Shown here: piece after piece, positions 1-64,000 of the stretch | How the letters are laid out: every line of letters starts with the position of its first letter | Position numbering within the stretch: the stretch's first letter is position 1 | Source: Niallia sp. Man26 | GTDB taxonomy: Bacteria > Bacillota > Bacilli > Bacillales > Cytobacillaceae | DNA: 64,000 bases | Direction: 5' to 3' | Assembly (NCBI RefSeq): GCF_022049065.2 | Contig: NZ_CP095743.1 | Coordinates: forward strand, 1,689,001 to 1,753,000 | The notes under the pieces: generated by a model | What the model saw: the letters and a program-made list of their open reading frames with translations, nothing else | Databases searched by the model: none | Told to the model about the DNA's origin: nothing | Program-made: the position numbers and the translations under genes

Positions 1-13
1 AATAGAAGTTAAT

Positions 14-283
14 ATGGAATTGTGGGCATATATATACAGTATTTTTAACTTTTGCCAAGTCTATTTAGTTATGCAATTTATGGATAAATACTCTGACTTA
101 GTGTTTTTCATTATAGCTGTTTTTTACTTTTATATGCGTGTTGTAAGAGATATAACATTTAACAGCTGGATACAAGTTTTTGTAGATGTAATTATGATTA
201 TTGGTGCTGTTATGTTTGCTATTTCTGTGTCTCTTACTATCCTCAGACGATTAAGGGAACGGAAAAACAATAAGGTAGGCTGA
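14..283 (+). CDS. Small membrane protein of unknown function, possibly 5'-truncated
   Basis: An 89-residue product, or longer if the frame continues leftward: no in-frame stop lies between the window edge and this ATG and no clear ribosome site precedes it. It is very hydrophobic, with roughly three membrane segments (about residues 5-22, 27-46 and 53-76), ending in a positively charged tail rich in Arg, Lys and Asn. No family was recognised. A hairpin terminator follows directly, so it ends its transcription unit. Confidence 0.5.
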   Translation: MELWAYIYSIFNFCQVYLVMQFMDKYSDLVFFIIAVFYFYMRVVRDITFNSWIQVFVDVIMIIGAVMFAISVSLTILRRLRERKNNKVG

Positions 284-300
284 ACAATTACTAGAAACTG

Positions 301-335
301 AAGCATTCCACAACAACTGTGGATGCTTTTTCTTT
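301..335 (+). terminator. Rho-independent terminator
   Basis: The arms AGCATTCCACA and TGTGGATGCT pair with a single bulge around a 5-nt loop and are followed by a T-rich tract. It closes the unit of the small membrane gene and separates it from the ABC/two-component operon. Confidence 0.8.
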
Positions 336-430
336 TGCTGAATTCTTTATACTTTTTTTATACTTTTCTAGTCTAATTATTTATACCTCTCACTTATTCT
401 AATAACATCTACAATGAAGGGATGAAATTT

Positions 431-1348
431 ATGGCAGAAACAATTCTTAAAGCTGCAAATGTTTCGAAGGTATATGGCAAGCATAAAGCGCTTGATAAAG
501 TATCAATTGAAATTAAGCGCGGGATGATCTATGGCTTGATTGGCGAAAATGGTGCAGGTAAATCGACTTTTATGCGGACGGTAATGGGATTGATATCTAT
601 TGATAGTGGGGAAATGGAACTATTTGGGCAATCAGGTGTAAAAGGCTTGCAGCGGGCACGAAGGAAGATGGGGCAATCTATTGAAACGCCGGCACTTTAT
701 CCTGAGTTAACCGCACGGGAGAACTTGCGTGTTCAAGCGGCAAATGGCGGTGTGAGTGAACGTGAAATGGATGCTTTGCTGCAGTTAATGAATTTAAGTA
801 ATACAGGCAAGAAAAGAGCAAAAAATTTCTCATTGGGAATGCGCCAGCGTTTGGCGATTGCGTCAACACTTATTACTAATCCTGAGTTTCTCATTTTAGA
901 TGAACCGACAAATGGATTAGATCCGTCAGGAATTGTGGAAATGCGTGAGATTATTCAACGGTTGGTAACAGAACGAGGGATTACTGTGTTGCTTTCTAGT
1001 CATTTGCTTGATGAGCTTTCCCAAGTTGCGACCCATTACGGTATCTTGCATGATGGCAAACTGATTAGTGAATTTTCGCGGGAAGAGCTTGCGAAAGAAA
1101 CTCGTCAATATATTGAATTAGAAACAACAGAGGTCGAAAAAGCTATTGTCGTTTTAGATGAATTAGGAATAAAGGATTATACAGTTATGAATAGGACAGA
1201 GATTAATATTTATGAACAGCTCGATGAAGTTGCTACTATAAATCGTTCATTAGTGCTGGCAAATGTAAATGTTTCACGAATTGGCACAACGAGACAAAAG
1301 CTCGAAGATTATTTCTTGCAGTTAACGGGAGGAAATAAAAATGCTTAA
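431..1348 (+). CDS. ABC transporter ATP-binding protein (BcrA / lantibiotic-protection type)
   Basis: ATPase subunit that should drive the permease encoded immediately downstream. From the ATG at 431 (305 aa) it shows Walker A GENGAGKST (about 38-46), the variant signature FSLGMRQR (about 133-140), Walker B LILDEPTNGLDP (about 154-165) and the H-switch SSHLLDE. The C-terminal ~90 residues are the extension usual in bacitracin and lantibiotic immunity ATPases. GAAGGG at 416-421 abuts an upstream ATG at 422 but lies 9 nt from 431, so 431 is the better start. Its 3' end overlaps the permease start by 8 nt, and a regulator and kinase follow, so this is one operon. Self-protection or efflux of a membrane-active peptide is inferred; the substrate is unknown. 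Confidence 0.88.
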   Translation: MAETILKAANVSKVYGKHKALDKVSIEIKRGMIYGLIGENGAGKSTFMRTVMGLISIDSGEMELFGQSGVKGLQRARRKMGQSIETPALYPELTARENLRVQAANGGVSEREMDALLQLMNLSNTGKKRAKNFSLGMRQRLAIASTLITNPEFLILDEPTNGLDPSGIVEMREIIQRLVTERGITVLLSSHLLDELSQVATHYGILHDGKLISEFSREELAKETRQYIELETTEVEKAIVVLDELGIKDYTVMNRTEINIYEQLDEVATINRSLVLANVNVSRIGTTRQKLEDYFLQLTGGNKNA

Positions 1349-2120
1349 TCTCTTAACAGCAGAAAAGATAAAATTAGTACGCAGTAAAAAGCTATGGATT
1401 GTTCTAGGCATACTTTCCATACTTCCTGTCATGCAAGCTATAAATAGTAAAATGATGGTCCATTATGGTACTGAACTCGTTCAAGCGATTGATACTGTAG
1501 TAAATGGTGCATCCAGTGTTTTGATGATCGAGAAAAATGCTTTAACTATTTTGCTTGTTATGAGTGCCTTTATCAGCTTCTTTATCGGCGAAGAATTTCA
1601 AAATGGTACGATTCGAAATGCATTATCTTTAGGGCGCAGCCGGACGCATTATTATTTGTCTAAGTTAATTGTAGCAGCACTGCTAGGCGTTATTGGAGTG
1701 CTGGCAATGACTGGGTTTGGCATAATCAGCTTTTCAGCTGTATTTGGCTTTGGTGAGCTTGGAGGTATTAGCAATTACAGCGAATACGCCTTTAAGGCTT
1801 TTAGTATACTGTACTTATTAATTCTGGCTAATGTGTCTATTTATGTTATGATTACGTTTATGACAAAAAACAGTGGGATTTCCTTGATTTGGAGTTTCCT
1901 TTATACGATGGCTACAGGTTTTGGTGCAGGGATTTTTCAGCAAACAACGCACTTTAAACAAGTAACGTTTTGGTTTACAGAATCCTTTCTGTTTTATTCA
2001 GATTTCGCCAGCAAAACAGATATCGCAAAATTTCCTGAGATGATATTGGTGAGTCTTATTACAATCATGTTATCATCAGCTATAGGAATCCTTCTGTTTA
2101 ATCGAACAGATATAAAGTAG
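1341..2120 (+). CDS. ABC-2 type permease
   Basis: A 259-residue integral membrane protein with about six hydrophobic segments (starting near residues 20, 62, 105, 153, 180 and 236), as in the permeases of BcrB/LanE-type exporters. It overlaps the ATPase gene, which implies translational coupling, and is followed 10 nt later by a response regulator. The long first loop after TM1 and the EFQNGTIRNALS motif before TM3 are common in this family. It is expected to form a half-transporter that dimerises with the ATPase in the cytoplasmic membrane. Confidence 0.82.
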   Translation: MLNLLTAEKIKLVRSKKLWIVLGILSILPVMQAINSKMMVHYGTELVQAIDTVVNGASSVLMIEKNALTILLVMSAFISFFIGEEFQNGTIRNALSLGRSRTHYYLSKLIVAALLGVIGVLAMTGFGIISFSAVFGFGELGGISNYSEYAFKAFSILYLLILANVSIYVMITFMTKNSGISLIWSFLYTMATGFGAGIFQQTTHFKQVTFWFTESFLFYSDFASKTDIAKFPEMILVSLITIMLSSAIGILLFNRTDIK

Positions 2121-2130
2121 GTAGATTAGT

Positions 2131-2802
2131 GTGGCAGTAATATTAATTATAGAAGATGACACCGCCGTTCATTCTTTGATAAAAGAAACGATGGAAATAA
2201 ATGGATTTAATACACTAAGTGCTTATTCAGGCACAGAAGGTAAAATGTTAGTCGAAAATAACCAAGCAGATGTCATTCTTTTAGATTTGATGCTTCCTGG
2301 TATGAATGGTGAGGAATTTCTACAACATATTAGAAGTACTTCTAGCATTCCTGTCATTGTCATTTCTGCAAAGATTGACCAGCCTTCTAAGTTGCAATTG
2401 TTAACGAACGGTGCAGATGATTACATCACGAAGCCCTTTGATGTAAAAGAGCTGCTTGCCCGAATTGATATTCAACTGCGCCATGCAGCAAAGGTTACAG
2501 CTGAGCATCGGCAAGAAATTCATTATAAAAATATCAGCCTTAATTTAGATACCCGTGAAGTAAAGCTAAGTGATCGGGCACTCCACCTTACTGGTCGTGA
2601 ATTTGCAATCCTTCAATTACTTATGGAGAATCCCCAAAAAGTTTTCAGTCGTGCTAATATATATGAAAGTGTCTGGAATGAACCTTTTTTCGATAATGAT
2701 AAAACGATTAACATGCACATAAGTAATTTACGAAATAAGCTTAATAGTAATGGGACCAACTATATTAAAACTGTCTGGGGCATCGGCTTTAAATTTGATT
2801 AA
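2131..2802 (+). CDS. OmpR-family response regulator
   Basis: A 223-residue two-domain regulator. The receiver domain spans about 1-118 with acidic pocket EDD (8-10), phospho-acceptor Asp52 in LLDLMLPG and conserved Lys in ITKPF. The C-terminal winged helix (about 125-223) ends GIGFKFD, typical of OmpR/PhoB proteins. The start is a GTG 10 nt after the permease stop. It lies between the ABC genes and the kinase, so it presumably activates the same operon when the kinase senses the transported compound or envelope stress. Confidence 0.9.
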   Translation: MAVILIIEDDTAVHSLIKETMEINGFNTLSAYSGTEGKMLVENNQADVILLDLMLPGMNGEEFLQHIRSTSSIPVIVISAKIDQPSKLQLLTNGADDYITKPFDVKELLARIDIQLRHAAKVTAEHRQEIHYKNISLNLDTREVKLSDRALHLTGREFAILQLLMENPQKVFSRANIYESVWNEPFFDNDKTINMHISNLRNKLNSNGTNYIKTVWGIGFKFD

Positions 2803-2820
2803 TGAAAGGGCGTGAATGTT

Positions 2821-3735
2821 ATGTGGATATTGTTCTTCTTCTTAGCATTGGCGCTGCTTGTTTATATATTTTTCTTAAAACGAGAACTGCGAAAATTAAC
2901 AAGGGAAGTAAAAGAACTATCAACCCGCGCGAGCTTCGGAAGCAGGCTGTATCTTGATTTCCGCGAGAAGGCATTAATTCAATTAGTTGATGAACTAAAC
3001 CAAATGATAGATGAATTTGAGCATAGGAATCACCAAGCTAAACAGATGGAAGAGAATGTGAAGTTATCAATTGCCGGGCTTTCCCATGATTTGCGAACAC
3101 CGCTTACTTCCATCAATGGCTATGTGCAACTCTTAAATGTAGCTGCAGATGAAGCTAAGAAAGCCCAATATATTAGTATTATCGAACATTCCGTTCAGCG
3201 TTTAATTGAAATGACAGATCAATTTTATGACTTAGCACGAATGGAAACAAACCAAAAAGACATAGAATTAACTTCGCTTTCGCTTGTCACTATAGTCGAG
3301 GACATCTTTTTGTCTTTTTATGAGCAGCTAGAAGAAAGGAAGATTGAACTTCAATTCTCTGAACATAAACAGGATAATAGAATAATTGCAGATAAATTAA
3401 TGTTAATACGTGTCATTCAAAATATTGTGCAAAATATCCTTCGTTATGCCAGTAGTCATGCAGCGATTAGCTATCGAATGGAAAAGGAGTATTTTCTATT
3501 AACGGTGAAAAATGATATAAAACCAGATAGTAAAATAGCGATTGATAAAGTATTTTCGCGTTTTTATACTGAGGTCTCTAGTCGAACAAATACAGAATCA
3601 AGCGGGCTAGGTCTTTATTTTTCGAAAAAGCTCGTGGAAAAAATGAATGGGAAAATGGAGGCGGAGCTTAAAGGGAATTGGTTTATTCTTACCATACAGC
3701 TTCCAGTACATAGAACGAATATTAATACTGTTTAG
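2821..3735 (+). CDS. Sensor histidine kinase with one membrane segment
   Basis: A compact 304-residue kinase with one N-terminal transmembrane helix (about 3-19) and no extracellular domain, so it probably senses within the membrane or through the ABC permease. It has a HisKA phospho-acceptor in LSHDLRTPL (His about 89), an N-box-like NIVQNILRYA and the G2 box SGLGLYFSKKL. A GTG at 2812 touches GAAAGGG (2804-2810), whereas the ATG at 2821 lies 10 nt from it, so 2821 is preferred. It is the last gene of the four-gene unit; a terminator follows. Confidence 0.88.
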   Translation: MWILFFFLALALLVYIFFLKRELRKLTREVKELSTRASFGSRLYLDFREKALIQLVDELNQMIDEFEHRNHQAKQMEENVKLSIAGLSHDLRTPLTSINGYVQLLNVAADEAKKAQYISIIEHSVQRLIEMTDQFYDLARMETNQKDIELTSLSLVTIVEDIFLSFYEQLEERKIELQFSEHKQDNRIIADKLMLIRVIQNIVQNILRYASSHAAISYRMEKEYFLLTVKNDIKPDSKIAIDKVFSRFYTEVSSRTNTESSGLGLYFSKKLVEKMNGKMEAELKGNWFILTIQLPVHRTNINTV

Positions 3736-3756
3736 TAGTTTATTATGGAAAAAAGC

Positions 3757-3788
3757 AAACGATTCTTCTTTTAGGAGAATCGTTTTTT
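3757..3788 (+). terminator. Rho-independent terminator
   Basis: AACGATTCTTC and GGAGAATCGTT pair around TTTTA, with a T6 run. It ends the ABC/two-component operon. Confidence 0.85.
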
Positions 3789-3939
3789 GTATTCTATAAT
3801 ACCTAATTCTTATAATCGTTAACCAAACTTAGGGGTTGTGCCTTCTCATAGATTTAATAACTTGAGTTAGTAGACCTAAATATTATAGGTTTATCCATTA
3901 TTTTGAAAATGTACTATCAAAGCAGAGGTATGCGCATAA

Positions 3940-3966
3940 ACGGTTTTTTGATTGCTTCATACAATA
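3940..3966 (+). promoter_or_regulatory. Candidate sigma-K promoter
   Basis: CATACAATA at 3958-3966 fits the sigma-K -10 consensus CATANNNTA exactly. An AC at 3940-3941 lies 16 nt upstream, the spacing known for sigma-K -35 elements. It sits about 40 nt before the start of the collagen-like gene, which fits late mother-cell expression of a spore-surface protein. Inference only: short motifs can arise by chance. Confidence 0.55.
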
Positions 3967-4004
3967 CCTTTGTATTCTAGTTTTTTACAGAAAGGAGAAT
4001 GAGA

Positions 4005-6894
<2,890 letters not shown>

Positions 6895-6912
6895 AAAAGT
6901 CTTACTATACAT

Positions 6913-7539
6913 TTATTTTACTAATGTGATGCCTTCAAATATTGACTGCCATAGATGATCGTTTCCGTCCCAAATTTCATCATTTGGTAATTCAAGTACA
7001 CAGACATTGCTGATGCCCCAGTCCTGCTCGATGATTTCTTTTACTGGTGCATGGTTGACGATTAACAGGCGATAAGAGTTTTTAACTAGTTGGGATAATT
7101 CATTATTTAACTCAGTCGCTCCTTCTAATGTTGCTTCTGTTCTAATAAATAATAGGTTTGGGGATGCGGACAAAGCTTCCATGAAACGATTGATTCGTTT
7201 TTGATATTTTTCTTGAACTTGCGGCAAACTTCCCAGGTGCTCCAATGTGTTAACATCTTTTTTAAAATCATGATTAAAGCCAATATTATATAGTTTATCA
7301 TGTACAAGTATGTCATCCTCATTAACATACTGCAGCGGCTCTAGGTTTTCTTCTTTAAGAAAATCGGCGAAATTTGATTGAAATAAGATGATAATCTTAA
7401 ATAAATTCGGTGTGCCTACCCAATCGAATGGTCCAGCTTGTTGTCTCAAATTAAATTTCCTCAATTTCAAAGCAGGAATGCAGTTTTCTCCTAAACTAAA
7501 AATTTGATTATATTCTCCTTTAATATCAGCAAGTTTCAT
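6913..7539 (-). CDS. DUF1796 family protein (putative papain-like cysteine peptidase)
   Basis: A 208-residue protein with the family hallmark near its N-terminus: FSLGENCIPALKLRKFNLR followed by QQAGPFDW, where the Cys is the proposed nucleophile. A His-bearing stretch IVNHAP lies in the C-terminal half. No signal peptide or membrane segment is seen. Biochemical function is unproven for the family. The ATG encoding MKLADIK is preceded by GTAGGGG at 7 nt, whereas an in-frame ATG 42 nt upstream lacks a site. It converges on the collagen-like gene, with terminators between them. Confidence 0.75.
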   Translation of the reverse strand: MKLADIKGEYNQIFSLGENCIPALKLRKFNLRQQAGPFDWVGTPNLFKIIILFQSNFADFLKEENLEPLQYVNEDDILVHDKLYNIGFNHDFKKDVNTLEHLGSLPQVQEKYQKRINRFMEALSASPNLLFIRTEATLEGATELNNELSQLVKNSYRLLIVNHAPVKEIIEQDWGISNVCVLELPNDEIWDGNDHLWQSIFEGITLVK

Positions 7540-7731
7540 TCGTTTTTCCCCTACGTTCAAATTTTTATAGTTTGTAAACATTTACTTTATACTATATTAA
7601 ATGGTTATTTTTACAAAAGGCTAAGCTATATGTGGATAATTTTTAAAAAGGGCAATCATCACTAACAACTGGATAAATATGGACAGTTTTTTCTTCTTAA
7701 ATAGGGGAATGTTTATAAGGAGGTGATAGTG

Positions 7732-7956
7732 ATGGATGAAAAGAAAAAGTCAGGCCTAAATAATGCTCATACAAATATGGACAACCCTGAACAATATCCT
7801 ACCGAAAACGAAAGCCTATTTGATAAGTTTGAAAGTGAACAAACAGTGGATTCATTGCCGATGGAAGATATAAAAGAAGAATATCGGGAAGAAAAAGCAA
7901 AGCATGATACGAAGAATACATCTTCTAGTGAAAAGAAATATAAAACAGGAATGTAA
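7732..7956 (+). CDS. Small charged hydrophilic protein, unknown function
   Basis: A 74-residue, highly polar protein (Glu, Lys, Asp, Ser, Asn), probably disordered, with no Cys and no membrane segment. AAGGAGGTG at 7718-7724 is well spaced from the ATG at 7732, which rules out the in-frame GTG at 7723 that overlaps the site. A terminator follows. No homologue family was recognised; small polar proteins of this kind are common among sporulation-expressed genes, but nothing here proves that. Confidence 0.65.
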   Translation: MDEKKKSGLNNAHTNMDNPEQYPTENESLFDKFESEQTVDSLPMEDIKEEYREEKAKHDTKNTSSSEKKYKTGM

Positions 7957-7969
7957 TGAAGATAGCAAT

Positions 7970-8001
7970 AGCAGCTGTATGTTTTAACAGCTGTTTTTTT
8001 T
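7970..8001 (+). terminator. Rho-independent terminator
   Basis: GCAGCTGT and ACAGCTGT flank an 8-nt loop, followed by a run of T. It ends the small hydrophilic gene. Confidence 0.8.
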
Positions 8002-8011
8002 ATTAATAGGA

Positions 8012-8046
8012 ATATAAAAAAGACTCGGCATAATATTGCCGAGTCT
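8012..8046 (-). terminator. Rho-independent terminator of the alcohol dehydrogenase gene
   Basis: AGACTCGGCA and TGCCGAGTCT pair perfectly around TAATAT; on the minus strand a T6 tract follows. Confidence 0.88.
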
Positions 8047-8054
8047 AAAGTACG

Positions 8055-9197
8055 TTATGGCTTAAGTATGACTTTAATTACTTCATCCTGATGATCATTA
8101 AACATTTGATAGGCATTGCTGGCGTCATCAAGGGAAATTCGATGTGTAATGATTTCTGTCGGGTCAATTTCTCCTGTTGTTATCTTATCAAACAGCATTG
8201 GCATATAGTGAATAACAGGGGCTTGACCAGTTTTTATGTTAATATTTCGTTCAAATATTTGTCCTAATGGGAACATATTGTATTTAGAGCCGTAAACACC
8301 TGTTAATTGCATCGTTCCGAATTTACGAACAGCATTTAGTCCGATTTCTATAGCGCTTAATGTCCCGCCCTGGATTTTCAATTTTTGTCCGATTGCTTCC
8401 ATTGTTGATTTTTTTCCATCCATTCCAACACAGTCAATCACGACATCTGCTCCACCGGCGGTTATTTCTTTGATGAAATTTCCTGCATCCTCATGTTCGT
8501 CAAAATTAATTGTTTCGACTTTATTCATGTTTTTGGCATGGTTTAAGCGGTAGGGGATATTATCAACAGCAATGACGCGCTTTGCACCTTTCATCCAGGC
8601 GAATTTTTGGGTCATTAAGCCGATAGGTCCGCAACCTAATACGACCACTGTGTCTCCTTTTTTTACTCCAGAGTTTTCGATACTCCAGTACGCTGTTGGC
8701 AGTACGTCAGACATAAACAGCAATGCTTCGTCTTCCAATTCGCAGTTTTCAGGAATTACAAATGGCATAAAGTTTCCGTATGGCACACGCAATAATTCTG
8801 CTTGGCCGCCTTGATAATCGCCGTAACGTTCTGTGAAGCCAAAGTATGCACCAGTATCGGTAATTTGCTTGTTTGGGTTAGAGTTATCACATTGACTTTC
8901 CATATCATGTTCACAATAATAACAGTGGCCGCATGAAATATTAAATGGAAGTACAACGCGGTCTCCTTTTTTGACTTTTGTTACCTCAGATCCTACTTCT
9001 TCGACTATTCCCATTGGTTCATGCCCAATTACATAGTCCTTCTCAGCAGGAATAGCGCCTTGATAGATATGCAAATCAGATCCGCAAATCGCTGTCGAAG
9101 TAATTCTGACAATAATATCGTCCTTTTTATGAAGCTTCGGATCTGCGACCTGCTTTACTTGTACATCTTTTGTTCCTTGAAACGTCACTGCTTTCAT
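8055..9197 (-). CDS. Zinc-dependent alcohol dehydrogenase, AdhB / formaldehyde dehydrogenase type
   Basis: A 380-residue MDR-family enzyme. Catalytic zinc ligands are Cys38 (AICGSD), His59-Glu60 (GHEPMG) and a downstream acidic residue. Structural zinc ligands are Cys89, 92, 95 and 103 (CGHC..C.......C). The Rossmann motif is VLGCGPIG. The insert around residues 115-130 and the long C-terminal half resemble the glutathione-independent formaldehyde dehydrogenase branch and B. subtilis AdhB. It should oxidise an alcohol or formaldehyde adduct with NAD in the cytoplasm; the substrate is not shown. It is monocistronic with its own terminator. Confidence 0.85.
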   Translation of the reverse strand: MKAVTFQGTKDVQVKQVADPKLHKKDDIIVRITSTAICGSDLHIYQGAIPAEKDYVIGHEPMGIVEEVGSEVTKVKKGDRVVLPFNISCGHCYYCEHDMESQCDNSNPNKQITDTGAYFGFTERYGDYQGGQAELLRVPYGNFMPFVIPENCELEDEALLFMSDVLPTAYWSIENSGVKKGDTVVVLGCGPIGLMTQKFAWMKGAKRVIAVDNIPYRLNHAKNMNKVETINFDEHEDAGNFIKEITAGGADVVIDCVGMDGKKSTMEAIGQKLKIQGGTLSAIEIGLNAVRKFGTMQLTGVYGSKYNMFPLGQIFERNINIKTGQAPVIHYMPMLFDKITTGEIDPTEIITHRISLDDASNAYQMFNDHQDEVIKVILKP

Positions 9198-9294
9198 GTC
9201 AAAGTATCCTCCTCTTTAGTAGGTGTTACTTACTACTTACCCAAACTTTTATATGGCAAACTATTTTACTATAGAAATAGTCTTTATCAAGGAG

Positions 9295-9327
9295 GACGAA
9301 AAAACTGTCCTGTATGCAGGACAGTTT
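9295..9327 (-). terminator. Rho-independent terminator of the LysR gene
   Basis: AAACTGTCCTG and CAGGACAGTTT pair perfectly around TATG; on the minus strand a T6 tract follows immediately after the gltC-like stop codon. Confidence 0.9.
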
Positions 9328-9330
9328 AAA

Positions 9331-10242
9331 TCATTGTTTAAATTCATTCAATCTTTCATATGTTTCCAGCAAAAAGTCATAAAATAATTCCTCTGTTGGC
9401 AAAAGCTTTCTTTGCGTCGGATAGATGACACCAACCGTTCTGGTCAGATTGCTGTCTGCAATCGGAATAATAACGGTAGAGCGGGGCGTATTGTCGACCA
9501 GCGTCATCTCAGGCATTAATGCAACCCCTAAACCAGCGGACACTAACCCTTTTAATGCATCAATATCCTTGCCTTCAAAGGCAATACTCGGTGAGAAGTG
9601 AGCGTCCTTGCATGCTTGTACGACTTGTTCTCGAAAGACGAAACCTTCTGGCAGCACACAAAAGGGCTCATCCTTTAAGTCACGAAGTCTTATAGAGGCT
9701 CTGTTTGCTAATGGATGATGGTTTGGAACTAATGCAACAATATTTTCCGTGAAGAGGGTAGCTCCTTTAATCTTCGGCTCTTTTTCCTGATTTGGCATTG
9801 GCGCCATCATGGCTAAATTGAAATCACCTTTGATAACACCGTCGATTAAATCATAATAAAGAGCATTGCTCATTTGAAATTTAGCCTCAGGGTATCTTGT
9901 CCTAAATGCATAGATGATCGATGGCAATGTGTGTGCTGCCATACTGATTGGAAAGGCAATTCTGACGGTTCCTTTTTCAGGGTCTAAATATTCCTTTACC
10001 TCTCTTTTGGCATCCTCCATCATGTTCCACACCTGTTTCATTCGTTCAAAAAAGATTTTTCCTAAAGGTGTCAGCTTTACACGGCGGCCTTCGCGGATGA
10101 ACAACTCGATTCCTAATTCCTCTTCTAAATTGAATATTTGCCTGCTGACAGAGGATTGCGCAATATGCAAAGCATCTGCTGCTTCTGTTACATGTTCCCG
10201 TTTTGCGACTTCTAAAAAGTATTGAATTTGCCTTGTTTCCAT
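9331..10242 (-). CDS. LysR-family regulator, GltC-like
   Basis: A 303-residue LysR protein. The winged HTH lies at about 1-60 (EAADALHIAQSSVSRQI recognition region) and the effector domain at about 90-300. The sequence around REHVTEAADALHIAQSSVSRQ and CKDAHFSP...GKDIDALKGLVSAGLGVALMPE closely follows B. subtilis GltC, which controls glutamate synthesis. It is divergent from a glutamate dehydrogenase gene with 145 bp between them, the classic LysR arrangement. It therefore probably regulates gdhA, and itself, in response to the 2-oxoglutarate/glutamate state. The exact effector is inferred. Confidence 0.85.
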   Translation of the reverse strand: METRQIQYFLEVAKREHVTEAADALHIAQSSVSRQIFNLEEELGIELFIREGRRVKLTPLGKIFFERMKQVWNMMEDAKREVKEYLDPEKGTVRIAFPISMAAHTLPSIIYAFRTRYPEAKFQMSNALYYDLIDGVIKGDFNLAMMAPMPNQEKEPKIKGATLFTENIVALVPNHHPLANRASIRLRDLKDEPFCVLPEGFVFREQVVQACKDAHFSPSIAFEGKDIDALKGLVSAGLGVALMPEMTLVDNTPRSTVIIPIADSNLTRTVGVIYPTQRKLLPTEELFYDFLLETYERLNEFKQ

Positions 10243-10258
10243 GTTTTCAACTCTCCTA

Positions 10259-10273
10259 ATGCGTTTAACGCAT
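10259..10273. promoter_or_regulatory. Candidate LysR operator (T-N11-A palindrome)
   Basis: ATGCGTTTAACGCAT is a perfect 7+1+7 inverted repeat with the T-N11-A geometry of LysR sites. It lies 16 bp upstream of the gltC-like start codon and 114 bp before gdhA, so it could serve autoregulation and activation of the divergent gene. Confidence 0.55.
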
Positions 10274-10381
10274 GAATCTCATCCGAAATTAGTATTGGAA
10301 CTATCAATTATAAAATTATAAAATGAAACCACATTTAAGAAAAGGGAATTTTCTAAAACTTAAAACATCTTTAGGAGCTGA

Positions 10382-11779
<1,398 letters not shown>

Positions 11780-11796
11780 GTAAAAGTACAGAGATA

Positions 11797-11832
11797 AAAA
11801 AAGCAGGTCACTTTAAAAATGACCTGCTTTTA
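11797..11832 (+). terminator. Rho-independent terminator of gdhA
   Basis: AAGCAGGTCA and TGACCTGCTT pair around a 9-nt A/T-rich loop, followed by T residues. Confidence 0.88.
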
Positions 11833-12374
11833 GTTATAGGAGGAGAATAACCTGTTCATTGAATTACTGGGAAATTACGGTTCCTCATTAATGTGGAAGA
11901 GCAGCTTATAAAGCTTTATTTAAGTTAATAACAGGAGTTTAAATATTAAGATTGAATCAAATAATAACCTTTTAACTTACGAAAAATAATATATTAGAAT
12001 AGTATTTTTTTAAAGGGTTATGTTTGTTTAGATAGGTTATGGTGTATGCGGTTTTAATAAAATATATTCTTTTTGCATAGAATGTAAGGAAGGAACGTAC
12101 AAATTGCATTTTTTATGAACGAAGCATATTGACTGATAGAGGAAGGAAAGAGTGCTTTATATAGGGATTTTTTCTTAAATGGCAGGTAGAATTAGAACTT
12201 ATCCTTTTTAAAATGATGTAAATAGTATATAATTATCAGATAAAAGAAGATATTTTTATCTGTAAATAATTATAATAGATAACAAGAGTGTCATAATGAA
12301 AGACAGAAATGGTGTGTTCATATCGAGCGCCAGCATCCTTTCTGCGAATACAATAATGTAAAGGGAAGGTTAAT
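11833..12374 (+). other. Long mqo leader region without a gene
   Basis: 542 bp with no credible coding frame on either strand; AT-rich. The only structured element seen is the inverted repeat and -10-like hexamer annotated at 12237-12276. The length suggests a regulated promoter region for mqo. Confidence 0.5.
12237..12276 (+). promoter_or_regulatory. Putative mqo promoter with palindromic operator
   Basis: CAGATAAAA-N8-TTTTATCTG (12237-12262) is a perfect 9-bp inverted repeat. A TATAAT hexamer lies at 12271-12276, placing the palindrome over the expected -35 position. A repressor or activator site is inferred; it is about 110 bp upstream of the mqo start. Confidence 0.4.
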
Positions 12375-13874
12375 ATGAGCGAAAGAGAAACTAACACAGA
12401 TGTTTTCTTAATTGGTACTGGAATTATGAGCGCAACATTGGGGACACTTCTGAAAGAATTAGTACCTGACTGGAAGATTACAGTATTTGAGAAGCTTGCT
12501 AACACTGGAGAGGAAAGTTCAAACGAATGGAACAACGCGGGAACAGGGCATGCGGCACTTTGTGAGCTGAACTATACGGTTGAAAAGCCAGATGGCTCCA
12601 TCGATATTAGCAAAGCAATTAACATTAACGAACAGTTCCAATTATCCATGCAGTTTTGGTCTTATTTAGTAAACAGTAAGCGCATACATAACCCGAAAGA
12701 CTTTATTATGCCATTACCGCATATGAGCTTAGTGGAAGGGAAAGAGAATGTAGAATTCTTAAGGAAAAGATTTAAAGCGCTGTCAAACAATCCCTTATTT
12801 CAAGGCATGGAGTATTCTGAAGATCCGCAAAAACTGAAAGAGTGGATTCCCCTCATCATGCAGGGAAGGAATATAGAAGAACCGATAGCAGCAACTAAAA
12901 TTGATTCTGGAACAGATGTTAACTTCGGGGCATTAACAAGGATGTTATTTGATCATTTAGGCAGCAATGGTGTAAAGATTAAATACAAACATAGTGTTAA
13001 TGATATAAAAAGGACTCGTGATGGCTTATGGGAGCTAACAGTCAGAAATCTTGAGCGAGGAACGGTCGAACGCCATAAGGCTAAGTTTGTCTTTATCGGA
13101 GGCGGAGGCGGAAGCTTGCATCTTCTTCAAAAAACCGGTATCCCTGAAAGCAAGCATATTGGAGGATTCCCGGTAAGCGGAATTTTTATGGTGTGCAACA
13201 ATCCAGCTATCGTTGAGCAGCATCATGCAAAAGTTTACGGCAAGGCAAAGGTTGGCGCACCGCCAATGTCTGTTCCTCATCTAGATACAAGATTTATTGA
13301 TAATAAAAAATCGTTGTTATTCGGACCTTTTGCCGGCTTTTCACCAAAGTTTTTGAAAACTGGTTCTATGTTTGATTTAATCACCTCTGTGAAGCCAGAC
13401 AACATTATCACAATGTTATCAGCAGGTGCAAAAAATATGGGATTGACTAAATACTTAATTCAGCAAGTTATGTTATCAAAAGAGCAGCGCATGGAAGAAC
13501 TGCGAGAATTTATTCCGAATGCAAAACTAGAAGATTGGGATTTAGTAGTAGCAGGGCAGCGTGTTCAAGTGATTAAAGATACCGAGGATGGCGGCAAAGG
13601 AACACTGCAATTCGGCACAGAAGTTATCACAGCCTCCGATGGTTCGATTGCAGCATTGCTCGGTGCATCACCAGGTGCTTCAACAGCTGTTCATGTCATG
13701 CTTGAAGTAATCCAAAAATGCTTTCCGCAGCATTTTAACGAGTGGGAGTCAAAAATTAAGGAAATGATCCCATCCTACGGTCTATCCTTAATGGAAAACC
13801 CTATCCTTTTAGAAGAGGTACATCATGCAACAGCAGAGGCACTTCTATCGAGTGCAAAAGAACCTATTCTTTAG
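12375..13874 (+). CDS. mqo: Malate:quinone oxidoreductase
   Basis: A 499-residue membrane-associated FAD enzyme that oxidises malate to oxaloacetate and passes electrons to quinone. The N-terminal dinucleotide fold [11 protein letters not shown] and the hallmark [20 protein letters not shown] stretch identify [17 protein letters not shown] and [11 protein letters not shown] further along are also family motifs. Length matches the usual ~500 aa. AAGGGAAGG precedes the ATG at good spacing. It is monocistronic, with the long regulated leader upstream and a terminator downstream. Confidence 0.95.
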
Positions 13875-13889
13875 TTGAAAAGCTAGTAG

Positions 13890-13920
13890 AGATGCTTTCT
13901 ATCAGGAAAGCATCTTTTTA
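13890..13920 (+). terminator. Rho-independent terminator of mqo
   Basis: AGATGCTTTC and GAAAGCATCT pair around a 6-nt loop followed by T5. Confidence 0.9.
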
Positions 13921-14045
13921 GTGGAGTTAAGTACTATTCTGGTATATAATGGAATTCTGATATCAGAAAAGATTATGCCAAGGGAAGTTTGGGTAAAGGA
14001 TTATAAGCTGCAAAGAAACAAAACATTTCATTGGAGGTTAGAGAG

Positions 14046-14888
14046 ATGCCAAAACTTACAGTTGATACAGTCAATAATGCACCAGTTGTTTTAAATTATG
14101 AAGACCATGGAAGCGGAAAACCGATTATTTTAATCCATGGCTGGCCGCTGAGTCTCCGTTCATGGGAACTGCAAGTGCCTGCCCTGATTGAAGCAGGGTA
14201 TCGTGTTATTGCATATGACCGCAGAGGTTTCGGAGGGTCATCTCAACCTTATGAAGGCTATGACTATGATACTTTTGCTAAAGATTTGCATAAATTAATT
14301 GAACATCTAGATCTTCAGGATGTTACACTTGTCGGCTTTTCAATGGGCGGCGGGGAAGTGGTCCGCTATATTAGTACATACGGCGTGGAACGTGTGAAAA
14401 AGGCTGTATTAGCAGGTGCGGTGCCTCCTTATCTGTATAAAACAGAAGGTAATCCAGAGGGTGCTCTTGATGATGCAACAATTGAAGAGTTTTTGAATGG
14501 TGTGCAAAAAGACCGTATCGCTTTCCTTGATAACTTTACACATAACTTCTTTTCTGCAGGAGAAAGAGATGGCCTTGTTAGTGAACCATTCCGTCTTTAT
14601 AATCGTGATATTGCCGCGTTCGCATCACCGAAAGGTACGCTTGAATGCATTAAAGCATTCTCCTATACCGATTTCCGTGAGGATGTAGCAAAAATCAACA
14701 TCCCGACTTTAATCATTCATGGCGATTCAGACAATGTCGTTCCATTCGAAGCAAGCGGAAAGCTGTCCCATGATATGATTGAAGGCTCTGAACTTGCCGT
14801 CATTGAAGGTGCCCCGCACGGTTTTAATGCGACACATGCAGAGCAGTTTAATAAAGAATTACTTCAGTTCCTTGCTAAATATAATTAA
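14046..14888 (+). CDS. Alpha/beta hydrolase, non-haem chloroperoxidase-like
   Basis: A 280-residue alpha/beta hydrolase. The oxyanion motif LIHGWPLS, nucleophile elbow VGFSMGGGE (Ser), acid loop IIHGDSDNVVP and the catalytic-His region GAPHGFNATH are all present. YDRRGFGGSSQP near residue 60 is typical of the cofactor-free haloperoxidase/esterase subgroup. The frame opens at a TTG at 14031, but GGAGG at 14033-14037 points to the ATG at 14046. The real substrate is probably an ester; peroxidase activity in this family is often a side reaction. Confidence 0.88.
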   Translation: MPKLTVDTVNNAPVVLNYEDHGSGKPIILIHGWPLSLRSWELQVPALIEAGYRVIAYDRRGFGGSSQPYEGYDYDTFAKDLHKLIEHLDLQDVTLVGFSMGGGEVVRYISTYGVERVKKAVLAGAVPPYLYKTEGNPEGALDDATIEEFLNGVQKDRIAFLDNFTHNFFSAGERDGLVSEPFRLYNRDIAAFASPKGTLECIKAFSYTDFREDVAKINIPTLIIHGDSDNVVPFEASGKLSHDMIEGSELAVIEGAPHGFNATHAEQFNKELLQFLAKYN

Positions 14889-14892
14889 TAGT

Positions 14893-14930
14893 TAAGACAG
14901 CAGATACGTTTATCTGCTGTCTTTTTTTTG
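14893..14930 (+). terminator. Strong Rho-independent terminator
   Basis: AAGACAGCAGATA and TATCTGCTGTCTT pair perfectly around CGTT, followed by T7. It ends the hydrolase gene. Confidence 0.92.
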
Positions 14931-15039
14931 CCGCTAGTTAGAAAGCATTCCTGAGCTTTAAGAAATAAACTACAGCAAAAATAAGCTGTGCAAAAGGAGT
15001 TTATATATAAAAATATCTAATCAAAAACAAAGATAAAGC

Positions 15040-15237
15040 GGCAATATCCTTTTAACAACCTACTACTTATCAAGGATATTCAAGAGCTGATAAAGATACA
15101 AACATCCTTAATAAAAAGCAGCTAAAATGTTCAGCAATCAGATTAGAGCAGATTATCACCAACTTTGCTAGTGAAAGAAGAATTGGATCATCAAATTAGC
15201 ATCTTGCTAAAAGAAATGAAAAGTTAACTTACATAAT
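15040..15237 (+). other. Possible decayed small gene
   Basis: Short open stretches in three shifting frames read like fragments of one helical protein: KDIQELIKIQTSLIKSS, then RLEQIITNFASE, then EELDHQISILLKEMKS ending in TAA at about 15225. The last stop is followed by a perfect hairpin at 15240. No intact start or family was recognised, so this is a weak suggestion of a frameshifted remnant. Confidence 0.25.
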
Positions 15238-15239
15238 AT

Positions 15240-15287
15240 AAGACGAAAGAGAGGCATATACTTAAAAATCTGCCTCTCTTTCGTCTT
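15240..15287 (+). repeat. Perfect 17-bp inverted repeat (orphan terminator-like hairpin)
   Basis: AAGACGAAAGAGAGGCA and TGCCTCTCTTTCGTCTT are exact complements separated by 14 nt. There is no T-tract on either strand and no intact gene upstream. It may be the terminator of the decayed gene just before it, or part of a lost element. Confidence 0.6.
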
Positions 15288-15352
15288 GTTTACCAAATAA
15301 TCTTGATTTTTTATGTAATTGGAAAAAGAGAATTCTTTCCTAGCAGGATGTA

Positions 15353-15499
15353 GTGTTTAATTTATTTGCTGTGATGTGTGGGGCAATTGTTAGAGCGGGC
15401 TGGTCAGTGATGCTGTTTTTCTTTTCCACATCTTACACATCTGTCGGAGTAATAGCTGTATTTATGGTTTCTTTTAAAAAAGCAAATAATGGACATTAG
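15353..15499 (+). other. Possible hydrophobic mini-ORF or remnant
   Basis: A GTG-initiated frame of 48 codons encodes one or two hydrophobic segments ending SFKKANNGH. No convincing ribosome site precedes it and no family was recognised. The rest of 14931-15711 shows no gene. Confidence 0.2.
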
Positions 15500-15711
15500 C
15501 TTCACATTAATCACCTGCCCTTTAGCTAGTTTAGTTTCATTCTATGCGGAGAATATGAACAACTTGTTAATGATTCGTTAATAAATTATAAAAAGACAAG
15601 AACTAAAAATAGAGCAATATATTGCAATAAGGTTGCTTTGTTCCTTTGTGCATATATCGAGGGTTTTGAGAGCATGTTAAAAGATAATATGTTTATCGGG
15701 AGGGACCATGG

Positions 15712-15960
15712 ATGTTAAAGGGAGAGAAATGTGAAGGCCTTGCATGTAAAGTGCGTGGCGCTGATAAGCTTTTCCCCTTTACTTCATGGGATAAGCCAGA
15801 TAAAGTTTATTGGTTTTGCAGTGAACATCTTAAAGCAGCTGCAGCATTTAGTAATAAAGAGAAACAGGCATTTATGCACTATTACTCCGATCCAGAAAAA
15901 CGAAAATGGCTTCCGGAAAAGTCACGGCAGCTTTATGAAAAATATAGTAAAAATATGTAA
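15712..15960 (+). CDS. Small CX4C...CX2H protein (putative zinc-binding)
   Basis: An 82-residue protein with Cys7-x4-Cys12 near the N-terminus and Cys36-x2-His39 in WFCSEHLK, followed by a charged helical C-terminus. A second member with the same pattern is encoded at 48429-48677 (KC-x4-C-x2-RG ... WYCEEHLK), so this is a small paralogous family. The four residues could bind one zinc. CGGGAGGG at 15697-15704 lies 7 nt before this ATG, favouring it over an ATG in another frame at 15708. Function is unknown; protein-protein or nucleic-acid binding is possible. Confidence 0.7.
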   Translation: MLKGEKCEGLACKVRGADKLFPFTSWDKPDKVYWFCSEHLKAAAAFSNKEKQAFMHYYSDPEKRKWLPEKSRQLYEKYSKNM

Positions 15961-16048
15961 TCGTCGCGCCTTTTGTTCCTTAAAAATACTCAAAACTGTT
16001 TAGTACGATACTTTACGGGTATTTAATGAACAAAAAGGAGTTTTAAGG

Positions 16049-16423
16049 ATGAAACTGAAAAGCAATCGTTCCTATTACGCAGTAGCTGGTATTTCTACGG
16101 CCATCGTTATAATAGCTGTATTAACTTTATCCTCTAACTCTACTCCAAAAACAACGGCAGAGTCAGTTTATAAAGAGCCGGAAATTATTACAGAAAATAA
16201 TAGGAAAGTAATAGAAGATAATGATGAAGCAAAACAAACAATCTCTGCAACAATTATCAGCAAAACACAGGATGGGCAACATTTTTCAGCAGTAAATAAT
16301 TATGATGAAAAGGATATTGTTCTTATTGATAAAACAGAAGCCTTCCAACAAGGTGATAAAGTATACATCACATTTAAGGAAGAGAAGGTGGATAATATAA
16401 AGCTCATTAAACGAGCACCTTAA
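16049..16423 (+). CDS. Membrane-anchored extracytoplasmic protein, unknown function
   Basis: A 124-residue protein with a short basic N-terminus and one transmembrane or uncleaved signal segment (about 10-29), then a low-complexity acidic linker and a C-terminal ~60-residue beta-rich domain containing GDKVYITFKEEKVDNI. The domain looks OB-like or SH3-like, but no family is assigned. AAAAGGAG precedes the ATG. It is flanked by its own terminator. Confidence 0.7.
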   Translation: MKLKSNRSYYAVAGISTAIVIIAVLTLSSNSTPKTTAESVYKEPEIITENNRKVIEDNDEAKQTISATIISKTQDGQHFSAVNNYDEKDIVLIDKTEAFQQGDKVYITFKEEKVDNIKLIKRAP

Positions 16424-16456
16424 AATCAGTTCAGCCGATGAGCTGATTTTTCTTTT
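16422..16456 (+). terminator. Rho-independent terminator
   Basis: AAATCAG and CTGATTT pair across a loop overlapping the stop codon of the preceding gene, followed by T-rich sequence. Confidence 0.7.
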
Positions 16457-16515
16457 TACTCTCAAACAAAAAGCATCTTGATATAATAGGAAATATCCAC
16501 TTAAAGGAGATTAGT

Positions 16516-17187
16516 ATGATGGAAAAGTCTATTATTATTGCAAGAGGCGGAGAACAGCAAAGCAGGCTGGAGACTTACTTTCAGAAGCTAGGAGCAAAGA
16601 CAATGTCCTTCCCTATTTTGAAAAGCACGGAGCAAGAGTTACCTATTGAGCTATTTTCATTGATTGCGAAGAAACATCGGTTGATTTTTTTAAATCCAAC
16701 AAGCATCCAAATCTTTTTCAGGCAATATACAAAGAGCGGCATAACAGCAAACCTTCCAGAGCAAATCGAATATTTATCAGAGAAATCAAGAAAGGTATTA
16801 GAGGCAAGAGGAATAAAAGCAAATCTTGCTTCCTATCAGAAGGAGCAACCCGCTGTTCTCCTTGGGCATGATTATCAGCACAGCAATGTATACTCCGAAG
16901 ATGATTTACTTATACATACACATCATATCGGACTAGACTTCTCTTTTGAAAAAGAAATGAGTAAAACGCTGAACGAAACAGATTGGCAAACAGTCATTTT
17001 CCCTAATATGCTGTCTATTGATTTCTTTGTAAAATATTGTAAGACGGTAGCAGATTTTGATTATACGCAGCTTGCACTTGCTACAGTTGGGAAAAAGGTG
17101 CAGGAGTATGCTTTTGTGCACGGTTTTAGCAAAATTGATTCAGAAATACAGGCTGAACTCTTAAAAGGTGACTGGAAAAATCTATAA
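16516..17187 (+). CDS. Uroporphyrinogen-III synthase (HemD)-like protein
   Basis: A 223-residue protein with the two-lobed HemD layout: an N-terminal lobe starting IIIARGGEQQSRLETYFQKLGA and a C-terminal lobe with VIFPNMLSIDFFVKY and LALATVGKKVQEYA, which match the TSxxxV...F and IGxxTAxxA regions of the family. It lies outside any haem operon and conservation is low, so it may be a divergent second copy with another role, and catalysis is uncertain. AAGGAG is well placed. The gene is monocistronic between two terminators. Confidence 0.6.
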   Translation: MMEKSIIIARGGEQQSRLETYFQKLGAKTMSFPILKSTEQELPIELFSLIAKKHRLIFLNPTSIQIFFRQYTKSGITANLPEQIEYLSEKSRKVLEARGIKANLASYQKEQPAVLLGHDYQHSNVYSEDDLLIHTHHIGLDFSFEKEMSKTLNETDWQTVIFPNMLSIDFFVKYCKTVADFDYTQLALATVGKKVQEYAFVHGFSKIDSEIQAELLKGDWKNL

Positions 17188-17189
17188 CA

Positions 17190-17230
17190 AAAAATGCCCT
17201 AGTCTTAAATAGACCGGGGCATTTTTCGCT
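17190..17230 (+). terminator. Rho-independent terminator
   Basis: AAAAATGCCCTAGTC and GACCGGGGCATTTTT pair with minor mismatches around a 7-nt loop; T5 follows. Confidence 0.82.
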
Positions 17231-17239
17231 TACTTCTAA

Positions 17240-17347
17240 TTAGCCTAGATAAGATACACCGATGATGATCAAAAGAATAAATAGAACAACGATTAGTGCA
17301 AAGCTGTTGTTATACCCTCCACCATTTTCTTCATAACCTCTTGACAT
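17240..17347 (-). CDS. YjcZ-family small sporulation protein
   Basis: A 35-residue product starting [19 protein letters not shown], with a polar Gly/Asn/Tyr-rich head and a single hydrophobic helix ending GVSYLG. This is the pattern of the YjcZ/SscA family of tiny spore-associated proteins in Bacillus. GGAGGTGAG precedes the ATG. It is too short for most gene callers. SscA in B. subtilis helps spore-coat assembly; a similar role here is inferred. Confidence 0.85.
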
Positions 17348-17497
17348 GCCTCTCACCTCCGAACATCAGGTATACAACATCATATGAAGTTCTGTAAAAG
17401 AGGAAATGGACAAGAATACAGATTAGGATGAAAAGGAGAAAAATGAGCATTCTAACTAGTAGAACAAAGAGAAATGTGGAATAGAGGTGAACATACT

Positions 17498-17929
17498 TTG
17501 AATACGGAGCAATCGATAAAAACATTAAATAAGTTTCTACAAGGACAATTCATGGGAATTCATGCATATGAGCATTTTATTGAGAACTTAGAAGATACGT
17601 CCTTAAAGCAGTCCTTTTCAGACATATTAACAGAACATACGAAAAATGCCCATATCATTTCAGACAGAATTCACCAACTAGGAGGAGAACCAGTCACGAA
17701 TGAAGGGGTAGTCGGCAAGGCAGAAAGCTTTATCGGCAATTTATTTGATCCAGACAATGGGGATGAAGTGATTATTAAACATGCCATTAAGGGTGAAAAT
17801 TTGTACGGAATAAAAATGTCTGAACAGCTTGTTCGCAATAAACTTGATGAGGACAGCCTTCAAATAGTTCATCAAGTTTTAAATAAGGACCGTGAACATG
17901 TTGATTATTTAAAATCATTAATACATTAA
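17498..17929 (+). CDS. DUF2383 / ferritin-like four-helix protein
   Basis: A 143-residue protein from the TTG start (151 aa if ATG at 17474 is used). GAGGTG at 17484-17489 is 8 nt from the TTG at 17498 and lies inside the longer frame, so TTG is preferred. The all-helical sequence has YEHFIENLEDTSLKQSF and EHTKNAHIISDRIHQLGGEP, matching the DUF2383 domain, a ferritin-like bundle with Glu/His pairs that could hold metal. Related proteins are often stress or sporulation induced. Function is unproven. Confidence 0.78.
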   Translation: MNTEQSIKTLNKFLQGQFMGIHAYEHFIENLEDTSLKQSFSDILTEHTKNAHIISDRIHQLGGEPVTNEGVVGKAESFIGNLFDPDNGDEVIIKHAIKGENLYGIKMSEQLVRNKLDEDSLQIVHQVLNKDREHVDYLKSLIH

Positions 17930-17937
17930 GCTCTTAA

Positions 17938-17978
17938 AGAAACACTAGAAGGCAGCGAAACTGCATTTTAGTGTTTCT
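17938..17978. terminator. Shared hairpin between convergent genes
   Basis: AGAAACACTA and TAGTGTTTCT form a 10-bp stem with a 21-nt loop between the DUF2383 gene and the convergent membrane gene, whose stop codon it overlaps. T-tracts are weak on both strands. Confidence 0.5.
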
Positions 17979-18438
17979 CCTGTTTTACAGTGAAATTTTT
18001 ATCAAGGAATATTTGGAAGCCATAGTTCAGCATAGAATAAGCAAAGGCCGTATAAAACAAAAATATTGGTTTCACTTTTTTTAGTTTATATAATCCGATT
18101 TTATCCAGAAAATAATGTAAAGGAAAAGCAAACAGTAAATCAAACACTAAGTTGAAAATGGTATAGATCCAAAACCTTCCGTAAGTAAAATGAAACGTCC
18201 ATAAATTTGCTGCGAAAAATGGACCGAGAATAAACGTCAAGGCATTGTTCGTTGCTGATTTTTTCCCGCCTTTTACCTTCCACAATTTATATGTTCGGCC
18301 AATCATGTCTTCAATTAACAGGACGGCAGTAGAAAAAATCGTTACTGGCAAAAATTTAAGAAAAGATTTTCTTGGCAAAAAAAAGATTGTTGACCATGAC
18401 AAGAGTATCATGCCGCATCTTATAAATAGCGTGACCAT
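17968..18438 (-). CDS. Multi-pass membrane protein, unknown function
   Basis: A 156-residue hydrophobic protein with about four membrane segments and a positive loop (KLWKVKGGKKSATNN) in the middle. AAAAAAGGAGTC on the minus strand is about 9 nt from the ATG encoding MVTLFIRCG; the longer frame back to 18504 lacks a site. Size and layout resemble the CBO0543-like membrane protein at 26878-27465, but sequence similarity is not evident. It converges with the ferritin-like gene and is divergent from the LOG-like gene. Confidence 0.65.
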   Translation of the reverse strand: MVTLFIRCGMILLSWSTIFFLPRKSFLKFLPVTIFSTAVLLIEDMIGRTYKLWKVKGGKKSATNNALTFILGPFFAANLWTFHFTYGRFWIYTIFNLVFDLLFAFPLHYFLDKIGLYKLKKVKPIFLFYTAFAYSMLNYGFQIFLDKNFTVKQEKH

Positions 18439-18642
18439 ATGAAAGACTCCTTTTTTCACAAAAAATGTATAATTAATTTGGTAAAAAATCCATCTTCTAA
18501 GCATTAGCTTTTGTCAGCACGTCCTTCTTTATGTAAATTATGAAGGTTTTTTGTAAAAATAGTGATAGCTGTTCCTAATCACCTCATAACATTTTATAAT
18601 AAGAGAGGAAGAGTCCGTTTATTAAGTAAGGGGGAATTTATG

Positions 18643-19224
18643 ATGAAAAGAGTAGCAGTGTTTTGTGGTTCAAGCAATGGCAGTTCTCCTATTTACGTAC
18701 AAGCAGCAAAAGAATTAGGAATGGAGCTAGCCAAAAGAAAGATAGAGCTAGTTTATGGAGGTTCAAGCATCGGATTAATGGGCAGTGTTGCTGACGCTGT
18801 ATTAGAAGCAGGAGGTACAGTGATTGGCGTGCTTCCTGAGTTTCTTGAAAACAGAGAAATTGCACATAAAGGATTAACCGAATTGATTACTGTGCAATCG
18901 ATGCATGAGAGAAAAGCAAAAATGACCGAGCTGGCGGATGGATTTATCACATTGCCAGGCGGTGCTGGAACAATGGAGGAGTTTTTTGAAATTTTCACAT
19001 GGGCACAGCTTGGATTGCACCAAAAACCATGCGGCATTTTGAATACGAATCATTATTATGATCCATTAGTCAAGCTTATTAACCATATGGCTGATGCGGA
19101 GTTTCTGCAGGAGAAATACAGAAGTATCACTATTGTCGAAGAGGACCCTGCTGTAATAATTGACAGGTTTCTTACATATAATCCCCCTAGTATTAAGACA
19201 TATATTACGGAAAAACAAACTTGA
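18643..19224 (+). CDS. LOG-family protein (TIGR00730)
   Basis: A 193-residue Rossmann-fold nucleotide 5'-monophosphate phosphoribohydrolase of the LOG family (B. subtilis YvdD). The N-terminal CGSSNGSSP nucleotide-binding loop, GGSSIGLMGSVADA and the catalytic PGGAGTMEEFFE are intact. The reaction removes the base from N6-modified or plain AMP. Start choice: AAGGGGGA at 18628-18635 is 8 nt from 18643; the adjacent ATG at 18640 is also possible, and a longer frame from 18562 has no site. Confidence 0.9.
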   Translation: MKRVAVFCGSSNGSSPIYVQAAKELGMELAKRKIELVYGGSSIGLMGSVADAVLEAGGTVIGVLPEFLENREIAHKGLTELITVQSMHERKAKMTELADGFITLPGGAGTMEEFFEIFTWAQLGLHQKPCGILNTNHYYDPLVKLINHMADAEFLQEKYRSITIVEEDPAVIIDRFLTYNPPSIKTYITEKQT

Positions 19225-19248
19225 ATTCAGCAGTTAAGAGGTGAAATA

Positions 19249-19770
19249 ATGACAGATTTACGATATCCAATTGGACAATTTACTTGGAATGATGAATACA
19301 CAGAAGATGTGATTGCCTCCTGGCTTGATGATATCGAGCAGTTGCCTGCACAATTGCATCAAGCTGTAATTGACCTTACTGATGAGCAATTAAATACACC
19401 GTATCGTGAAGGAGGCTGGACAATACGGCAAGTTGTCCATCATGTTGCAGACAGTCATTTAAACGCATATACTCGCTTTAAGCTTGCTGTAACAGAGGAT
19501 AGACCGGTCATTAAACCGTATGCCGAGGATAAATGGGCTGAAACGCCTGATTCATTTTTGCCGGTTGATGTTTCCTTACAATTACTAGCTTCCTTGCATT
19601 TGCGGTTAATACAATTACTTCGGTCTTTATCACAAGATCAGTTAGACAGAGCCTTTCTTCATCCAGAGTCTGGCGAAGTAACATTAAAAAGAATTATCGG
19701 AATTTATGCATGGCACGGTAAGCACCATCTTGCCCATATCACAAGCCTAAAGAAGCGGCTAGGCTGGTAA
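19249..19770 (+). CDS. YfiT/BstA-type bacillithiol transferase (DinB superfamily)
   Basis: A 173-residue DinB-like protein beginning with the YfiT signature DLRYPIGQF. The three metal-binding His are visible in VVHHVADSH (about residue 65) and in [11 protein letters not shown] (about 151-157). B. subtilis YfiT/BstA is a putative bacillithiol S-transferase binding a divalent metal. It starts 25 nt after the LOG-like gene with AGAGGTG before the ATG, so the two are probably co-transcribed, and ends at a strong terminator. Confidence 0.88.
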
Positions 19771-19775
19771 ATGAA

Positions 19776-19812
19776 AAAAGGATGCAAAAGCCATGAGCTT
19801 TTGCATCCTTTC
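19776..19812. terminator. Bidirectional terminator between bstA-like and queF
   Basis: AAAGGATGCAAAAGC and GCTTTTGCATCCTTT pair perfectly around CATGA, with T on the plus side and T5-6 on the minus side. It serves both convergent genes. Confidence 0.9.
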
Positions 19813-19821
19813 TATATTTTT

Positions 19822-20586
19822 TTATCTGTTGTCCACTTTTTCTGGATACAGATCGTGGTTCATAAGACGGTGTGTAGCCATTTCTTCAAACTTCGTGCCA
19901 GGCTTGCCGTAATTGCAGTATGGATCGATTGACAATCCACCTCTTGGTGTGAATTTGCCCCATACTTCGATATATCTAGGATCTAATAATTTAATTAGAT
20001 CGTTCATAATAATATTAACACAGTCTTCGTGGAAGTCACCATGATTGCGGAAGCTGAACAAATACAGCTTCAATGATTTACTTTCCACGATTTTTTTGTC
20101 CGGAATATAGCTGATATACATTGTAGCGAAATCCGGCTGTCCAGTAATTGGCTCTGCGATAAAACGCAGGTGGACTATATCATATACATATATTCTTACG
20201 GTCGAATATAAGCATCCTCGCGCTTCCATCCTGATTGGATGTACTCTACTTCCTTCTTCAAGCAGTACTTTTACCCGATTCCTGTTTGAATGGTTTCGAT
20301 AGTCTCTGCACCTTCCTCTAGTTTTTAGAGGCTTGGCTCAGGATTAGAATTTCCTTCCTTCCCTGAGTTCACGAGGTTTAAGCGACAGTGTTTCCACTGA
20401 AGTGTGCCCTTATTGACACAAGCTAGTAAATTCTGGACAGTTGAACTTAACGAAATAATCTCTGTTGACATGCAAGTTGTCTACAGACTCTAATATTTCT
20501 GGATTGTATTCGTAAAGATAGGTTGTTCCTTGGTTACCAAGTAAAGTTAAATCCTCAAGACCTTCTTCATGTTTTCTGCCTGACAT
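19822..20586 (-). CDS. queF: NADPH-dependent preQ0 reductase QueF, interrupted by a group I intron
   Basis: Reduces preQ0 to preQ1 in queuosine tRNA modification. Two exons on the minus strand join to a 166-residue protein, against 165 in B. subtilis. Exon 1 (20586-20416) encodes MSGRKHEEG ... [18 protein letters not shown]. Exon 2 (20151-19822) encodes [17 protein letters not shown] ... YPEKVDNR and carries the substrate-binding region and [11 protein letters not shown]. The join falls between the TGT of Cys57, the catalytic nucleophile (Cys55 in B. subtilis), and the following Pro codon. Read through without splicing, the frame stops one codon into the insert, giving 58 residues. GGAGAG lies before the ATG. 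The leader holds a preQ1-I riboswitch. A gene caller would report only a truncated protein starting inside the intron at 20229. Confidence 0.93.
20152..20415 (-). ncRNA. Group I intron (subgroup IA-like), 264 nt, no homing endonuclease
   Basis: Numbered from its first base (20415, reading down), all core helices can be drawn. P1: the exon end UGUGU plus intron C1 pairs with GGCACA (8-13), with a U.G at the splice site. P2: CAGUG/CACUG with a GAAA loop (17-30). P3: 40-46 with 194-200. P4: CUCAGG/CCUGAG (49-54, 74-79). P6: CCUCUA/UAGAGG (85-101). P7: GACUAU (112-117) with AUAGUC (238-243). P8: AUAUUC/GAAUAU (207-226). P9: CUGCG/CGCAG (247-262). R (GCAGAGACUAUCGAAACC) and S (GAUAUAGUCC) elements match consensus. 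The last base is G, as required. Hairpins between P7 and P3 indicate P7.1/7.2, typical of subgroup IA. No ORF fits inside. Confidence 0.92.
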
Positions 20587-20659
20587 TTTTCATCTCTCCA
20601 TTTCATTTATGCGTTACACTCGAGAATAGCAATCTATAGATATGGCCGGTTTTTTAAGC

Positions 20660-20690
20660 AAAATAAAAGCCACATCCTTATGGACATGGC
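20660..20690 (-). terminator. Riboswitch-linked terminator in the queF leader
   Basis: On the minus strand GCCATGTCC and GGATGTGGC pair (with U.G wobbles) around ATAA, followed by TTTTATTTT. It lies 18 nt downstream of the preQ1 aptamer and upstream of queF, so ligand binding can end transcription early. Confidence 0.78.
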
Positions 20691-20707
20691 AAGCTCACCT
20701 GTATCCA

Positions 20708-20744
20708 TAGTTTTTTATAGAGGGTATCTGCTATGAACCTCTTG
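20708..20744 (-). promoter_or_regulatory. PreQ1-I riboswitch aptamer
   Basis: The minus strand reads AAGAGGTTCATAGC ... ACCCTCTATAAAAAACT, which matches the class I preQ1 aptamer: P1 stem AGAGG/CCUCU and the A-rich 3' tail that folds back as a pseudoknot. It precedes queF, a preQ1-biosynthesis gene, the usual partner. With the downstream terminator it should repress queF when preQ1 is plentiful. Confidence 0.9.
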
Positions 20745-20765
20745 GATTATCATGTACAGCCATAT

Positions 20766-20792
20766 ATTATAGCAAAATCACAATAACGTCAA
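20766..20792 (-). promoter_or_regulatory. Putative queF promoter
   Basis: On the minus strand TTGACG (20792-20787) and TATAAT (20771-20766) are separated by 15 nt, slightly short for sigma-A, and sit just upstream of the aptamer. Confidence 0.5.
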
Positions 20793-20931
20793 TATAACTG
20801 CCGAAACACTGCATGAAGCAAAATCAAACTCCATTTTATTAATTTTTTCAGTAAATTGTTCATATACATTAGTGACTAGATGGGTAGAGACGTACAAATT
20901 ACTGCCTTTTCTTAAAGGAGGTATAAAATAC

Positions 20932-23262
20932 TTGCATATAATTGGAAAGAGCATATTGCGTAAGGAATCGAAAAGCAAAGTCACCGGTTATGCCCACTAT
21001 ACTGCTGATACAACAACAGGAGAAGCGTTGTTCGTAAAGCTTGTCAAAAGTAAATATGCACATGCCAATATATTAAAAATAGATGAAACGAAAGCGCTGC
21101 AGCAAAAAGGAGTGCGTGCAATAGTCTTGGGAAAAGGCTTGCCTTATGTCGGAGAGGAAGTCCGAGACAGGCCGCCGCTTGCGTACAGCAAGGTTCGTTA
21201 CGCTGGTGAAGTGGTTGCCCTAATTGTTGCTGATTCGTATGACGCAGCAAATAATGCTGAGGTGCTGCTTGATATTAAGTATGAGCCGCTTACAGTCGTA
21301 AATTCGCCGCTCACAGCCATTCAAGCAGATGCTCCGCTCATTCATGAGGGCATAGATAAATACGATAAAGATCCAGGAATATATCCAATTACAGGGACAA
21401 ATATCATTAATAAAACGAAAATCCGCAAAGGCAATATGGAAAAAGGCTGGGCCGATTGTAGTGAAATAGTGGAAGCGTCTTTTTCTATCCCAATTTCAGA
21501 CCATAGTGCGATGGAAACAAGAAGCGCCACTTGTGAAATTATGCCTGACGGAGACGTGCGGATTATGACGAGTTCCCAGGCACCGTATATGGTCAAAAAA
21601 ATCCTCAGCAGAGACTTTCATATCCCAACAGGAAAAATTGTTGTGCAAACTCCATTTGTCGGGGGCGGCTATGGGGGCAAGGCCTCGGTGCAGCTTGAAA
21701 TATTTGCTTATCTTGCAAGCAAAGCAGTTGGTGGCAGGCTCGTTAAGTTAGTTAATACAAGAGAAGATGATTTTCTTGTATCTCCTGTTCATATCGGTTT
21801 AGAAGCAAAAGTAAAACTTGGCTGTTCTGCAGACGGGAAGCTGCAAGCGGCCGAGCTTGAATATATTTTTGATGGCGGAGCTTACGGAGATAAATCTCCT
21901 CATTTGACAACGGCAGGGGCAGTTGACTGCACTGGGCCGTATAAAATAGACAATATATTTTGTGACAGCTTATGTGTGTACACAAACCATCCATATGCAG
22001 CACCATTTCGCGGTTTTTCACATGGTGAGGTTCATTTTGCCTTCGAGCGGGGAATGGAATTACTGGCGAAAAAGCTGAAGATGGACCCACTGATGTTCAG
22101 GCAGATTAATGCGATTCGCCCAGGAGATCAAACGCCAACAAGAGTGGTGTTAAACAGAAGTACTGTCGGCAATGTGGAAGCATGTATTAGTCGCTTGAGA
22201 CCATTGATTGGCTGGGAAAAGGGGCAGGTTGAACGAATAGGGGAGCATGTGCTTAGAGTAAAAGGAATCAGCTGCAGCTGGAAAAACTCCACTATTGGTC
22301 CTGATGCAGCATCAGGTGTTGTGCTTACCTTTAACTCTGACGGCAGCATTAACCTTATGTCAGGTATAGTAGAGATTGGCACAGGCACGAAAACGGTGCT
22401 GGCACAAATACTGGCAGAAGTGATGAAGATGGATATAAATGATATATATGTGCGAATGACAATTGATACACAAACAGAACCTGAGCATTGGAAGACAGTG
22501 GCAAGCAGAGGAACATTGATGGCAGGCAGAGCAGTGCTAGCTGCTGCAAATGATGCTATTCAACAGTTGAAATCCATTGCTGCAACAGTAATGCGTGTGC
22601 CTGCAGATGATCTCGAGGTCGGTTATAAAAAGGTGTATCTGCGAGATAATCCTGATTCCTTCTTGGATTTCAAAGATATTGTGTACGGTTATGTTTATCC
22701 GAATGGCAATGCAATCGGCGGGCAAATTGTAGCAAGAGGAAAATATATTTTGAGAGGCTTAACAAATTTAGATCCAGAGACTGGGGCAGGAAACCCGGGC
22801 CCTGAATGGGCAGTTGCAGCTCATGGAGTCGAAGTGGATTTTAATACGAGAGAGTGTACATATCGAATTCGCAAGGCTGTAACTGTAATGGATATTGGTG
22901 AAGTTCTAAATTTCAAGGCCGCAGTCGGCCAAGTAAAGGGAGCCATGAGTATGGGGCTGTCATGGGCGGCCAGGGAGGCATTTTATTTTGACAAAAACGG
23001 CAGGATTCTTAATCCCCAATTGCGGACATATCGGCCCATCCGGTTTGGTGAACATCCAGAATATATCGCTGACTTTGTCAAAACTCCTCATTTAGAAGCA
23101 CCATTTGGAGCAAGGGGAGCAGGCGAGCATGGACTTATTGGCATTCCTGCAGCTTTAGCTAATGCGCTGTCATTGGCTGCAGGAGTAGAGCTAGTTAGAC
23201 TTCCGCTCATTCCTGAGGAAATTTGGAGAACAAAAAGGGAGACTGCCAAAAATGATCTTTGA
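20932..23262 (+). CDS. Molybdenum hydroxylase large subunit (xanthine dehydrogenase family)
   Basis: A 776-residue molybdopterin-binding subunit of an XDH-type hydroxylase. The AAAGGAGGT at 20913-20921 directs a TTG start at 20932; the longer frame from ATG at 20872 has no site and its extra 20 residues do not look like the family. Recognisable parts: RKESKSKVTGYAHYTAD at the N-terminus, TPFVGGGYGGKASVQLE at the Mo site region, HPYAAPFRGF, MEIGTG-like SGIVEIGTGTKT and the GARGAGEHG loop with the catalytic Glu. The FAD and Fe-S subunit genes overlap or follow directly, so this is a complete three-gene operon. Purine versus other heterocycle substrate cannot be settled; cofactor-insertion genes are absent from the window. 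Confidence 0.85.
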   Translation: MHIIGKSILRKESKSKVTGYAHYTADTTTGEALFVKLVKSKYAHANILKIDETKALQQKGVRAIVLGKGLPYVGEEVRDRPPLAYSKVRYAGEVVALIVADSYDAANNAEVLLDIKYEPLTVVNSPLTAIQADAPLIHEGIDKYDKDPGIYPITGTNIINKTKIRKGNMEKGWADCSEIVEASFSIPISDHSAMETRSATCEIMPDGDVRIMTSSQAPYMVKKILSRDFHIPTGKIVVQTPFVGGGYGGKASVQLEIFAYLASKAVGGRLVKLVNTREDDFLVSPVHIGLEAKVKLGCSADGKLQAAELEYIFDGGAYGDKSPHLTTAGAVDCTGPYKIDNIFCDSLCVYTNHPYAAPFRGFSHGEVHFAFERGMELLAKKLKMDPLMFRQINAIRPGDQTPTRVVLNRSTVGNVEACISRLRPLIGWEKGQVERIGEHVLRVKGISCSWKNSTIGPDAASGVVLTFNSDGSINLMSGIVEIGTGTKTVLAQILAEVMKMDINDIYVRMTIDTQTEPEHWKTVASRGTLMAGRAVLAAANDAIQQLKSIAATVMRVPADDLEVGYKKVYLRDNPDSFLDFKDIVYGYVYPNGNAIGGQIVARGKYILRGLTNLDPETGAGNPGPEWAVAAHGVEVDFNTRECTYRIRKAVTVMDIGEVLNFKAAVGQVKGAMSMGLSWAAREAFYFDKNGRILNPQLRTYRPIRFGEHPEYIADFVKTPHLEAPFGARGAGEHGLIGIPAALANALSLAAGVELVRLPLIPEEIWRTKRETAKNDL

Positions 23263-24076
23263 TTATTTCAGACCAGAGCGATTGCTGGAGGCGACGGAAT
23301 ATTTCACAGAAAGGCGGAAGGAAGGACGAATTCCGCTGTTTTTTGGGGGCGGCACAGAAATAATAACGATGCAGCGCCTGCATGAGATAACACTTGACAC
23401 AGCGATAGATATTAAAGCTATAGATGCTGTCAACATCCATGATATAGTGGAAGGCTATGTTGCGATTGGGGCGGCAGTGACACTGACAGAAATTCAGAAC
23501 AAAAACCTTTTCCCTCTGCTGACAGAGGTCAGCAAAGAGGTTGCAGACAGAACAGCACGCAATAAAATTACGCTCGGCGGCAATATTTGCGGCAATATCT
23601 TTTATCGGGAAGCTGTACTTCCCCTTCTTTTAGCAGACAGTCTGATTGTAACAGCAAAAGAGCGGGACATTAGGATGGAATATATTTCGGCAAAATTTAA
23701 GCAGAAAATGCTATTAGAGGAAGGGGAAGTCTTTGTCCAAGCCTTTGTGGAAGAAAAGTATCGAAAGCAGCCGTTTTATACTAGAAAGAAACGACAGCAA
23801 TGGGAAACTGGTTATCCGCTGATTACAGCTGCAGCATTAAAGGTCGACCAAAAAATACGGGTTGCTTTCAGTGGATTATGTGCATTTCCATTTCGTTCAA
23901 ATGAAATGGAGGCTGCACTAAATGAAGCAGAATTAAGTGCTGAGCAAAAAATAAATAAAGCAATTCAAACTGTGCCAGGCGAAATTCTCGATGATGTGGA
24001 AGGTTCTCGTGAATACCGGTTATTTGTGCTTAGAAATCTGCTCGAGGAAATCTTACAAAGCTTGGAGAGGATGTAG
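23252..24076 (+). CDS. Molybdenum hydroxylase FAD-binding subunit
   Basis: A 274-residue CoxM/XdhB-type protein. It opens FDYFRPERLLEATEYF, has the FAD loop FFGGGTEIITMQR near residue 30-40 and the second FAD motif KITLGGNICGNIFYREAVLPLLLA. The C-terminal domain is the CO-dehydrogenase flavoprotein type. It overlaps the large-subunit gene by 11 nt and is followed within 2 nt by the Fe-S subunit, consistent with coupled translation. It passes electrons from the Fe-S clusters to NAD or another acceptor. Confidence 0.85.
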   Translation: MIFDYFRPERLLEATEYFTERRKEGRIPLFFGGGTEIITMQRLHEITLDTAIDIKAIDAVNIHDIVEGYVAIGAAVTLTEIQNKNLFPLLTEVSKEVADRTARNKITLGGNICGNIFYREAVLPLLLADSLIVTAKERDIRMEYISAKFKQKMLLEEGEVFVQAFVEEKYRKQPFYTRKKRQQWETGYPLITAAALKVDQKIRVAFSGLCAFPFRSNEMEAALNEAELSAEQKINKAIQTVPGEILDDVEGSREYRLFVLRNLLEEILQSLERM

Positions 24077-24077
24077 C

Positions 24078-24554
24078 ATGCATATACCAGCAAAAAAAAC
24101 ATTAATAAAGCTGTTTGTTAATGGGGAGGAAAAACAGGTCGCTATTGTTCCAAATAAAACACTTTTGATGGTGATCAGAGAGGAGCTTCATTTAACAGGC
24201 AGCAAACCAGGCTGTTTAAATGGTGATTGTGGTGCATGTACGATGCTTGTCGACAATGAGCCTATGAAATCATGTCTTATGCTTGGAGTTGAAGCAATCG
24301 GCAAGGAAGTTGTAACAGTAGAGGGTCTGCATGAAGCTCCTATCCAAAAAACCTTTATGGAGCAATTCGCCTTTCAATGCGGTTATTGCACCACAGGGTT
24401 TATTATGAATGCCCATGCCCTGACACTTGTGCCTGATCCTTCAAAAGAGCAGATACGTGAATGGCTGTCATCCAATATTTGCCGTTGTACGAGCTACGAG
24501 GAAATAGAGCAGGCAGTTATTCAAGCGATGAACATAACAAGGGGAGGGCAGTAG
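24078..24554 (+). CDS. Molybdenum hydroxylase 2Fe-2S subunit
   Basis: A 158-residue small subunit with two [2Fe-2S] sites. The plant-ferredoxin-type N-terminal domain has CLNGDCGAC and a later Cys in KSCLM. The C-terminal helical domain has CGYCTTGF and NICRCTSYEEI. GGAGAGGATG overlaps the end of the FAD gene, placing the start at 24078. The upstream in-frame extension to 23991 lies inside the FAD gene and is rejected. The stop codon sits within the operon's terminator hairpin. Confidence 0.9.
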   Translation: MHIPAKKTLIKLFVNGEEKQVAIVPNKTLLMVIREELHLTGSKPGCLNGDCGACTMLVDNEPMKSCLMLGVEAIGKEVVTVEGLHEAPIQKTFMEQFAFQCGYCTTGFIMNAHALTLVPDPSKEQIREWLSSNICRCTSYEEIEQAVIQAMNITRGGQ

Positions 24555-24570
24555 CCCTCCCTTGCTTTTA
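24538..24570 (+). terminator. Terminator of the molybdenum hydroxylase operon
   Basis: AAGGGGAGGGC and GCCCTCCCTT pair around AGTA and run into GCTTTTA; it overlaps the stop codon of the Fe-S gene and of the convergent signal peptidase gene. Confidence 0.75.
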
Positions 24571-25110
24571 TGGAAGTCCGATCTCATTTAGCGGATATAT
24601 GCGCAAAACAACCTTGCCAATAACAGATTTGTCACTTATAAAGCCGAAATCTCTGCTGTCTTTACTTTTAAGCCGGTTATCTCCGAGCACAAACAGACTG
24701 TTGTTCGGAACAGTTTTCTCACCAGTTTCCTCTTCAAGTGTAGGGTCGCCAGTCAGCTTTGCTGTGGTTGCTCCTAGCTTATTTTCCTTTAAATAGAATT
24801 TTGTGTATGCCTTGCCGTTAATGTATAAAACGTCGTCTTTCATTGACACCGTGTCTCCTGGAAGGCCGATAACCCTTTTGATGTAATTTGCATCCTGGTC
24901 AGGTGCATGAAATACTATCATATCAAAATGCTCAATATCACTGATTTTGCTCAGGATAACTTTATTGCCGTCCTCGAAAGTCGGAGACATGCTTTCACCA
25001 TGAACTACACTTGGACTAAACAGAAAGTTCCTGCAAATTACTACAATAATAATGGCAAAAACAAAGCACTTTAGCAAAGAATAGAGTTCTTGCTGCCATC
25101 GTTTTTTCAT
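24568..25110 (-). CDS. Type I signal peptidase
   Basis: A 180-residue membrane-bound leader peptidase (B. subtilis SipS/SipT class). One N-terminal transmembrane helix (about 12-27) precedes the catalytic Ser40 in GESMSPTF. The general base is Lys77 in YIKRVIGLPGD, and the box VLGDNRLKSKDSRDFG completes the active site. Active domain outside, it removes signal peptides from secreted preproteins. It converges on the hydroxylase operon. Confidence 0.92.
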   Translation of the reverse strand: MKKRWQQELYSLLKCFVFAIIIVVICRNFLFSPSVVHGESMSPTFEDGNKVILSKISDIEHFDMIVFHAPDQDANYIKRVIGLPGDTVSMKDDVLYINGKAYTKFYLKENKLGATTAKLTGDPTLEEETGEKTVPNNSLFVLGDNRLKSKDSRDFGFISDKSVIGKVVLRIYPLNEIGLP

Positions 25111-25217
25111 CTGTATTCTCCTAATATTTGTTATATATATATTCTAACTAGAAAAGAATTGGAAATCAATGATATGATAAAGAGTAATGATAACAATAAA
25201 GATTGGACGAGCGTGTT

Positions 25218-25838
25218 ATGACAGAAGAATGGTTGAAAGTATTTGACGAGAACTATGCAGCAAAGGGGGTAGCAACAAGAACAGATATTCATACGCAAGG
25301 ACTTTGGCATGAAACGGTTCATTTCTGGCTGATGACGAAAATCAACAGCAAACATTATGTATTTCTGCAAAAGAGAAGCAAAAGCAAAAAGGATTATCCT
25401 AATCTTTATGATATTACAGCTGCTGGACATTTATTAGCAACAGAAAGCCCGGCAAATGGAGTGCGCGAGCTTCAAGAGGAATTAGGCTTTTTCAGTGTAA
25501 ATAAGGATCAGTTACATAAGCTCGGAATTGTCAAGAATATCATTCATACAGACCGATTAACAGATAATGAATTTAGTCATATTTATGTATATTTCGTGAA
25601 TGATAATATTTCTTTCCATTTACAAGAAGAGGAAGTTTCAGAAATGGTAATAACCGAGTTTGAATGCTTTTATAATTTTTGTACAGGTACAAGAGCAGAA
25701 ATGGAAATTTACCCTTGGCAAGCTGGAGCAACTAAAAGCAAGGAGAGTTTAAAAATAGGGAAAGACAAGTTTGTTCCCCACCAAGATTCTTATTTTAAGG
25801 AAATTGCAGCATTGCTTAAGGGGTATTTACACAAATAA
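25218..25838 (+). CDS. Nudix hydrolase
   Basis: A 206-residue Nudix protein. The Nudix box is GHLLATESPANGVRELQEEL, with a one-residue shorter spacing between the first Glu and RE than the textbook motif, as seen in a Bacillus subfamily related to isopentenyl-diphosphate isomerase-like Nudix proteins. The preceding THGLW-like HTQGLWHETVHFWL is typical of that subfamily. A TTG at 25203 opens the frame, but the ATG at 25218 is more credible. The substrate is unknown. It is divergent from the signal peptidase gene. Confidence 0.82.
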   Translation: MTEEWLKVFDENYAAKGVATRTDIHTQGLWHETVHFWLMTKINSKHYVFLQKRSKSKKDYPNLYDITAAGHLLATESPANGVRELQEELGFFSVNKDQLHKLGIVKNIIHTDRLTDNEFSHIYVYFVNDNISFHLQEEEVSEMVITEFECFYNFCTGTRAEMEIYPWQAGATKSKESLKIGKDKFVPHQDSYFKEIAALLKGYLHK

Positions 25839-25863
25839 AAGGTCAGCTTACAAGCTGACCTAA
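25838..25863 (-). terminator. Terminator of the histidine phosphatase gene
   Basis: AGGTCAGCTT and AAGCTGACCT form a tight hairpin with a 2-nt spacer (loop of a few bases); on the minus strand TTTTATTTG follows. Confidence 0.75.
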
Positions 25864-25875
25864 AGGGAAGAATTG

Positions 25876-26508
25876 TTAAGATTGCAGCATTTCTCTACCT
25901 TTATCACGGAAGGAAGGATCTGCAGTATGTTCCACTGTAAACTTCCCATTTTCATAGGAAACTACAGACACACAGCAATTATCATGATGTGGGAAGGTTT
26001 CTAATTTTGCAACAGACATGATAAAGTAACCAATTGTCACACCATGAGAAAATAGCAGGATGTTACCGCCTGTGTCCTTATGTTTTGCAATGATTTCTTC
26101 TACCGCGGCTTTTGTTCTTGTTAATAAATCGGTAAATGATTCTCCTTTTGGTACTCTGAAGTCAATGTCAGACATAGAGAATATTCTCTCTAATATATTG
26201 CCGTGCTCTGAAATGATCTCTTCCTCTAACAATGATTCGAGAACACCGAAATTCATTTCCTTCAGACGTGCATCTGTTGATACAGAAAGCTCTCTTTCAC
26301 CTAATGCAAATTTAGCTGTGTCAAGCACTCGCTGGCTTTCACTTGCATAGACCGCTTTAAAATCAATGGAAGCAAGACCGGCACCTACTGCTTTCGCCTG
26401 CTGTATACCTTTGTCGGTTAAAGGGGAATCACAAAACCCTTGCATTCTTTTTTCGATATTGTATTGTGTTTCTCCGTGACGTACGAAGTACAGAGTTAAT
26501 TTAGTCAT
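25876..26508 (-). CDS. Histidine phosphatase family protein
   Basis: A 210-residue phosphoglycerate-mutase-like phosphatase. The catalytic motif VRHGETQYN is at about 9-17, RVLDTA supplies the second Arg, Glu lies in MNFGVLESL and the second His in LLFSHGVTIG. Cofactor-independent use as a phosphatase (PhoE/GpmB-type) is more likely than glycolytic mutase. The substrate cannot be read from sequence. Confidence 0.9.
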   Translation of the reverse strand: MTKLTLYFVRHGETQYNIEKRMQGFCDSPLTDKGIQQAKAVGAGLASIDFKAVYASESQRVLDTAKFALGERELSVSTDARLKEMNFGVLESLLEEEIISEHGNILERIFSMSDIDFRVPKGESFTDLLTRTKAAVEEIIAKHKDTGGNILLFSHGVTIGYFIMSVAKLETFPHHDNCCVSVVSYENGKFTVEHTADPSFRDKGREMLQS

Positions 26509-26609
26509 TTAGTATGTATTCTCCTATCATTATATTTCAAACATAATCTTACTGTTCATATATTCTTTATATCAGAGCAGAATACCTTCCATTACCGAAA
26601 TATTTGCAG

Positions 26610-26652
26610 CAAAAAAACAAGAGTTCTATAAAAAATGGAGATAGAACTCTTG
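26610..26652 (-). terminator. Terminator of the 52-residue minus-strand gene
   Basis: CAAGAGTTCTAT and ATAGAACTCTTG are perfect 12-bp complements across 11 nt; on the minus strand T7 follows. Confidence 0.88.
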
Positions 26653-26665
26653 TTTTTAACAGGTC

Positions 26666-26824
26666 TTATTTGTCTTTTTTATGAAGCATATCCTCTTCTT
26701 TTGTTTCCAGCATACCCCATAAGCCATTTATTTCTTGCTCATCCATATCAACGCCTAATTCTGCTTGCTGTCTCGCCAGTTTTTGTTTTAATTCTTCATT
26801 TTGACTGTTATTGTTGTTTTCCAA
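26666..26824 (-). CDS. Small hydrophilic protein with TTG start
   Basis: A 52-residue charged, helical product (first residue read as Met from TTG, then ENNNNSQNEELKQKLARQQ). GAGGTG lies 7 nt before the TTG, and a strong terminator follows the stop. The plus-strand frame covering this region is a hydrophobic shadow. The central AELGVDMDEQEINGLWGML looks like a short helical motif; no family was recognised. Confidence 0.65.
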   Translation of the reverse strand: MENNNNSQNEELKQKLARQQAELGVDMDEQEINGLWGMLETKEEDMLHKKDK

Positions 26825-26877
26825 AACAAATCACCTCGATTGTAGGATGCCAGCTTTTTATCATTTATATGCACTCG

Positions 26878-27465
26878 CTATGTGCTGTCTTTTAAGCTCT
26901 GGATTAGCTCCTTTTTTATCCCTAAAAATAATAGTCGTAAAAATATGCCGAGGAAGATAAAGCCGAAAAAAGAATAGCTATGTTTCCAGACAGGTCCAAG
27001 CATAAACATTTTCCAAGCAACAAATAACGGTTCAAATATGTATGAAAACAAGACAGCCCAAATGATGGTACCCGCAATAAACGTTTTCCATTTATTTGTA
27101 TACTGATATACAAGCATAGCAGTAATCGGAATCATCACAAGATCCGCTGGTATTAATGGCGGTATCCATGGGAGTAGCTTGTCCGGATAGCTCCAAAGCA
27201 TCATTTCAGTCCCAATAATATCTAAGACAATAGAAAAGCACCCGCATAAAAGCCCATATGTGAAAATCTCGTAAAAACGGTTTTTATTCACTAATTTCCA
27301 CCAAATAAAATAGGGAAGTATGGTGGCACAAACAAGTATCCACCACTGAATAGAAAATAGATCATGGTGAAGCCAATGGTTTAATGTCATATCGGCGAGA
27401 TTTTTTTTCGCCTCATTAATCTCTGTATGTGTCGGCATGTCATGAATAAGGAATATCATGTTCAC
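26878..27465 (-). CDS. CBO0543-family membrane protein
   Basis: A 195-residue integral membrane protein with five or six membrane segments. The stretch PYFIWWKLVNKNRFYEI followed by GTEMMLWSYPDKLLPW and PADLVMIPITAMLVYQY is characteristic of CBO0543-family proteins, common in endospore formers and of unknown function. The start ATG has GGTGAGTGAAC upstream. It is the upstream neighbour of the 52-residue gene on the same strand. Confidence 0.72.
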   Translation of the reverse strand: MNMIFLIHDMPTHTEINEAKKNLADMTLNHWLHHDLFSIQWWILVCATILPYFIWWKLVNKNRFYEIFTYGLLCGCFSIVLDIIGTEMMLWSYPDKLLPWIPPLIPADLVMIPITAMLVYQYTNKWKTFIAGTIIWAVLFSYIFEPLFVAWKMFMLGPVWKHSYSFFGFIFLGIFLRLLFLGIKKELIQSLKDST

Positions 27466-27665
27466 TCACCACTCATATAGTTTAGTAAGCCAGCTTATCA
27501 GTTACCAGGAAAATTAAATTAGGCGTGTTAAGCCAATTTACAGCGTGAATATTTTTTTATTATTGCTCTTACCTCTGTAAATTATGATTCCAATTGGGAA
27601 AAACCTTTTTACTGCATATTAGAATATGTCATTGGAAAAGATATGCAAAAAAGGGAGTGAACGAA

Positions 27666-27791
27666 ATGAAACTTGGAAAACAGATGAAGACCTATCTGCA
27701 AGGTGCATTTTTTCTAATGTTTATGGGCTCCATTGTTATTCTTAGCTACGTAATCGGTTTTAAAGATTTTAAGGAAGTGCTTGGTTTATAG
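27666..27791 (+). CDS. Single-pass membrane mini-protein
   Basis: A 41-residue product, MKLGKQMKTYLQG followed by one hydrophobic helix and FKDFKEVLGL. AAAAAAGGGAGTG is well spaced from the ATG at 27666; the longer frame from 27594 is unsupported. No family was recognised. Confidence 0.6.
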   Translation: MKLGKQMKTYLQGAFFLMFMGSIVILSYVIGFKDFKEVLGL

Positions 27792-27866
27792 ACTAAGCAC
27801 TGATATCTCTAGTCTGTAATGAGATAAGTCACCTGCTAATAGGATGGAATATAGGAGGTGAGAGTC

Positions 27867-27966
27867 ATGGGTGTCATTAAAGCGACATCTGCAGATATTG
27901 ATTTGCTTGCAAGACTTCTCAGGGCAAAAAGCAGAATGCGAAAATATCTACAATACTTTTGTTTGA
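27867..27966 (+). pseudogene. cwlJ: cwlJ remnant: internal deletion joining the two ends
   Basis: A good AGGAGGTGAG and ATG begin MGVIKATSADIDLLARLLR, which matches the N-terminus of the spore cortex-lytic enzyme CwlJ. Shortly after, in the +1 frame, KAECENIYNTFV and a stop match the C-terminus of CwlJ (ECENxYNTF). The ~110 residues between, including the catalytic SleB-type domain, are gone and the junction is out of frame. Translation in the first frame gives only 34 residues ending at 27971. The terminator survives at 27974. CwlJ acts in calcium-dipicolinate-triggered germination, so another copy or SleB must serve that step. Confidence 0.75.
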
Positions 27967-27973
27967 AATAGAA

Positions 27974-28013
27974 AGAGCGGAGCCAATTGCCGGCTGCGCT
28001 TTTTTTATATAGA
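27974..28013 (+). terminator. Terminator after the cwlJ remnant
   Basis: AGCGGAGCC and GGCTGCGCT pair with small mismatches around AATTGCC-type loop and run into T7. Confidence 0.8.
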
Positions 28014-28092
28014 AGTTTGACGTTTGAAAAAAAGGGGCACAGAATGGTATATTTGAATTTATTGATAAATGAAAAAACTTTGGGGGATTTAT

Positions 28093-28569
28093 ATGTCATT
28101 AGAGAATGTTGTAACACACTTTGCAAAGTGGGAGAAAGAAAAGGAAATCATGGAATTTCAAACATCAAGCGCAACCGTGCAAGAGGCAGCAGATACTTTA
28201 AATGTAGAGCCTGCCAGAATTGCTAAAACACTTTCCTTTCGAAAAGGAGAAGAGGGTGTGCTTATTGTAGCTGCAGGTGACGCTAAAATTGATAATAAAA
28301 AATTCAAGGCTGCTTTTTTAGAAAAACCTCGCATGCTCACAGCTGATGAAGTGTTCCAAAAAACAGGCCATATGATTGGCGGTGTCTGTCCGTTTGGACT
28401 GACAACAAACATGGACGTTTACTTAGATGAATCATTACAGCGTTTCTCTTCCGTATTCCCTGCGTGTGGCAGCAGCAATTCGGCAATTGAACTGACATGT
28501 GATGAGTTGTTCCTGTATGGAAACGGGAAAGGCTGGGTAGATGTCTGCAAAGGTTGGAGAGAAGAATGA
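28093..28569 (+). CDS. YbaK/EbsC-family aminoacyl-tRNA deacylase
   Basis: A 158-residue editing-domain protein. AKTLSFR with the key Lys, KIDNKKFKAAF and TGHMIGGVCPFGL match the YbaK/ProX fold, which hydrolyses mischarged tRNAs such as Cys- or Ala-tRNA(Pro). GGGGGA precedes the ATG at 28093; the ATG at 28069 lacks a site. Its stop overlaps the next gene's ATG (ATGA), so the two are translationally coupled. Confidence 0.85.
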   Translation: MSLENVVTHFAKWEKEKEIMEFQTSSATVQEAADTLNVEPARIAKTLSFRKGEEGVLIVAAGDAKIDNKKFKAAFLEKPRMLTADEVFQKTGHMIGGVCPFGLTTNMDVYLDESLQRFSSVFPACGSSNSAIELTCDELFLYGNGKGWVDVCKGWREE

Positions 28570-29339
28570 GAGAGACAATAATGAACAAGCTGAAAGAGCT
28601 CGAACAAGAGCATGCTATTAAAATTTTGTACGCCGTGGAAGCTGGCAGCAGAACACAGGGTTCATTTTCTTCTGACAGCGATTATGATGTTCGGTTTATC
28701 TATATGCACAAGAAGGAATGGTACTTGTCATTAGACAAAAAAAGGGACAGTCTGGAAGATAAGACTGGAAATTTGGATATAAGCGGCTGGGAGCTGGCTA
28801 AAACTTTAAGACTTTTGCGCAAATCAAATATATCACTTGCTGAGTGGCTTCAATCGGATATCGTGTATATAAGAGATAATCAATTTGAAAGCGAGCTGCT
28901 GGATCTATACAAAAAGGCATTTAATACAAAAACAGCCTTTTATCATTATCTCCAGCTCGCAAAGAATAACTGGAAAGACCTTGAACAAAAGCCGGGGATA
29001 ATAAAGCTTTATTATTATTGCTTGAAATCAATTCTTGCATGCAAGTGGATTGACAGAAATAAAGAAATGCCTCCAAATGATATCCAGCAACTGCTCTTTG
29101 AGGTTAACGACAATGGCGTACTTCATTCTGAAATCACTAAGCTGATTAATAAGAAAGCCAGTGGAGATAAGCAAGAAGTTATTTATCCCATTCTTAATCA
29201 TTTTATAGCAGAAGAATTAAAGCTTCTTCAATTAACAGCAGATACAATGCCTGTAAGCATCTATAATGAAAGAGAAATCACTTTAACACTGGACAGCTTC
29301 TTTCGAAAAATACTCAACATCCATGATTGGCATCAATAA
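28566..29339 (+). CDS. Nucleotidyltransferase-superfamily protein (RlaP/YcgL-like)
   Basis: A 257-residue protein with a pol-beta-type nucleotidyltransferase centre: EAGSRTQGSFSSDSDYDVRF, where the GS and the two Asp of DYDVRF are the substrate and metal residues. A third acidic residue would be in NLDISGWEL. The C-terminal helical half (about 110-257) matches the large DUF found in RlaP and YcgL predicted nucleotidyltransferases. Coupled by ATGA overlap to the deacylase. Possible tRNA or RNA substrate is inference from this pairing only. Confidence 0.8.
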   Translation: MRETIMNKLKELEQEHAIKILYAVEAGSRTQGSFSSDSDYDVRFIYMHKKEWYLSLDKKRDSLEDKTGNLDISGWELAKTLRLLRKSNISLAEWLQSDIVYIRDNQFESELLDLYKKAFNTKTAFYHYLQLAKNNWKDLEQKPGIIKLYYYCLKSILACKWIDRNKEMPPNDIQQLLFEVNDNGVLHSEITKLINKKASGDKQEVIYPILNHFIAEELKLLQLTADTMPVSIYNEREITLTLDSFFRKILNIHDWHQ

Positions 29340-29347
29340 AAATTAAA

Positions 29348-29386
29348 GGAGACTATTCATAAATTAGTAATTAGAAATAGTCTCCC
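29348..29386 (+). terminator. Terminator-like hairpin
   Basis: GGAGACTATT and AATAGTCTCC are perfect 10-bp complements around 18 nt, just after the nucleotidyltransferase stop; the T-tract is absent. Confidence 0.55.
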
Positions 29387-29504
29387 AAATAATATCCTTG
29401 TGCCTGCTAAACAAGGCTCAGTATTACAGGCAGCTCTATTTTTACAGCCTTTTAACACACTATGGAAAAAAGATTGAGGGTCTTAACAGTCACTTTAGAC
29501 TAGT

Positions 29505-29648
29505 TTATATAACAGCAGGCAGGACAGAAATCAACAAGAGGATATCGGACAGTATCAGCTTTTTGACTGTGGGGTTATTACAGACAAGATATTCGCGGTT
29601 CAAATGCTGCAGCTCTTTAACGAACATCCTAATCTCTAAATCATGCAT
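29505..29648 (-). CDS. Possible degenerate Spo0E-like small protein
   Basis: A 47-residue frame starting MHDLEIRMFVKELQHLNREY, preceded by AAAAGGTGA. The stretch NPTVKKLILSDILLLIS looks like the Spo0E-family end (..P.V..LSQELD.LI) but lacks the SQELD signature that the phosphatase needs. It may be a decayed or diverged member, or non-coding. The rest of 29340-29720 holds nothing else recognisable. Confidence 0.3.
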   Translation of the reverse strand: MHDLEIRMFVKELQHLNREYLVCNNPTVKKLILSDILLLISVLPAVI

Positions 29649-29721
29649 TACATCACCTTTTATCATTTGATAGTAGAAATTTACCCCCATTTACAGAGAG
29701 TAAACACTAATCAGCGGGAAC

Positions 29722-29778
29722 ATATCCAATAAAAAGAGATGTCGACCACTAAGGACGACATCTCTTTTTATTGGATAT
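29722..29778. terminator. Very long bidirectional hairpin at the 3' end of lexA
   Basis: A 23-bp perfect inverted repeat with an 11-nt loop; each arm carries an A5 or T5 run, so it can terminate in both directions. It includes the lexA stop codon (29768-29770). Confidence 0.88.
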
Positions 29779-30388
29779 GGCGGTATACGCCAATAACTTT
29801 TCCAAGGATGCTTACATGACGAAGGACAATTGGCTCCATCGTAGAGTTTTCCGGCTGAAGACGAATCGAATCTTTTTCTTTAAAGAAGCGCTTGACTGTC
29901 GCCTCGTCATCTTCTGTCATTGCGACAACAATTTCTCCGTTATTAGCGGAATTCTGTTGCCTTACAATTACATAGTCACCGTCAAGTATCCCTGCTTCAA
30001 TCATACTTTCTCCCATAATTTCCAACATAAATACTTGTTCATCACTTGGAGCAAGTCTTTCAGGAAGAGGAAAATACTCTTCTACATTCTCAATCGCTGT
30101 GATTGGTAAACCTGCAGTTACCTTACCGACAACAGGAACATTGATAATGTTGTATTTTGGTATATTGTTTTCTTCCAAGTCTAGTATTTCAATTGCACGT
30201 GGCTTTGTAGGGTCTCTTCTGATTAGGCCTTTGCTTTCCAATCTTGCCAAGTGCCCGTGTACAGTTGAACTTGAAGCAAGTCCGACAGCTTCCGCAATTT
30301 CTCTTACGGATGGCGGATAGCCTTTGAGGCGGACTTCTTCTTTTATGTATTCCAATATATCTAGTTGTCTTTTAGATAGCTTTTGCAT
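29768..30388 (-). CDS. lexA: SOS repressor LexA
   Basis: A 206-residue LexA (B. subtilis DinR). The winged HTH is at about 1-65 ([20 protein letters not shown]). The autocleavage site Ala92-Gly93 lies in VTAGLPI; the catalytic dyad is Ser128 (MGESM) and Lys166 (EATVKRF). GAGGTG lies 6 nt before this ATG; a GTG at 30397 overlaps that site and is rejected. It is divergent from yneA with LexA boxes between, giving SOS autoregulation. Confidence 0.97.
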
Positions 30389-30446
30389 TGTATGCACCTC
30401 GACTATTATTTCTTACAGCTAGTATAACATGGAATAAATATCGATA

Positions 30447-30525
30447 CAAACATAAGTTCTGATTTTTTTGTTGACACAAAACATCTGTTCGTATTAAAAT
30501 GCAAATATAAGCGAACGTACATTCT
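30447..30525. promoter_or_regulatory. Three candidate LexA boxes between lexA and yneA
   Basis: Compared with the Bacillus consensus CGAACATATGTTCG: CAAACATAAGTTCT (30447-30460) matches 11/14, AAAACATCTGTTCG (30478-30491) 11/14 and CGAACGTACATTCT (30512-30525) 9/14. The middle box lies within the yneA promoter spacer. Multiple boxes in this intergenic region are also known in B. subtilis. Confidence 0.8.
30471..30500 (+). promoter_or_regulatory. yneA promoter (sigma-A)
   Basis: TTGACA at 30471-30476 and TAAAAT at 30495-30500 with an 18-nt spacer that holds a LexA box, so transcription should be SOS-induced. Confidence 0.72.
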
Positions 30526-30544
30526 AAATAAAGGGTGATTTACA

Positions 30545-30859
30545 ATGGTCGAAAAAATTTGGAGAAAACATTCATACTCTATCATACTTATAATATTCAG
30601 CTTAGTGACATGCTTTATCATCGCATTAAAGTCCAGTCATGCAGATACAGATAAATACATAAAGGTAACGGTTAGCAAAGGGGATTCCCTATGGGAGATT
30701 TCTGATCAATATGAGGGTTTATACAGCATGCCAAAAAAACAGTTTATCAAATGGGTGGAAGACCATAATGACATTGCCAGTAATCAGATTCAAACAGGAG
30801 AAGAGCTGGTTATTCCAGTCCTGCTAGAAAAGCAGAACACAATGCTTGCAGCAGACTAA
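30545..30859 (+). CDS. yneA: SOS cell-division suppressor YneA
   Basis: A 104-residue membrane protein: short N-terminus, one transmembrane helix (about 14-30) and an extracytoplasmic LysM domain (about 37-84; VSKGDSLWEISDQYEG ... EELVIPV). Induced by DNA damage to delay septation. Size and place divergent from lexA match B. subtilis. The C-terminus is short, as expected of this unstable protein. Confidence 0.93.
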   Translation: MVEKIWRKHSYSIILIIFSLVTCFIIALKSSHADTDKYIKVTVSKGDSLWEISDQYEGLYSMPKKQFIKWVEDHNDIASNQIQTGEELVIPVLLEKQNTMLAAD

Positions 30860-30893
30860 AGCAGTAATAAACAATATTATGTTAATATGGATT

Positions 30894-30931
30894 GCAGATG
30901 CCGCTTGCTTATAAATTGCAGGCGGCATCTG
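30894..30931 (+). terminator. Hairpin between yneA and yneB
   Basis: CAGATGCCGC and GCGGCATCTG pair perfectly around about 17 nt; a weak T-tract follows, so it may be an attenuator or RNA-stability element within the operon. Confidence 0.5.
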
Positions 30932-30939
30932 TGTATTAA

Positions 30940-31620
<681 letters not shown>

Positions 31621-31742
31621 TGCTGATAAATGTAAAGCTGCACTTCTTTATGTTATAATGAATTTTTCATAAATAACTTAACTATGTTTCCATATATATT
31701 TCGGGGATTTCCGTAATGGAAGAAGGAAAGGAGAAAATGCAG

Positions 31743-31976
31743 ATGATTTCAAATGAAAAGCTTAATCGCATAAACGAGTTGGCAAAAAAGAAAAAAGAAC
31801 AAGGCTTAACTGAAGCAGAAGCAAAAGAACAAACTGCATTAAGAGCTGAATACTTAAAAACATTCCGTTCTAACATGCTTACAACACTAGAAGGTGTTAA
31901 AATCTATGACCCGAATGGTGATGATGTAACTCCTCAAAAAATTAAAGACATTCAAGAAAAGAAAAAATTGCACTAA
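31743..31976 (+). CDS. ynzC: YnzC (DUF896)
   Basis: A 77-residue helical protein starting MISNEKLNRINELAKKKK and ending KIKDIQEKKKLH, the full DUF896 pattern. The upstream MQ and MEEGKEK extensions lack fitting sites; AAAGGAG (31727-31733) is 9 nt from 31743. It completes the SOS-linked block. Confidence 0.92.
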   Translation: MISNEKLNRINELAKKKKEQGLTEAEAKEQTALRAEYLKTFRSNMLTTLEGVKIYDPNGDDVTPQKIKDIQEKKKLH

Positions 31977-32012
31977 AAAATCATGGCTTAGTTTGCCATG
32001 ATTTTTTTTATT
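31976..32012 (+). terminator. Rho-independent terminator after ynzC
   Basis: AAAAATCATGGC and GCCATGATTTTT pair perfectly around TTAGTTT, followed by T. Confidence 0.88.
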
Positions 32013-32099
32013 TCTGACGATTAACGGAATTTGTTAAAAAGTTGAAGATTTCACTTTCAATAAAAGATGGTTAATGGAATCACAAGAGGTGAGAATGGA

Positions 32100-32519
32100 A
32101 TGGATCAAACAGAAATCAAGGTGTACTTTAAAATCTACGCAGATGATTTTCCATTGGAGCAGGTTACAAAACGCTTGGATATATACCCAACAAAAATTTA
32201 TAAAAAAGGTGACTTCATTAGAAAGATAAATGAAACGAAAAACTTAACTAGAAGCTATACATCTTGGGAACTCAGTACCGGGTATCAAGAATCTCTTGAT
32301 ACAGGAGAACTGATATCGCAAATTATAAGACAATTACAGGGGAAAACTACTGTTATAAATGATCTTAGAGAGGAATTTGGCTTAGAATGCAGTTTCGTTA
32401 TCGTGATAAAAATTAATGATGGATATTCACCAAGTTTGCATTTAGATAGCCATTTAGTAGAATTCGCTTCCAAAATTGAAGCAGATTTTGATATCGATTT
32501 ATATGCCAATCCTTACTAG
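32100..32519 (+). CDS. DUF4279 protein
   Basis: A 139-residue protein starting MDQTEIKVYFKIYADDFPLEQVTKRL, with SRSYTSWELSTGYQE-like centre and an acidic C-terminus, fitting DUF4279 (about 130-140 aa). AGAGGTGAG lies 8 nt before the ATG at 32100; the in-frame ATG at 32067 is rejected. DUF4279 proteins often occur in immunity or toxin-antitoxin-like contexts, but nothing here shows that. Inserted between ynzC and tkt, where B. subtilis has none. Confidence 0.72.
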   Translation: MDQTEIKVYFKIYADDFPLEQVTKRLDIYPTKIYKKGDFIRKINETKNLTRSYTSWELSTGYQESLDTGELISQIIRQLQGKTTVINDLREEFGLECSFVIVIKINDGYSPSLHLDSHLVEFASKIEADFDIDLYANPY

Positions 32520-32759
32520 AAAACATAAAATTTCTTTGTATGAAATTCAAAAAAATTTTAGGATTTTTTGTGAATTTGGTTAAGATATAATGAAAGAATT
32601 GGTATACAGGGAGATTAAATAGTCATCATGGTATTTTTTTTTACCGAAATTGGGTTTATACTATAAAAGTCAGACATCTTATAATCTAATGAGTTGTGTT
32701 ATAAAGCCGAGACATTTATTATAAGTATGTACGATTTATAAATGAGAGGATGTTAGTGA

Positions 32760-34769
32760 ATGACAGAAACAATTGATAACTTAGCTATTAGTTCAATCCG
32801 CACATTAGCGATTGATAGTATTGAAAAAGCTAATTCCGGCCATCCTGGAATGCCAATGGGTGCAGCTCCGATGGCATATAAATTATGGACTTCTTTCATG
32901 AACCATAATCCAAAAAATCCAACTTGGTTTAACCGCGATCGCTTTGTTCTTTCTGCAGGCCACGGTTCTGCATTGCTATACAGCATGCTGCATTTATCCG
33001 GTTATGATTTATCAATCGAAGATTTAAAGCAATTCCGCCAATGGGGAAGCAAAACTCCTGGACATCCAGAATACAAGCACACAGCTGGTGTTGATGCAAC
33101 AACAGGTCCACTAGGTCAAGGTATTGCAATGGCTGTTGGTATGGCAATGGCTGAAAGACATTTGGCTTCTGTTTATAACAGAGATTCATATCAAGTGGTA
33201 GATCACTTTACATACGGCATTTGCGGCGACGGCGACTTAATGGAAGGTGTTTCTGCAGAAGCAGCTTCACTTGCAGGTCACTTAAAGCTTGGAAGACTAG
33301 TTGTTCTTTATGATTCAAACGATATCTCATTGGACGGAGACTTGGACAAGTCCTTCTCTGAAAGTGTAGAACAACGCTTTAAGTCTTATGGATGGCAATA
33401 CTTGCGTGTTGAAGATGGAAACGATCTTGCAGAATTGACAACTGCTTTGGAAGCAGCTAAATCAGATGAAAACCATCCAACATTGATTGAAGTGAAAACA
33501 GTTATCGGATTCGGTTCTCCAAACAAATCTGGTAAATCTGCTTCACATGGTGCTCCACTTGGTGCAGACGAAATCAAATTGACGAAAGAAGCATACAAAT
33601 GGACTTTCGAAGAGGATTTCTATGTTCCTGAAGAGGTTTACGAGCATTTCAAAAAAACAATCGCTGAAAATGGTGCGAAAAAAGAGCAAGAGTGGACAGA
33701 ACTTCTTAAACAATATGAAGGTGAATATCCGGAGCTTGCTAAACAATTCAAGCTTGCAATCGATGATAAATTGCCAGAAGGCTGGGATAAAGATATTCCT
33801 GTTTATGAAGAAGGCAAGAGCCTTGCAAGCCGTGCTTCTTCTGGAGAAGTGCTTAACGGTATCGCTAAAAACGTTCCTTCCTTCATTGGCGGTTCTGCTG
33901 ACTTGGCAGGAAGCAACAACACAATGATTAAAGGAGAAAAAGATTTCACTCCTGAAAACTTTGCAGGCAGAAACATCTGGTTCGGAGTAAGGGAATTCGC
34001 AATGGGTGCTGCTATGAATGGTATCGCTCTTCACGGCGGATTAAGAATATTTGGAGGAACGTTCTTCGTATTCTCTGATTACCTTAAACCAGCAATCAGA
34101 CTTGCAGCAATCATGGGCTTGCCTGTAACTTATGTCTTTACACATGACAGTATTGCAGTAGGTGAGGATGGTCCTACACATGAGCCGGTTGAACAGCTTG
34201 CTGGTTTGCGTGCATTGCCAAACCTTTCTGTAATTCGTCCAGCTGATGGTAATGAGACAGCAGCTGCTTGGAAGCTTTCTTTAGAATCAACGGACAAACC
34301 AACTGCTTTAGTATTGACTCGTCAAAACTTGCCGACTATTAAAGGGACGGATGTTAACGCATACGAAGGCGTTTCTAAAGGTGCATATGTCATTTCACCT
34401 GCAAGCAAAGAAACTCCAGATGCACTTCTAGTAGCAGCTGGTTCAGAGGTAGGACTTGCGGTTGAAGCACAAAAGGCATTAGAAACAGAAGGTATTTCTG
34501 TATCTGTTGTCAGCATGCCATCATGGGATCGCTTCGAACAGCAATCTGCTGAGTATAAAAACAGCGTTCTTCCAAAAACAGTGAAAAAACGTCTTGCAAT
34601 TGAGATGGGAAGCTCACTAGGCTGGCATAGATATGCTGGAGACGAAGGCGAAGTATTGGCAATCGATACTTTCGGAGCTTCTGCACCAGGAAATAAAATT
34701 CTAGCAGAGTATGGCTTTACAGTAGAAAATGTTGTAGCACGTCTTAAAGCAGTGCTTGATAACAACTAA
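32760..34769 (+). CDS. tkt: Transketolase
   Basis: A 669-residue TPP enzyme of the pentose phosphate pathway. The TPP-binding motif [20 protein letters not shown] ... DSNDISLDG, the His-containing [13 protein letters not shown] at the N-terminus and [20 protein letters not shown] in the second domain identify it. GAGAGGATG precedes the ATG. It lies between ynzC and sirA as in B. subtilis. It transfers two-carbon ketol units between sugar phosphates in the cytoplasm. Confidence 0.97.
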
Positions 34770-34775
34770 TATATA

Positions 34776-34812
34776 CAGAAAAAAGAAGAGCAGATTGCTC
34801 TTCTTTTTTTTG
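34776..34812 (+). terminator. Rho-independent terminator of tkt
   Basis: AAGAAGAGCA and TGCTCTTCTT pair around GAT and are followed by T7. Confidence 0.9.
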
Positions 34813-34951
34813 AACATAATCTCTCGAATATGCCAATAAATTTCGAATTCGACAAAACTAGTCTGTTTTTTTAACAGCTTGAGACACAACTTGTATATTT
34901 GCTTCCTTATAATAGAAGAAAAGAATGCAAATAGGCGGGTGTGCAAAGGGT

Positions 34952-35395
34952 ATGAGAAAATATTATTTGTATTTGATTAAAGAGGATATAGCAACTGATT
35001 ATCTTGGGAAAGAAAGAATGTTTTACAAATTATTTTCTGAGCATACTAAAACAGATGATTCCTTGCTTAAATTAGAGACGGCAAAGCAAATCGACTATAT
35101 CACACTTCCTATATCTGTGTGGAGACTCCAGAAGCTATTGTTTGGCGATCTGCAAAAAAACAAAAGCTTCAAGCAGCAGGACAGCCATACATATTACATA
35201 GAAAACGGCAATTTAAGCAGTGCGCAGCTGAGGCTCACCAAACAATACATAGTTATTGAAGCAGAAGGATATTATGATGCTGAGTCGATTTTCTTTGAAA
35301 TTTTGCGAAAAAATGAACCGTCCTTTTTGGCGATTGACGTGGAAAATGCCCGATTTGGCTGGTTAAAACCAATAAAAGAAAGAAATTTGATATGA
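34952..35395 (+). CDS. sirA: Sporulation inhibitor of replication SirA (YneE)
   Basis: A 147-residue protein with the SirA ends: RKYYLYLIKEDIATDYLG at the start and FFEILRKN ... FLAIDVENARFGWLKPIKERN at the C-terminus. SirA binds DnaA and blocks chromosome re-initiation during sporulation. The frame extends to an ATG at 34925, but family alignment favours the ATG at 34952. It lies between tkt and yneF, as in B. subtilis. Confidence 0.88.
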   Translation: MRKYYLYLIKEDIATDYLGKERMFYKLFSEHTKTDDSLLKLETAKQIDYITLPISVWRLQKLLFGDLQKNKSFKQQDSHTYYIENGNLSSAQLRLTKQYIVIEAEGYYDAESIFFEILRKNEPSFLAIDVENARFGWLKPIKERNLI

Positions 35396-35481
35396 ACATG
35401 AGAAATTATTGGACAAATATTGTATAATATTCTTTGGTCTAGTACACTAAGTAATAGACAACATGAAGGAGGAAAAGATAT

Positions 35482-35700
35482 ATGCTATGGCTTTATATTC
35501 TAATTGGTGTTTTGGCACTGATTGCTGGACTAGCTATTGGGTTCTTCATCGCGCGTAGATACATGATGACTTACTTGAAGAACAACCCGCCAATTAACGA
35601 GCAAATGCTTAAAATGATGATGATGCAAATGGGAATGAAACCATCCCAAAAGAAAATCAATCAAATGATGGCTGCAATGAACAAACAACAAGGGAAATAA
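35482..35700 (+). CDS. yneF: YneF (UPF0154)
   Basis: A 72-residue protein with one N-terminal membrane helix (about 5-25), [23 protein letters not shown] and the Met-rich C-terminus typical of UPF0154. GAAGGAGG precedes the ATG. Function is unknown. It is the last member of the conserved block before the accessory insertion. Confidence 0.93.
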
Positions 35701-35846
35701 ACCTTTGTGGTTGTAGGTTCTACGCTGTTACATAGCGTTTAATAGATAAAGGTTTCCCTAAAAATGCCTTGTAGAGTGAATCTTTCATCTAGAATTTACA
35801 TCGCATTTGGTTTAACCTTCTGGTGTAACTTTCATCAAACTAATTT

Positions 35847-35895
35847 AAAACCACTTTTCCTGTGAAAACATAATCATAGGGAAGGTGGTTTTTTC
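35847..35895 (+). terminator. Hairpin ahead of the recombinase remnant
   Basis: AACCACTTTTCC and GGGAAGGTGGTT pair around about 19 nt with T6 following. Its right arm contains the ribosome site (GAAGGTGG) of the adjacent recombinase, so it could also mask that site. Confidence 0.65.
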
Positions 35896-35896
35896 A

Positions 35897-36460
35897 TTGG
35901 AATTTGAAGATGTATTAAACGAGTATTTATATCATTGTGAAGCAATGGGTTTTACCCCATAGACCATGGTAAATAAACGTCAAGAGTACGAACAACTCAA
36001 ACAGTACCTAAATGAAAAGCTTGGAATTGAACAATTAGAAAACATAACAATATTTGATTTAAAGTCCTATGTACGGCTAAAACAGAAGGATGGATTAAAG
36101 CCACAGAGTATAGTGTCTATGTTTAAGATGGTATCAGCTTTCTTTAGTTGGTGTGAGAAAGAAGGTTATATAAAGGAGAATATTGCGAAAAAAGTCGCTA
36201 CTCCTAAAGTACCTAAAAAGTTAATACAAGGGTTTTCTGTAACTGAAGTACAAGCAATGATAGATGCTTTCAGTTATAATAACAATCTTGAGACGAGAAA
36301 TAAGGCAATTGTGGCTATGCTTGCAGATTGTGGTTTGAGATCAATTGAGATACGTGGATTATTAAGTAAAAATGTAAATGGCGTTACTATCTTGGTCAAT
36401 GGTAAAGGGAATAGAGAGGAATGTTTTCATATCCCCAGCACTGAAAAGGATATAAAATGA
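35897..36460 (+). pseudogene. Tyrosine recombinase/integrase remnant
   Basis: From a TTG at 35897 with GGTGG 8 nt upstream, the frame reads LEFEDVLNEYLYHCEAMGFTP then TAG (35960-35962), and continues TMVNKRQEYEQLKQYLNEKLG. The N-terminal SAM-like domain (about residues 25-105) and the start of the catalytic domain (FSVTEVQAMIDAF ... DCGLRSIEIRGLL) are present, including the first catalytic Arg in CGLRSIE. It stops at TEKDIK and lacks the HxxR and Tyr regions. The gene is therefore dead twice over, by a nonsense codon and by truncation. It marks an old mobile element between yneF and ccdA. Confidence 0.82.
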
Positions 36461-36735
36461 CTTTTCAAATGTTGCACAATCAAAAATAGATAAATTTAAT
36501 GTTGTTCCTAGTAAGTATCATATTCACCATGGAATTACAGAATTTATTGAGTATATCGATACGCTTCAGGCTAAAACTTTAGAAGAGTGCATTACTTTAT
36601 ATCATACTAATAGGAGACATAGAGAAAGAATAGAAGCAATGTTATGATGTACAAGATTCAGTTGCTGATATGCACGACGATATGAGATCAATGAGCAATG
36701 AAATGCGTGATATTGAAAGAAACTCCAGATATTAA
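36456..36735 (+). pseudogene. Two short protein remnants downstream of the dead recombinase
   Basis: Frame one runs NDFSNVAQSK ... HHGITEFIEYIDTLQAK ... RRHRERIEAML with no start, ending at 36647. Frame two, starting in the overlapping TGATG, reads DVQDSVADMHDDMRSMSNEM ... RNSRY, ending at 36735. Both look like C-terminal fragments of element genes and neither has a ribosome site. No family was recognised. Confidence 0.45.
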
Positions 36736-36891
36736 ATAAATACATAAAATACAACCTTCAATTTTAATTGGGTGTTTTATTGATAAATGCAGACTTTTTA
36801 TTAGTAATAATATAAGTGAAATTGAACACTAATAATAGGAATGGTATAATTTTTACTTGTACAGCATTAAGAGGGAGATGTAATAACCATC

Positions 36892-37557
36892 ATGGATGTC
36901 ATAATTGTTGATCTAGAAAATCAAATTACTTTCAACAAAGGGGAAAAACAATACATTATAGAGATTGGAGCTGCAAAAGTTAGAAACTCCAAAGTCATTT
37001 CTACTTTCAGGCGCATTGTTTTACCAAAGACAGGACACATAAGAAAATCATCTAGAAAAATGATCGGTATTACAGAGGCTGAAATGCGCAAGGGAATCCC
37101 TTTGGCTATAGCGATGAAGGAGTTTGAAAAGTGGATAGGTGAAGATTATTACTATATATGTACGTGGAGTCCATCTGACCTCAATATATTAATTAATAAT
37201 TATTCAATTGACGCATATCCTATTTCCTGGTTAAAAAACTACACTGACATACAAAAACCAATTTCTAAAGTATTAGGAAGTCATCATCCTGTTAGCTTAA
37301 AAAAGGCTTTAGAATTTGCAAATATTAATCATGAAGGAAAGTTACATTCTGGACTGGATGATTCTATAAATACTGCACACTTATTTATTAAGTATGAAAA
37401 TAAGATTCACTTATTTGAAAATAATATCAATGAATTATTAGTAAGTAATCTATATAAGAAGTGTCGAGAATGTGGGGAAATCGTATACCATAACGAAATT
37501 GAAAAAGGCAAATGTAAGCAATGTAGTAGTAAAGTAAGAAAAAAGGTGACTTTATAA
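36892..37557 (+). CDS. DnaQ-like 3'-5' exonuclease with C-terminal zinc ribbon
   Basis: A 221-residue DEDDh-type exonuclease. Exo I is IVDLENQ (Asp7, Glu9), Exo II is in TWSPSDLNIL and Exo III is HSGLDDSINTAHL with His and Asp. FEKWIGE and TDIQKPISK fit KapD/ERI-1-like members. Residues about 188-213 form a C-x2-C ... C-x2-C zinc ribbon (KKCRECGEIVY ... GKCKQC), unusual in this family and probably for nucleic-acid or protein contact. It is intact inside the decayed element, so it may be cargo such as a defence nuclease; that is inference. Confidence 0.82.
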   Translation: MDVIIVDLENQITFNKGEKQYIIEIGAAKVRNSKVISTFRRIVLPKTGHIRKSSRKMIGITEAEMRKGIPLAIAMKEFEKWIGEDYYYICTWSPSDLNILINNYSIDAYPISWLKNYTDIQKPISKVLGSHHPVSLKKALEFANINHEGKLHSGLDDSINTAHLFIKYENKIHLFENNINELLVSNLYKKCRECGEIVYHNEIEKGKCKQCSSKVRKKVTL

Positions 37558-37574
37558 AACAGGGAATTTAAAAT

Positions 37575-37612
37575 GAAATTAGCCCATTATAGGGCTTTTT
37601 ATTTTATAATAA
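37575..37612 (+). terminator. Terminator of the exonuclease gene
   Basis: AGCCC and GGGCT flank ATTATA, followed by TTTTATTTT. The stem is short. Confidence 0.68.
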
Positions 37613-37635
37613 TCTAAAAGTAAATGGGGATTATT

Positions 37636-37848
37636 ATGATTACAGAAAAGTATAACTTAAATCAATCAACGTTGGATTTTTTAATGGAATACACTAAGTT
37701 GGTTAAATCAGGTGTAGTTATTAGTAATCAGGAACTTATAGATATATTCAAATTGTCTAAGTTTTATGTGAAGAAGTGGAAACATATTATCCAACTGCAA
37801 TTAGTAAGTCATTATGGTATGCAATACATAGAAGTGACCAGTGGTTAA
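37636..37848 (+). CDS. Small HTH-like protein, unknown function
   Basis: A 70-residue protein with MITEKYNLNQSTLDFLMEY and an NQELIDIFKLSKFYVKKWKHI helical pair resembling a helix-turn-helix. TGGGGATT lies before the ATG at 37636, favouring it over the ATG at 37624. It probably belongs to the accessory insertion; a regulator role is only suggested. Confidence 0.5.
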   Translation: MITEKYNLNQSTLDFLMEYTKLVKSGVVISNQELIDIFKLSKFYVKKWKHIIQLQLVSHYGMQYIEVTSG

Positions 37849-37914
37849 AGTTAGGGAAAGGTAAATACAAGCGAATGGAAGTACAGTAATGGGCTTTTTA
37901 TTTTGGATAAGCGT

Positions 37915-37954
37915 ATAAAATAAAAAGCCTTCACTTGTCCTTAGTGAAGGTTAG
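37915..37954 (-). terminator. Orphan minus-strand terminator
   Basis: CTTCACT and AGTGAAG form the stem (CCTTCACTAAGGACAAGTGAAGG on the minus strand), followed by CTTTTTATTTTA. No minus-strand gene lies upstream, so its gene has probably been lost. Confidence 0.6.
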
Positions 37955-38118
37955 ATCGGTGTATAACTTACTTCGCTTAATTATGTAAGTTACAGTAAAG
38001 TATATTATGAGATTTTATGGAATGTAAACGAAGAACAAACACTATTTTTATTAATTCTTTTGTAAATAAACAGAGATTTAAAAAAAGGGACATCGTTAGC
38101 TATTGAAACTGTTTATAC

Positions 38119-38226
38119 ATGACAGAAGGTGAGAAGTTTATCTACTATTGGTGGCTTTGGCTTTCTATTATTTTTGTTGGTGTGATTATAGTGGGAATAT
38201 TTGAGTTTAAAAAAGAGAGACGATGA
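38119..38226 (+). CDS. Possible 35-residue membrane mini-protein
   Basis: MTEGEKFIYYWWLWLSIIFVG and a hydrophobic tail ending EFKKERR, i.e. one membrane helix with a basic end. No ribosome site is visible before the ATG. Confidence 0.3.
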   Translation: MTEGEKFIYYWWLWLSIIFVGVIIVGIFEFKKERR

Positions 38227-38419
38227 ATAGTGAGTATGAATGAAATGGTTTGTGAACTATTGGCTAAAAAGATTTAAGCTTGTAATTGAAGATATAGCTA
38301 ATCTACTTAATAAGGCGAGAATACCGCCAAGTTATAAAATTTTTAGTAAGGTGTTCGTTATTAAGAAGGAATTGTTTGTTATATCACCGAATACTAATAA
38401 TAGTGGAGGTGTATTCAAT

Positions 38420-38629
38420 ATGAAAGAATATATTGTTTATTTTACTTATGGAAATGATGAAAAAAGAAGCTTGGTTATTCGGCACAATCATTTAAGCAAT
38501 GCTACAGGCTTTATTTTAAAGAATCAGTGGATTCAGGATTCAGTTACAGGAGAATATTTTAATTTTGATAAAGTGTTAAGCTTCTCTGTTGAAGAAGCAC
38601 CTAATGATTTTACGAGAGAGATGTATTGA
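38420..38629 (+). CDS. Small hypothetical protein
   Basis: A 69-residue protein starting MKEYIVYFTYGNDEKRSLVIRH, beta-rich, with GFILKNQWIQDSVTGEYFNF. GGAGGTG lies 14 nt before the ATG at 38420, so the longer frame back to 38240 is rejected. No family was recognised; it is part of the accessory insertion. Confidence 0.5.
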   Translation: MKEYIVYFTYGNDEKRSLVIRHNHLSNATGFILKNQWIQDSVTGEYFNFDKVLSFSVEEAPNDFTREMY

Positions 38630-38765
38630 GATAGAAAATTAGTACAAGGCATCCTGTTGGATGTCTTTTTTATATATAAGTCGATTATTAGCAATGGTGA
38701 AAAACCAATAAATTTGTCGTTTTTTGCGATTGCCGGGGGAATAATTGAATATATTATTCCTCAAG

Positions 38766-38799
38766 AAAATCCCCCTCTTTTCATAAAGTGGGGGATTTT
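38766..38799 (-). terminator. Terminator of the Spo0E-like gene
   Basis: AATCCCCC and GGGGGATT pair on the minus strand across about 14 nt, followed by TTTTC; it follows the stop codon directly. Confidence 0.8.
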
Positions 38800-38973
38800 T
38801 TATTTAGAAACTTTTTTGGGATTAGCGGTAGTTTCCATTAATTTATTTATAAGTATATCTAGTTCCTGACTGCAGCTGATTACAATGGGTGAAGCAAAAC
38901 CATGTTCTTTTGCAGCTTCAACTAATTTTTGTCTTTTTATTTCTATTAAGTAAACCAATTGCTGATTTGACAT
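38800..38973 (-). CDS. Spo0E-family aspartyl-phosphate phosphatase
   Basis: A 57-residue protein, MSNQQLVYLIEIKRQK ... EHGFASPIVISCSQELDILINKL, with the SQELD motif that defines Spo0E/YisI/YnzD-type phosphatases. It should dephosphorylate Spo0A~P and delay sporulation. AAAGGAC lies before the ATG. It is missed by long-ORF filters because the plus strand has a hydrophobic shadow frame. It is divergent from ccdA. Confidence 0.9.
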   Translation of the reverse strand: MSNQQLVYLIEIKRQKLVEAAKEHGFASPIVISCSQELDILINKLMETTANPKKVSK

Positions 38974-39217
38974 GGTATTAGTCCTTTCTAGCTTTATGAT
39001 TCGTCGAACATCCTTGTTACTTAAATCATGTACATGCCGCCGAAATCTTATGCATCAAAAGTGTTATCTATTTCTTAAGCTATTAAAAAACTTTTACTAT
39101 GCATGTCTATATCTTGATTATAGCGATTTATGGAATTTAATGCAAAAAATCTGTAAATATCATATTAAGGAAAGCTTGTCATATAGTATATGGATGGACA
39201 TAAACAGGAGGGATTTG

Positions 39218-39925
39218 ATGAGTGATATTAATTTGTTTATATCCTTAGGAGCAGGCTTCTTAAGCTTTCTATCTCCATGCTGTCTTCCGCTTTATCCGGC
39301 ATTTCTCTCCTATATTACAGGAATGTCTGTTGGCAGTATGAAAAATAATGCTGTACTTCTACAAAGAACAAGCATTTTGCATACAATCTTTTTCCTGATA
39401 GGGTTTTCTTCGATTTTTTTTGCTTTAGCATTTAGCACTACGTTAATAGGGACATTATTTGAAGAGCATATGGAGTTGTTGAGAAAGGCAGGATCGATTA
39501 TTATCATTGTTTTTGGTTTGTTTATATTAGAAATAATCAGACCGAAATTTTTAATGAAGGAACGGAGAATCACATTCCGTGAAAGGCCAGCTGGTTTTTT
39601 TGGTTCCTTTTTAATCGGAATAAGTTTTGCAGCAGGCTGGACACCATGCTCTGGACCAATTATAGGTGCTGTTCTTTACTTAGCGAGCACAAATCCAGCC
39701 TCGAGCATTCTCTATATGTTTGCCTATATTTTAGGGTTTGCGATTCCCTTTTTGCTGCTTTCCTTTTTCATTGGGAGTATGCCTGTCATTCAACGATACA
39801 GCAGGTCTTTTATGAGAATAGGAGGAGTTTTTATGATAATTATGGGAATTATTTTGTATTTTAATGGGCTAAATGTCATAATTCGAGCTCTTTCGCCAAT
39901 CTTTGGAGGCTTCAAAGGCTTTTAA
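39218..39925 (+). CDS. ccdA: Cytochrome c biogenesis protein CcdA
   Basis: A 235-residue six-helix membrane thiol reductant carrier. Redox-active Cys lie in FLSPCCLPLYP (Cys21/22) and GWTPCSGP (about Cys143). It moves electrons from thioredoxin across the membrane to reduce apocytochrome c and spore-cortex factors. GGAGGG at 39207-39212 sets the start; an upstream in-frame extension overlaps the Spo0E gene and is rejected. It is the first of the ccdABC group. Confidence 0.93.
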   Translation: MSDINLFISLGAGFLSFLSPCCLPLYPAFLSYITGMSVGSMKNNAVLLQRTSILHTIFFLIGFSSIFFALAFSTTLIGTLFEEHMELLRKAGSIIIIVFGLFILEIIRPKFLMKERRITFRERPAGFFGSFLIGISFAAGWTPCSGPIIGAVLYLASTNPASSILYMFAYILGFAIPFLLLSFFIGSMPVIQRYSRSFMRIGGVFMIIMGIILYFNGLNVIIRALSPIFGGFKGF

Positions 39926-40082
39926 ATTTTTTACTTTCCTGTATAATAATAGGTAAGGGAAATGCCCGCAAACTTATCAAAAAATAGTGATTGAAAAGAT
40001 CACAAAGATTCGATATATTGTTTAAGGTGCTAATTTATAGATGGAAAAGTATTTGTCCGTTTTTTGTTGAGGAGGAACAACT

Positions 40083-40442
40083 ATGGCAAGAATATTAATA
40101 GTAGACGATGCAAAATTTATGAGATTGACACTCTTTAACATACTAACCAAAGCAAACCATGAAGTGGTTGGTGAAGGAGAAAACGGGAAAGATGCTATTC
40201 GCCTGTATAGGGAATTAGATCCAGATCTAGTCACTATGGACATTACAATGCCAGAAATGAGTGGACTTGAAGCAGTCAAAGAAATAAAAAAAGAATTCCC
40301 AAATGCTAAAGTTGTTATGTGTTCAGCAATGGGACAGCAAAAAATGGTAGTAGAAGCAATTGAAGCAGGAGCAAAGGATTTTATTGTTAAGCCGTTTGAT
40401 GAAAACAGAGTTTTAGATGCTGTCAATAGAGTATTGAGCTAA
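40083..40442 (+). CDS. ccdB: CcdB (YneI), single-domain response regulator
   Basis: A 119-residue CheY-like receiver: acidic pocket DDAK, phospho-acceptor Asp53 in TMDITMPEM, conserved Lys in FIVKPFDE. It has no output domain. GAGGAGG precedes the ATG. B. subtilis has this gene after ccdA; its role in cytochrome assembly there is not essential. Confidence 0.92.
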   Translation: MARILIVDDAKFMRLTLFNILTKANHEVVGEGENGKDAIRLYRELDPDLVTMDITMPEMSGLEAVKEIKKEFPNAKVVMCSAMGQQKMVVEAIEAGAKDFIVKPFDENRVLDAVNRVLS

Positions 40443-40583
40443 TGTATAATGGAGTTTTTAGGGTATGATGCAAATCATATCCGTTTTTTAATTCTTTTAA
40501 AAAAAGCTAAATTTTGTTACTATATAATAGGATTAAATGATAATAGCCAATCGGCTGGCTTAAATAAAAAGGAGAGATGAGCA

Positions 40584-41054
40584 ATGACATCAGTCATTCT
40601 ATCATCAATTGTAGCTATTTTCATGGGGACATTTTTTATGGTCGTCCGAATGAAAGCGGCAAAAAAACCAGTATCAGCAAAAAAAATTATCTTGCCTCCT
40701 GTCATGATGAGCACAGGCGCGCTCATGTTCGTTTTTCCGATGTTTGCGGTAACGACAACGGAGATATTGGAATCTTGTATTATAGGTATGCTTTTTTCTA
40801 TCTTGTTGATTAAAACCTCAAGTTTTGAGATAAAGGAAAATGATATATACTTGAAAAAGTCGAAAGCCTTTATTTTTATTTTATTTGGACTTCTTGCTGT
40901 TCGGATTGTCGCTAAATTAATCTTAAGCAGCTCCATAGATGTGGGAGCACTAAGCGGAATGTTCTGGATTCTTGCTTTTTCGATGATTGTACCTTGGAGA
41001 ATAGCGATGTTAGTTAACTATAAAAAACTAGAAGCACAGCTTAAAGCTAGTTAA
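40584..41054 (+). CDS. ccdC: CcdC (YneJ)-like membrane protein
   Basis: A 156-residue protein with about four membrane segments (residues 2-20, 33-50, 56-74, 90-110 and a C-terminal one). ILPPVMMSTGALMFVFP and MFWILAFSMIVPWRIAMLVNY match CcdC/YneJ. Third gene of the ccdABC group; a terminator follows. Confidence 0.9.
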   Translation: MTSVILSSIVAIFMGTFFMVVRMKAAKKPVSAKKIILPPVMMSTGALMFVFPMFAVTTTEILESCIIGMLFSILLIKTSSFEIKENDIYLKKSKAFIFILFGLLAVRIVAKLILSSSIDVGALSGMFWILAFSMIVPWRIAMLVNYKKLEAQLKAS

Positions 41055-41085
41055 AGCCTTATCCTTTCTGGATAAGGTTTTTTAT
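41055..41085 (+). terminator. Rho-independent terminator after ccdC
   Basis: CCTTATCC and GGATAAGG pair around TTTCT, followed by T6. Confidence 0.88.
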
Positions 41086-41138
41086 TATAGCAGGCTTTTC
41101 AAAAAAAGACGAGAACTAATACTGGGAAAGGGAGGGCG

Positions 41139-41741
41139 ATGCAGGTGGATGGAGTATATTATGTTTATCATCTAGTTACAAGAAAGAAAATGGCGCTTGG
41201 CCAGGTTCTGAACTTTGATAAGAATGAAGCTAATAATCTTTATCGATTCTTTTTCGAAAGAGACTGGAAAAATTCTCAAGGAGAAGACTTTATGAGAATT
41301 TTCTATAATAACTTTTCAGCAGATGAACTGAACTTAAAGGACGAAGATGCAAAAGTTGCCTTTGAATATGTTGGCCAAACCGTTCGCGCTATTAGAGAAG
41401 TAATTGTAGAAATGGTAAGGCTTCAAGAATTTTCCGAATATCCTTCACGATTGTCTTGTTTGTATGCTGCCAAAAGCTATGAAGATGCATTAAAGTGGAA
41501 AGTATTATTTGATTCTTTTAACCGCAATGTTTTGCAAATTGTTAAATTAAAGGTTATAGGCTGTTGTTTTGAAGGTGATGGCAGTCTTCTGCCAAAAGAA
41601 GATGGGGCAACATTTGCACATAAGATCAAGGAAGCAAGAGAGTATTGGAAAGAAAATATAGGAAATGAGCTTCCAGAACTTTTAATAAACGGCAGGATAG
41701 AAGTGGTAGAAATAGTAGATGATTATACATCTGAAGCTTAG
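41139..41741 (+). CDS. DUF2441 protein
   Basis: A 200-residue protein. [32 protein letters not shown] and [22 protein letters not shown] stretch ([18 protein letters not shown]) match DUF2441, whose members are described as uncharacterised. GGGAGGG lies before the start; the next in-frame ATG (41145) is an alternative. No signal peptide or membrane helix is visible. Confidence 0.75.
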
Positions 41742-41802
41742 CTGCATAAAAATTTTTATAGTAGCAAATTACATGTTTTCCTCTATGGTTTGTGTGTTAG
41801 TA

Positions 41803-41838
41803 AAAACACCTCCCATTTCTGCAAAACAGGAGGTGTAT
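41803..41838 (-). terminator. Terminator of the 59-residue membrane gene
   Basis: ACACCTCC and GGAGGTGT pair on the minus strand around about 15 nt, followed by TTTT. Confidence 0.8.
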
Positions 41839-41847
41839 TAAATCCTT

Positions 41848-42027
41848 CTAGTGAGGATAGTTATTCCGATTTTTCCAATCTTCATAGAAATTCTTCAATG
41901 TGCCGTGGATGCCATGTAAAGCTAATAATATTAAGTACAGCATCATAACAGTAGCAATCTCTCTTGTGATAAATGCAATCGCAGCAATTAACAGAGTGGA
42001 AAAAGTAAATAGCAATTTGTTATTCAT
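41848..42027 (-). CDS. Small membrane protein
   Basis: A 59-residue protein: MNNKLLFTFSTLLIAAIAF, a second hydrophobic stretch MMLYLILLALHGIHG and a polar tail LKNFYEDWKNRNNYPH. GAGGTAA precedes the ATG on the minus strand, and a terminator follows. It is convergent to the DUF2441 gene. No family was recognised. Confidence 0.65.
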   Translation of the reverse strand: MNNKLLFTFSTLLIAAIAFITREIATVMMLYLILLALHGIHGTLKNFYEDWKNRNNYPH

Positions 42028-42201
42028 CGTTTACCTCAAAAAGTATATGTATTTGAACACTAAGCGTAATCTAATTCATTTTAACATAATATTTACCATA
42101 TAAGTCTAAGATTCTCATGACTTTTTTATATCTTATAGAAGTAAGCTGAAGTATAATGAAAGCGTATACTTATAATTGGGAAAATAGGAGGTAAATGGAA
42201 T

Positions 42202-42837
42202 ATGGGTAATTTGCTTCTCGATGAAAAGTTTGAAAATACAAAGTTGAACAGCTTGCTTCAGTGGCGGTGTGAGCCGCGAAAATGGTACGTCGATGAAAAA
42301 AGCTCGCAATTAGTGTTAGAAACAGATCAGGAAACAGATTATTGGCAAAAAACACATTATGGCTTTCAAGCAGACAATGGGCACTTTCTGTTTATAGAAA
42401 CAGATAAGAACTTCAGGATGACAACAAAGGTAAAAACATACCCAAAATCAAAGTATGATCATGCAGGTTTGATGATTCGCTATTCACAAGATGTCTGGGT
42501 TAAAACTTCTTTAGAATATATCACAGATGAGCTCAGTAAATTAGGAGCTGTCGTTACTAATCAAGGATACTCGGACTGGTCGACTCAAAAAGCGGAATCT
42601 AATGAGACAAATCTGTACTTCCGAATATCGAGAATAGCTCAAAACTGCTATGTTGACTTTTCGTGGAATGGTAATGACTGGTCGCAAATACGTTTAGCTC
42701 ATTTGGATATTCCAAATGACGCACCAATTTCTGCTGGAGTATTCGCATGCAGTCCTCAAGGAAAGGAACAAATTGTGCAATTTGAATTTTTGACAATAGA
42801 AGAGCTTTCAGCAGATCCGAACGAAGCTTACCTTTAA
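42202..42837 (+). CDS. DUF1349 protein (concanavalin-like fold)
   Basis: A 211-residue beta-rich protein. WYVDEKSSQLVLETDQETDYWQ, HAGLMIRYSQDVWVKTSLEY and VTNQGYSDWST are hallmark DUF1349 stretches; the ending GVFACSPQGKEQIVQFEFL is also typical. DUF1349 has a lectin/glucanase-like jelly-roll fold, but no activity is established. TAGGAGG precedes the ATG. Monocistronic. Confidence 0.88.
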   Translation: MGNLLLDEKFENTKLNSLLQWRCEPRKWYVDEKSSQLVLETDQETDYWQKTHYGFQADNGHFLFIETDKNFRMTTKVKTYPKSKYDHAGLMIRYSQDVWVKTSLEYITDELSKLGAVVTNQGYSDWSTQKAESNETNLYFRISRIAQNCYVDFSWNGNDWSQIRLAHLDIPNDAPISAGVFACSPQGKEQIVQFEFLTIEELSADPNEAYL

Positions 42838-42895
42838 AAGTTGCCAATAGGCAGCTCTTTTTTTTTACTTACATCCAGTCTGCTATTAGACTTTT

Positions 42896-43274
42896 ACCTC
42901 CATCGCTTTTCTTTTTTCTATGAATCTTATTCCTTCATCTATTACAAAAAATAAAATAGAGCTGATTAATGAAAATAACGTAAAAAACCATAATAGAAAG
43001 AAGGGAAGGAAACCAAATAAAACATGTAATCCAAAGGTAAATGCCATCTTCCTTCAGGAAGTTTGTTAGCTATTTTTTCGATAAGGATGGAAACAGGGAG
43101 ACCGTAAATCAATAATCCTAACCCTATATAAACGGAATACATAAATAAATCACCAATAAAGTCTGATTGCATTTCCATTTCAGAAAACCATAAATTTGCA
43201 GGCAATAATATTGTAATGAATGAAAGAGATAAAAGGAAGGTAAACATGCAAGCAAGTAATTTTCTTTTTAACAT
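42896..43274 (-). pseudogene. Frameshifted three-helix membrane protein
   Basis: The frame from 43274 reads MLKRKLLACMFTFLLS ... ISILIEKIANKLPEGRWH, then diverts to PLDYM and stops at 42966. One base later the continuing frame reads FTFGLHVLFGFLPFFLLWF ... GIRFIEKRKAMEVKV and stops at 42896. Adding one T to the CATTT run near 43043 would restore about 125 residues with three membrane segments. The stop codon at 42896-42898 is followed by no strong terminator. Unknown function. Homopolymer error or real inactivation cannot be told apart here. Confidence 0.7.
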
Positions 43275-43403
43275 AGTTTCTGCTCCTTATATTTCTGAAA
43301 AGATATTTCTATTGTATTTGTTTTAGAAAATTATACCATATCCATATACACTTTATTCCACTTTCTGTTAAAGTAACAATAAATACAAAAGGAGGAGGTC
43401 TAT

Positions 43404-44009
43404 ATGAAACAAGTTCCCCGCTTTACAGATTATTATGATAATCAACTTCTCGAAATTGATGAACAAATTTGTTCTTTATTACAACAACGTAAAATCCTTT
43501 CCAACGATAATCCAGGTGTACCACCTGAAGAAATTCTTTCTAGCTGGGCAAATCAGTACGAACTTTATCCGAACTTTTTATATCAATTATTTGGAGCAAT
43601 GAATTATGATCACATATTTAAATCGACAATAGAACCAGTTGGTTTCAGAAAACAGATTGCTGTGCAAAAAGTAAAGGAGATAGCTGGCCGTTTTTATTCC
43701 TTAACCGTTATTCGCCAGTATGAGAATACTAGTGTCATAAAGCTTCATGTTGACTGGGAAGAGTCTGAAGAGACGCCAATTATGACCAGAATCAAGAAAC
43801 AAAATCCTACCTACGCTTTAAATATTACCGACAAGCAATATGAGTGCCGAAACAATCGATCAGGCGGTTCAACAGGACATTATACATATAGTTTTATTGT
43901 TTCTCCAGCCCTACCAGATGATGTTTCAGGCATTCGTTTAATATTTAAAGAATATAGAGATTTTTTAATGGATGAACCAACAGGGCTTGAAATAAAAATG
44001 AATCTATAG
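43404..44009 (+). CDS. Hypothetical protein with N-terminal helical segment
   Basis: A 201-residue cytoplasmic protein. The start MKQVPRFTDYYDNQLLEIDEQICSLLQQRK resembles a chorismate-mutase-like helix or an HTH-linked helix (YYDNQLLEIDEQI). The rest is mixed alpha/beta, with a basic SGGSTGHYTYS stretch. GGAGGAGG lies before the ATG. No Pfam family was recognised. Confidence 0.6.
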   Translation: MKQVPRFTDYYDNQLLEIDEQICSLLQQRKILSNDNPGVPPEEILSSWANQYELYPNFLYQLFGAMNYDHIFKSTIEPVGFRKQIAVQKVKEIAGRFYSLTVIRQYENTSVIKLHVDWEESEETPIMTRIKKQNPTYALNITDKQYECRNNRSGGSTGHYTYSFIVSPALPDDVSGIRLIFKEYRDFLMDEPTGLEIKMNL

Positions 44010-44120
44010 AACTGTGAAGGTGCTTATCAGCAGAGCCTTACTGTATCTTCGTTTATCAAAATTAGGAGAGGCAGAGCTTGTATCAAGTGTGATATGGAAA
44101 TATCAGATAGCGGTAAGGCG

Positions 44121-44225
44121 ATGAAATACTATAAGTTGTATTTCTTGCGTTTCACCATTAATGAACAAATAATAAGCTCACTAGTTCCTTTCTTCACCAA
44201 TAACAAGAAAAAAGAAAACCAGTAA
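44121..44225 (+). CDS. Possible 34-residue mini-ORF
   Basis: MKYYKLYFLRFTINEQIIS ... KKKENQ, ending 13 nt before the next gene. The GGTAAGG upstream is weak. It may be part of the leader of the downstream membrane protein. Confidence 0.25.
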   Translation: MKYYKLYFLRFTINEQIISSLVPFFTNNKKKENQ

Positions 44226-44237
44226 AGGGGTTTAATA

Positions 44238-44477
44238 ATGGCTAATAATACGCTCATAATTTCCATGATTGTTAATTTATTTCTGCAATTAATACCTATT
44301 ATCATTATAGGAGCTATCGCTTGGATTAGTCTTTCCCGAATAGCCAAAAGACTCGAACAAAAAGCGGAGGAAAGACTAATGCTAGAAAGGGAAAATTCAG
44401 CAAGAATAAACCAAAGATTAGATGAATTGAATCAAAGATTAGTAGTTATAGAGAAGATGCTTAAAGAAGTTGAATAA
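44238..44477 (+). CDS. Membrane-anchored coiled-coil protein
   Basis: A 79-residue protein with one N-terminal hydrophobic segment (about 7-32) and a long coiled coil (SRIAKRLEQKAEERL ... NQRLVVIEKML). No family was recognised. AAAGGGG lies before the ATG. A terminator-like hairpin follows at 44488. Confidence 0.6.
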   Translation: MANNTLIISMIVNLFLQLIPIIIIGAIAWISLSRIAKRLEQKAEERLMLERENSARINQRLDELNQRLVVIEKMLKEVE

Positions 44478-44487
44478 CTTAAGAAAT

Positions 44488-44530
44488 GATGACAAACAGC
44501 TTCCTAATCCTGGGAAGTTGTTTTTCATCA
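44488..44530 (+). terminator. Probable terminator
   Basis: AACAGCTTCC and GGGAAGTTGTT pair with mismatches around TAATCCT, followed by T4 and CATC. Confidence 0.6.
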
Positions 44531-44615
44531 TATTTTACAAGGTAAGAAGAGGGATTTATTGGATATATCCCGAATGGTTCTCCTATATACCATGATAGAT
44601 TATTGAGGTGCGCTT

Positions 44616-45149
44616 ATGAAACTCGGGTTGAGAAGAAATGAAGTGAAACTAAGTCAGTATTCGATGCAATGGGATAAAGAATACATAAAAATAAAGCAGT
44701 CTATTCTGCATGTGCTTCCACAATTAAGGAATAGAGTGGAGCATATTGGCAGTACAGCAATCAAAGGAATGACAGCTAAACCAGTACTGGATTTAGCAGT
44801 AGGAATAGATGATTTAACAAAAGTTGACCAAAAGTTTTTTTATGCATTAAAAAAATTAGGTTTTTTCAGGCTGCGTGTTGAAAGGCCGGAGGAAATCGTA
44901 CTAGCAAAATTTACAGACGATACCTTTGAAGAAAAAACTCATTATCTCCATCTTGTTGAATATAATAAAGACCTTTGGAATAATTTCATCTTTTTTAGGG
45001 ATTATTTAAATTCAAATAAAACAGCACGAGACATGTATACAAATCTTAAGACTAGTTTTATAGAGAAATATCCTACTGCCGGTATTGATAAATATACGGA
45101 CTATAAGGCGCAATTTGTAGAAGATATTTATAAACGGAGAAAGGATTAA
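44616..45149 (+). CDS. GrpB-family protein (first copy)
   Basis: A 177-residue GrpB/DUF-nucleotidyltransferase-like protein. The hallmark VEHIGSTAIKGMTAKPVLDLAV carries GS and the acidic pair typical of the pol-beta-like fold. The tail is helical (YKAQFVEDIYKRRK). A second copy follows after 32 nt; they are only moderately alike. Members are linked to nucleotide or small-molecule transfer; this copy lacks proof of activity. Confidence 0.88.
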   Translation: MKLGLRRNEVKLSQYSMQWDKEYIKIKQSILHVLPQLRNRVEHIGSTAIKGMTAKPVLDLAVGIDDLTKVDQKFFYALKKLGFFRLRVERPEEIVLAKFTDDTFEEKTHYLHLVEYNKDLWNNFIFFRDYLNSNKTARDMYTNLKTSFIEKYPTAGIDKYTDYKAQFVEDIYKRRKD

Positions 45150-45181
45150 TCGGTGCATGAACAATATTGTTGGAGGCGATT

Positions 45182-45724
45182 ATGTCAAAAAATAATAAAG
45201 CTCAAAGCGGCATTGAAATTAAGGATTATGATGAAAAATGGGAAGAGAGTTTTGGTCTTATTAAGCAGGTTATAAAATCAGCTCTTGGTGACCTTATACT
45301 CTGTGTGGAGCATGTCGGAAGTACAGCAGTAAGAGGGCTTGGAGCGAAACCGATTTTAGATATTGATATCGTCATCGAAGATTATCGTATTCTTCCTGCT
45401 GTAGTCAAAGGACTGGAGGTAATAGGCTATTATCATCAGCAAGAATGGAGCTTTGAAGGCAGAGAAGCGTTTGGGAGAAGAGATTGTTTCGTTCCATGGG
45501 ATAATCATTGTACAGATTGGCTGGAACATCATTTGTATGTATGTGATAAAGGAAGTGAAGAATTAGCTAGGCATCTTGCCTTTCGCAACTACCTTCGTAA
45601 GAATGCAGAAGCAGCAGCCGAATATACTAAATTAAAAAAAGACCTTGCAAGAACGGCAAAAGACAGGCAAGCATATACAAATGGCAAAACGGAATTTATC
45701 AGAGACATATTAAATAAAGAATGA
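45182..45724 (+). CDS. GrpB-family protein (second copy)
   Basis: A 180-residue protein from ATG 45182 with TTGGAGGCG before it. VEHVGSTAVRGLGAKPILDIDIVIED, GYYHQQEWSFEGREAF and LEHHLYVCDKGSEELARHL match GrpB. It follows the first copy by 32 nt, so they form a two-gene unit. Divergence between the copies suggests old duplication with distinct substrates. Confidence 0.9.
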   Translation: MSKNNKAQSGIEIKDYDEKWEESFGLIKQVIKSALGDLILCVEHVGSTAVRGLGAKPILDIDIVIEDYRILPAVVKGLEVIGYYHQQEWSFEGREAFGRRDCFVPWDNHCTDWLEHHLYVCDKGSEELARHLAFRNYLRKNAEAAAEYTKLKKDLARTAKDRQAYTNGKTEFIRDILNKE

Positions 45725-45734
45725 AAATGGAAAG

Positions 45735-45769
45735 GACTGTAAAAAAGGTCTAGTAGTAGTTTTTACAGT
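45735..45769 (+). other. Inverted repeat after the GrpB pair
   Basis: ACTGTAAAAA and TTTTTACAGT are perfect 10-bp complements around 14-15 nt. It may terminate the GrpB unit, although no T-tract follows. Confidence 0.4.
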
Positions 45770-45843
45770 AAATTAATTACGTTTTAGAAACTTTTCCCAA
45801 ATGAGTCCGTAAAGATACATGTAATAATTCAGGAGGTGTCTAT

Positions 45844-46725
45844 ATGAAAGAAAATAGAAGGGTCACACCAGAAGAATTCGCACATAAATTTTTAAATGGA
45901 GATTTTTTAAGCATTTATTCTCAAACAACAGAAGAATTTAAACAGGAAGTATCATTTGAACAATTAAAGGAACTCGGAGAATCCTTCAATAGCGGAGTAG
46001 ACTGCTTTTCCTTAGAAATGAAAACAAATTTGAATAGAGATTTAACACAATATTTGTGGTTAGACAGCAGCCGGGACAAGGCTATGGTGGTTTTCTTTGC
46101 CCCGGATAATGTCATACATGGAATAAGACTTGCCCCCTTTATTTCCTATCCAGAAAGTGACCGTCAATTTAGCCGAAATGCTTATATAATGCCAATTAAA
46201 GAAGAATGGTTTGTTTTTTGGGGCGGCACTAATCAATTTATTAACTATCATTATCCTTATGAAAATCAAAGATATGCATATGATTTAGTCATTATGAAGG
46301 ATGGTCTATCCTACCATGATTCTAGAAACAATCTGAGTAATTATTATGCCTTTAATAAAGAAATAACTGCACCAGCAGATGGCAAGATTGTAAAAATTGT
46401 AGATGGTATGAAAGACAATGCTATAGGTGAATTGAATTCGGAATATCCTGAAGGAAATTGCGTAATCATGGAACACCGCAATAATGAGTTTAGTATGCTT
46501 GCCCATTTAAAACAGGATTCCATTGTTGTAAAAGAAGGAGATTCAATAACGAAAGGTCAATTAATTGCTTTATGCGGTAATTCAGGTAATTCAACAGAAC
46601 CTCATTTGCATTTTCAAGTTATGAATTCATCAAACTACCGAGAGGGTTCATCCATTCGTATTCGGTTTGAGAAAGGGTTAGATCCTATCCAAGGAGATTT
46701 TATTAGTCCTGCTGTCTTTTCCTAA
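45844..46725 (+). CDS. M23-family peptidase-like protein without signal peptide
   Basis: A 293-residue protein. The N-terminal ~110 residues resemble a DUF3887-type domain (EEFAHKFLNGDFLSIYSQTTEEFKQEVS). The C-terminal domain (about 130-285) has the M23 zinc motifs: HYPYENQRYAYDLV with His and Asp, LAHLKQDSI and EPHLHFQV. The LEGDSITKGQLIALCGNSGNS-type loop (VKEGDSITKGQLIALCGNSGN) is standard for LytM endopeptidases. No signal peptide or membrane anchor is seen, so it may act in the cytoplasm or be released by lysis. Confidence 0.85.
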   Translation: MKENRRVTPEEFAHKFLNGDFLSIYSQTTEEFKQEVSFEQLKELGESFNSGVDCFSLEMKTNLNRDLTQYLWLDSSRDKAMVVFFAPDNVIHGIRLAPFISYPESDRQFSRNAYIMPIKEEWFVFWGGTNQFINYHYPYENQRYAYDLVIMKDGLSYHDSRNNLSNYYAFNKEITAPADGKIVKIVDGMKDNAIGELNSEYPEGNCVIMEHRNNEFSMLAHLKQDSIVVKEGDSITKGQLIALCGNSGNSTEPHLHFQVMNSSNYREGSSIRIRFEKGLDPIQGDFISPAVFS

Positions 46726-46802
46726 AATAGAAAATGTTAGTTGCTGCAATACAGCCATTTTTGTATTACGCCTAGTACGTTATTCGGTCGGAGGAGAAAA
46801 TA

Positions 46803-47558
46803 ATGAATTTAGGGAATCCAATAGCTACAGGCAATACAGCCAATCTATATTTATTGGACAGTAAAATAATGAAAGTTTTTAAAGATTTTTTACCGCAGGG
46901 TGAAGCTTATTATGAAGCTAAAAAACAACAGTATGCTTATTCTAAAGGGCTTAATGCTCCTAAAGTACTGGAAGTGAAAAATATAAATGACAGTCAGGCA
47001 ATCGTTATGGAGTATATTTACGGGGAAACATTGGGGCAGCAATTATTAAATGATTTAGAGCATGCGGAGCGATACATGAAGCTTTTAATTAACGTACAAA
47101 CATCCATTCATGCAGTTATAGTTGAAGCCGATGCATTAGAGCCTCTGCCAGAAAGACTCAAATCTAAGCTTCAAGCGGTTTCTTGTTTAAATGACATACA
47201 AAAGCAAGCCTTGCTTCTAAAATTGAAGAGTTTAAAGCATGAACACAGACTTTGTCATGGAGATCTTCATCCGTTTAATCTAATTGCAACAGACAAGGAA
47301 GTTTATATCATTGATTGGGTGGATGCTAGTGCTGGTGATAGGCAGGCAGATATATGCCGAACTTATTTATTGTTTTTGTCATTTTCTATAGAGTTAGCCG
47401 AGCTTTATATAGATATGTATTGTAAACATACAACCATTCTTAAAGGTGAAATACTCGAGTGGTTGCCAATAATCGCAGGCGCAAGGTTATATGAAAATGT
47501 ATCTGCGGAAGAAAACAAACTATTGATGAAAATGGTAAACGAATACTGCAGCAGATAA
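46803..47558 (+). CDS. Aminoglycoside phosphotransferase-family kinase
   Basis: A 251-residue APH/choline-kinase-like protein. The Gly-rich ATP loop IATGNTANLYLLD is short; catalytic HGDLHPFNL and DWVDASAGDRQADICR metal loop are intact. The KHEHRLCHG start fits the catalytic loop. Members include antibiotic kinases and metabolic kinases such as methylthioribose-kinase-like enzymes; substrate cannot be assigned. GGAGG precedes the ATG. Confidence 0.85.
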   Translation: MNLGNPIATGNTANLYLLDSKIMKVFKDFLPQGEAYYEAKKQQYAYSKGLNAPKVLEVKNINDSQAIVMEYIYGETLGQQLLNDLEHAERYMKLLINVQTSIHAVIVEADALEPLPERLKSKLQAVSCLNDIQKQALLLKLKSLKHEHRLCHGDLHPFNLIATDKEVYIIDWVDASAGDRQADICRTYLLFLSFSIELAELYIDMYCKHTTILKGEILEWLPIIAGARLYENVSAEENKLLMKMVNEYCSR

Positions 47559-47609
47559 AGCTGATTTTTACAGGATATACGTAAAAAATAAACTTAGAAA
47601 TGGAGGATA

Positions 47610-48014
47610 ATGGTGAGTGAAAAACTAATAAGAGTAGGCACAACTTATATCCCAGTTACTAATGTAGACCTTTCTGCAGAATGTTATGTACGGAATTTAG
47701 GTGCGGAGTTGAGTTATAAGGATGCTGATAAGGCTATCCTAAACCTGGCAAACCAAAGCTTATTTTTAGTTGCATCCCAACCTAACCAAACTGCAAACTT
47801 TTTGGATATATATGGTCAAGAACATTTCTCCATGACATTCGAAGTTAATGGATTACGCGAATTAGAAGCATTACATAACGAGTTTGTTTATAAAAAAATC
47901 CAAGTTGGTGACATAGAAGATAGAGGACACTCAGGACGTAACTTTGTATTTTCAGATATTGATGGCAATAAATTTGATGTTTGGAGTGAATGTAGTCCCA
48001 GTTTTAATATTTAG
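47610..48014 (+). CDS. VOC-family (glyoxalase/bleomycin-resistance) protein
   Basis: A 134-residue single-domain VOC protein. IPVTNVDLSAECYVRNLGAELSY and HFSMTFEV plus the ending NFVFSDIDGNKFDVWSEC carry the fold's metal-ligand positions. GGAGG is 3 nt before this ATG and 6 nt before a GTG at 47613; either start is possible. Resistance is not implied: the family is broad. Downstream lies a dead HIT gene. Confidence 0.82.
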   Translation: MVSEKLIRVGTTYIPVTNVDLSAECYVRNLGAELSYKDADKAILNLANQSLFLVASQPNQTANFLDIYGQEHFSMTFEVNGLRELEALHNEFVYKKIQVGDIEDRGHSGRNFVFSDIDGNKFDVWSECSPSFNI

Positions 48015-48034
48015 GTGAGTAGTTGAAATGTTAA

Positions 48035-48415
48035 GGCTGCAGTCTAGCAAATAAGAGATTAACAGCGCATATCGTTTATGATAATGAGTATATTTGTGGT
48101 CTATTAGATGATGGTCTTTTTAATGAAGGGCATGTTGAGGATATCGATGAGCTTAATACAAATACAGCAAATTCTGTCATACAAGCTTCTAGATTATTTG
48201 CACAAGCTCTTAAAAAGCTTTACCAGCCGGATTGTATAACGAGATGCCAAAATCGCGGCATCTTTAGCGAGTTATCTCATTTTCATATGCATGTTGTACC
48301 ACGCTATAAGCATCAATCTTTTGCAGATTTTTACTTGGATACCTATCACAATAGCCATTTACAGAGAAGATTAGCAGAAACAAAGGAGAAACTAAAAGAA
48401 ACCATTAAAAAATAG
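48035..48415 (+). pseudogene. HIT-family protein remnant
   Basis: A 127-codon frame GCSLANKRLTAHIVYDNEYIC ... HFHMHVVPRYKHQSFADFY retains the HIT motif HxHxHV (catalytic His triad) and the usual C-terminal tail. It has no start codon in frame: an ATG with GGTGAG at 48028 is one base out of phase. The EGHVEDIDEL region lacks about eight residues found between GHV and HVEDI in relatives, as if deleted between two short repeats. It is therefore inactive as read. Confidence 0.72.
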
Positions 48416-48428
48416 AGAAGGAAGATTT

Positions 48429-48677
48429 ATGGCCCAATACTTTATAGATAGAAAATGCGAAGCAGAGAACTGTGATTCAAGGGGAAATCGTCCATTGAAA
48501 AATTGGGAAGGAACAGCATTAAACTGGTATTGTGAGGAGCACTTAAAAGTATATTGGCTGCGAAGAAACACTATGTTAGAAGCATTCATTCAATTAAATA
48601 GAGATATCGAGAAACGGAAAACGCTCAGTGAGAGGCATTTAAAACTATATAAATTATATACAGAGGAAAAGTCTTAA
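48429..48677 (+). CDS. Small CX4C...CX2H protein, second copy
   Basis: An 82-residue protein with Cys10-x4-Cys15 (KCEAENCDSRGN) and Cys35-x2-His38 in WYCEEHLK, then a helical C-terminus. The pattern and the EEHLK/SEHLK ending match the 15712-15960 protein, with the Cys pairs 20 versus 24 residues apart. AGAAGGAAG lies before the ATG. Possible zinc site; function unknown. Confidence 0.7.
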   Translation: MAQYFIDRKCEAENCDSRGNRPLKNWEGTALNWYCEEHLKVYWLRRNTMLEAFIQLNRDIEKRKTLSERHLKLYKLYTEEKS

Positions 48678-48778
48678 AAGTTGCTAGAAGGACAGATAAT
48701 TAAATAGGTCGGTACCTTTCTATCCCAGTTGGATACTCCGATCAAAAATCAATAAATATTAGTCTAACTATATGAAGG

Positions 48779-48961
48779 GTGATTAACATAAAACGGATAG
48801 CTAAAAAGGGTCACTGGCTTTTGTTCATATATGTTTGTTTTTCTTTTTTGAAAGATATTACTTCTGCTGTAAACATATCGGTAAAAATACTTTCAGGTCT
48901 ATGTTTATTGGCAGGATTATTTGTTGTATTAGTTATAGAAAAAAGGATAGTTAAGGAATAA
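48779..48961 (+). CDS. Small two-helix membrane protein, start uncertain
   Basis: A 60-residue frame with helices at about 13-26 and 38-55. It opens with GTG at 48779, which overlaps the GAAGGG ribosome site; the spacing points instead to an ATA triplet at 48788, which is not an accepted strong start. Either the GTG is used or the ATG was lost. No family was recognised. Confidence 0.4.
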   Translation: MINIKRIAKKGHWLLFIYVCFSFLKDITSAVNISVKILSGLCLLAGLFVVLVIEKRIVKE

Positions 48962-48987
48962 AAAATTTGTTGTGCTTAAAACGCAAA

Positions 48988-49045
48988 ATGAAAGGCAGGT
49001 GCGCAGCTCCCCTTAAGGGATGCTTTGCACCAGCCTTTTTTATAT
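48988..49045. terminator. Bidirectional terminator, convergent genes
   Basis: AAAGGCAGGTGC and GCACCAGCCTTT pair around a further hairpin (AGCTCCC/GGGATGCT), with T6 after it on the plus strand and A residues on the other side. Confidence 0.8.
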
Positions 49046-49062
49046 ATAAAAGATGTTTAATA

Positions 49063-49320
49063 TCATCTGAATGGGTTGTGTTGAATGATTTGATGTCCTA
49101 ATACAGCTACACCTGTTACTAATACTCCATTTATGATGGCTGAAAGGTTAAATCCATAAGCAAAAGTTCCAAGAATGATGGAGAATGCTAGTAAAATCCA
49201 AATAATTAGCCAATTAGGGATTTTGGGTGTTTGTTTAAGTGCATATCCAATCACCCATAGAACTGGTATGAAAACATAATAATTTTCGTTTATAAATGCC
49301 TTTAGTAGCTCCAATTCCAT
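49063..49320 (-). CDS. Phage-holin-family protein
   Basis: An 85-residue protein with three hydrophobic segments, YYVFIPVLWVIGYALKQTP, PNWLIIWILLAFSIILGTF and NGVLVTGVAVLGHQII. This matches small phage holins (Phage_holin_5 type) and the Bacillus chromosomal relatives. No endolysin or phage genes are adjacent, so it is isolated, perhaps domesticated. It converges on the DUF1659 operon. Confidence 0.75.
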   Translation of the reverse strand: MELELLKAFINENYYVFIPVLWVIGYALKQTPKIPNWLIIWILLAFSIILGTFAYGFNLSAIINGVLVTGVAVLGHQIIQHNPFR

Positions 49321-49488
49321 GTAGGTTCCCTCCTTTAATCCTCTTATGCTTCCATTCTATGAAAAAATCCTTTCTTTCGTTTGTTTGCATACCTATGAAT
49401 AAAATATTTATAAAAATAACGGTGCATTCCCCCTGTCCTTTTTAGCACCATATGTCTATATAGAAAGGGAAAGGAGGTGATGTTAATC

Positions 49489-49707
49489 ATGGCACAAATT
49501 GTGTTGAAAGAAACTAGTATTAAGCTGCATTTTCAAAACGGTGTTAAGGAAAATGGTGACCCCCAGTTAATCAGCAAAACCTTTAATCTCGTCAAGCCAA
49601 CTGCTTCTGCTGATCAGATTCTGCAGGCAGCCGACTCTATTGAAACGATTGTGAGTTTCCCTGTTTATTCTGTAACAAAGCATGAAAGCTATGATATTTC
49701 AAGATAA
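49489..49707 (+). CDS. DUF1659 protein
   Basis: A 72-residue protein, MAQIVLKETSIKLHFQNG ... GDPQLISKTFNLVKPTASADQILQAA, matching DUF1659. AAGGAGGTG is 11 nt from this ATG; upstream GTG/ATG codons overlap the site. First gene of the DUF1659-DUF2922-YvrJ operon, of unknown role and common in Bacillus. Confidence 0.85.
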   Translation: MAQIVLKETSIKLHFQNGVKENGDPQLISKTFNLVKPTASADQILQAADSIETIVSFPVYSVTKHESYDISR

Positions 49708-49738
49708 AGAATTCTTGCATAGAAAGGTGGTGAAAAGA

Positions 49739-49954
49739 ATGGCGAAAACACTTGAATTGACCTTTAGCGCCGCAAATGGCAAACAGTCTAAACTAACTTT
49801 AGGTGAGCCGCAGGAGCCAATAGATTTGGAAGCTATGAAAACGGCAATGGACAGCATTATTGCAGCCGGCGTTTTTACTACAGCTAATGGTGATTTAATT
49901 TCCCCGAAAGGTGCACGGGTAATTGAACGAAATGTTACCGAGTATGAACTGTAG
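49739..49954 (+). CDS. DUF2922 protein
   Basis: A 71-residue protein, MAKTLELTFSAANGKQSKLTL ... MDSIIAAGVFTTANGDLIS, matching DUF2922. AAAGGTGGTG precedes the ATG. Second gene of the operon. A terminator-like hairpin follows before yvrJ, so yvrJ may be partly attenuated. Confidence 0.86.
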   Translation: MAKTLELTFSAANGKQSKLTLGEPQEPIDLEAMKTAMDSIIAAGVFTTANGDLISPKGARVIERNVTEYEL

Positions 49955-49956
49955 CA

Positions 49957-49991
49957 GAAGAAGGGGCAGTTTTTTTTCTGTCCCTTTTTAA
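49957..49991 (+). terminator. Internal terminator/attenuator before yvrJ
   Basis: AAGGGGCAG and CTGTCCCTT pair around a T-rich loop and are followed by TTT. Confidence 0.6.
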
Positions 49992-50012
49992 CTAAAAGTA
50001 GAGGTGAAGGCA

Positions 50013-50147
50013 ATGACTGAATGGATGGCAGTAATCAGTGAAGCTGGCTTTCCGATCGCTGTCAGTATGTATTTACTGTACAGGATTGAAATAAGATTAG
50101 ACTCGATGATTCAGTCAATTGATAGTCTGCCAGATAGGATGAAATAA
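50013..50147 (+). CDS. YvrJ-family small protein
   Basis: A 44-residue protein, MTEWMAVISEAGFPIAVSMY ... LDSMIQSIDSLPDRMK, matching YvrJ of B. subtilis. GAGGTGAAGG precedes the ATG. Third member of the DUF1659-DUF2922-YvrJ set; one hydrophobic helix. Confidence 0.88.
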   Translation: MTEWMAVISEAGFPIAVSMYLLYRIEIRLDSMIQSIDSLPDRMK

Positions 50148-50363
50148 TAGTAATAAAATTTCTGGGGTAATTATCTGAAAAATGAAAGGGTTTTCTATTG
50201 ACAATAATAACTAAAAATGTTAAATTTACATTAACCGTTAGTTAACGTATTTACGTGTTACAGCCTTTTTTTTCATAGTTTTAAAGATTGGCATTCGTAA
50301 TAAAAATGCGGGATAAAATGGTAATTTTAAGGGAAGCTTTTTAGCTAATAGGAGGATATTTTC

Positions 50364-50564
50364 ATGAACAACGGCAAAGTAAAATGGTTTAATGCAGAAA
50401 AAGGTTTCGGATTTATTGAACAAGAAAACGGAAACGACGTATTTGTACACTATTCTGCTATTCAAACAGAAGGCTTCAAGTCTTTAGAAGAAGGACAAGA
50501 AGTTGAATTTGAAGTAGTAGAAGGCGCACGTGGCCCTCAAGCTGCTAATGTTAATAAAAAATAA
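50364..50564 (+). CDS. Cold-shock protein (CspA/CspB family)
   Basis: A 66-residue OB-fold RNA chaperone. RNP1 is KGFGFIE and RNP2 is [23 protein letters not shown] opens the protein. TAGGAGG precedes the ATG. The upstream ~200 nt AT-rich stretch could be the long cold-shock leader. Which csp paralogue it is cannot be told. Confidence 0.95.
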
Positions 50565-50579
50565 TATACTAACATAAAT

Positions 50580-50622
50580 ATATTAGGGGATGCTTCCACA
50601 AGAAGCATCCCCTAATTTGTAT
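50580..50622 (+). terminator. Terminator of the csp gene
   Basis: TTAGGGGATGCTTC and GAAGCATCCCCTAA are perfect complements around CACAA, with TTTG after. Confidence 0.9.
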
Positions 50623-50737
50623 TGTCAAAAAATCTCATAAACTGCAAAACTCAATTGTTTGCTATAATGAAGGATAGTCTCCATAGTAATACTAGATAAC
50701 GAAATTTTAATATATATAGTTTTTTGAGGTGATAGAT

Positions 50738-51883
50738 TTGAAATTCATTCATACTGCAGATTGGCATTTAGGAAAGCTTGTTCATGGTTTGTATATGACA
50801 GAGGACCAAAGGCATATGCTTAATCAATTTGTTGAGCTTGCGAAGGAAGAACAGCCGGATGGCATTATTATTGCCGGGGATTTATATGATCGCTCCATAC
50901 CTCCTACAGAAGCAGTGAACCTGCTTGATGAGGTGTTATATACCATTAACGTTGAATTGAATATTCCGATTCTAGCTGTTTCTGGCAATCATGACAGTGC
51001 AGAACGATTGTCTTTCGGAAGCTCATGGTATAAACAAAACAAATTTTTCTTAAACGGCAAAATCGAAAATAGCCTTGCGCCAATTCATATGAAAGGCGTT
51101 AACTTTTATTTAGTGCCTTATTGTGAGCCGGTAACTGTAAGAGAATTTCTCGGAGATTCTTCCATCGTTAATCACCATGATGCAATGAAAGCAATCGTCG
51201 GCAAAATAGAAGCTCAATTGAATGCGAGCGAACCGAATATCCTTATAGGACATAGCTTCGTTCTAGGCGGGAAAACAACAGACTCAGAAAGAGTCCTGTC
51301 TGTTGGTGGTTCAGGCTGTGTCGGTGCAGAAGTGTTCGCGCCTTTTTCGTACACTGCTTTAGGCCATCTTCACAGTCCAGATGCTTTAAATCATCAATCA
51401 GTTAAATATTCAGGCAGTTTAATGAAGTATTCCTTTTCAGAAGCAAAACAGCGTAAATCTGTATCTATTATCGAAATGGATGATAAAGGCAACTTCACAG
51501 AGCGCTTCCATACCTTTACACCAAAAAAAGACATGCGAGAATTAGAGGGATATATGGAAGAATTGCTCGATCCAAGCTTTTATGGGCAGCAAAAAATAGA
51601 TGATTATTTAAAAATAACGATTTTAGATGAAGGAGCCATTTTGGATCCTATTCAAAAGCTGAGACAGGTGTACCCAAACGTTCTTCATCTTGAACGTAAA
51701 TTAGAAAATATTGATAAAAAGAAAAAGTCATCTTTAACAGAAAAAGACCAGAAGCGAAAAACAGAGCTTGATTTATTTATGTCCTTTTATGAAGAGATGA
51801 CAACAGCTGAGTTTACAGAAGAAAAGCGCCAGATGATTAGTGATGTCATCAATCAGGTCAGAAGGGAGGAAGCGTTGAAATGA
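50738..51883 (+). CDS. sbcD: Exonuclease SbcD
   Basis: A 381-residue calcineurin-like nuclease of the SbcCD (Mre11-Rad50-like) complex. Metal-binding motifs DWHLGK, GDLYDRS, GNHDSAE and GHLHSP are present in order. The GTG at 50729 overlaps GAGGTGAT (50726-50733); the TTG at 50738, 6 nt after it, is the likely start. Its 3' end overlaps sbcC by ATGA. Confidence 0.95.
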   Translation: MKFIHTADWHLGKLVHGLYMTEDQRHMLNQFVELAKEEQPDGIIIAGDLYDRSIPPTEAVNLLDEVLYTINVELNIPILAVSGNHDSAERLSFGSSWYKQNKFFLNGKIENSLAPIHMKGVNFYLVPYCEPVTVREFLGDSSIVNHHDAMKAIVGKIEAQLNASEPNILIGHSFVLGGKTTDSERVLSVGGSGCVGAEVFAPFSYTALGHLHSPDALNHQSVKYSGSLMKYSFSEAKQRKSVSIIEMDDKGNFTERFHTFTPKKDMRELEGYMEELLDPSFYGQQKIDDYLKITILDEGAILDPIQKLRQVYPNVLHLERKLENIDKKKKSSLTEKDQKRKTELDLFMSFYEEMTTAEFTEEKRQMISDVINQVRREEALK

Positions 51884-54800
51884 GGCCTCTAAAATTGACA
51901 ATGCAGGCCTTTGGGCCGTATGCAAAAACAGAAGTAATCGATTTTACTAAGCTTGGAACTCGGACCATGTTCGTTATTTCAGGCAAAACAGGAGCAGGGA
52001 AAACGACGATTTTTGATGGCATAAGCTATGCTATCTATGGAAAAGCAAGCGGAGAAGACCGGAATGGCCCTGAATTGCGAAGCCAATTTGCAAGTGACTC
52101 TTTACCAACAGAAGTGAGCCTTGATTTTAAATTAAGGGATAAACGGTATCTTATCACAAGGTCACCACAGCAGGAGAAGAAGAAAGAAAGAGGCGACGGC
52201 TTCACAACAATTGGCGCAAAAGCAGAGTTATATGTGTATGACGAAAATGGGGAATTAAAGAATATTGCGTCTTCCATTCGTGATGTTGAGGAAAAAATTA
52301 AAGAGATAATGCAAATTGACAGCAATCAATTTCGCCAAATTCTTATGATACCACAAGGAGAGTTCAGAAAGCTTCTCACTTCAGACAGCAAGGAGAAGGA
52401 AGCGATTCTTCAGCGTCTCTTCCATACCGAAATATATAAATATATGGAGGAAAAGCTGAAGGAAAAATCCTCTCATCTAAAGAAGAATGTGGAGCAGCAG
52501 CTGTTAATGCGCGCATCTGCTCTTTCGAATATTACTAGCCTATTTGTAGATGAATTGAAAGAATTGCTTCTGCAAGGTAATGATAATGATGTTGTCCTAA
52601 TGCCGCTTCTTCAAAAGGAATTACAAGCAATGGCGCAAACAGCAGTTCAGTTAAAAACAGAATTGGAAGCAAAGCATAAAGAACGGGATGACCTTAACAA
52701 TAAAGTGTTTGAGGCAGAAGCTGTTTTAAAGCAAATGAAGCTAAGGGAAGAATTGAAAGAGCAAAAAGATAAGCTCGAACAACAGCGCGAAGCTGTCGAA
52801 ACGAACGAAAAGACAGCATTATTGGCCCAAAAGGCTGCATTGCTTACCCAACAGGAGGAAATTTGCCATCATTTAAAAAGACAGCTGGACAGATGTGAGC
52901 AACAAAAAAATGATTTGACTGCTATTCTTGAAAAAATTTCCGAAAATATAATCCAAGCAGAAAAAGCTTTTCACCAGGAAGTGGATAAAGAGCCGGAACG
53001 AAAAAAGCTGTCTGAATATATTGCTTATCTAAAAACAATCCAGCATGATGTGGAGCAGTTTTCTAAATTAGAAGAAGCCGTAGTCAAGGCGTCTGCGCAA
53101 ATAAGCCAGCAAGAAGCAAACAAGCAGTTTCTAGTAAAAGAAAAAGCCCAGCACGAAAAAGACGTTCAAGCATTAAAAGCAAACAAGCAAGAACTTGAAA
53201 AAAATAAACTTACCCTTTTGGAAAACAAAGGAATATTAGCAGATAAAAGATACTTATTGGAAAAGCTTGAAAAGCTTATATCCGTTGAAAATAAAATTGC
53301 AGAACGCACAGTAGAAGTCCAAAACAAAACGAAATTGGCAGCCCATAATACGGCCCGCTTCGAGGATGCTAAAGCGCTTGTTGAGAAACTAGAGGAGAAC
53401 TGGCTTGCAGCACAAAGCTACCATTTAGCTCAAACACTTGAACAAGACAAGCCATGTCCTGTCTGTGGCAGCACGCATCACCCTAACCCTAAAAACAACC
53501 ATGGAACAATGCCGACACAGGAAGATATTAAAAGTGCGAAAGCAGATTTAGCTGTCATTGAGAAGGAAAAGATTGCTGCAGAAAATGACTTGCTGCAGAC
53601 AAATTCGCAAATTAGCTTCCTAGAAGAGCAGAAGACGGCAACAAGAGTGGAACTAGAAGAGGTTAGACAGGATGCTGTAAGTAAATCTGCTGCAGACATG
53701 AAGCAAATAGTACTACAGGAAACAGAAGAATTAGAGCGTGAGCAGCGCAAGTTAGAGCTTTCTGCAAGCAAGCTCGAAAAGCTTAATAGTACGATTACAG
53801 AGCTGGAAAAGGCAATGGATGTAAATACTGCTCGTATGGAAAAGACAACAGAGCAAATTCATCAGTTAACCTTAAAAAAGACAGAATCAGAATCAGCCCT
53901 TAATACAATGAGGAATGCAGTCCCAGAAAATCTTCGGAACAGTGCTAGCTTTAAACAGGAGCTCTCAGCCTCTGAGTCTAAGCTTGCTCTTCTGGAGGAA
54001 GCATACAGCAAATCACAGGCTGCCTTGCAGGAAATGAAAACGAAACAGCAAAAAGAACTTGGCATTATGGAAAGCTTGGACAAGCAGCATAAGGATATTG
54101 CTGCGAACCTGCAAACAGAACGGAAAATTTTCTTGGATAAGATGACAGGAGAAGGTTTTTCCACATACGGACAATTTCATCAAGCGAAGCTGCCTGCAAG
54201 TGAGATTGAAGCATTGCTGGCTAGCATACAGCAATATAAGGAACAATACCGTTCAATTAGGGATCGCTATCATGATTTGGACGAAATACTTCGGGATGTG
54301 AAAACACCTGATATGGAATCACTGTTGGCAAGACGGAAAGACTTGGATGAAGTCATCAGCCAGAAGCAGCAGGAGCATACAAATCTGCTCATAAAAGAAA
54401 ATGATAATAAAGAAATTATGAGCAAGGTGGAGAAAATCAATCAAGAAATTAAAGAACTAGAAGAGAGCTATAAGCTTATCGGTCATTTATATGATATTAC
54501 AAGAGGGCAGAACACATACAGAATGACGTTTGAGCGTTATGTATTGGCGGCATTCCTTGATGATATATTAAAAGAGGCCAACAGCAGGCTTGTGAAGATG
54601 ACAAGCGGAAGATATCAGCTCATGAGAAAGAAGGACAGATCGAAAGGAAATGTTCAAAGTGGGCTTGAGCTGCTTGTCTTTGACCAATATACTGGACAAG
54701 AACGGCATGTTAAAACTTTATCAGGCGGAGAAAGCTTTAAAGCTGCCCTGTCGTTAGCATTGGGACTTGCAGATGTTGTTCAAGCATATGCTGGCGGTGT

Positions 54801-55014
54801 TTCTTTGGAAACCATGTTCATTGATGAAGGATTTGGAACATTAGATCCTGAATCATTAGATCAAGCAATTGAAACATTGATGGAAATTCAAAGCTCCGGC
54901 AGATTGGTTGGAATTATTTCTCATGTGCCTGAGTTAAAGGAAAGAATTGATGTACAATTAGAAGTTATTGCAGGACAAAGTGGAAGCACCACACAGTTCC
55001 ATCATTTGTTTTAA
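51880..55014 (+). CDS. sbcC: Exonuclease SbcC
   Basis: A 1044-residue SMC/Rad50-like ATPase. Walker A GKTGAGKTT is at about 36-44; two long coiled coils flank a zinc hook CPVCGS near residue 525; the signature is LSGGESFKAAL (about 946) and Walker B is TMFIDEGFGTLD. It partners SbcD to process hairpins and double-strand ends. Overlap ATGA with sbcD gives coupling. A terminator follows. Confidence 0.96.
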   Translation: MRPLKLTMQAFGPYAKTEVIDFTKLGTRTMFVISGKTGAGKTTIFDGISYAIYGKASGEDRNGPELRSQFASDSLPTEVSLDFKLRDKRYLITRSPQQEKKKERGDGFTTIGAKAELYVYDENGELKNIASSIRDVEEKIKEIMQIDSNQFRQILMIPQGEFRKLLTSDSKEKEAILQRLFHTEIYKYMEEKLKEKSSHLKKNVEQQLLMRASALSNITSLFVDELKELLLQGNDNDVVLMPLLQKELQAMAQTAVQLKTELEAKHKERDDLNNKVFEAEAVLKQMKLREELKEQKDKLEQQREAVETNEKTALLAQKAALLTQQEEICHHLKRQLDRCEQQKNDLTAILEKISENIIQAEKAFHQEVDKEPERKKLSEYIAYLKTIQHDVEQFSKLEEAVVKASAQISQQEANKQFLVKEKAQHEKDVQALKANKQELEKNKLTLLENKGILADKRYLLEKLEKLISVENKIAERTVEVQNKTKLAAHNTARFEDAKALVEKLEENWLAAQSYHLAQTLEQDKPCPVCGSTHHPNPKNNHGTMPTQEDIKSAKADLAVIEKEKIAAENDLLQTNSQISFLEEQKTATRVELEEVRQDAVSKSAADMKQIVLQETEELEREQRKLELSASKLEKLNSTITELEKAMDVNTARMEKTTEQIHQLTLKKTESESALNTMRNAVPENLRNSASFKQELSASESKLALLEEAYSKSQAALQEMKTKQQKELGIMESLDKQHKDIAANLQTERKIFLDKMTGEGFSTYGQFHQAKLPASEIEALLASIQQYKEQYRSIRDRYHDLDEILRDVKTPDMESLLARRKDLDEVISQKQQEHTNLLIKENDNKEIMSKVEKINQEIKELEESYKLIGHLYDITRGQNTYRMTFERYVLAAFLDDILKEANSRLVKMTSGRYQLMRKKDRSKGNVQSGLELLVFDQYTGQERHVKTLSGGESFKAALSLALGLADVVQAYAGGVSLETMFIDEGFGTLDPESLDQAIETLMEIQSSGRLVGIISHVPELKERIDVQLEVIAGQSGSTTQFHHLF

Positions 55015-55029
55015 TAGACAGATAAAGTA

Positions 55030-55070
55030 GCAATACACTAGGGATATACTCCTAGTGTATTGCTTTTTTT
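55030..55070 (+). terminator. Terminator of sbcDC
   Basis: AATACACTAGG and CCTAGTGTATT pair perfectly around GATATACT, with GCTTTTTTT after. Confidence 0.9.
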
Positions 55071-55295
55071 GCTTTGCGCTTTCTTTCTTTTATATGGTAA
55101 TACAGTAATCATCCGGAAAAATACTAGGCTTAATATACTGTTTTCTGTGAACGTTTATAGTATTTTTATACTTGCTGCTGCAAAAAAGGAAATGAACACC
55201 AAAACATCCAGCTTTTACGCATAGGAATCTAGCAGGTTAGTTATTAGAATAAAAGTCAGATAGACAACAACACACCAAAAGGAGAATGCTGCTAC

Positions 55296-56240
55296 ATGAA
55301 AAAACAGCTGCTAACTGTTTGTGCAACAGCGACTATATTTTTTGCCGGATTTCAAACAAATGCAAGTGCTCATGAAAAGAAGTATGTAGTAAAATCAGGA
55401 GATACATTATGGAAGATTTCTGCTGCCAATAATGTTTCTGTTGCGAATCTTACTGCTTATAATAATTTAAATGGTTCTATTATTAAGGTAGGACAAGAGC
55501 TGACATTGCTTCCGACTCATATTCATTACACGGTGAAAAGCGGTGATTCATTGTCTAAAATTGCTGTCACGTATAATACGACAGCAGCAAAGATTAAAGA
55601 ATGGAACGGTTTGACAAGCGATATTATTAAAGTTGGTCAATCATTAATGATCGTCACGTCTCAAGGTACAGCTACGAATACTACTGAAACAGCTTCAACA
55701 GTGACAACGTACAAGGTTGCCAGCGGAGACTCGTTATGGTCGATCGCAACAAAGTTTAAGATTACAGTCGATCAATTAAAAACGTGGAATAAGTTAAGCA
55801 CAGACACCATTTATGTTGGACAAGCCTTAAATGTTAAGGCACCTGCATCTGGCGAGTCAACTGCTCCCACTCAAAACACAGCTAGTAAAGCTGATGCATT
55901 AATTGCTGAAGCACAAAAATATATTGGTGTTCCGTACGTATGGGGCGGAAGTACACCATCTGGTTTTGACTGCAGCGGGTTCATTAATTATGTTTTCTCA
56001 AAAGTAGGTCTTTCTATTCCTAGAACAGTTGCAACAATTTGGAATGCTGGAACTCAAGTTTCAACACCTGAAGTAGGCGATATCGTGTTTTATGAGACAA
56101 CTTCTGGTCCATCACATGCTGGTATTTATATGGGGAATAATAAATTTATTCATGCTGGATCTTCAACAGGTGTTACAATTACAGATATGAGCAATTCATA
56201 CTGGAAACCACGTTATTTAGGCGTAAAATCATATTTCTAA
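55296..56240 (+). CDS. LysM-NlpC/P60 peptidoglycan endopeptidase
   Basis: A 314-residue secreted enzyme (LytF/CwlO-like D,L-endopeptidase layout). A signal peptide is at about 1-25 (ends SAHE-like after NASA). Three LysM domains follow at about 30-73, 78-121 and 143-187, and an NlpC/P60 domain at about 195-314 with catalytic Cys in FDCSGF (about 224), His in SHAGIYMG and the third polar residue in FIHAGS. It binds cell wall and cuts stem peptides during growth or separation. AAAAGGAGAA lies before the ATG. Confidence 0.94.
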   Translation: MKKQLLTVCATATIFFAGFQTNASAHEKKYVVKSGDTLWKISAANNVSVANLTAYNNLNGSIIKVGQELTLLPTHIHYTVKSGDSLSKIAVTYNTTAAKIKEWNGLTSDIIKVGQSLMIVTSQGTATNTTETASTVTTYKVASGDSLWSIATKFKITVDQLKTWNKLSTDTIYVGQALNVKAPASGESTAPTQNTASKADALIAEAQKYIGVPYVWGGSTPSGFDCSGFINYVFSKVGLSIPRTVATIWNAGTQVSTPEVGDIVFYETTSGPSHAGIYMGNNKFIHAGSSTGVTITDMSNSYWKPRYLGVKSYF

Positions 56241-56629
56241 TAAATAGAGAACTCCTTTCTATATCAGTATTGCTCGGAAATCTCGAGGAGCTTTAATTGC
56301 TAATAAAGAAAGAGGCTTTCTAAGATAATTAGGGCATGGCTTTTTATCACAAAAGTGATTTTTAGCACATGTCCTTTTTGGTTGTCCTGCTATAATGGAC
56401 GGTGAATAAGCGTCCTATATTTTTTTATTATTTGACTTCTGAATAATAAGAAAAATAAAAAAATACAACGAAATGGAAAATTTGTAGTACTATTTTGATA
56501 AAAAGCGACTTAAACATAGTTTCAAAATAGATTTTTAGTTAGTACACATGTTTAATTAGTATATAGGACAGTTGCGAATAGCTGCAAAATCTGGCCATTA
56601 TTAGTAAAATGGAAAAAGGGGCATAATGC
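56241..56629 (+). other. Intergenic region with one hairpin
   Basis: 389 bp, AT-rich, no gene. A nested hairpin at 56327-56378 (GGGCATG/CATGTCC outer, ATCAC/GTGAT inner) ends in TTTTT and may terminate the endopeptidase gene or act in the glnL leader. No clear promoter was seen. Confidence 0.5.
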
Positions 56630-57568
56630 ATGAGATTTTTTTTAGTAGATGATGATGGAGCAATCCGATCTGTAATGAGGCATATCATTGAGGGTGAAAA
56701 GCTTGGCTCTGTTATTGGAGAAGCGGAAACAGGCTGTAAAGTGACAAGCAATGTATTGCAATTTAATGATATCGACATTGTCATCATGGATTTACTGATG
56801 CCAGAGCGTGATGGTATTGAAACAATAAAGTCCTGGAACAGAGAGTTTAAAGGCAAAGTTATCATGCTTTCTCAAGTTGAAACAAAAGAATTAATCGGCG
56901 ATGCCTATGCTGAAGGCGTTGATTATTATGTGACAAAACCAATTAACAAAAAGGAATTAGTTGCTGTTATAAATAAAGTGATTCAATCCATTCAGCTGGA
57001 GAAAACCGTTAATGATATTCGCTGTTCACTTAACAGTTTATTGACTTCAAATGGGAAAAACACCGCAGACGGTACAGCAGTTGCTCAAGCAAGTGTAAAA
57101 ATTGTCGAATCAGCAGAGTTTTTGCTGTCAGAACTTGGTATCATCGGGGAAAACGGCAGCAAAGATTTACTGGAAATGGTTCAATATTTATATGAACATG
57201 AAATAAATGATGGGTTTGATCTTCATTTTCCTTCTTTAAAGGAGCTGTTTGAAAAGCTGTCATTTATGAGACTTGGCGAAGCAGCATCACCACTTGAGCT
57301 GAACAGAGAGACGAAAGCTAGTGAACAGCGAGTACGGAGGGCCATTTATCAATCGATTACCCATTGGGCGAACATTGGTTTAAGTGCGTCAACTAATGCA
57401 AAATTTGAAAATTACGCGACAAAGTTTTTTGATTTTTCAACTATAAGGTGTAAGATGACAGAACTCAGCAATGAACAGGAAGTTTCACCAAAGCAAGTGA
57501 AAATTCACACGAAAAAGTTTATTCAAGTGCTTTATTTTGAGGCGAAAAAGTTAAGCAGCAGCAGGTGA
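56630..57568 (+). CDS. GlnL-like response regulator (YcbB)
   Basis: A 312-residue regulator: receiver domain about 1-122 with VDDDG (7-9) and phospho-acceptor Asp54 in IVIMDLLMPERDG; a linker; and a C-terminal DNA-binding region with ETKASEQRVRRAIYQSI that closely follows B. subtilis GlnL, activator of glutamine utilisation. No histidine kinase (GlnK) or glutaminase/transport genes lie beside it, unlike B. subtilis. It may be phosphorylated by a kinase elsewhere or have another target. Confidence 0.82.
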   Translation: MRFFLVDDDGAIRSVMRHIIEGEKLGSVIGEAETGCKVTSNVLQFNDIDIVIMDLLMPERDGIETIKSWNREFKGKVIMLSQVETKELIGDAYAEGVDYYVTKPINKKELVAVINKVIQSIQLEKTVNDIRCSLNSLLTSNGKNTADGTAVAQASVKIVESAEFLLSELGIIGENGSKDLLEMVQYLYEHEINDGFDLHFPSLKELFEKLSFMRLGEAASPLELNRETKASEQRVRRAIYQSITHWANIGLSASTNAKFENYATKFFDFSTIRCKMTELSNEQEVSPKQVKIHTKKFIQVLYFEAKKLSSSR

Positions 57569-57633
57569 TATAAATATGTGTTGCTATTTGTTAACTAAGC
57601 AATAATATTATAGAAGAAACAAGGAGAGAATTA

Positions 57634-58185
57634 TTGAAAAAAACAAATAAAAGAAAGAGCAGGAATATTGCCAGCTTCCTTTTAGTTTGTCTGATTTTAT
57701 GTCTATTTGTTGTTGTGTACTGGCAGGAAAAGCAGCCTGTAAAAAAAGAAAATGTTCCAATGCCGACAGAACTAAATGAGACCGTTGCTAAAAAAAGAGA
57801 TGAGCTAATAAGCTTAGCAGCAGACAAAGGAATCAATGTGGTTATAACGGCAGATTTCAGAAGCGCAGAGGAACAGGATGAACTGTATGCCCAAGGCAGG
57901 ACTGCAGATGGAGATATTGTGACAAATGCTAAGGGCGGCGAATCCTATCATAACTATGGATTGGCAATCGATTTTGCCTTAATGAATATAAATGGGGAAG
58001 TCATTTGGGATATGGAATATGACGGAAACGGCAATTCAAAAGATGACTGGTCGGAGGTTGTCGAAATAGCTAAATCCTTAGGATTTGAGTGGGGCGGCGA
58101 TTGGATCAGCTTTAAGGATTATCCACATTTTCAAATGGACTTCGGTTTATCGATTGAAGACTTGCAAAATGGGGAACGTCCATAA
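57634..58185 (+). CDS. M15 D,D/L,D-carboxypeptidase-like protein (CwlK/VanY type)
   Basis: A 183-residue secreted or membrane-anchored protein: N-terminal hydrophobic helix (about 10-29) then a M15 domain with ADFRSAEEQDELYAQGR, SYHNYGLAIDFAL (His, Asp zinc ligands) and DYPHFQMDF (third His). AAGGAGAG is 7 nt before the TTG at 57634. B. subtilis CwlK is an L-alanyl-D-glutamate endopeptidase with this motif set. It cuts peptidoglycan stem peptides outside the cell. Confidence 0.86.
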   Translation: MKKTNKRKSRNIASFLLVCLILCLFVVVYWQEKQPVKKENVPMPTELNETVAKKRDELISLAADKGINVVITADFRSAEEQDELYAQGRTADGDIVTNAKGGESYHNYGLAIDFALMNINGEVIWDMEYDGNGNSKDDWSEVVEIAKSLGFEWGGDWISFKDYPHFQMDFGLSIEDLQNGERP

Positions 58186-58224
58186 AAAAACAGCAGCAAA
58201 ATGACATTGCCGCTGTTTTTTTTA
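58183..58224. terminator. Bidirectional terminator
   Basis: AAAACAGC and GCTGTTTT pair around a long inner segment with GC pairs; T8 follows on the plus side. Serves the convergent CwlK-like and M42 genes. Confidence 0.75.
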
Positions 58225-58237
58225 TGAATAATTTAAG

Positions 58238-59287
58238 TTATTTAACCATTTCACTCCATACATAAGCATAAATTAAGCTTGCCGTTGCCTCAATCGAGGA
58301 AAAATGCGTTCTTTCATACGCATGAGATGAATCAATTCCAGGACCAATTAATCCATGTATAATATCATGTCCTGATCGGATGGCAGCAGAAGCATCGGAG
58401 CCGTAATAGGGGTAAATATCAAGCTGGTATGGAATACTGTTATCTTCTGCGAGCTTCACCAGCTTTTTACGGAGCCCTAAATGATAAGGACCGCTTGCAT
58501 CTTTTACGCAAATGGAAACAGTATACTCATCTGTTGATTGGCCATCACCCATTGCACCCATATCAACAGCCAAATACTCAACCGTTTCTGCTGGTATATT
58601 GGAATTTCCGCCATAGCCAATTTCTTCGTTATTGGAAATAAGGAAATGAGTTGTATAGGGTAGAGTATCTGTTGCAGCTTGCAGTTTCTTTATAATATGC
58701 AAAAGAATTGCAACACTAGCTTTATCGTCTAAGTGACGAGATTTAATAAAGCCTGATTTAGTCATTTCTACCCTTGGATAAAACGATACAAAATCACCTA
58801 CAGCAATTCCTAATTTTTTAACATCCTCTGCAGTAGAGACACGTTCGTCGATTCTGACTTCCATGTTTGCCTGGTTTCTTTCGGCCTTGGCTGCATCTTT
58901 ATATACATGAACAGATGCTTGATGAAGCAGAATGGTTCCTGTGTATACATCGCCTGTTGCCGTTTCGATGCGGCAGTTTTCACCTTCAATGCTGTTGTAG
59001 GTGAAGCCGCCTATTAAGTCAAGACGAAGCCTTCCATTTGCTTTAATTTCCTTCACCATTGCTCCTAGTGTATCGACATGTGCAGTCAGCATCCTATGTT
59101 TGTCAGAGCTTTTACCACCAATGGTTGCAATCAAGCCGCCTTTATTATTTCTTTTCGTGCTGATTCCGTCAGCTTGCAGCTGATGTTCTATGTATTCAAT
59201 AATGGTATCGGTATTGCCAGAAGGGCTGCTTATATTTAATAAGCCCTCTAGTGTCTCAAAGAACTCCTCTTTGTTCCAGTTATTCAT
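58238..59287 (-). CDS. M42-family aminopeptidase (YsdC-like)
   Basis: A 349-residue cocatalytic metallopeptidase. AHVDTLGAM (His, Asp), SRHLDDKASVAIL (bridging Asp), ISNNEEIGYGG (Glu dyad) and DMGAMGDGQ (Asp) are the zinc ligands and catalytic Glu. The final SSHAYERTHFSSIEAT supplies the last His. It is a cytoplasmic dodecameric-type peptidase releasing N-terminal residues from peptides. GGAGGAATT precedes the ATG. Confidence 0.9.
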   Translation of the reverse strand: MNNWNKEEFFETLEGLLNISSPSGNTDTIIEYIEHQLQADGISTKRNNKGGLIATIGGKSSDKHRMLTAHVDTLGAMVKEIKANGRLRLDLIGGFTYNSIEGENCRIETATGDVYTGTILLHQASVHVYKDAAKAERNQANMEVRIDERVSTAEDVKKLGIAVGDFVSFYPRVEMTKSGFIKSRHLDDKASVAILLHIIKKLQAATDTLPYTTHFLISNNEEIGYGGNSNIPAETVEYLAVDMGAMGDGQSTDEYTVSICVKDASGPYHLGLRKKLVKLAEDNSIPYQLDIYPYYGSDASAAIRSGHDIIHGLIGPGIDSSHAYERTHFSSIEATASLIYAYVWSEMVK

Positions 59288-59741
59288 GCTAAATTCCTCC
59301 TGCTAAAGTATCTATTTTATTATACTTGAAAAATTCTGGAAGATATAGTTTAAAGAAATCCCTGAAATAGGAGGGAAAAATTAATTTGATTAACGAAGTA
59401 TTTTGATTCTTTTTACTTATAGTATTTCACTAGCATTTTTTTTGTAATTAATGTAAGATGGGTTTAATTTGAAGAATTTATATGCTTTTTGTAAACACTA
59501 TGTGAAGGATATTAGTGGAAAAGAAGGCATATTTATTTATTTCTCTTTGAATCATCCTGTGTTATAATTTTAAACGGTATTTTGATGTAAAGGCAAAACA
59601 CATCTCGATTAAGGCTGAACATAGGCTTTTACTAATTGTATTAGGATTAGACAATAAAATTTACAAAAAAAAGGCTAAGTAAGAAGCCGATGAAATCAGT
59701 ATTGGATTTTTTGCTACAAACTTGAATTGAGGTGAATATGA
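59288..59741 (+). other. Long ltaS-like leader with no gene
   Basis: 454 bp, AT-rich; no coding frame found. A TATAAT hexamer at 59563-59568 is the only promoter-like element, with no good -35, so the promoter is uncertain. About 170 nt of possible 5' leader separate it from the LTA synthase start. Confidence 0.4.
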
Positions 59742-61724
59742 TTGAAAGGTACAGCGGAATTAATGAAGAAATTTTTCTCTAAACATTCTTCTTTCTTTTT
59801 AATCGCCATTATTTTATTTTGGATGAAAACGTATATTGCTTATAAGGTTGAGTTCAGCCTTGGAGTCGAAGGTGCACTGCAGCAATTCCTTCTGTTCTTA
59901 AACCCGTTAAGCTCTGCTTTATTCTTTATAGGACTTGCTTTGTTTATTAAAGGAAAAGCACAATCAATCATGATAGTTGTCATAAGTGGAATCATGTCTG
60001 CATTGCTTTATGCAAATATCGTGTACTACCGATTCTTTACAGACTTTATCACCGTTCCTGTTGTTATGCAGGTGAAGGTGAACGGTGGCCAGCTCAGCGA
60101 CAGCATCAACTCGCTGATGAGCATATTTGATATCCTGTACTTCCTGGATGTGATTATACTAATAGTATTGCTGGCAACGAAAGTTTATAAACCTAAAGTT
60201 CAAAAAAATAGAAGAGCTGCCAAATCTGTGTTTGCTCTTGCAATCTTGGTGTTTATCATCAACTTAGGTCTTGCAGAAGCAGATCGTCCACAGCTTTTAA
60301 GCAGATCATTTGACCGAAACTATTTGGTGAAATATTTGGGCGCATATAACTTTACGATTTATGATGTCGTGCAGAATGCCCGCTCAGAAAGCCAAAGAGC
60401 TCTTGCTGACAGCAGTGATATAACGGAAGTGCAAAACTATATCAACGCTAACTTCGCAGAGCCGAATTCCGTTTATTATGGAAAAGCGGAAGGCAAAAAC
60501 GTCGTTTATATTTCTCTTGAATCACTGCAAAGCTTTATTATTAACTACAAGCTTAACGGAGAAGAAGTTACGCCGTTCTTGAATTCTCTTGTTGGTAACC
60601 AAAACACATTCTATTTCGAAAACTTCTTCCATCAAACAGGCCAGGGGAAAACCTCTGACGCTGAGTTCATGATGGATAACTCTTTGTATGGAATGAGCCA
60701 AGGCTCAGTGTTCGTGAACAAAGCGCAAAACACATTGCAGTCTGCTCCAGCTATCCTGAAGACAAAAGGCTATGTTTCTGCGGCGTTCCACGGTAACTAC
60801 AAGACTTTCTGGAACAGAAATGAAATGTACAAATCAATTGGTTATGATTATTTCTTTGATGCAGAATACTATGATATGTCCGAAGAAAATACAAAGAACT
60901 ACGGTATGAAGGATATTCCTTTCTTTAAGGAAAGCATGCCGCTCTTAAAATCATTGCAACAGCCGTTCTATACAAAATTCATCACATTGTCTAACCACCA
61001 TCCTTTTGAAATGGATGAAGGAGATACGGACTTCCCTGCTGGTGATTTTGGCGATTCTGTTGTAAACGACTATTTCCAATCTGCTCATTATCTTGATGAG
61101 TCGATTAAAGAATTCTTCAGCTACTTGAAAGAAGAAGGTTTATATGACGACACAATGGTTGTCATGTACGGAGACCATTATGGTATTTCTGAAAACCATA
61201 ATACTGCAATGGCAAAGGTTATGGGTGTTGATGAAATTACACCGTTAATGAATGCGCAGCTGCAACGTGTCCCATTATTCATTCACGTTCCTGGTGCTGA
61301 AGGAAAAGTTGTCAGCGAGTATGGCGGCGACGTTGATGTTATGCCGACAGTGCTTCATTTATTAGGCGTAGACACAAAGGATTATCTGCAAATCGGATCT
61401 GATTTGCTGTCAAAAGATCATCGTGAAACAATACCGTTCCGTAACGGAGACTATGTGTCACCGACCGTAACAAAAATCGGAGACAATTGTTATGATACGA
61501 ATAGCGGTGATTTATTAGACAGCAAAGAATGTGCACAGCAAGCAGAAAGTGCAGCAGCAGAGCTGCAAACATCTGATGCTATCGTAAATAAAGATCTGCT
61601 GCGTTTCTATACGCCAAAAGGGTTCACGCCAATTAATCGAGATGATTACAGCTATGTAAAAAATGGTGAAGATTCAACAGAGTCTGAAACAGAAACAAAT
61701 GCAACAACAGATAGTGGCGAATAA
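59742..61724 (+). CDS. Lipoteichoic acid synthase-family protein (LtaS/YfnI/YqgS type)
   Basis: A 660-residue protein with five N-terminal membrane helices (about 15-210) and an extracellular sulfatase-like domain (about 235-610). The catalytic Thr lies in QTGQGKTSDAE (about residue 303) and the metal site includes ESLQS, GDHYGI and HH of NHHPFEM. It polymerises glycerol phosphate from phosphatidylglycerol; which paralogue (LtaS, YfnI, YqgS or YvgJ) cannot be stated. A signal peptidase-like cut site may lie around residue 215. GAGGTG is 7 nt from the TTG at 59742; ATG at 59763 is an alternative. Confidence 0.9.
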   Translation: MKGTAELMKKFFSKHSSFFLIAIILFWMKTYIAYKVEFSLGVEGALQQFLLFLNPLSSALFFIGLALFIKGKAQSIMIVVISGIMSALLYANIVYYRFFTDFITVPVVMQVKVNGGQLSDSINSLMSIFDILYFLDVIILIVLLATKVYKPKVQKNRRAAKSVFALAILVFIINLGLAEADRPQLLSRSFDRNYLVKYLGAYNFTIYDVVQNARSESQRALADSSDITEVQNYINANFAEPNSVYYGKAEGKNVVYISLESLQSFIINYKLNGEEVTPFLNSLVGNQNTFYFENFFHQTGQGKTSDAEFMMDNSLYGMSQGSVFVNKAQNTLQSAPAILKTKGYVSAAFHGNYKTFWNRNEMYKSIGYDYFFDAEYYDMSEENTKNYGMKDIPFFKESMPLLKSLQQPFYTKFITLSNHHPFEMDEGDTDFPAGDFGDSVVNDYFQSAHYLDESIKEFFSYLKEEGLYDDTMVVMYGDHYGISENHNTAMAKVMGVDEITPLMNAQLQRVPLFIHVPGAEGKVVSEYGGDVDVMPTVLHLLGVDTKDYLQIGSDLLSKDHRETIPFRNGDYVSPTVTKIGDNCYDTNSGDLLDSKECAQQAESAAAELQTSDAIVNKDLLRFYTPKGFTPINRDDYSYVKNGEDSTESETETNATTDSGE

Positions 61725-61727
61725 AAG

Positions 61728-61768
61728 TAAAGCCGTTTATCCAATTGGATAAACGGCTTTTTTATTTG
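61728..61768 (+). terminator. Terminator of the LTA synthase gene
   Basis: AAGCCGTTTATCC and GGATAAACGGCTT pair perfectly around AATT, with T6. Confidence 0.92.
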
Positions 61769-61939
61769 CAAACAACAGCTTTTATTCCTTTTATATAAGC
61801 TTTATAAAAATTGTACTTTTATTTCTCAAAAAGTACTTGTAACAGCGATAGGATGGGAGTATTATTACTAGTGGAAAAGTTCAGAATTCGAAATAAATTT
61901 TGATAGGAAAAACTATTCGATAAAAGGATGGATTCAATA

Positions 61940-63192
61940 ATGGATGAGCATGAACAGGTGAATAGCGCTAATGAAAAATGGAGTATTAAAAACGGGATTT
62001 ATACTACTCTCATTCTTAATATCTCTAATAATTATTTTCCTCTTTTCGCTATTAGTGTTCTTGGTGTTAGTAACTATGAGCTTGGACTGATCGGCTCATT
62101 GCCGCAATTTGTTGGAATGTTTGCGATGATTATAGGTTCCGTCATCATGAACAGGCTGCAAAGTAAAAAAATGTTTACAGTATATTCCTTTATGATGGCG
62201 CGTATCTTTCTAATTGGGATGGCATTAGTTGTTTTCCTGCCAGAGACAATGCAAAGCTGGACATTTATTCTCCTTGTCGCTTTGATGAATCTGCCTTTTT
62301 CCTTTGCTAATTTATCATGGCAGGCTTTAATTGCTGATATGTTTCAGAAACGAGGCGAAATATATTTTTTAGCACGCGCAATAAGGTTATGACAATTGTA
62401 GCAATGATATCAACTTTCCTTGTCGGTTTGTTTCTGCAGCTGTTTGATTCAAGCAATCCGTTGCCATACCAGCTGTTATTTATCGCTGCCTTCCTTTGCG
62501 GAATAGTTGAAATTATCTATTTAAAAAGACATGTCGAACCGATAAAAGAAAAACCAAAAACAGCTGTTAAAAAATCATTGTTTGGTTTAACAGTTTTTAA
62601 GCATAAACCTTTTTTATATTTTCTGCTATGCAGTTTGTTTTTTAATTTTGCATGGCAAATGTGCTGGTCATTATTCAGCATCTATCAAATAAAGTACGCT
62701 GGAGCTACTGGTTTATGGATCAGTTTGTTTGCTGTCGCCAACTCCATCGGACAAATTGTCAGCTTTAAATGGTGGGGCAGGATGGCTGAAAAGCATTCCC
62801 ATTCTAAAATGCTTGTCCTTGTATCGTTAGGGATGGCAACAACTCCATTTATGACGGTGCTATCCACTAATTTACCTTATATAGTTGCTGTTAATCTCCT
62901 TGCTGGACTATTCGTGTCAGGAACGGTTCTGCTATTGTTTAATCAGCTGCTGGACAGCACCAATGAAGAAACAAGAAGTCAAAGTATATCAAATTATAAT
63001 ATCCTTTTGGCACTTGTTGCATTTGTAGCACCCCAAGCAGGTGTAGTGCTGCTGGAAATGACGAATATATACAGTGCGATGAATATATCATCTGTTTTGA
63101 GAGCGTTAAGCGGTGTATTTTTCTTTGCTTATTACGTATACTTAAAGAGAAAAGATACGCTTCTTTTGAAAAGAACCGCGGCGAAGATTTAA
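61940..63192 (+). pseudogene. MFS transporter split by a single-base frameshift
   Basis: The frame from ATG 61940 (AAAGGATG upstream) reads MDEHEQVNSANEKW ... WQALIADMFQKRGEIYFLAR and stops at 62392. One base out of phase, FFSTRNKVMTIVAMISTFLVGLFLQ ... continues to 63192. Restoring one T in the T6 run near 62370 gives one continuous ~417-residue, twelve-helix MFS protein with no stop at the joint. Either the gene is phase-off, mutated, or a homopolymer is miscounted. Two gene callers would give two half-proteins of 154 and 267 aa. Confidence 0.8.
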
Positions 63193-63206
63193 AAAATGAA
63201 AACGCA

Positions 63207-63242
63207 AAAAATCCCATGCTTCTTATTAGCATGGGATGATTT
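63207..63242 (+). terminator. Terminator of the MFS gene
   Basis: ATCCCATGCT and AGCATGGGAT pair perfectly around TCTTATT, with a weak T-tract after. Confidence 0.7.
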
Positions 63243-63383
63243 CTATAGATATGTAAAGAAAATTATGATATACTTGAAAAGTTATAAATAACAACATATA
63301 AAAATATTTATAACTATCTAATATTATATTATCATAAAAAATCCTGCTTGTCAAATAGTAAAGTACAAGGAGTGGTAGAAAAA

Positions 63384-64000
63384 ATGAGCAAAAAGGATAT
63401 AGAAGAAATCTCAACAGAGCAACAAAGAGCAGATATGGTAATACAGGAAATCGGCAAAAAAATAAATAAATTAGAAGCAAACAGAAAAGAAGTTGGCGGT
63501 GATGCAGGACACCTTCGTGAAACTTTTTGGGAAGATGTCACGGTTAACCTTGACGAGCCTGATGACGTCTTAGAGACGCATATCAGTCTTAGACAGCAGG
63601 CAGAACTGTTGGGTGAAAGAGAGCGAAGCATCGGCCAAATACATAAGCAGCTAAAGACATTAGAGAAACTGCAGTACTCACCATACTTTGGCCGAATTGA
63701 TTTTAAGGAAGAAGGCGAAGAAGCAGAAGCCATTTATATTGGCATTACTTCCTTGATGGACCAAAACGAAGAAAATTTCTTAATATATGATTGGAGAGCG
63801 CCTATTTCCAGTGTCTATTATGATTATTCGCCAGGTGCGGCTGCATATATGACACCAGAAGGAGAAATTGGTGGAGAGCTTTTATTAAAAAGGCAATTTC
63901 TGATTCGTGATGGAAAAATTCTAAATCTTTTTGATACTGGCGTAACGATCGGTGACGAATTGCTCCTTGAGGTGCTCGGCACTAATGCAAGCTCGATGAT
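63384..64000 (+). CDS. helD: RNA polymerase recycling helicase HelD, 5' part
   Basis: A 205-codon partial frame running off the window (full family length about 770). The N-terminal coiled-coil (IGKKINKLEANRKEV) and the RNAP-channel arm are followed by IYDWRAPISSVYYDYSPG, a hallmark of HelD. CAAGGAGTGG lies about 11 nt before the ATG at 63384. HelD is a UvrD-like ATPase that removes stalled RNA polymerase. The frame was open at the window end, so only long-ORF rules would omit it. Confidence 0.88.
   Translation, partial: MSKKDIEEISTEQQRADMVIQEIGKKINKLEANRKEVGGDAGHLRETFWEDVTVNLDEPDDVLETHISLRQQAELLGERERSIGQIHKQLKTLEKLQYSPYFGRIDFKEEGEEAEAIYIGITSLMDQNEENFLIYDWRAPISSVYYDYSPGAAAYMTPEGEIGGELLLKRQFLIRDGKILNLFDTGVTIGDELLLEVLGTNASSM

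Follow-up and report, generated by a model that had tools for sequence, protein, structure and literature searches.

The window (the whole 64,000-nt stretch of Niallia sp. Man26 DNA that was analysed) carries on its minus strand a queF gene, encoding preQ1 synthase, that is interrupted after the Cys57 codon, between codons 57 and 58, by 264 nt (20415-20152). The insert opens with CAA TAA, which closes the queF frame after one codon, and ends in GCAGAG. Coordinates read directly from the sequence agree with a preliminary description of this DNA, in which queF was split after Cys57, met an in-frame stop after one codon and resumed at Pro58. The 166-aa length given there for the product of the joined exons was confirmed; this product scored 176.6 bits against the NCBIfam QueF-II model, over the cut-off of 86.9, and exon 1 alone (plus one residue) scored 32.5 bits. 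Residues 4-166 of the joined product align with the solved 7-cyano-7-deazaguanine reductase 4f8b (165 aa), and Cys57, which we take to be the catalytic cysteine (Cys55 in B. subtilis numbering), is aligned to a position occupied by Ala in chain 4fgc. No second queF was found in this genome, its two QueF matches being the halves of the split gene. The longest ORF across exon 2 begins within the insert and encodes 135 aa, and gene finders may annotate queF here as broken. Beside queF, three plus-strand ORFs (20872-24554) look by eye like subunits of a molybdenum hydroxylase (xanthine dehydrogenase-like). The features of the locus are collected in Table 1.

Table 1. Features of the interrupted queF locus, in coordinates of the 64,000-nt window.
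Feature	Position	Strand	Description and evidence
preQ1 riboswitch	20701..20747	-	leader of queF; RF00522 38.8 bits, just under the cut-off of 39
queF exon 1	20416..20586	-	codons 1-57, ending TTG TGT (Leu56 Cys57); partial QueF-II match; 4f8b alignment
P1, exon side UGUGU	20416..20420	-	final U forms the U-G pair of the 5' splice site; TGTGT in 29/29 intron-bearing queF
Group I intron	20152..20415	-	264 nt, without endonuclease ORF, final G at 20152; RF00028 57.3 bits, covariation
In-frame stop TAA, intron codon 2	20410..20412	-	stop here in 27/29 introns
Internal guide sequence GCACA (P1, intron side)	20403..20407	-	folding and alignment
P2 hairpin CAGUG-GAAA-CACUG	20386..20399	-	GNRA loop in 29/29; one compensatory pair
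P3, 5' strand CCUCGUG	20370..20376	-	one pair C-G in 11, U-A in 5
P4, 5' strand	20361..20366	-	alignment
P5/L5 region	20344..20360	-	site of most of the endonuclease-like ORF in long relatives
P4, 3' strand	20338..20343	-	alignment
P6 and P6a	20310..20337	-	alignment
P7, 5' strand GACUAU	20299..20304	-	invariant, 16/16
P7.1 helix region	20257..20290	-	group IA feature; two-sided changes at 9/9 pairs
P7.2 hairpin	20227..20241	-	two-sided changes at 2/4 pairs
P3, 3' strand CGCGAGG	20216..20222	-	alignment
P8	20184..20215	-	two-sided changes at 6/11 pairs; U-U pair in window copy and three other rows
P7, 3' strand AUAGUC	20173..20178	-	invariant, 16/16
P9 hairpin CUGCG/CGCAG	20154..20169	-	adjoins 3' splice site; relatives keep the hairpin with different bases (by eye)
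queF exon 2	19822..20151	-	CCA ATT ACT GGA..., codons 58-166 (109 codons) and stop; QueF-II, 4f8b alignment

The insert was scanned with the Rfam group I intron model RF00028, the check which the preliminary description had proposed, and scored above the cut-off of 50 bits (E 6.7e-12 in 64 kb); this was the sole Rfam match in the window to exceed its own cut-off. The same model exceeded its cut-off in 8 of the 11 loci of relatives that were scanned, the other three (L055, L084 and L122) giving no match above it. Against R1, a covariance model built from queF introns, the window intron scored 301.8 bits, a value to be read knowing that the same sequence helped to build the model. Its folding z-score was -3.8, and none of 100 shuffles was equally stable. 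By its covariance score and its P3-P9 core with P4 (P:Q) and P7 (R:S), the insert is a group I intron. All of the helices claimed for it earlier (P2 with its GNRA loop, P3, P4, P6, P7, P8 and P9) were recovered, and the exon U at the 5' site and the final G also held, the U-G pair being present in 16/16 aligned rows; the terminal G is found in 28 introns and in L127, five of these (L047, L055, L060, L076 and L078) coming from a scan that requires a G. The 6-bp P1 stands when the first base of the intron is included, the exon:guide pairs proper being five. The GG directly upstream of the guide could pair with the CC of exon 2 as a short P10 (by eye).

Covariation was assessed on 16 of 29 introns collected from relatives, with L5 inserts longer than 24 nt cut to 24, using a 60-pair model that comprises P1, P2, P3, P4, P6, P6a, P7, P7.1, P7.2 and P8. 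Over the 60 pairs and 16 introns, 99.0% of the 960 cells are paired, against at most 49.6% in controls with slid partners. Two-sided changes occur at 22/60 pairs, and every measure lay above all 500 shuffles; since the aligned rows share kinship, these shuffle counts are not probabilities. The two-sided, pairing-preserving changes fall in P2, P3, P6a, P7.1, P7.2 and P8, including a joint replacement of C-G by U-A in P3 in five rows. P1, P6 and P7 are invariant in the 16 rows, and the one variation in P4 is a one-sided change at a single pair, so that the support for these helices comes from conservation. The intron is assigned to group IA because P7.1 and P7.2, extra helices between P7 and P3, are present. 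The two adjacent hairpins suggest subgroup IA2, to which the queF intron probably belongs. Apparent partial copies of the P6/P7 segment were noticed by eye in the P6a loops of the L119, L123 and L125 introns, and P6 of the L121 intron is enlarged by about 200 nt of inserted sequence.

The 29 introns lie at the identical queF nucleotide, in Niallia, Anoxybacillus and allies, Aeribacillus, Ectobacillus, Heyndrickxia and Bacillus; the same insert in relatives, which the preliminary description had suggested looking for together with its empty site, was thus found. Within the genus, intron DNA was matched in 7/13 genomes, the window's included, and queF is in two pieces in these seven; the remaining six carry an uninterrupted queF, that is, the empty site. 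A match to the intron DNA in G016 was short and weak, and located in a different gene. Genome contigs were also scanned for PxTGQPDFA codons preceded by a G, which returned 37 stretches. By tblastn, 21 of them were queF with intron sequence ahead of exon 2: four Niallia records (one a MAG titled Bacillus sp.), twelve Anoxybacillus, Aeribacillus composti, Ectobacillus panaciterrae, Bacillus sp. 165, B. chungangensis and Heyndrickxia sporothermodurans. In three of the 21 (L050, L072 and L075) exon 1 lies outside the retrieved stretch. The other 16 stretches (Sphingopyxis and others) were dropped as having no QueF match. The scan requires a GGN codon (TGQPDF), and relatives that read T-R/H/N-QPDF therefore fall outside it.

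At wider ranks, queF was split in 7/9 genomes of the genus of G175 (that of Anoxybacillus thermarum) and in 17/41 genomes of its family. With strict filters, under which weak matches are lost, R1 searches recovered the queF intron in 8/397 genomes of the order, each at 190 bits or more, and in 3/398 genomes of a class sample. An R1 match of any kind occurred in 53 genomes in the order search, host genes being inspected where a locus was given. The queF of G065, matched over residues 60-166 only, has a one-base frameshift and no intron; this frameshift (L042, G065:C1:3377200-3380000) lies a few codons past the Cys57 codon and is either an error or real decay.

The lengths of the 29 introns leave remainders of 1, 0 and 2 on division by three in 13, 11 and 5 cases, respectively; as 18/29 are not multiples of three, only removal from the RNA preserves the queF frame. 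When the exons are joined, the frame is open over at least 158 codons in all 29. Ten queF pairs gave dN of 0-0.011 and dS of 0.118-0.829, a substitution pattern by which the exons are under strong constraint. QueC and QueA, which act in the steps before and after QueF, have open frames in the window's genome, and the pathway is thus kept on either side of QueF. The guide-matching TGTGT is present in 29/29 intron-bearing queF versus 9/54 uninterrupted ones (the latter being the best-scoring 30 of about 137 from one search and 24/24 from another); on independent pairs the association is a one-way trend (4.2 versus 0, median p 0.125) that is not significant. The stop at intron codon 2 is spelled TGA in 11, TAA in 9 and TAG in 7 of the 27 introns that have it, and in L009 and L010 the first intron stop is at codon 13. 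In-frame stops of other bacterial group I introns have been viewed as evidence that ribosome stalling may aid folding and splicing (PMC3984707), and by analogy the early stop of the queF introns may help in the same manner.

Six of the 29 introns (1158-1201 nt) contain an open frame of 290-340 codons, located mostly in L5 and continuing into core sequence at its 3' end; in the window intron the longest forward open run is 62 codons. The product of the L066/L122-type ORF matches phrog_8446, 'HNH endonuclease', at E 1.5e-8, as do 4/4 of its homologues, and nothing in Pfam or NCBIfam scored above cut-off. Its structure model is weak (pLDDT 62.3), and no solved fold was retrieved below E 0.001. 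A search of about 5.8 billion proteins, which detects proteins of similar length that have 5-residue words in common, gave five homologue clusters, 5/5 with an (N/D)PEPS motif that is encoded by the intron core after L5. Between L083 and L084 the ORF gave dN 0.056 and dS 0.639. Two introns, L086 (875 nt) and L119 (768 nt), have a broken ORF, and pieces of the ORF can be seen by eye in some shorter copies.

The introns of L083 and L087, from two species, are identical at 1166/1171 positions and their ORFs have a dS of 0.021, against 0.426 for queF; those of L123 and L125 are identical at 364/364 shared positions, with a queF dS of 0.419. Mismatches near the junction are few in both pairs, and L120/L122 has four within the 30 bases of exon 2 that adjoin the junction. 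Such near-identical introns in diverged queF, as in L083/L087, suggest recent homing; ordinary recombination could explain them as well. On the queF exon tree, in which long branches were flagged, the intron label needs nine changes, at least six of them by supported branches, gain and loss not being separable. In the intron tree (27/29 rows with L5 cut to 24 nt, leaving out one exact duplicate and L121 for its large P6 insert) the named rows cluster by host, and much of the pattern is therefore accounted for by inheritance with losses. Long residence combined with recent local spread fits these data best. One third of the intron matches five Aeromonas phage records at 74%; a plasmid search with the intron and a phage search with the ORF gave no match.

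Taken together, the locus is read as a self-splicing group IA intron between queF codons 57 and 58, belonging to a Bacillaceae lineage that occupies this one site and in which some copies bear an HNH-type ORF; from the sequence evidence, the probability of this reading is put at about 0.94. In the transcript, the guide GCACA would pair with the exon end UGUGU to form P1, a bound guanosine would attack the 5' site after the U, and the freed exon would then attack after the terminal G, the ligated exons encoding the 166-aa QueF. The stop two codons into the intron would halt ribosomes ahead of the ribozyme core. Copies with the HNH-type ORF, if it has the predicted endonuclease activity, probably home into empty queF alleles, and the window copy is presumably an ORF-less, immobile descendant.

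Were the insert a decayed intron and queF a pseudogene, preQ1 would have to be salvaged or queuosine lost. The one mark of decay in the window copy is the U-U mismatch in P8, which all four Niallia rows aligned from its subgroup share, and it must be set against fully paired P3, P4, P6 and P7, an exon constraint that is strong in the window gene itself (dN 0.007, dS 0.540 versus L005), the open QueC and QueA frames, and the same split state in six other genomes of the genus; we consider such a history very unlikely. Ribosome bypassing and programmed excision occur in other systems, and on these precedents the insert might be bypassed by the ribosome or removed at the DNA level, with no splicing. 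A group I core with covariation already explains the sequence, and we give this suggestion almost no credence.

A different question is whether the intron is something other than a passenger, with splicing acting as a switch that sets the amount of QueF according to translation or nucleotide state, through coupling to exon 1 translation or to the preQ1 riboswitch. A preQ1 aptamer does lie upstream of queF, the early stop is conserved, and ORF-less copies are found in seven Niallia genomes, where such a benefit could explain why they persist. The aptamer does not adjoin the intron in the window, however, but ends 286 nt upstream of its start at 20415, and in L047, L055 and L060 an aptamer lies about 2 kb from queF; in the window and in the relatives' loci scanned, no sign of a tie between aptamer and intron was seen. 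The nine changes of the intron label on the queF tree also speak against a regulatory role, as do close relatives that manage without the intron, and we regard one as improbable. If true, splicing at the catalytic-cysteine codon, behind a preQ1 riboswitch and an early stop, would benefit the host. Aptamers near queF were also detected above cut-off in L042 and L076 and under it in L006 and L010. Just downstream of the window aptamer, a hairpin followed by T residues (20690-20661) looks by eye like a riboswitch terminator.

Other group I matches were encountered outside the window. In the same genome, rtcB (RNA ligase; L002, G000:C1:1582569-1582864) is split between ...VGV and DIGCGM by another group I intron, which scored 48.4 bits against the cut-off of 50; similar inserts occur in three congeners and in one genome of another family (L162-L165, the downstream exon of L165 being unseen), and the site is empty in both relatives examined (L166 and L168). 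A ribonucleotide reductase gene of this genome (L003, G000:C2:188907-189420) is split by a weaker match of 25.2 bits, whose insert holds a fragment that looks like GIY-YIG by eye. In another genus, a gene that by eye is thymidylate synthase-like (L011, G016:C1:2376185 region) has a group I intron of 105.1 bits.

The preliminary description had suggested that queF might be an undescribed intron host, and nothing in the open-licence PMC papers searched contradicts it: no report of a group I intron in queF was found there, and one may exist elsewhere. As far as was searched, queF is a new host gene and site for a group IA intron, an element of a kind already known. Phage-type group IA introns are similar to it, those on viral contigs L196-L199, which were selected for an exact match to 22 bases of the P6-P7 segment, scoring 62-99 bits with R1; in contrast, two patterns run against viral contigs returned no queF copy. 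In a vibrio phage genome, queF-like ORFs have a homing endonuclease ORF in their vicinity, and the available part of its description mentions no queF intron (PMC3468402). The best R1 match outside queF in the 397 genomes of the order, at 87 bits, lies in a B12-dependent ribonucleotide reductase gene (labelled from one partial profile match, the rest by eye); the Bacillaceae introns of this type thus differ from the queF introns, which score at least 190 bits (n=8), but R1 was built from queF introns. In Clostridioides difficile a c-di-GMP riboswitch is combined with a group I ribozyme, and queF likewise has a riboswitch and a group I ribozyme in one transcript; unlike that system, its aptamer stands apart from the intron and, judged by eye, probably works through a separate terminator.

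Close parallels are the group I introns of the bacterial protein-coding genes recA, nrdE, nrdF and flagellin (PMC3984707), with which the queF intron shares a group I core, a conserved protein-gene host, an in-frame stop (in many of them) and endonuclease genes (in some). It differs from them in its host, queF being absent from that review, and in occupying one site in many species. Its interest lies in this site, its spread and its experimental access: within one set of genomes, a single position in a chromosomal housekeeping gene is empty in some alleles and elsewhere filled by copies whose endonuclease-like ORF is present, broken or lacking, and some species pairs have near-identical introns in diverged genes. 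Because one site shows these states, gain, homing, decay and loss are measurable in culturable bacteria.
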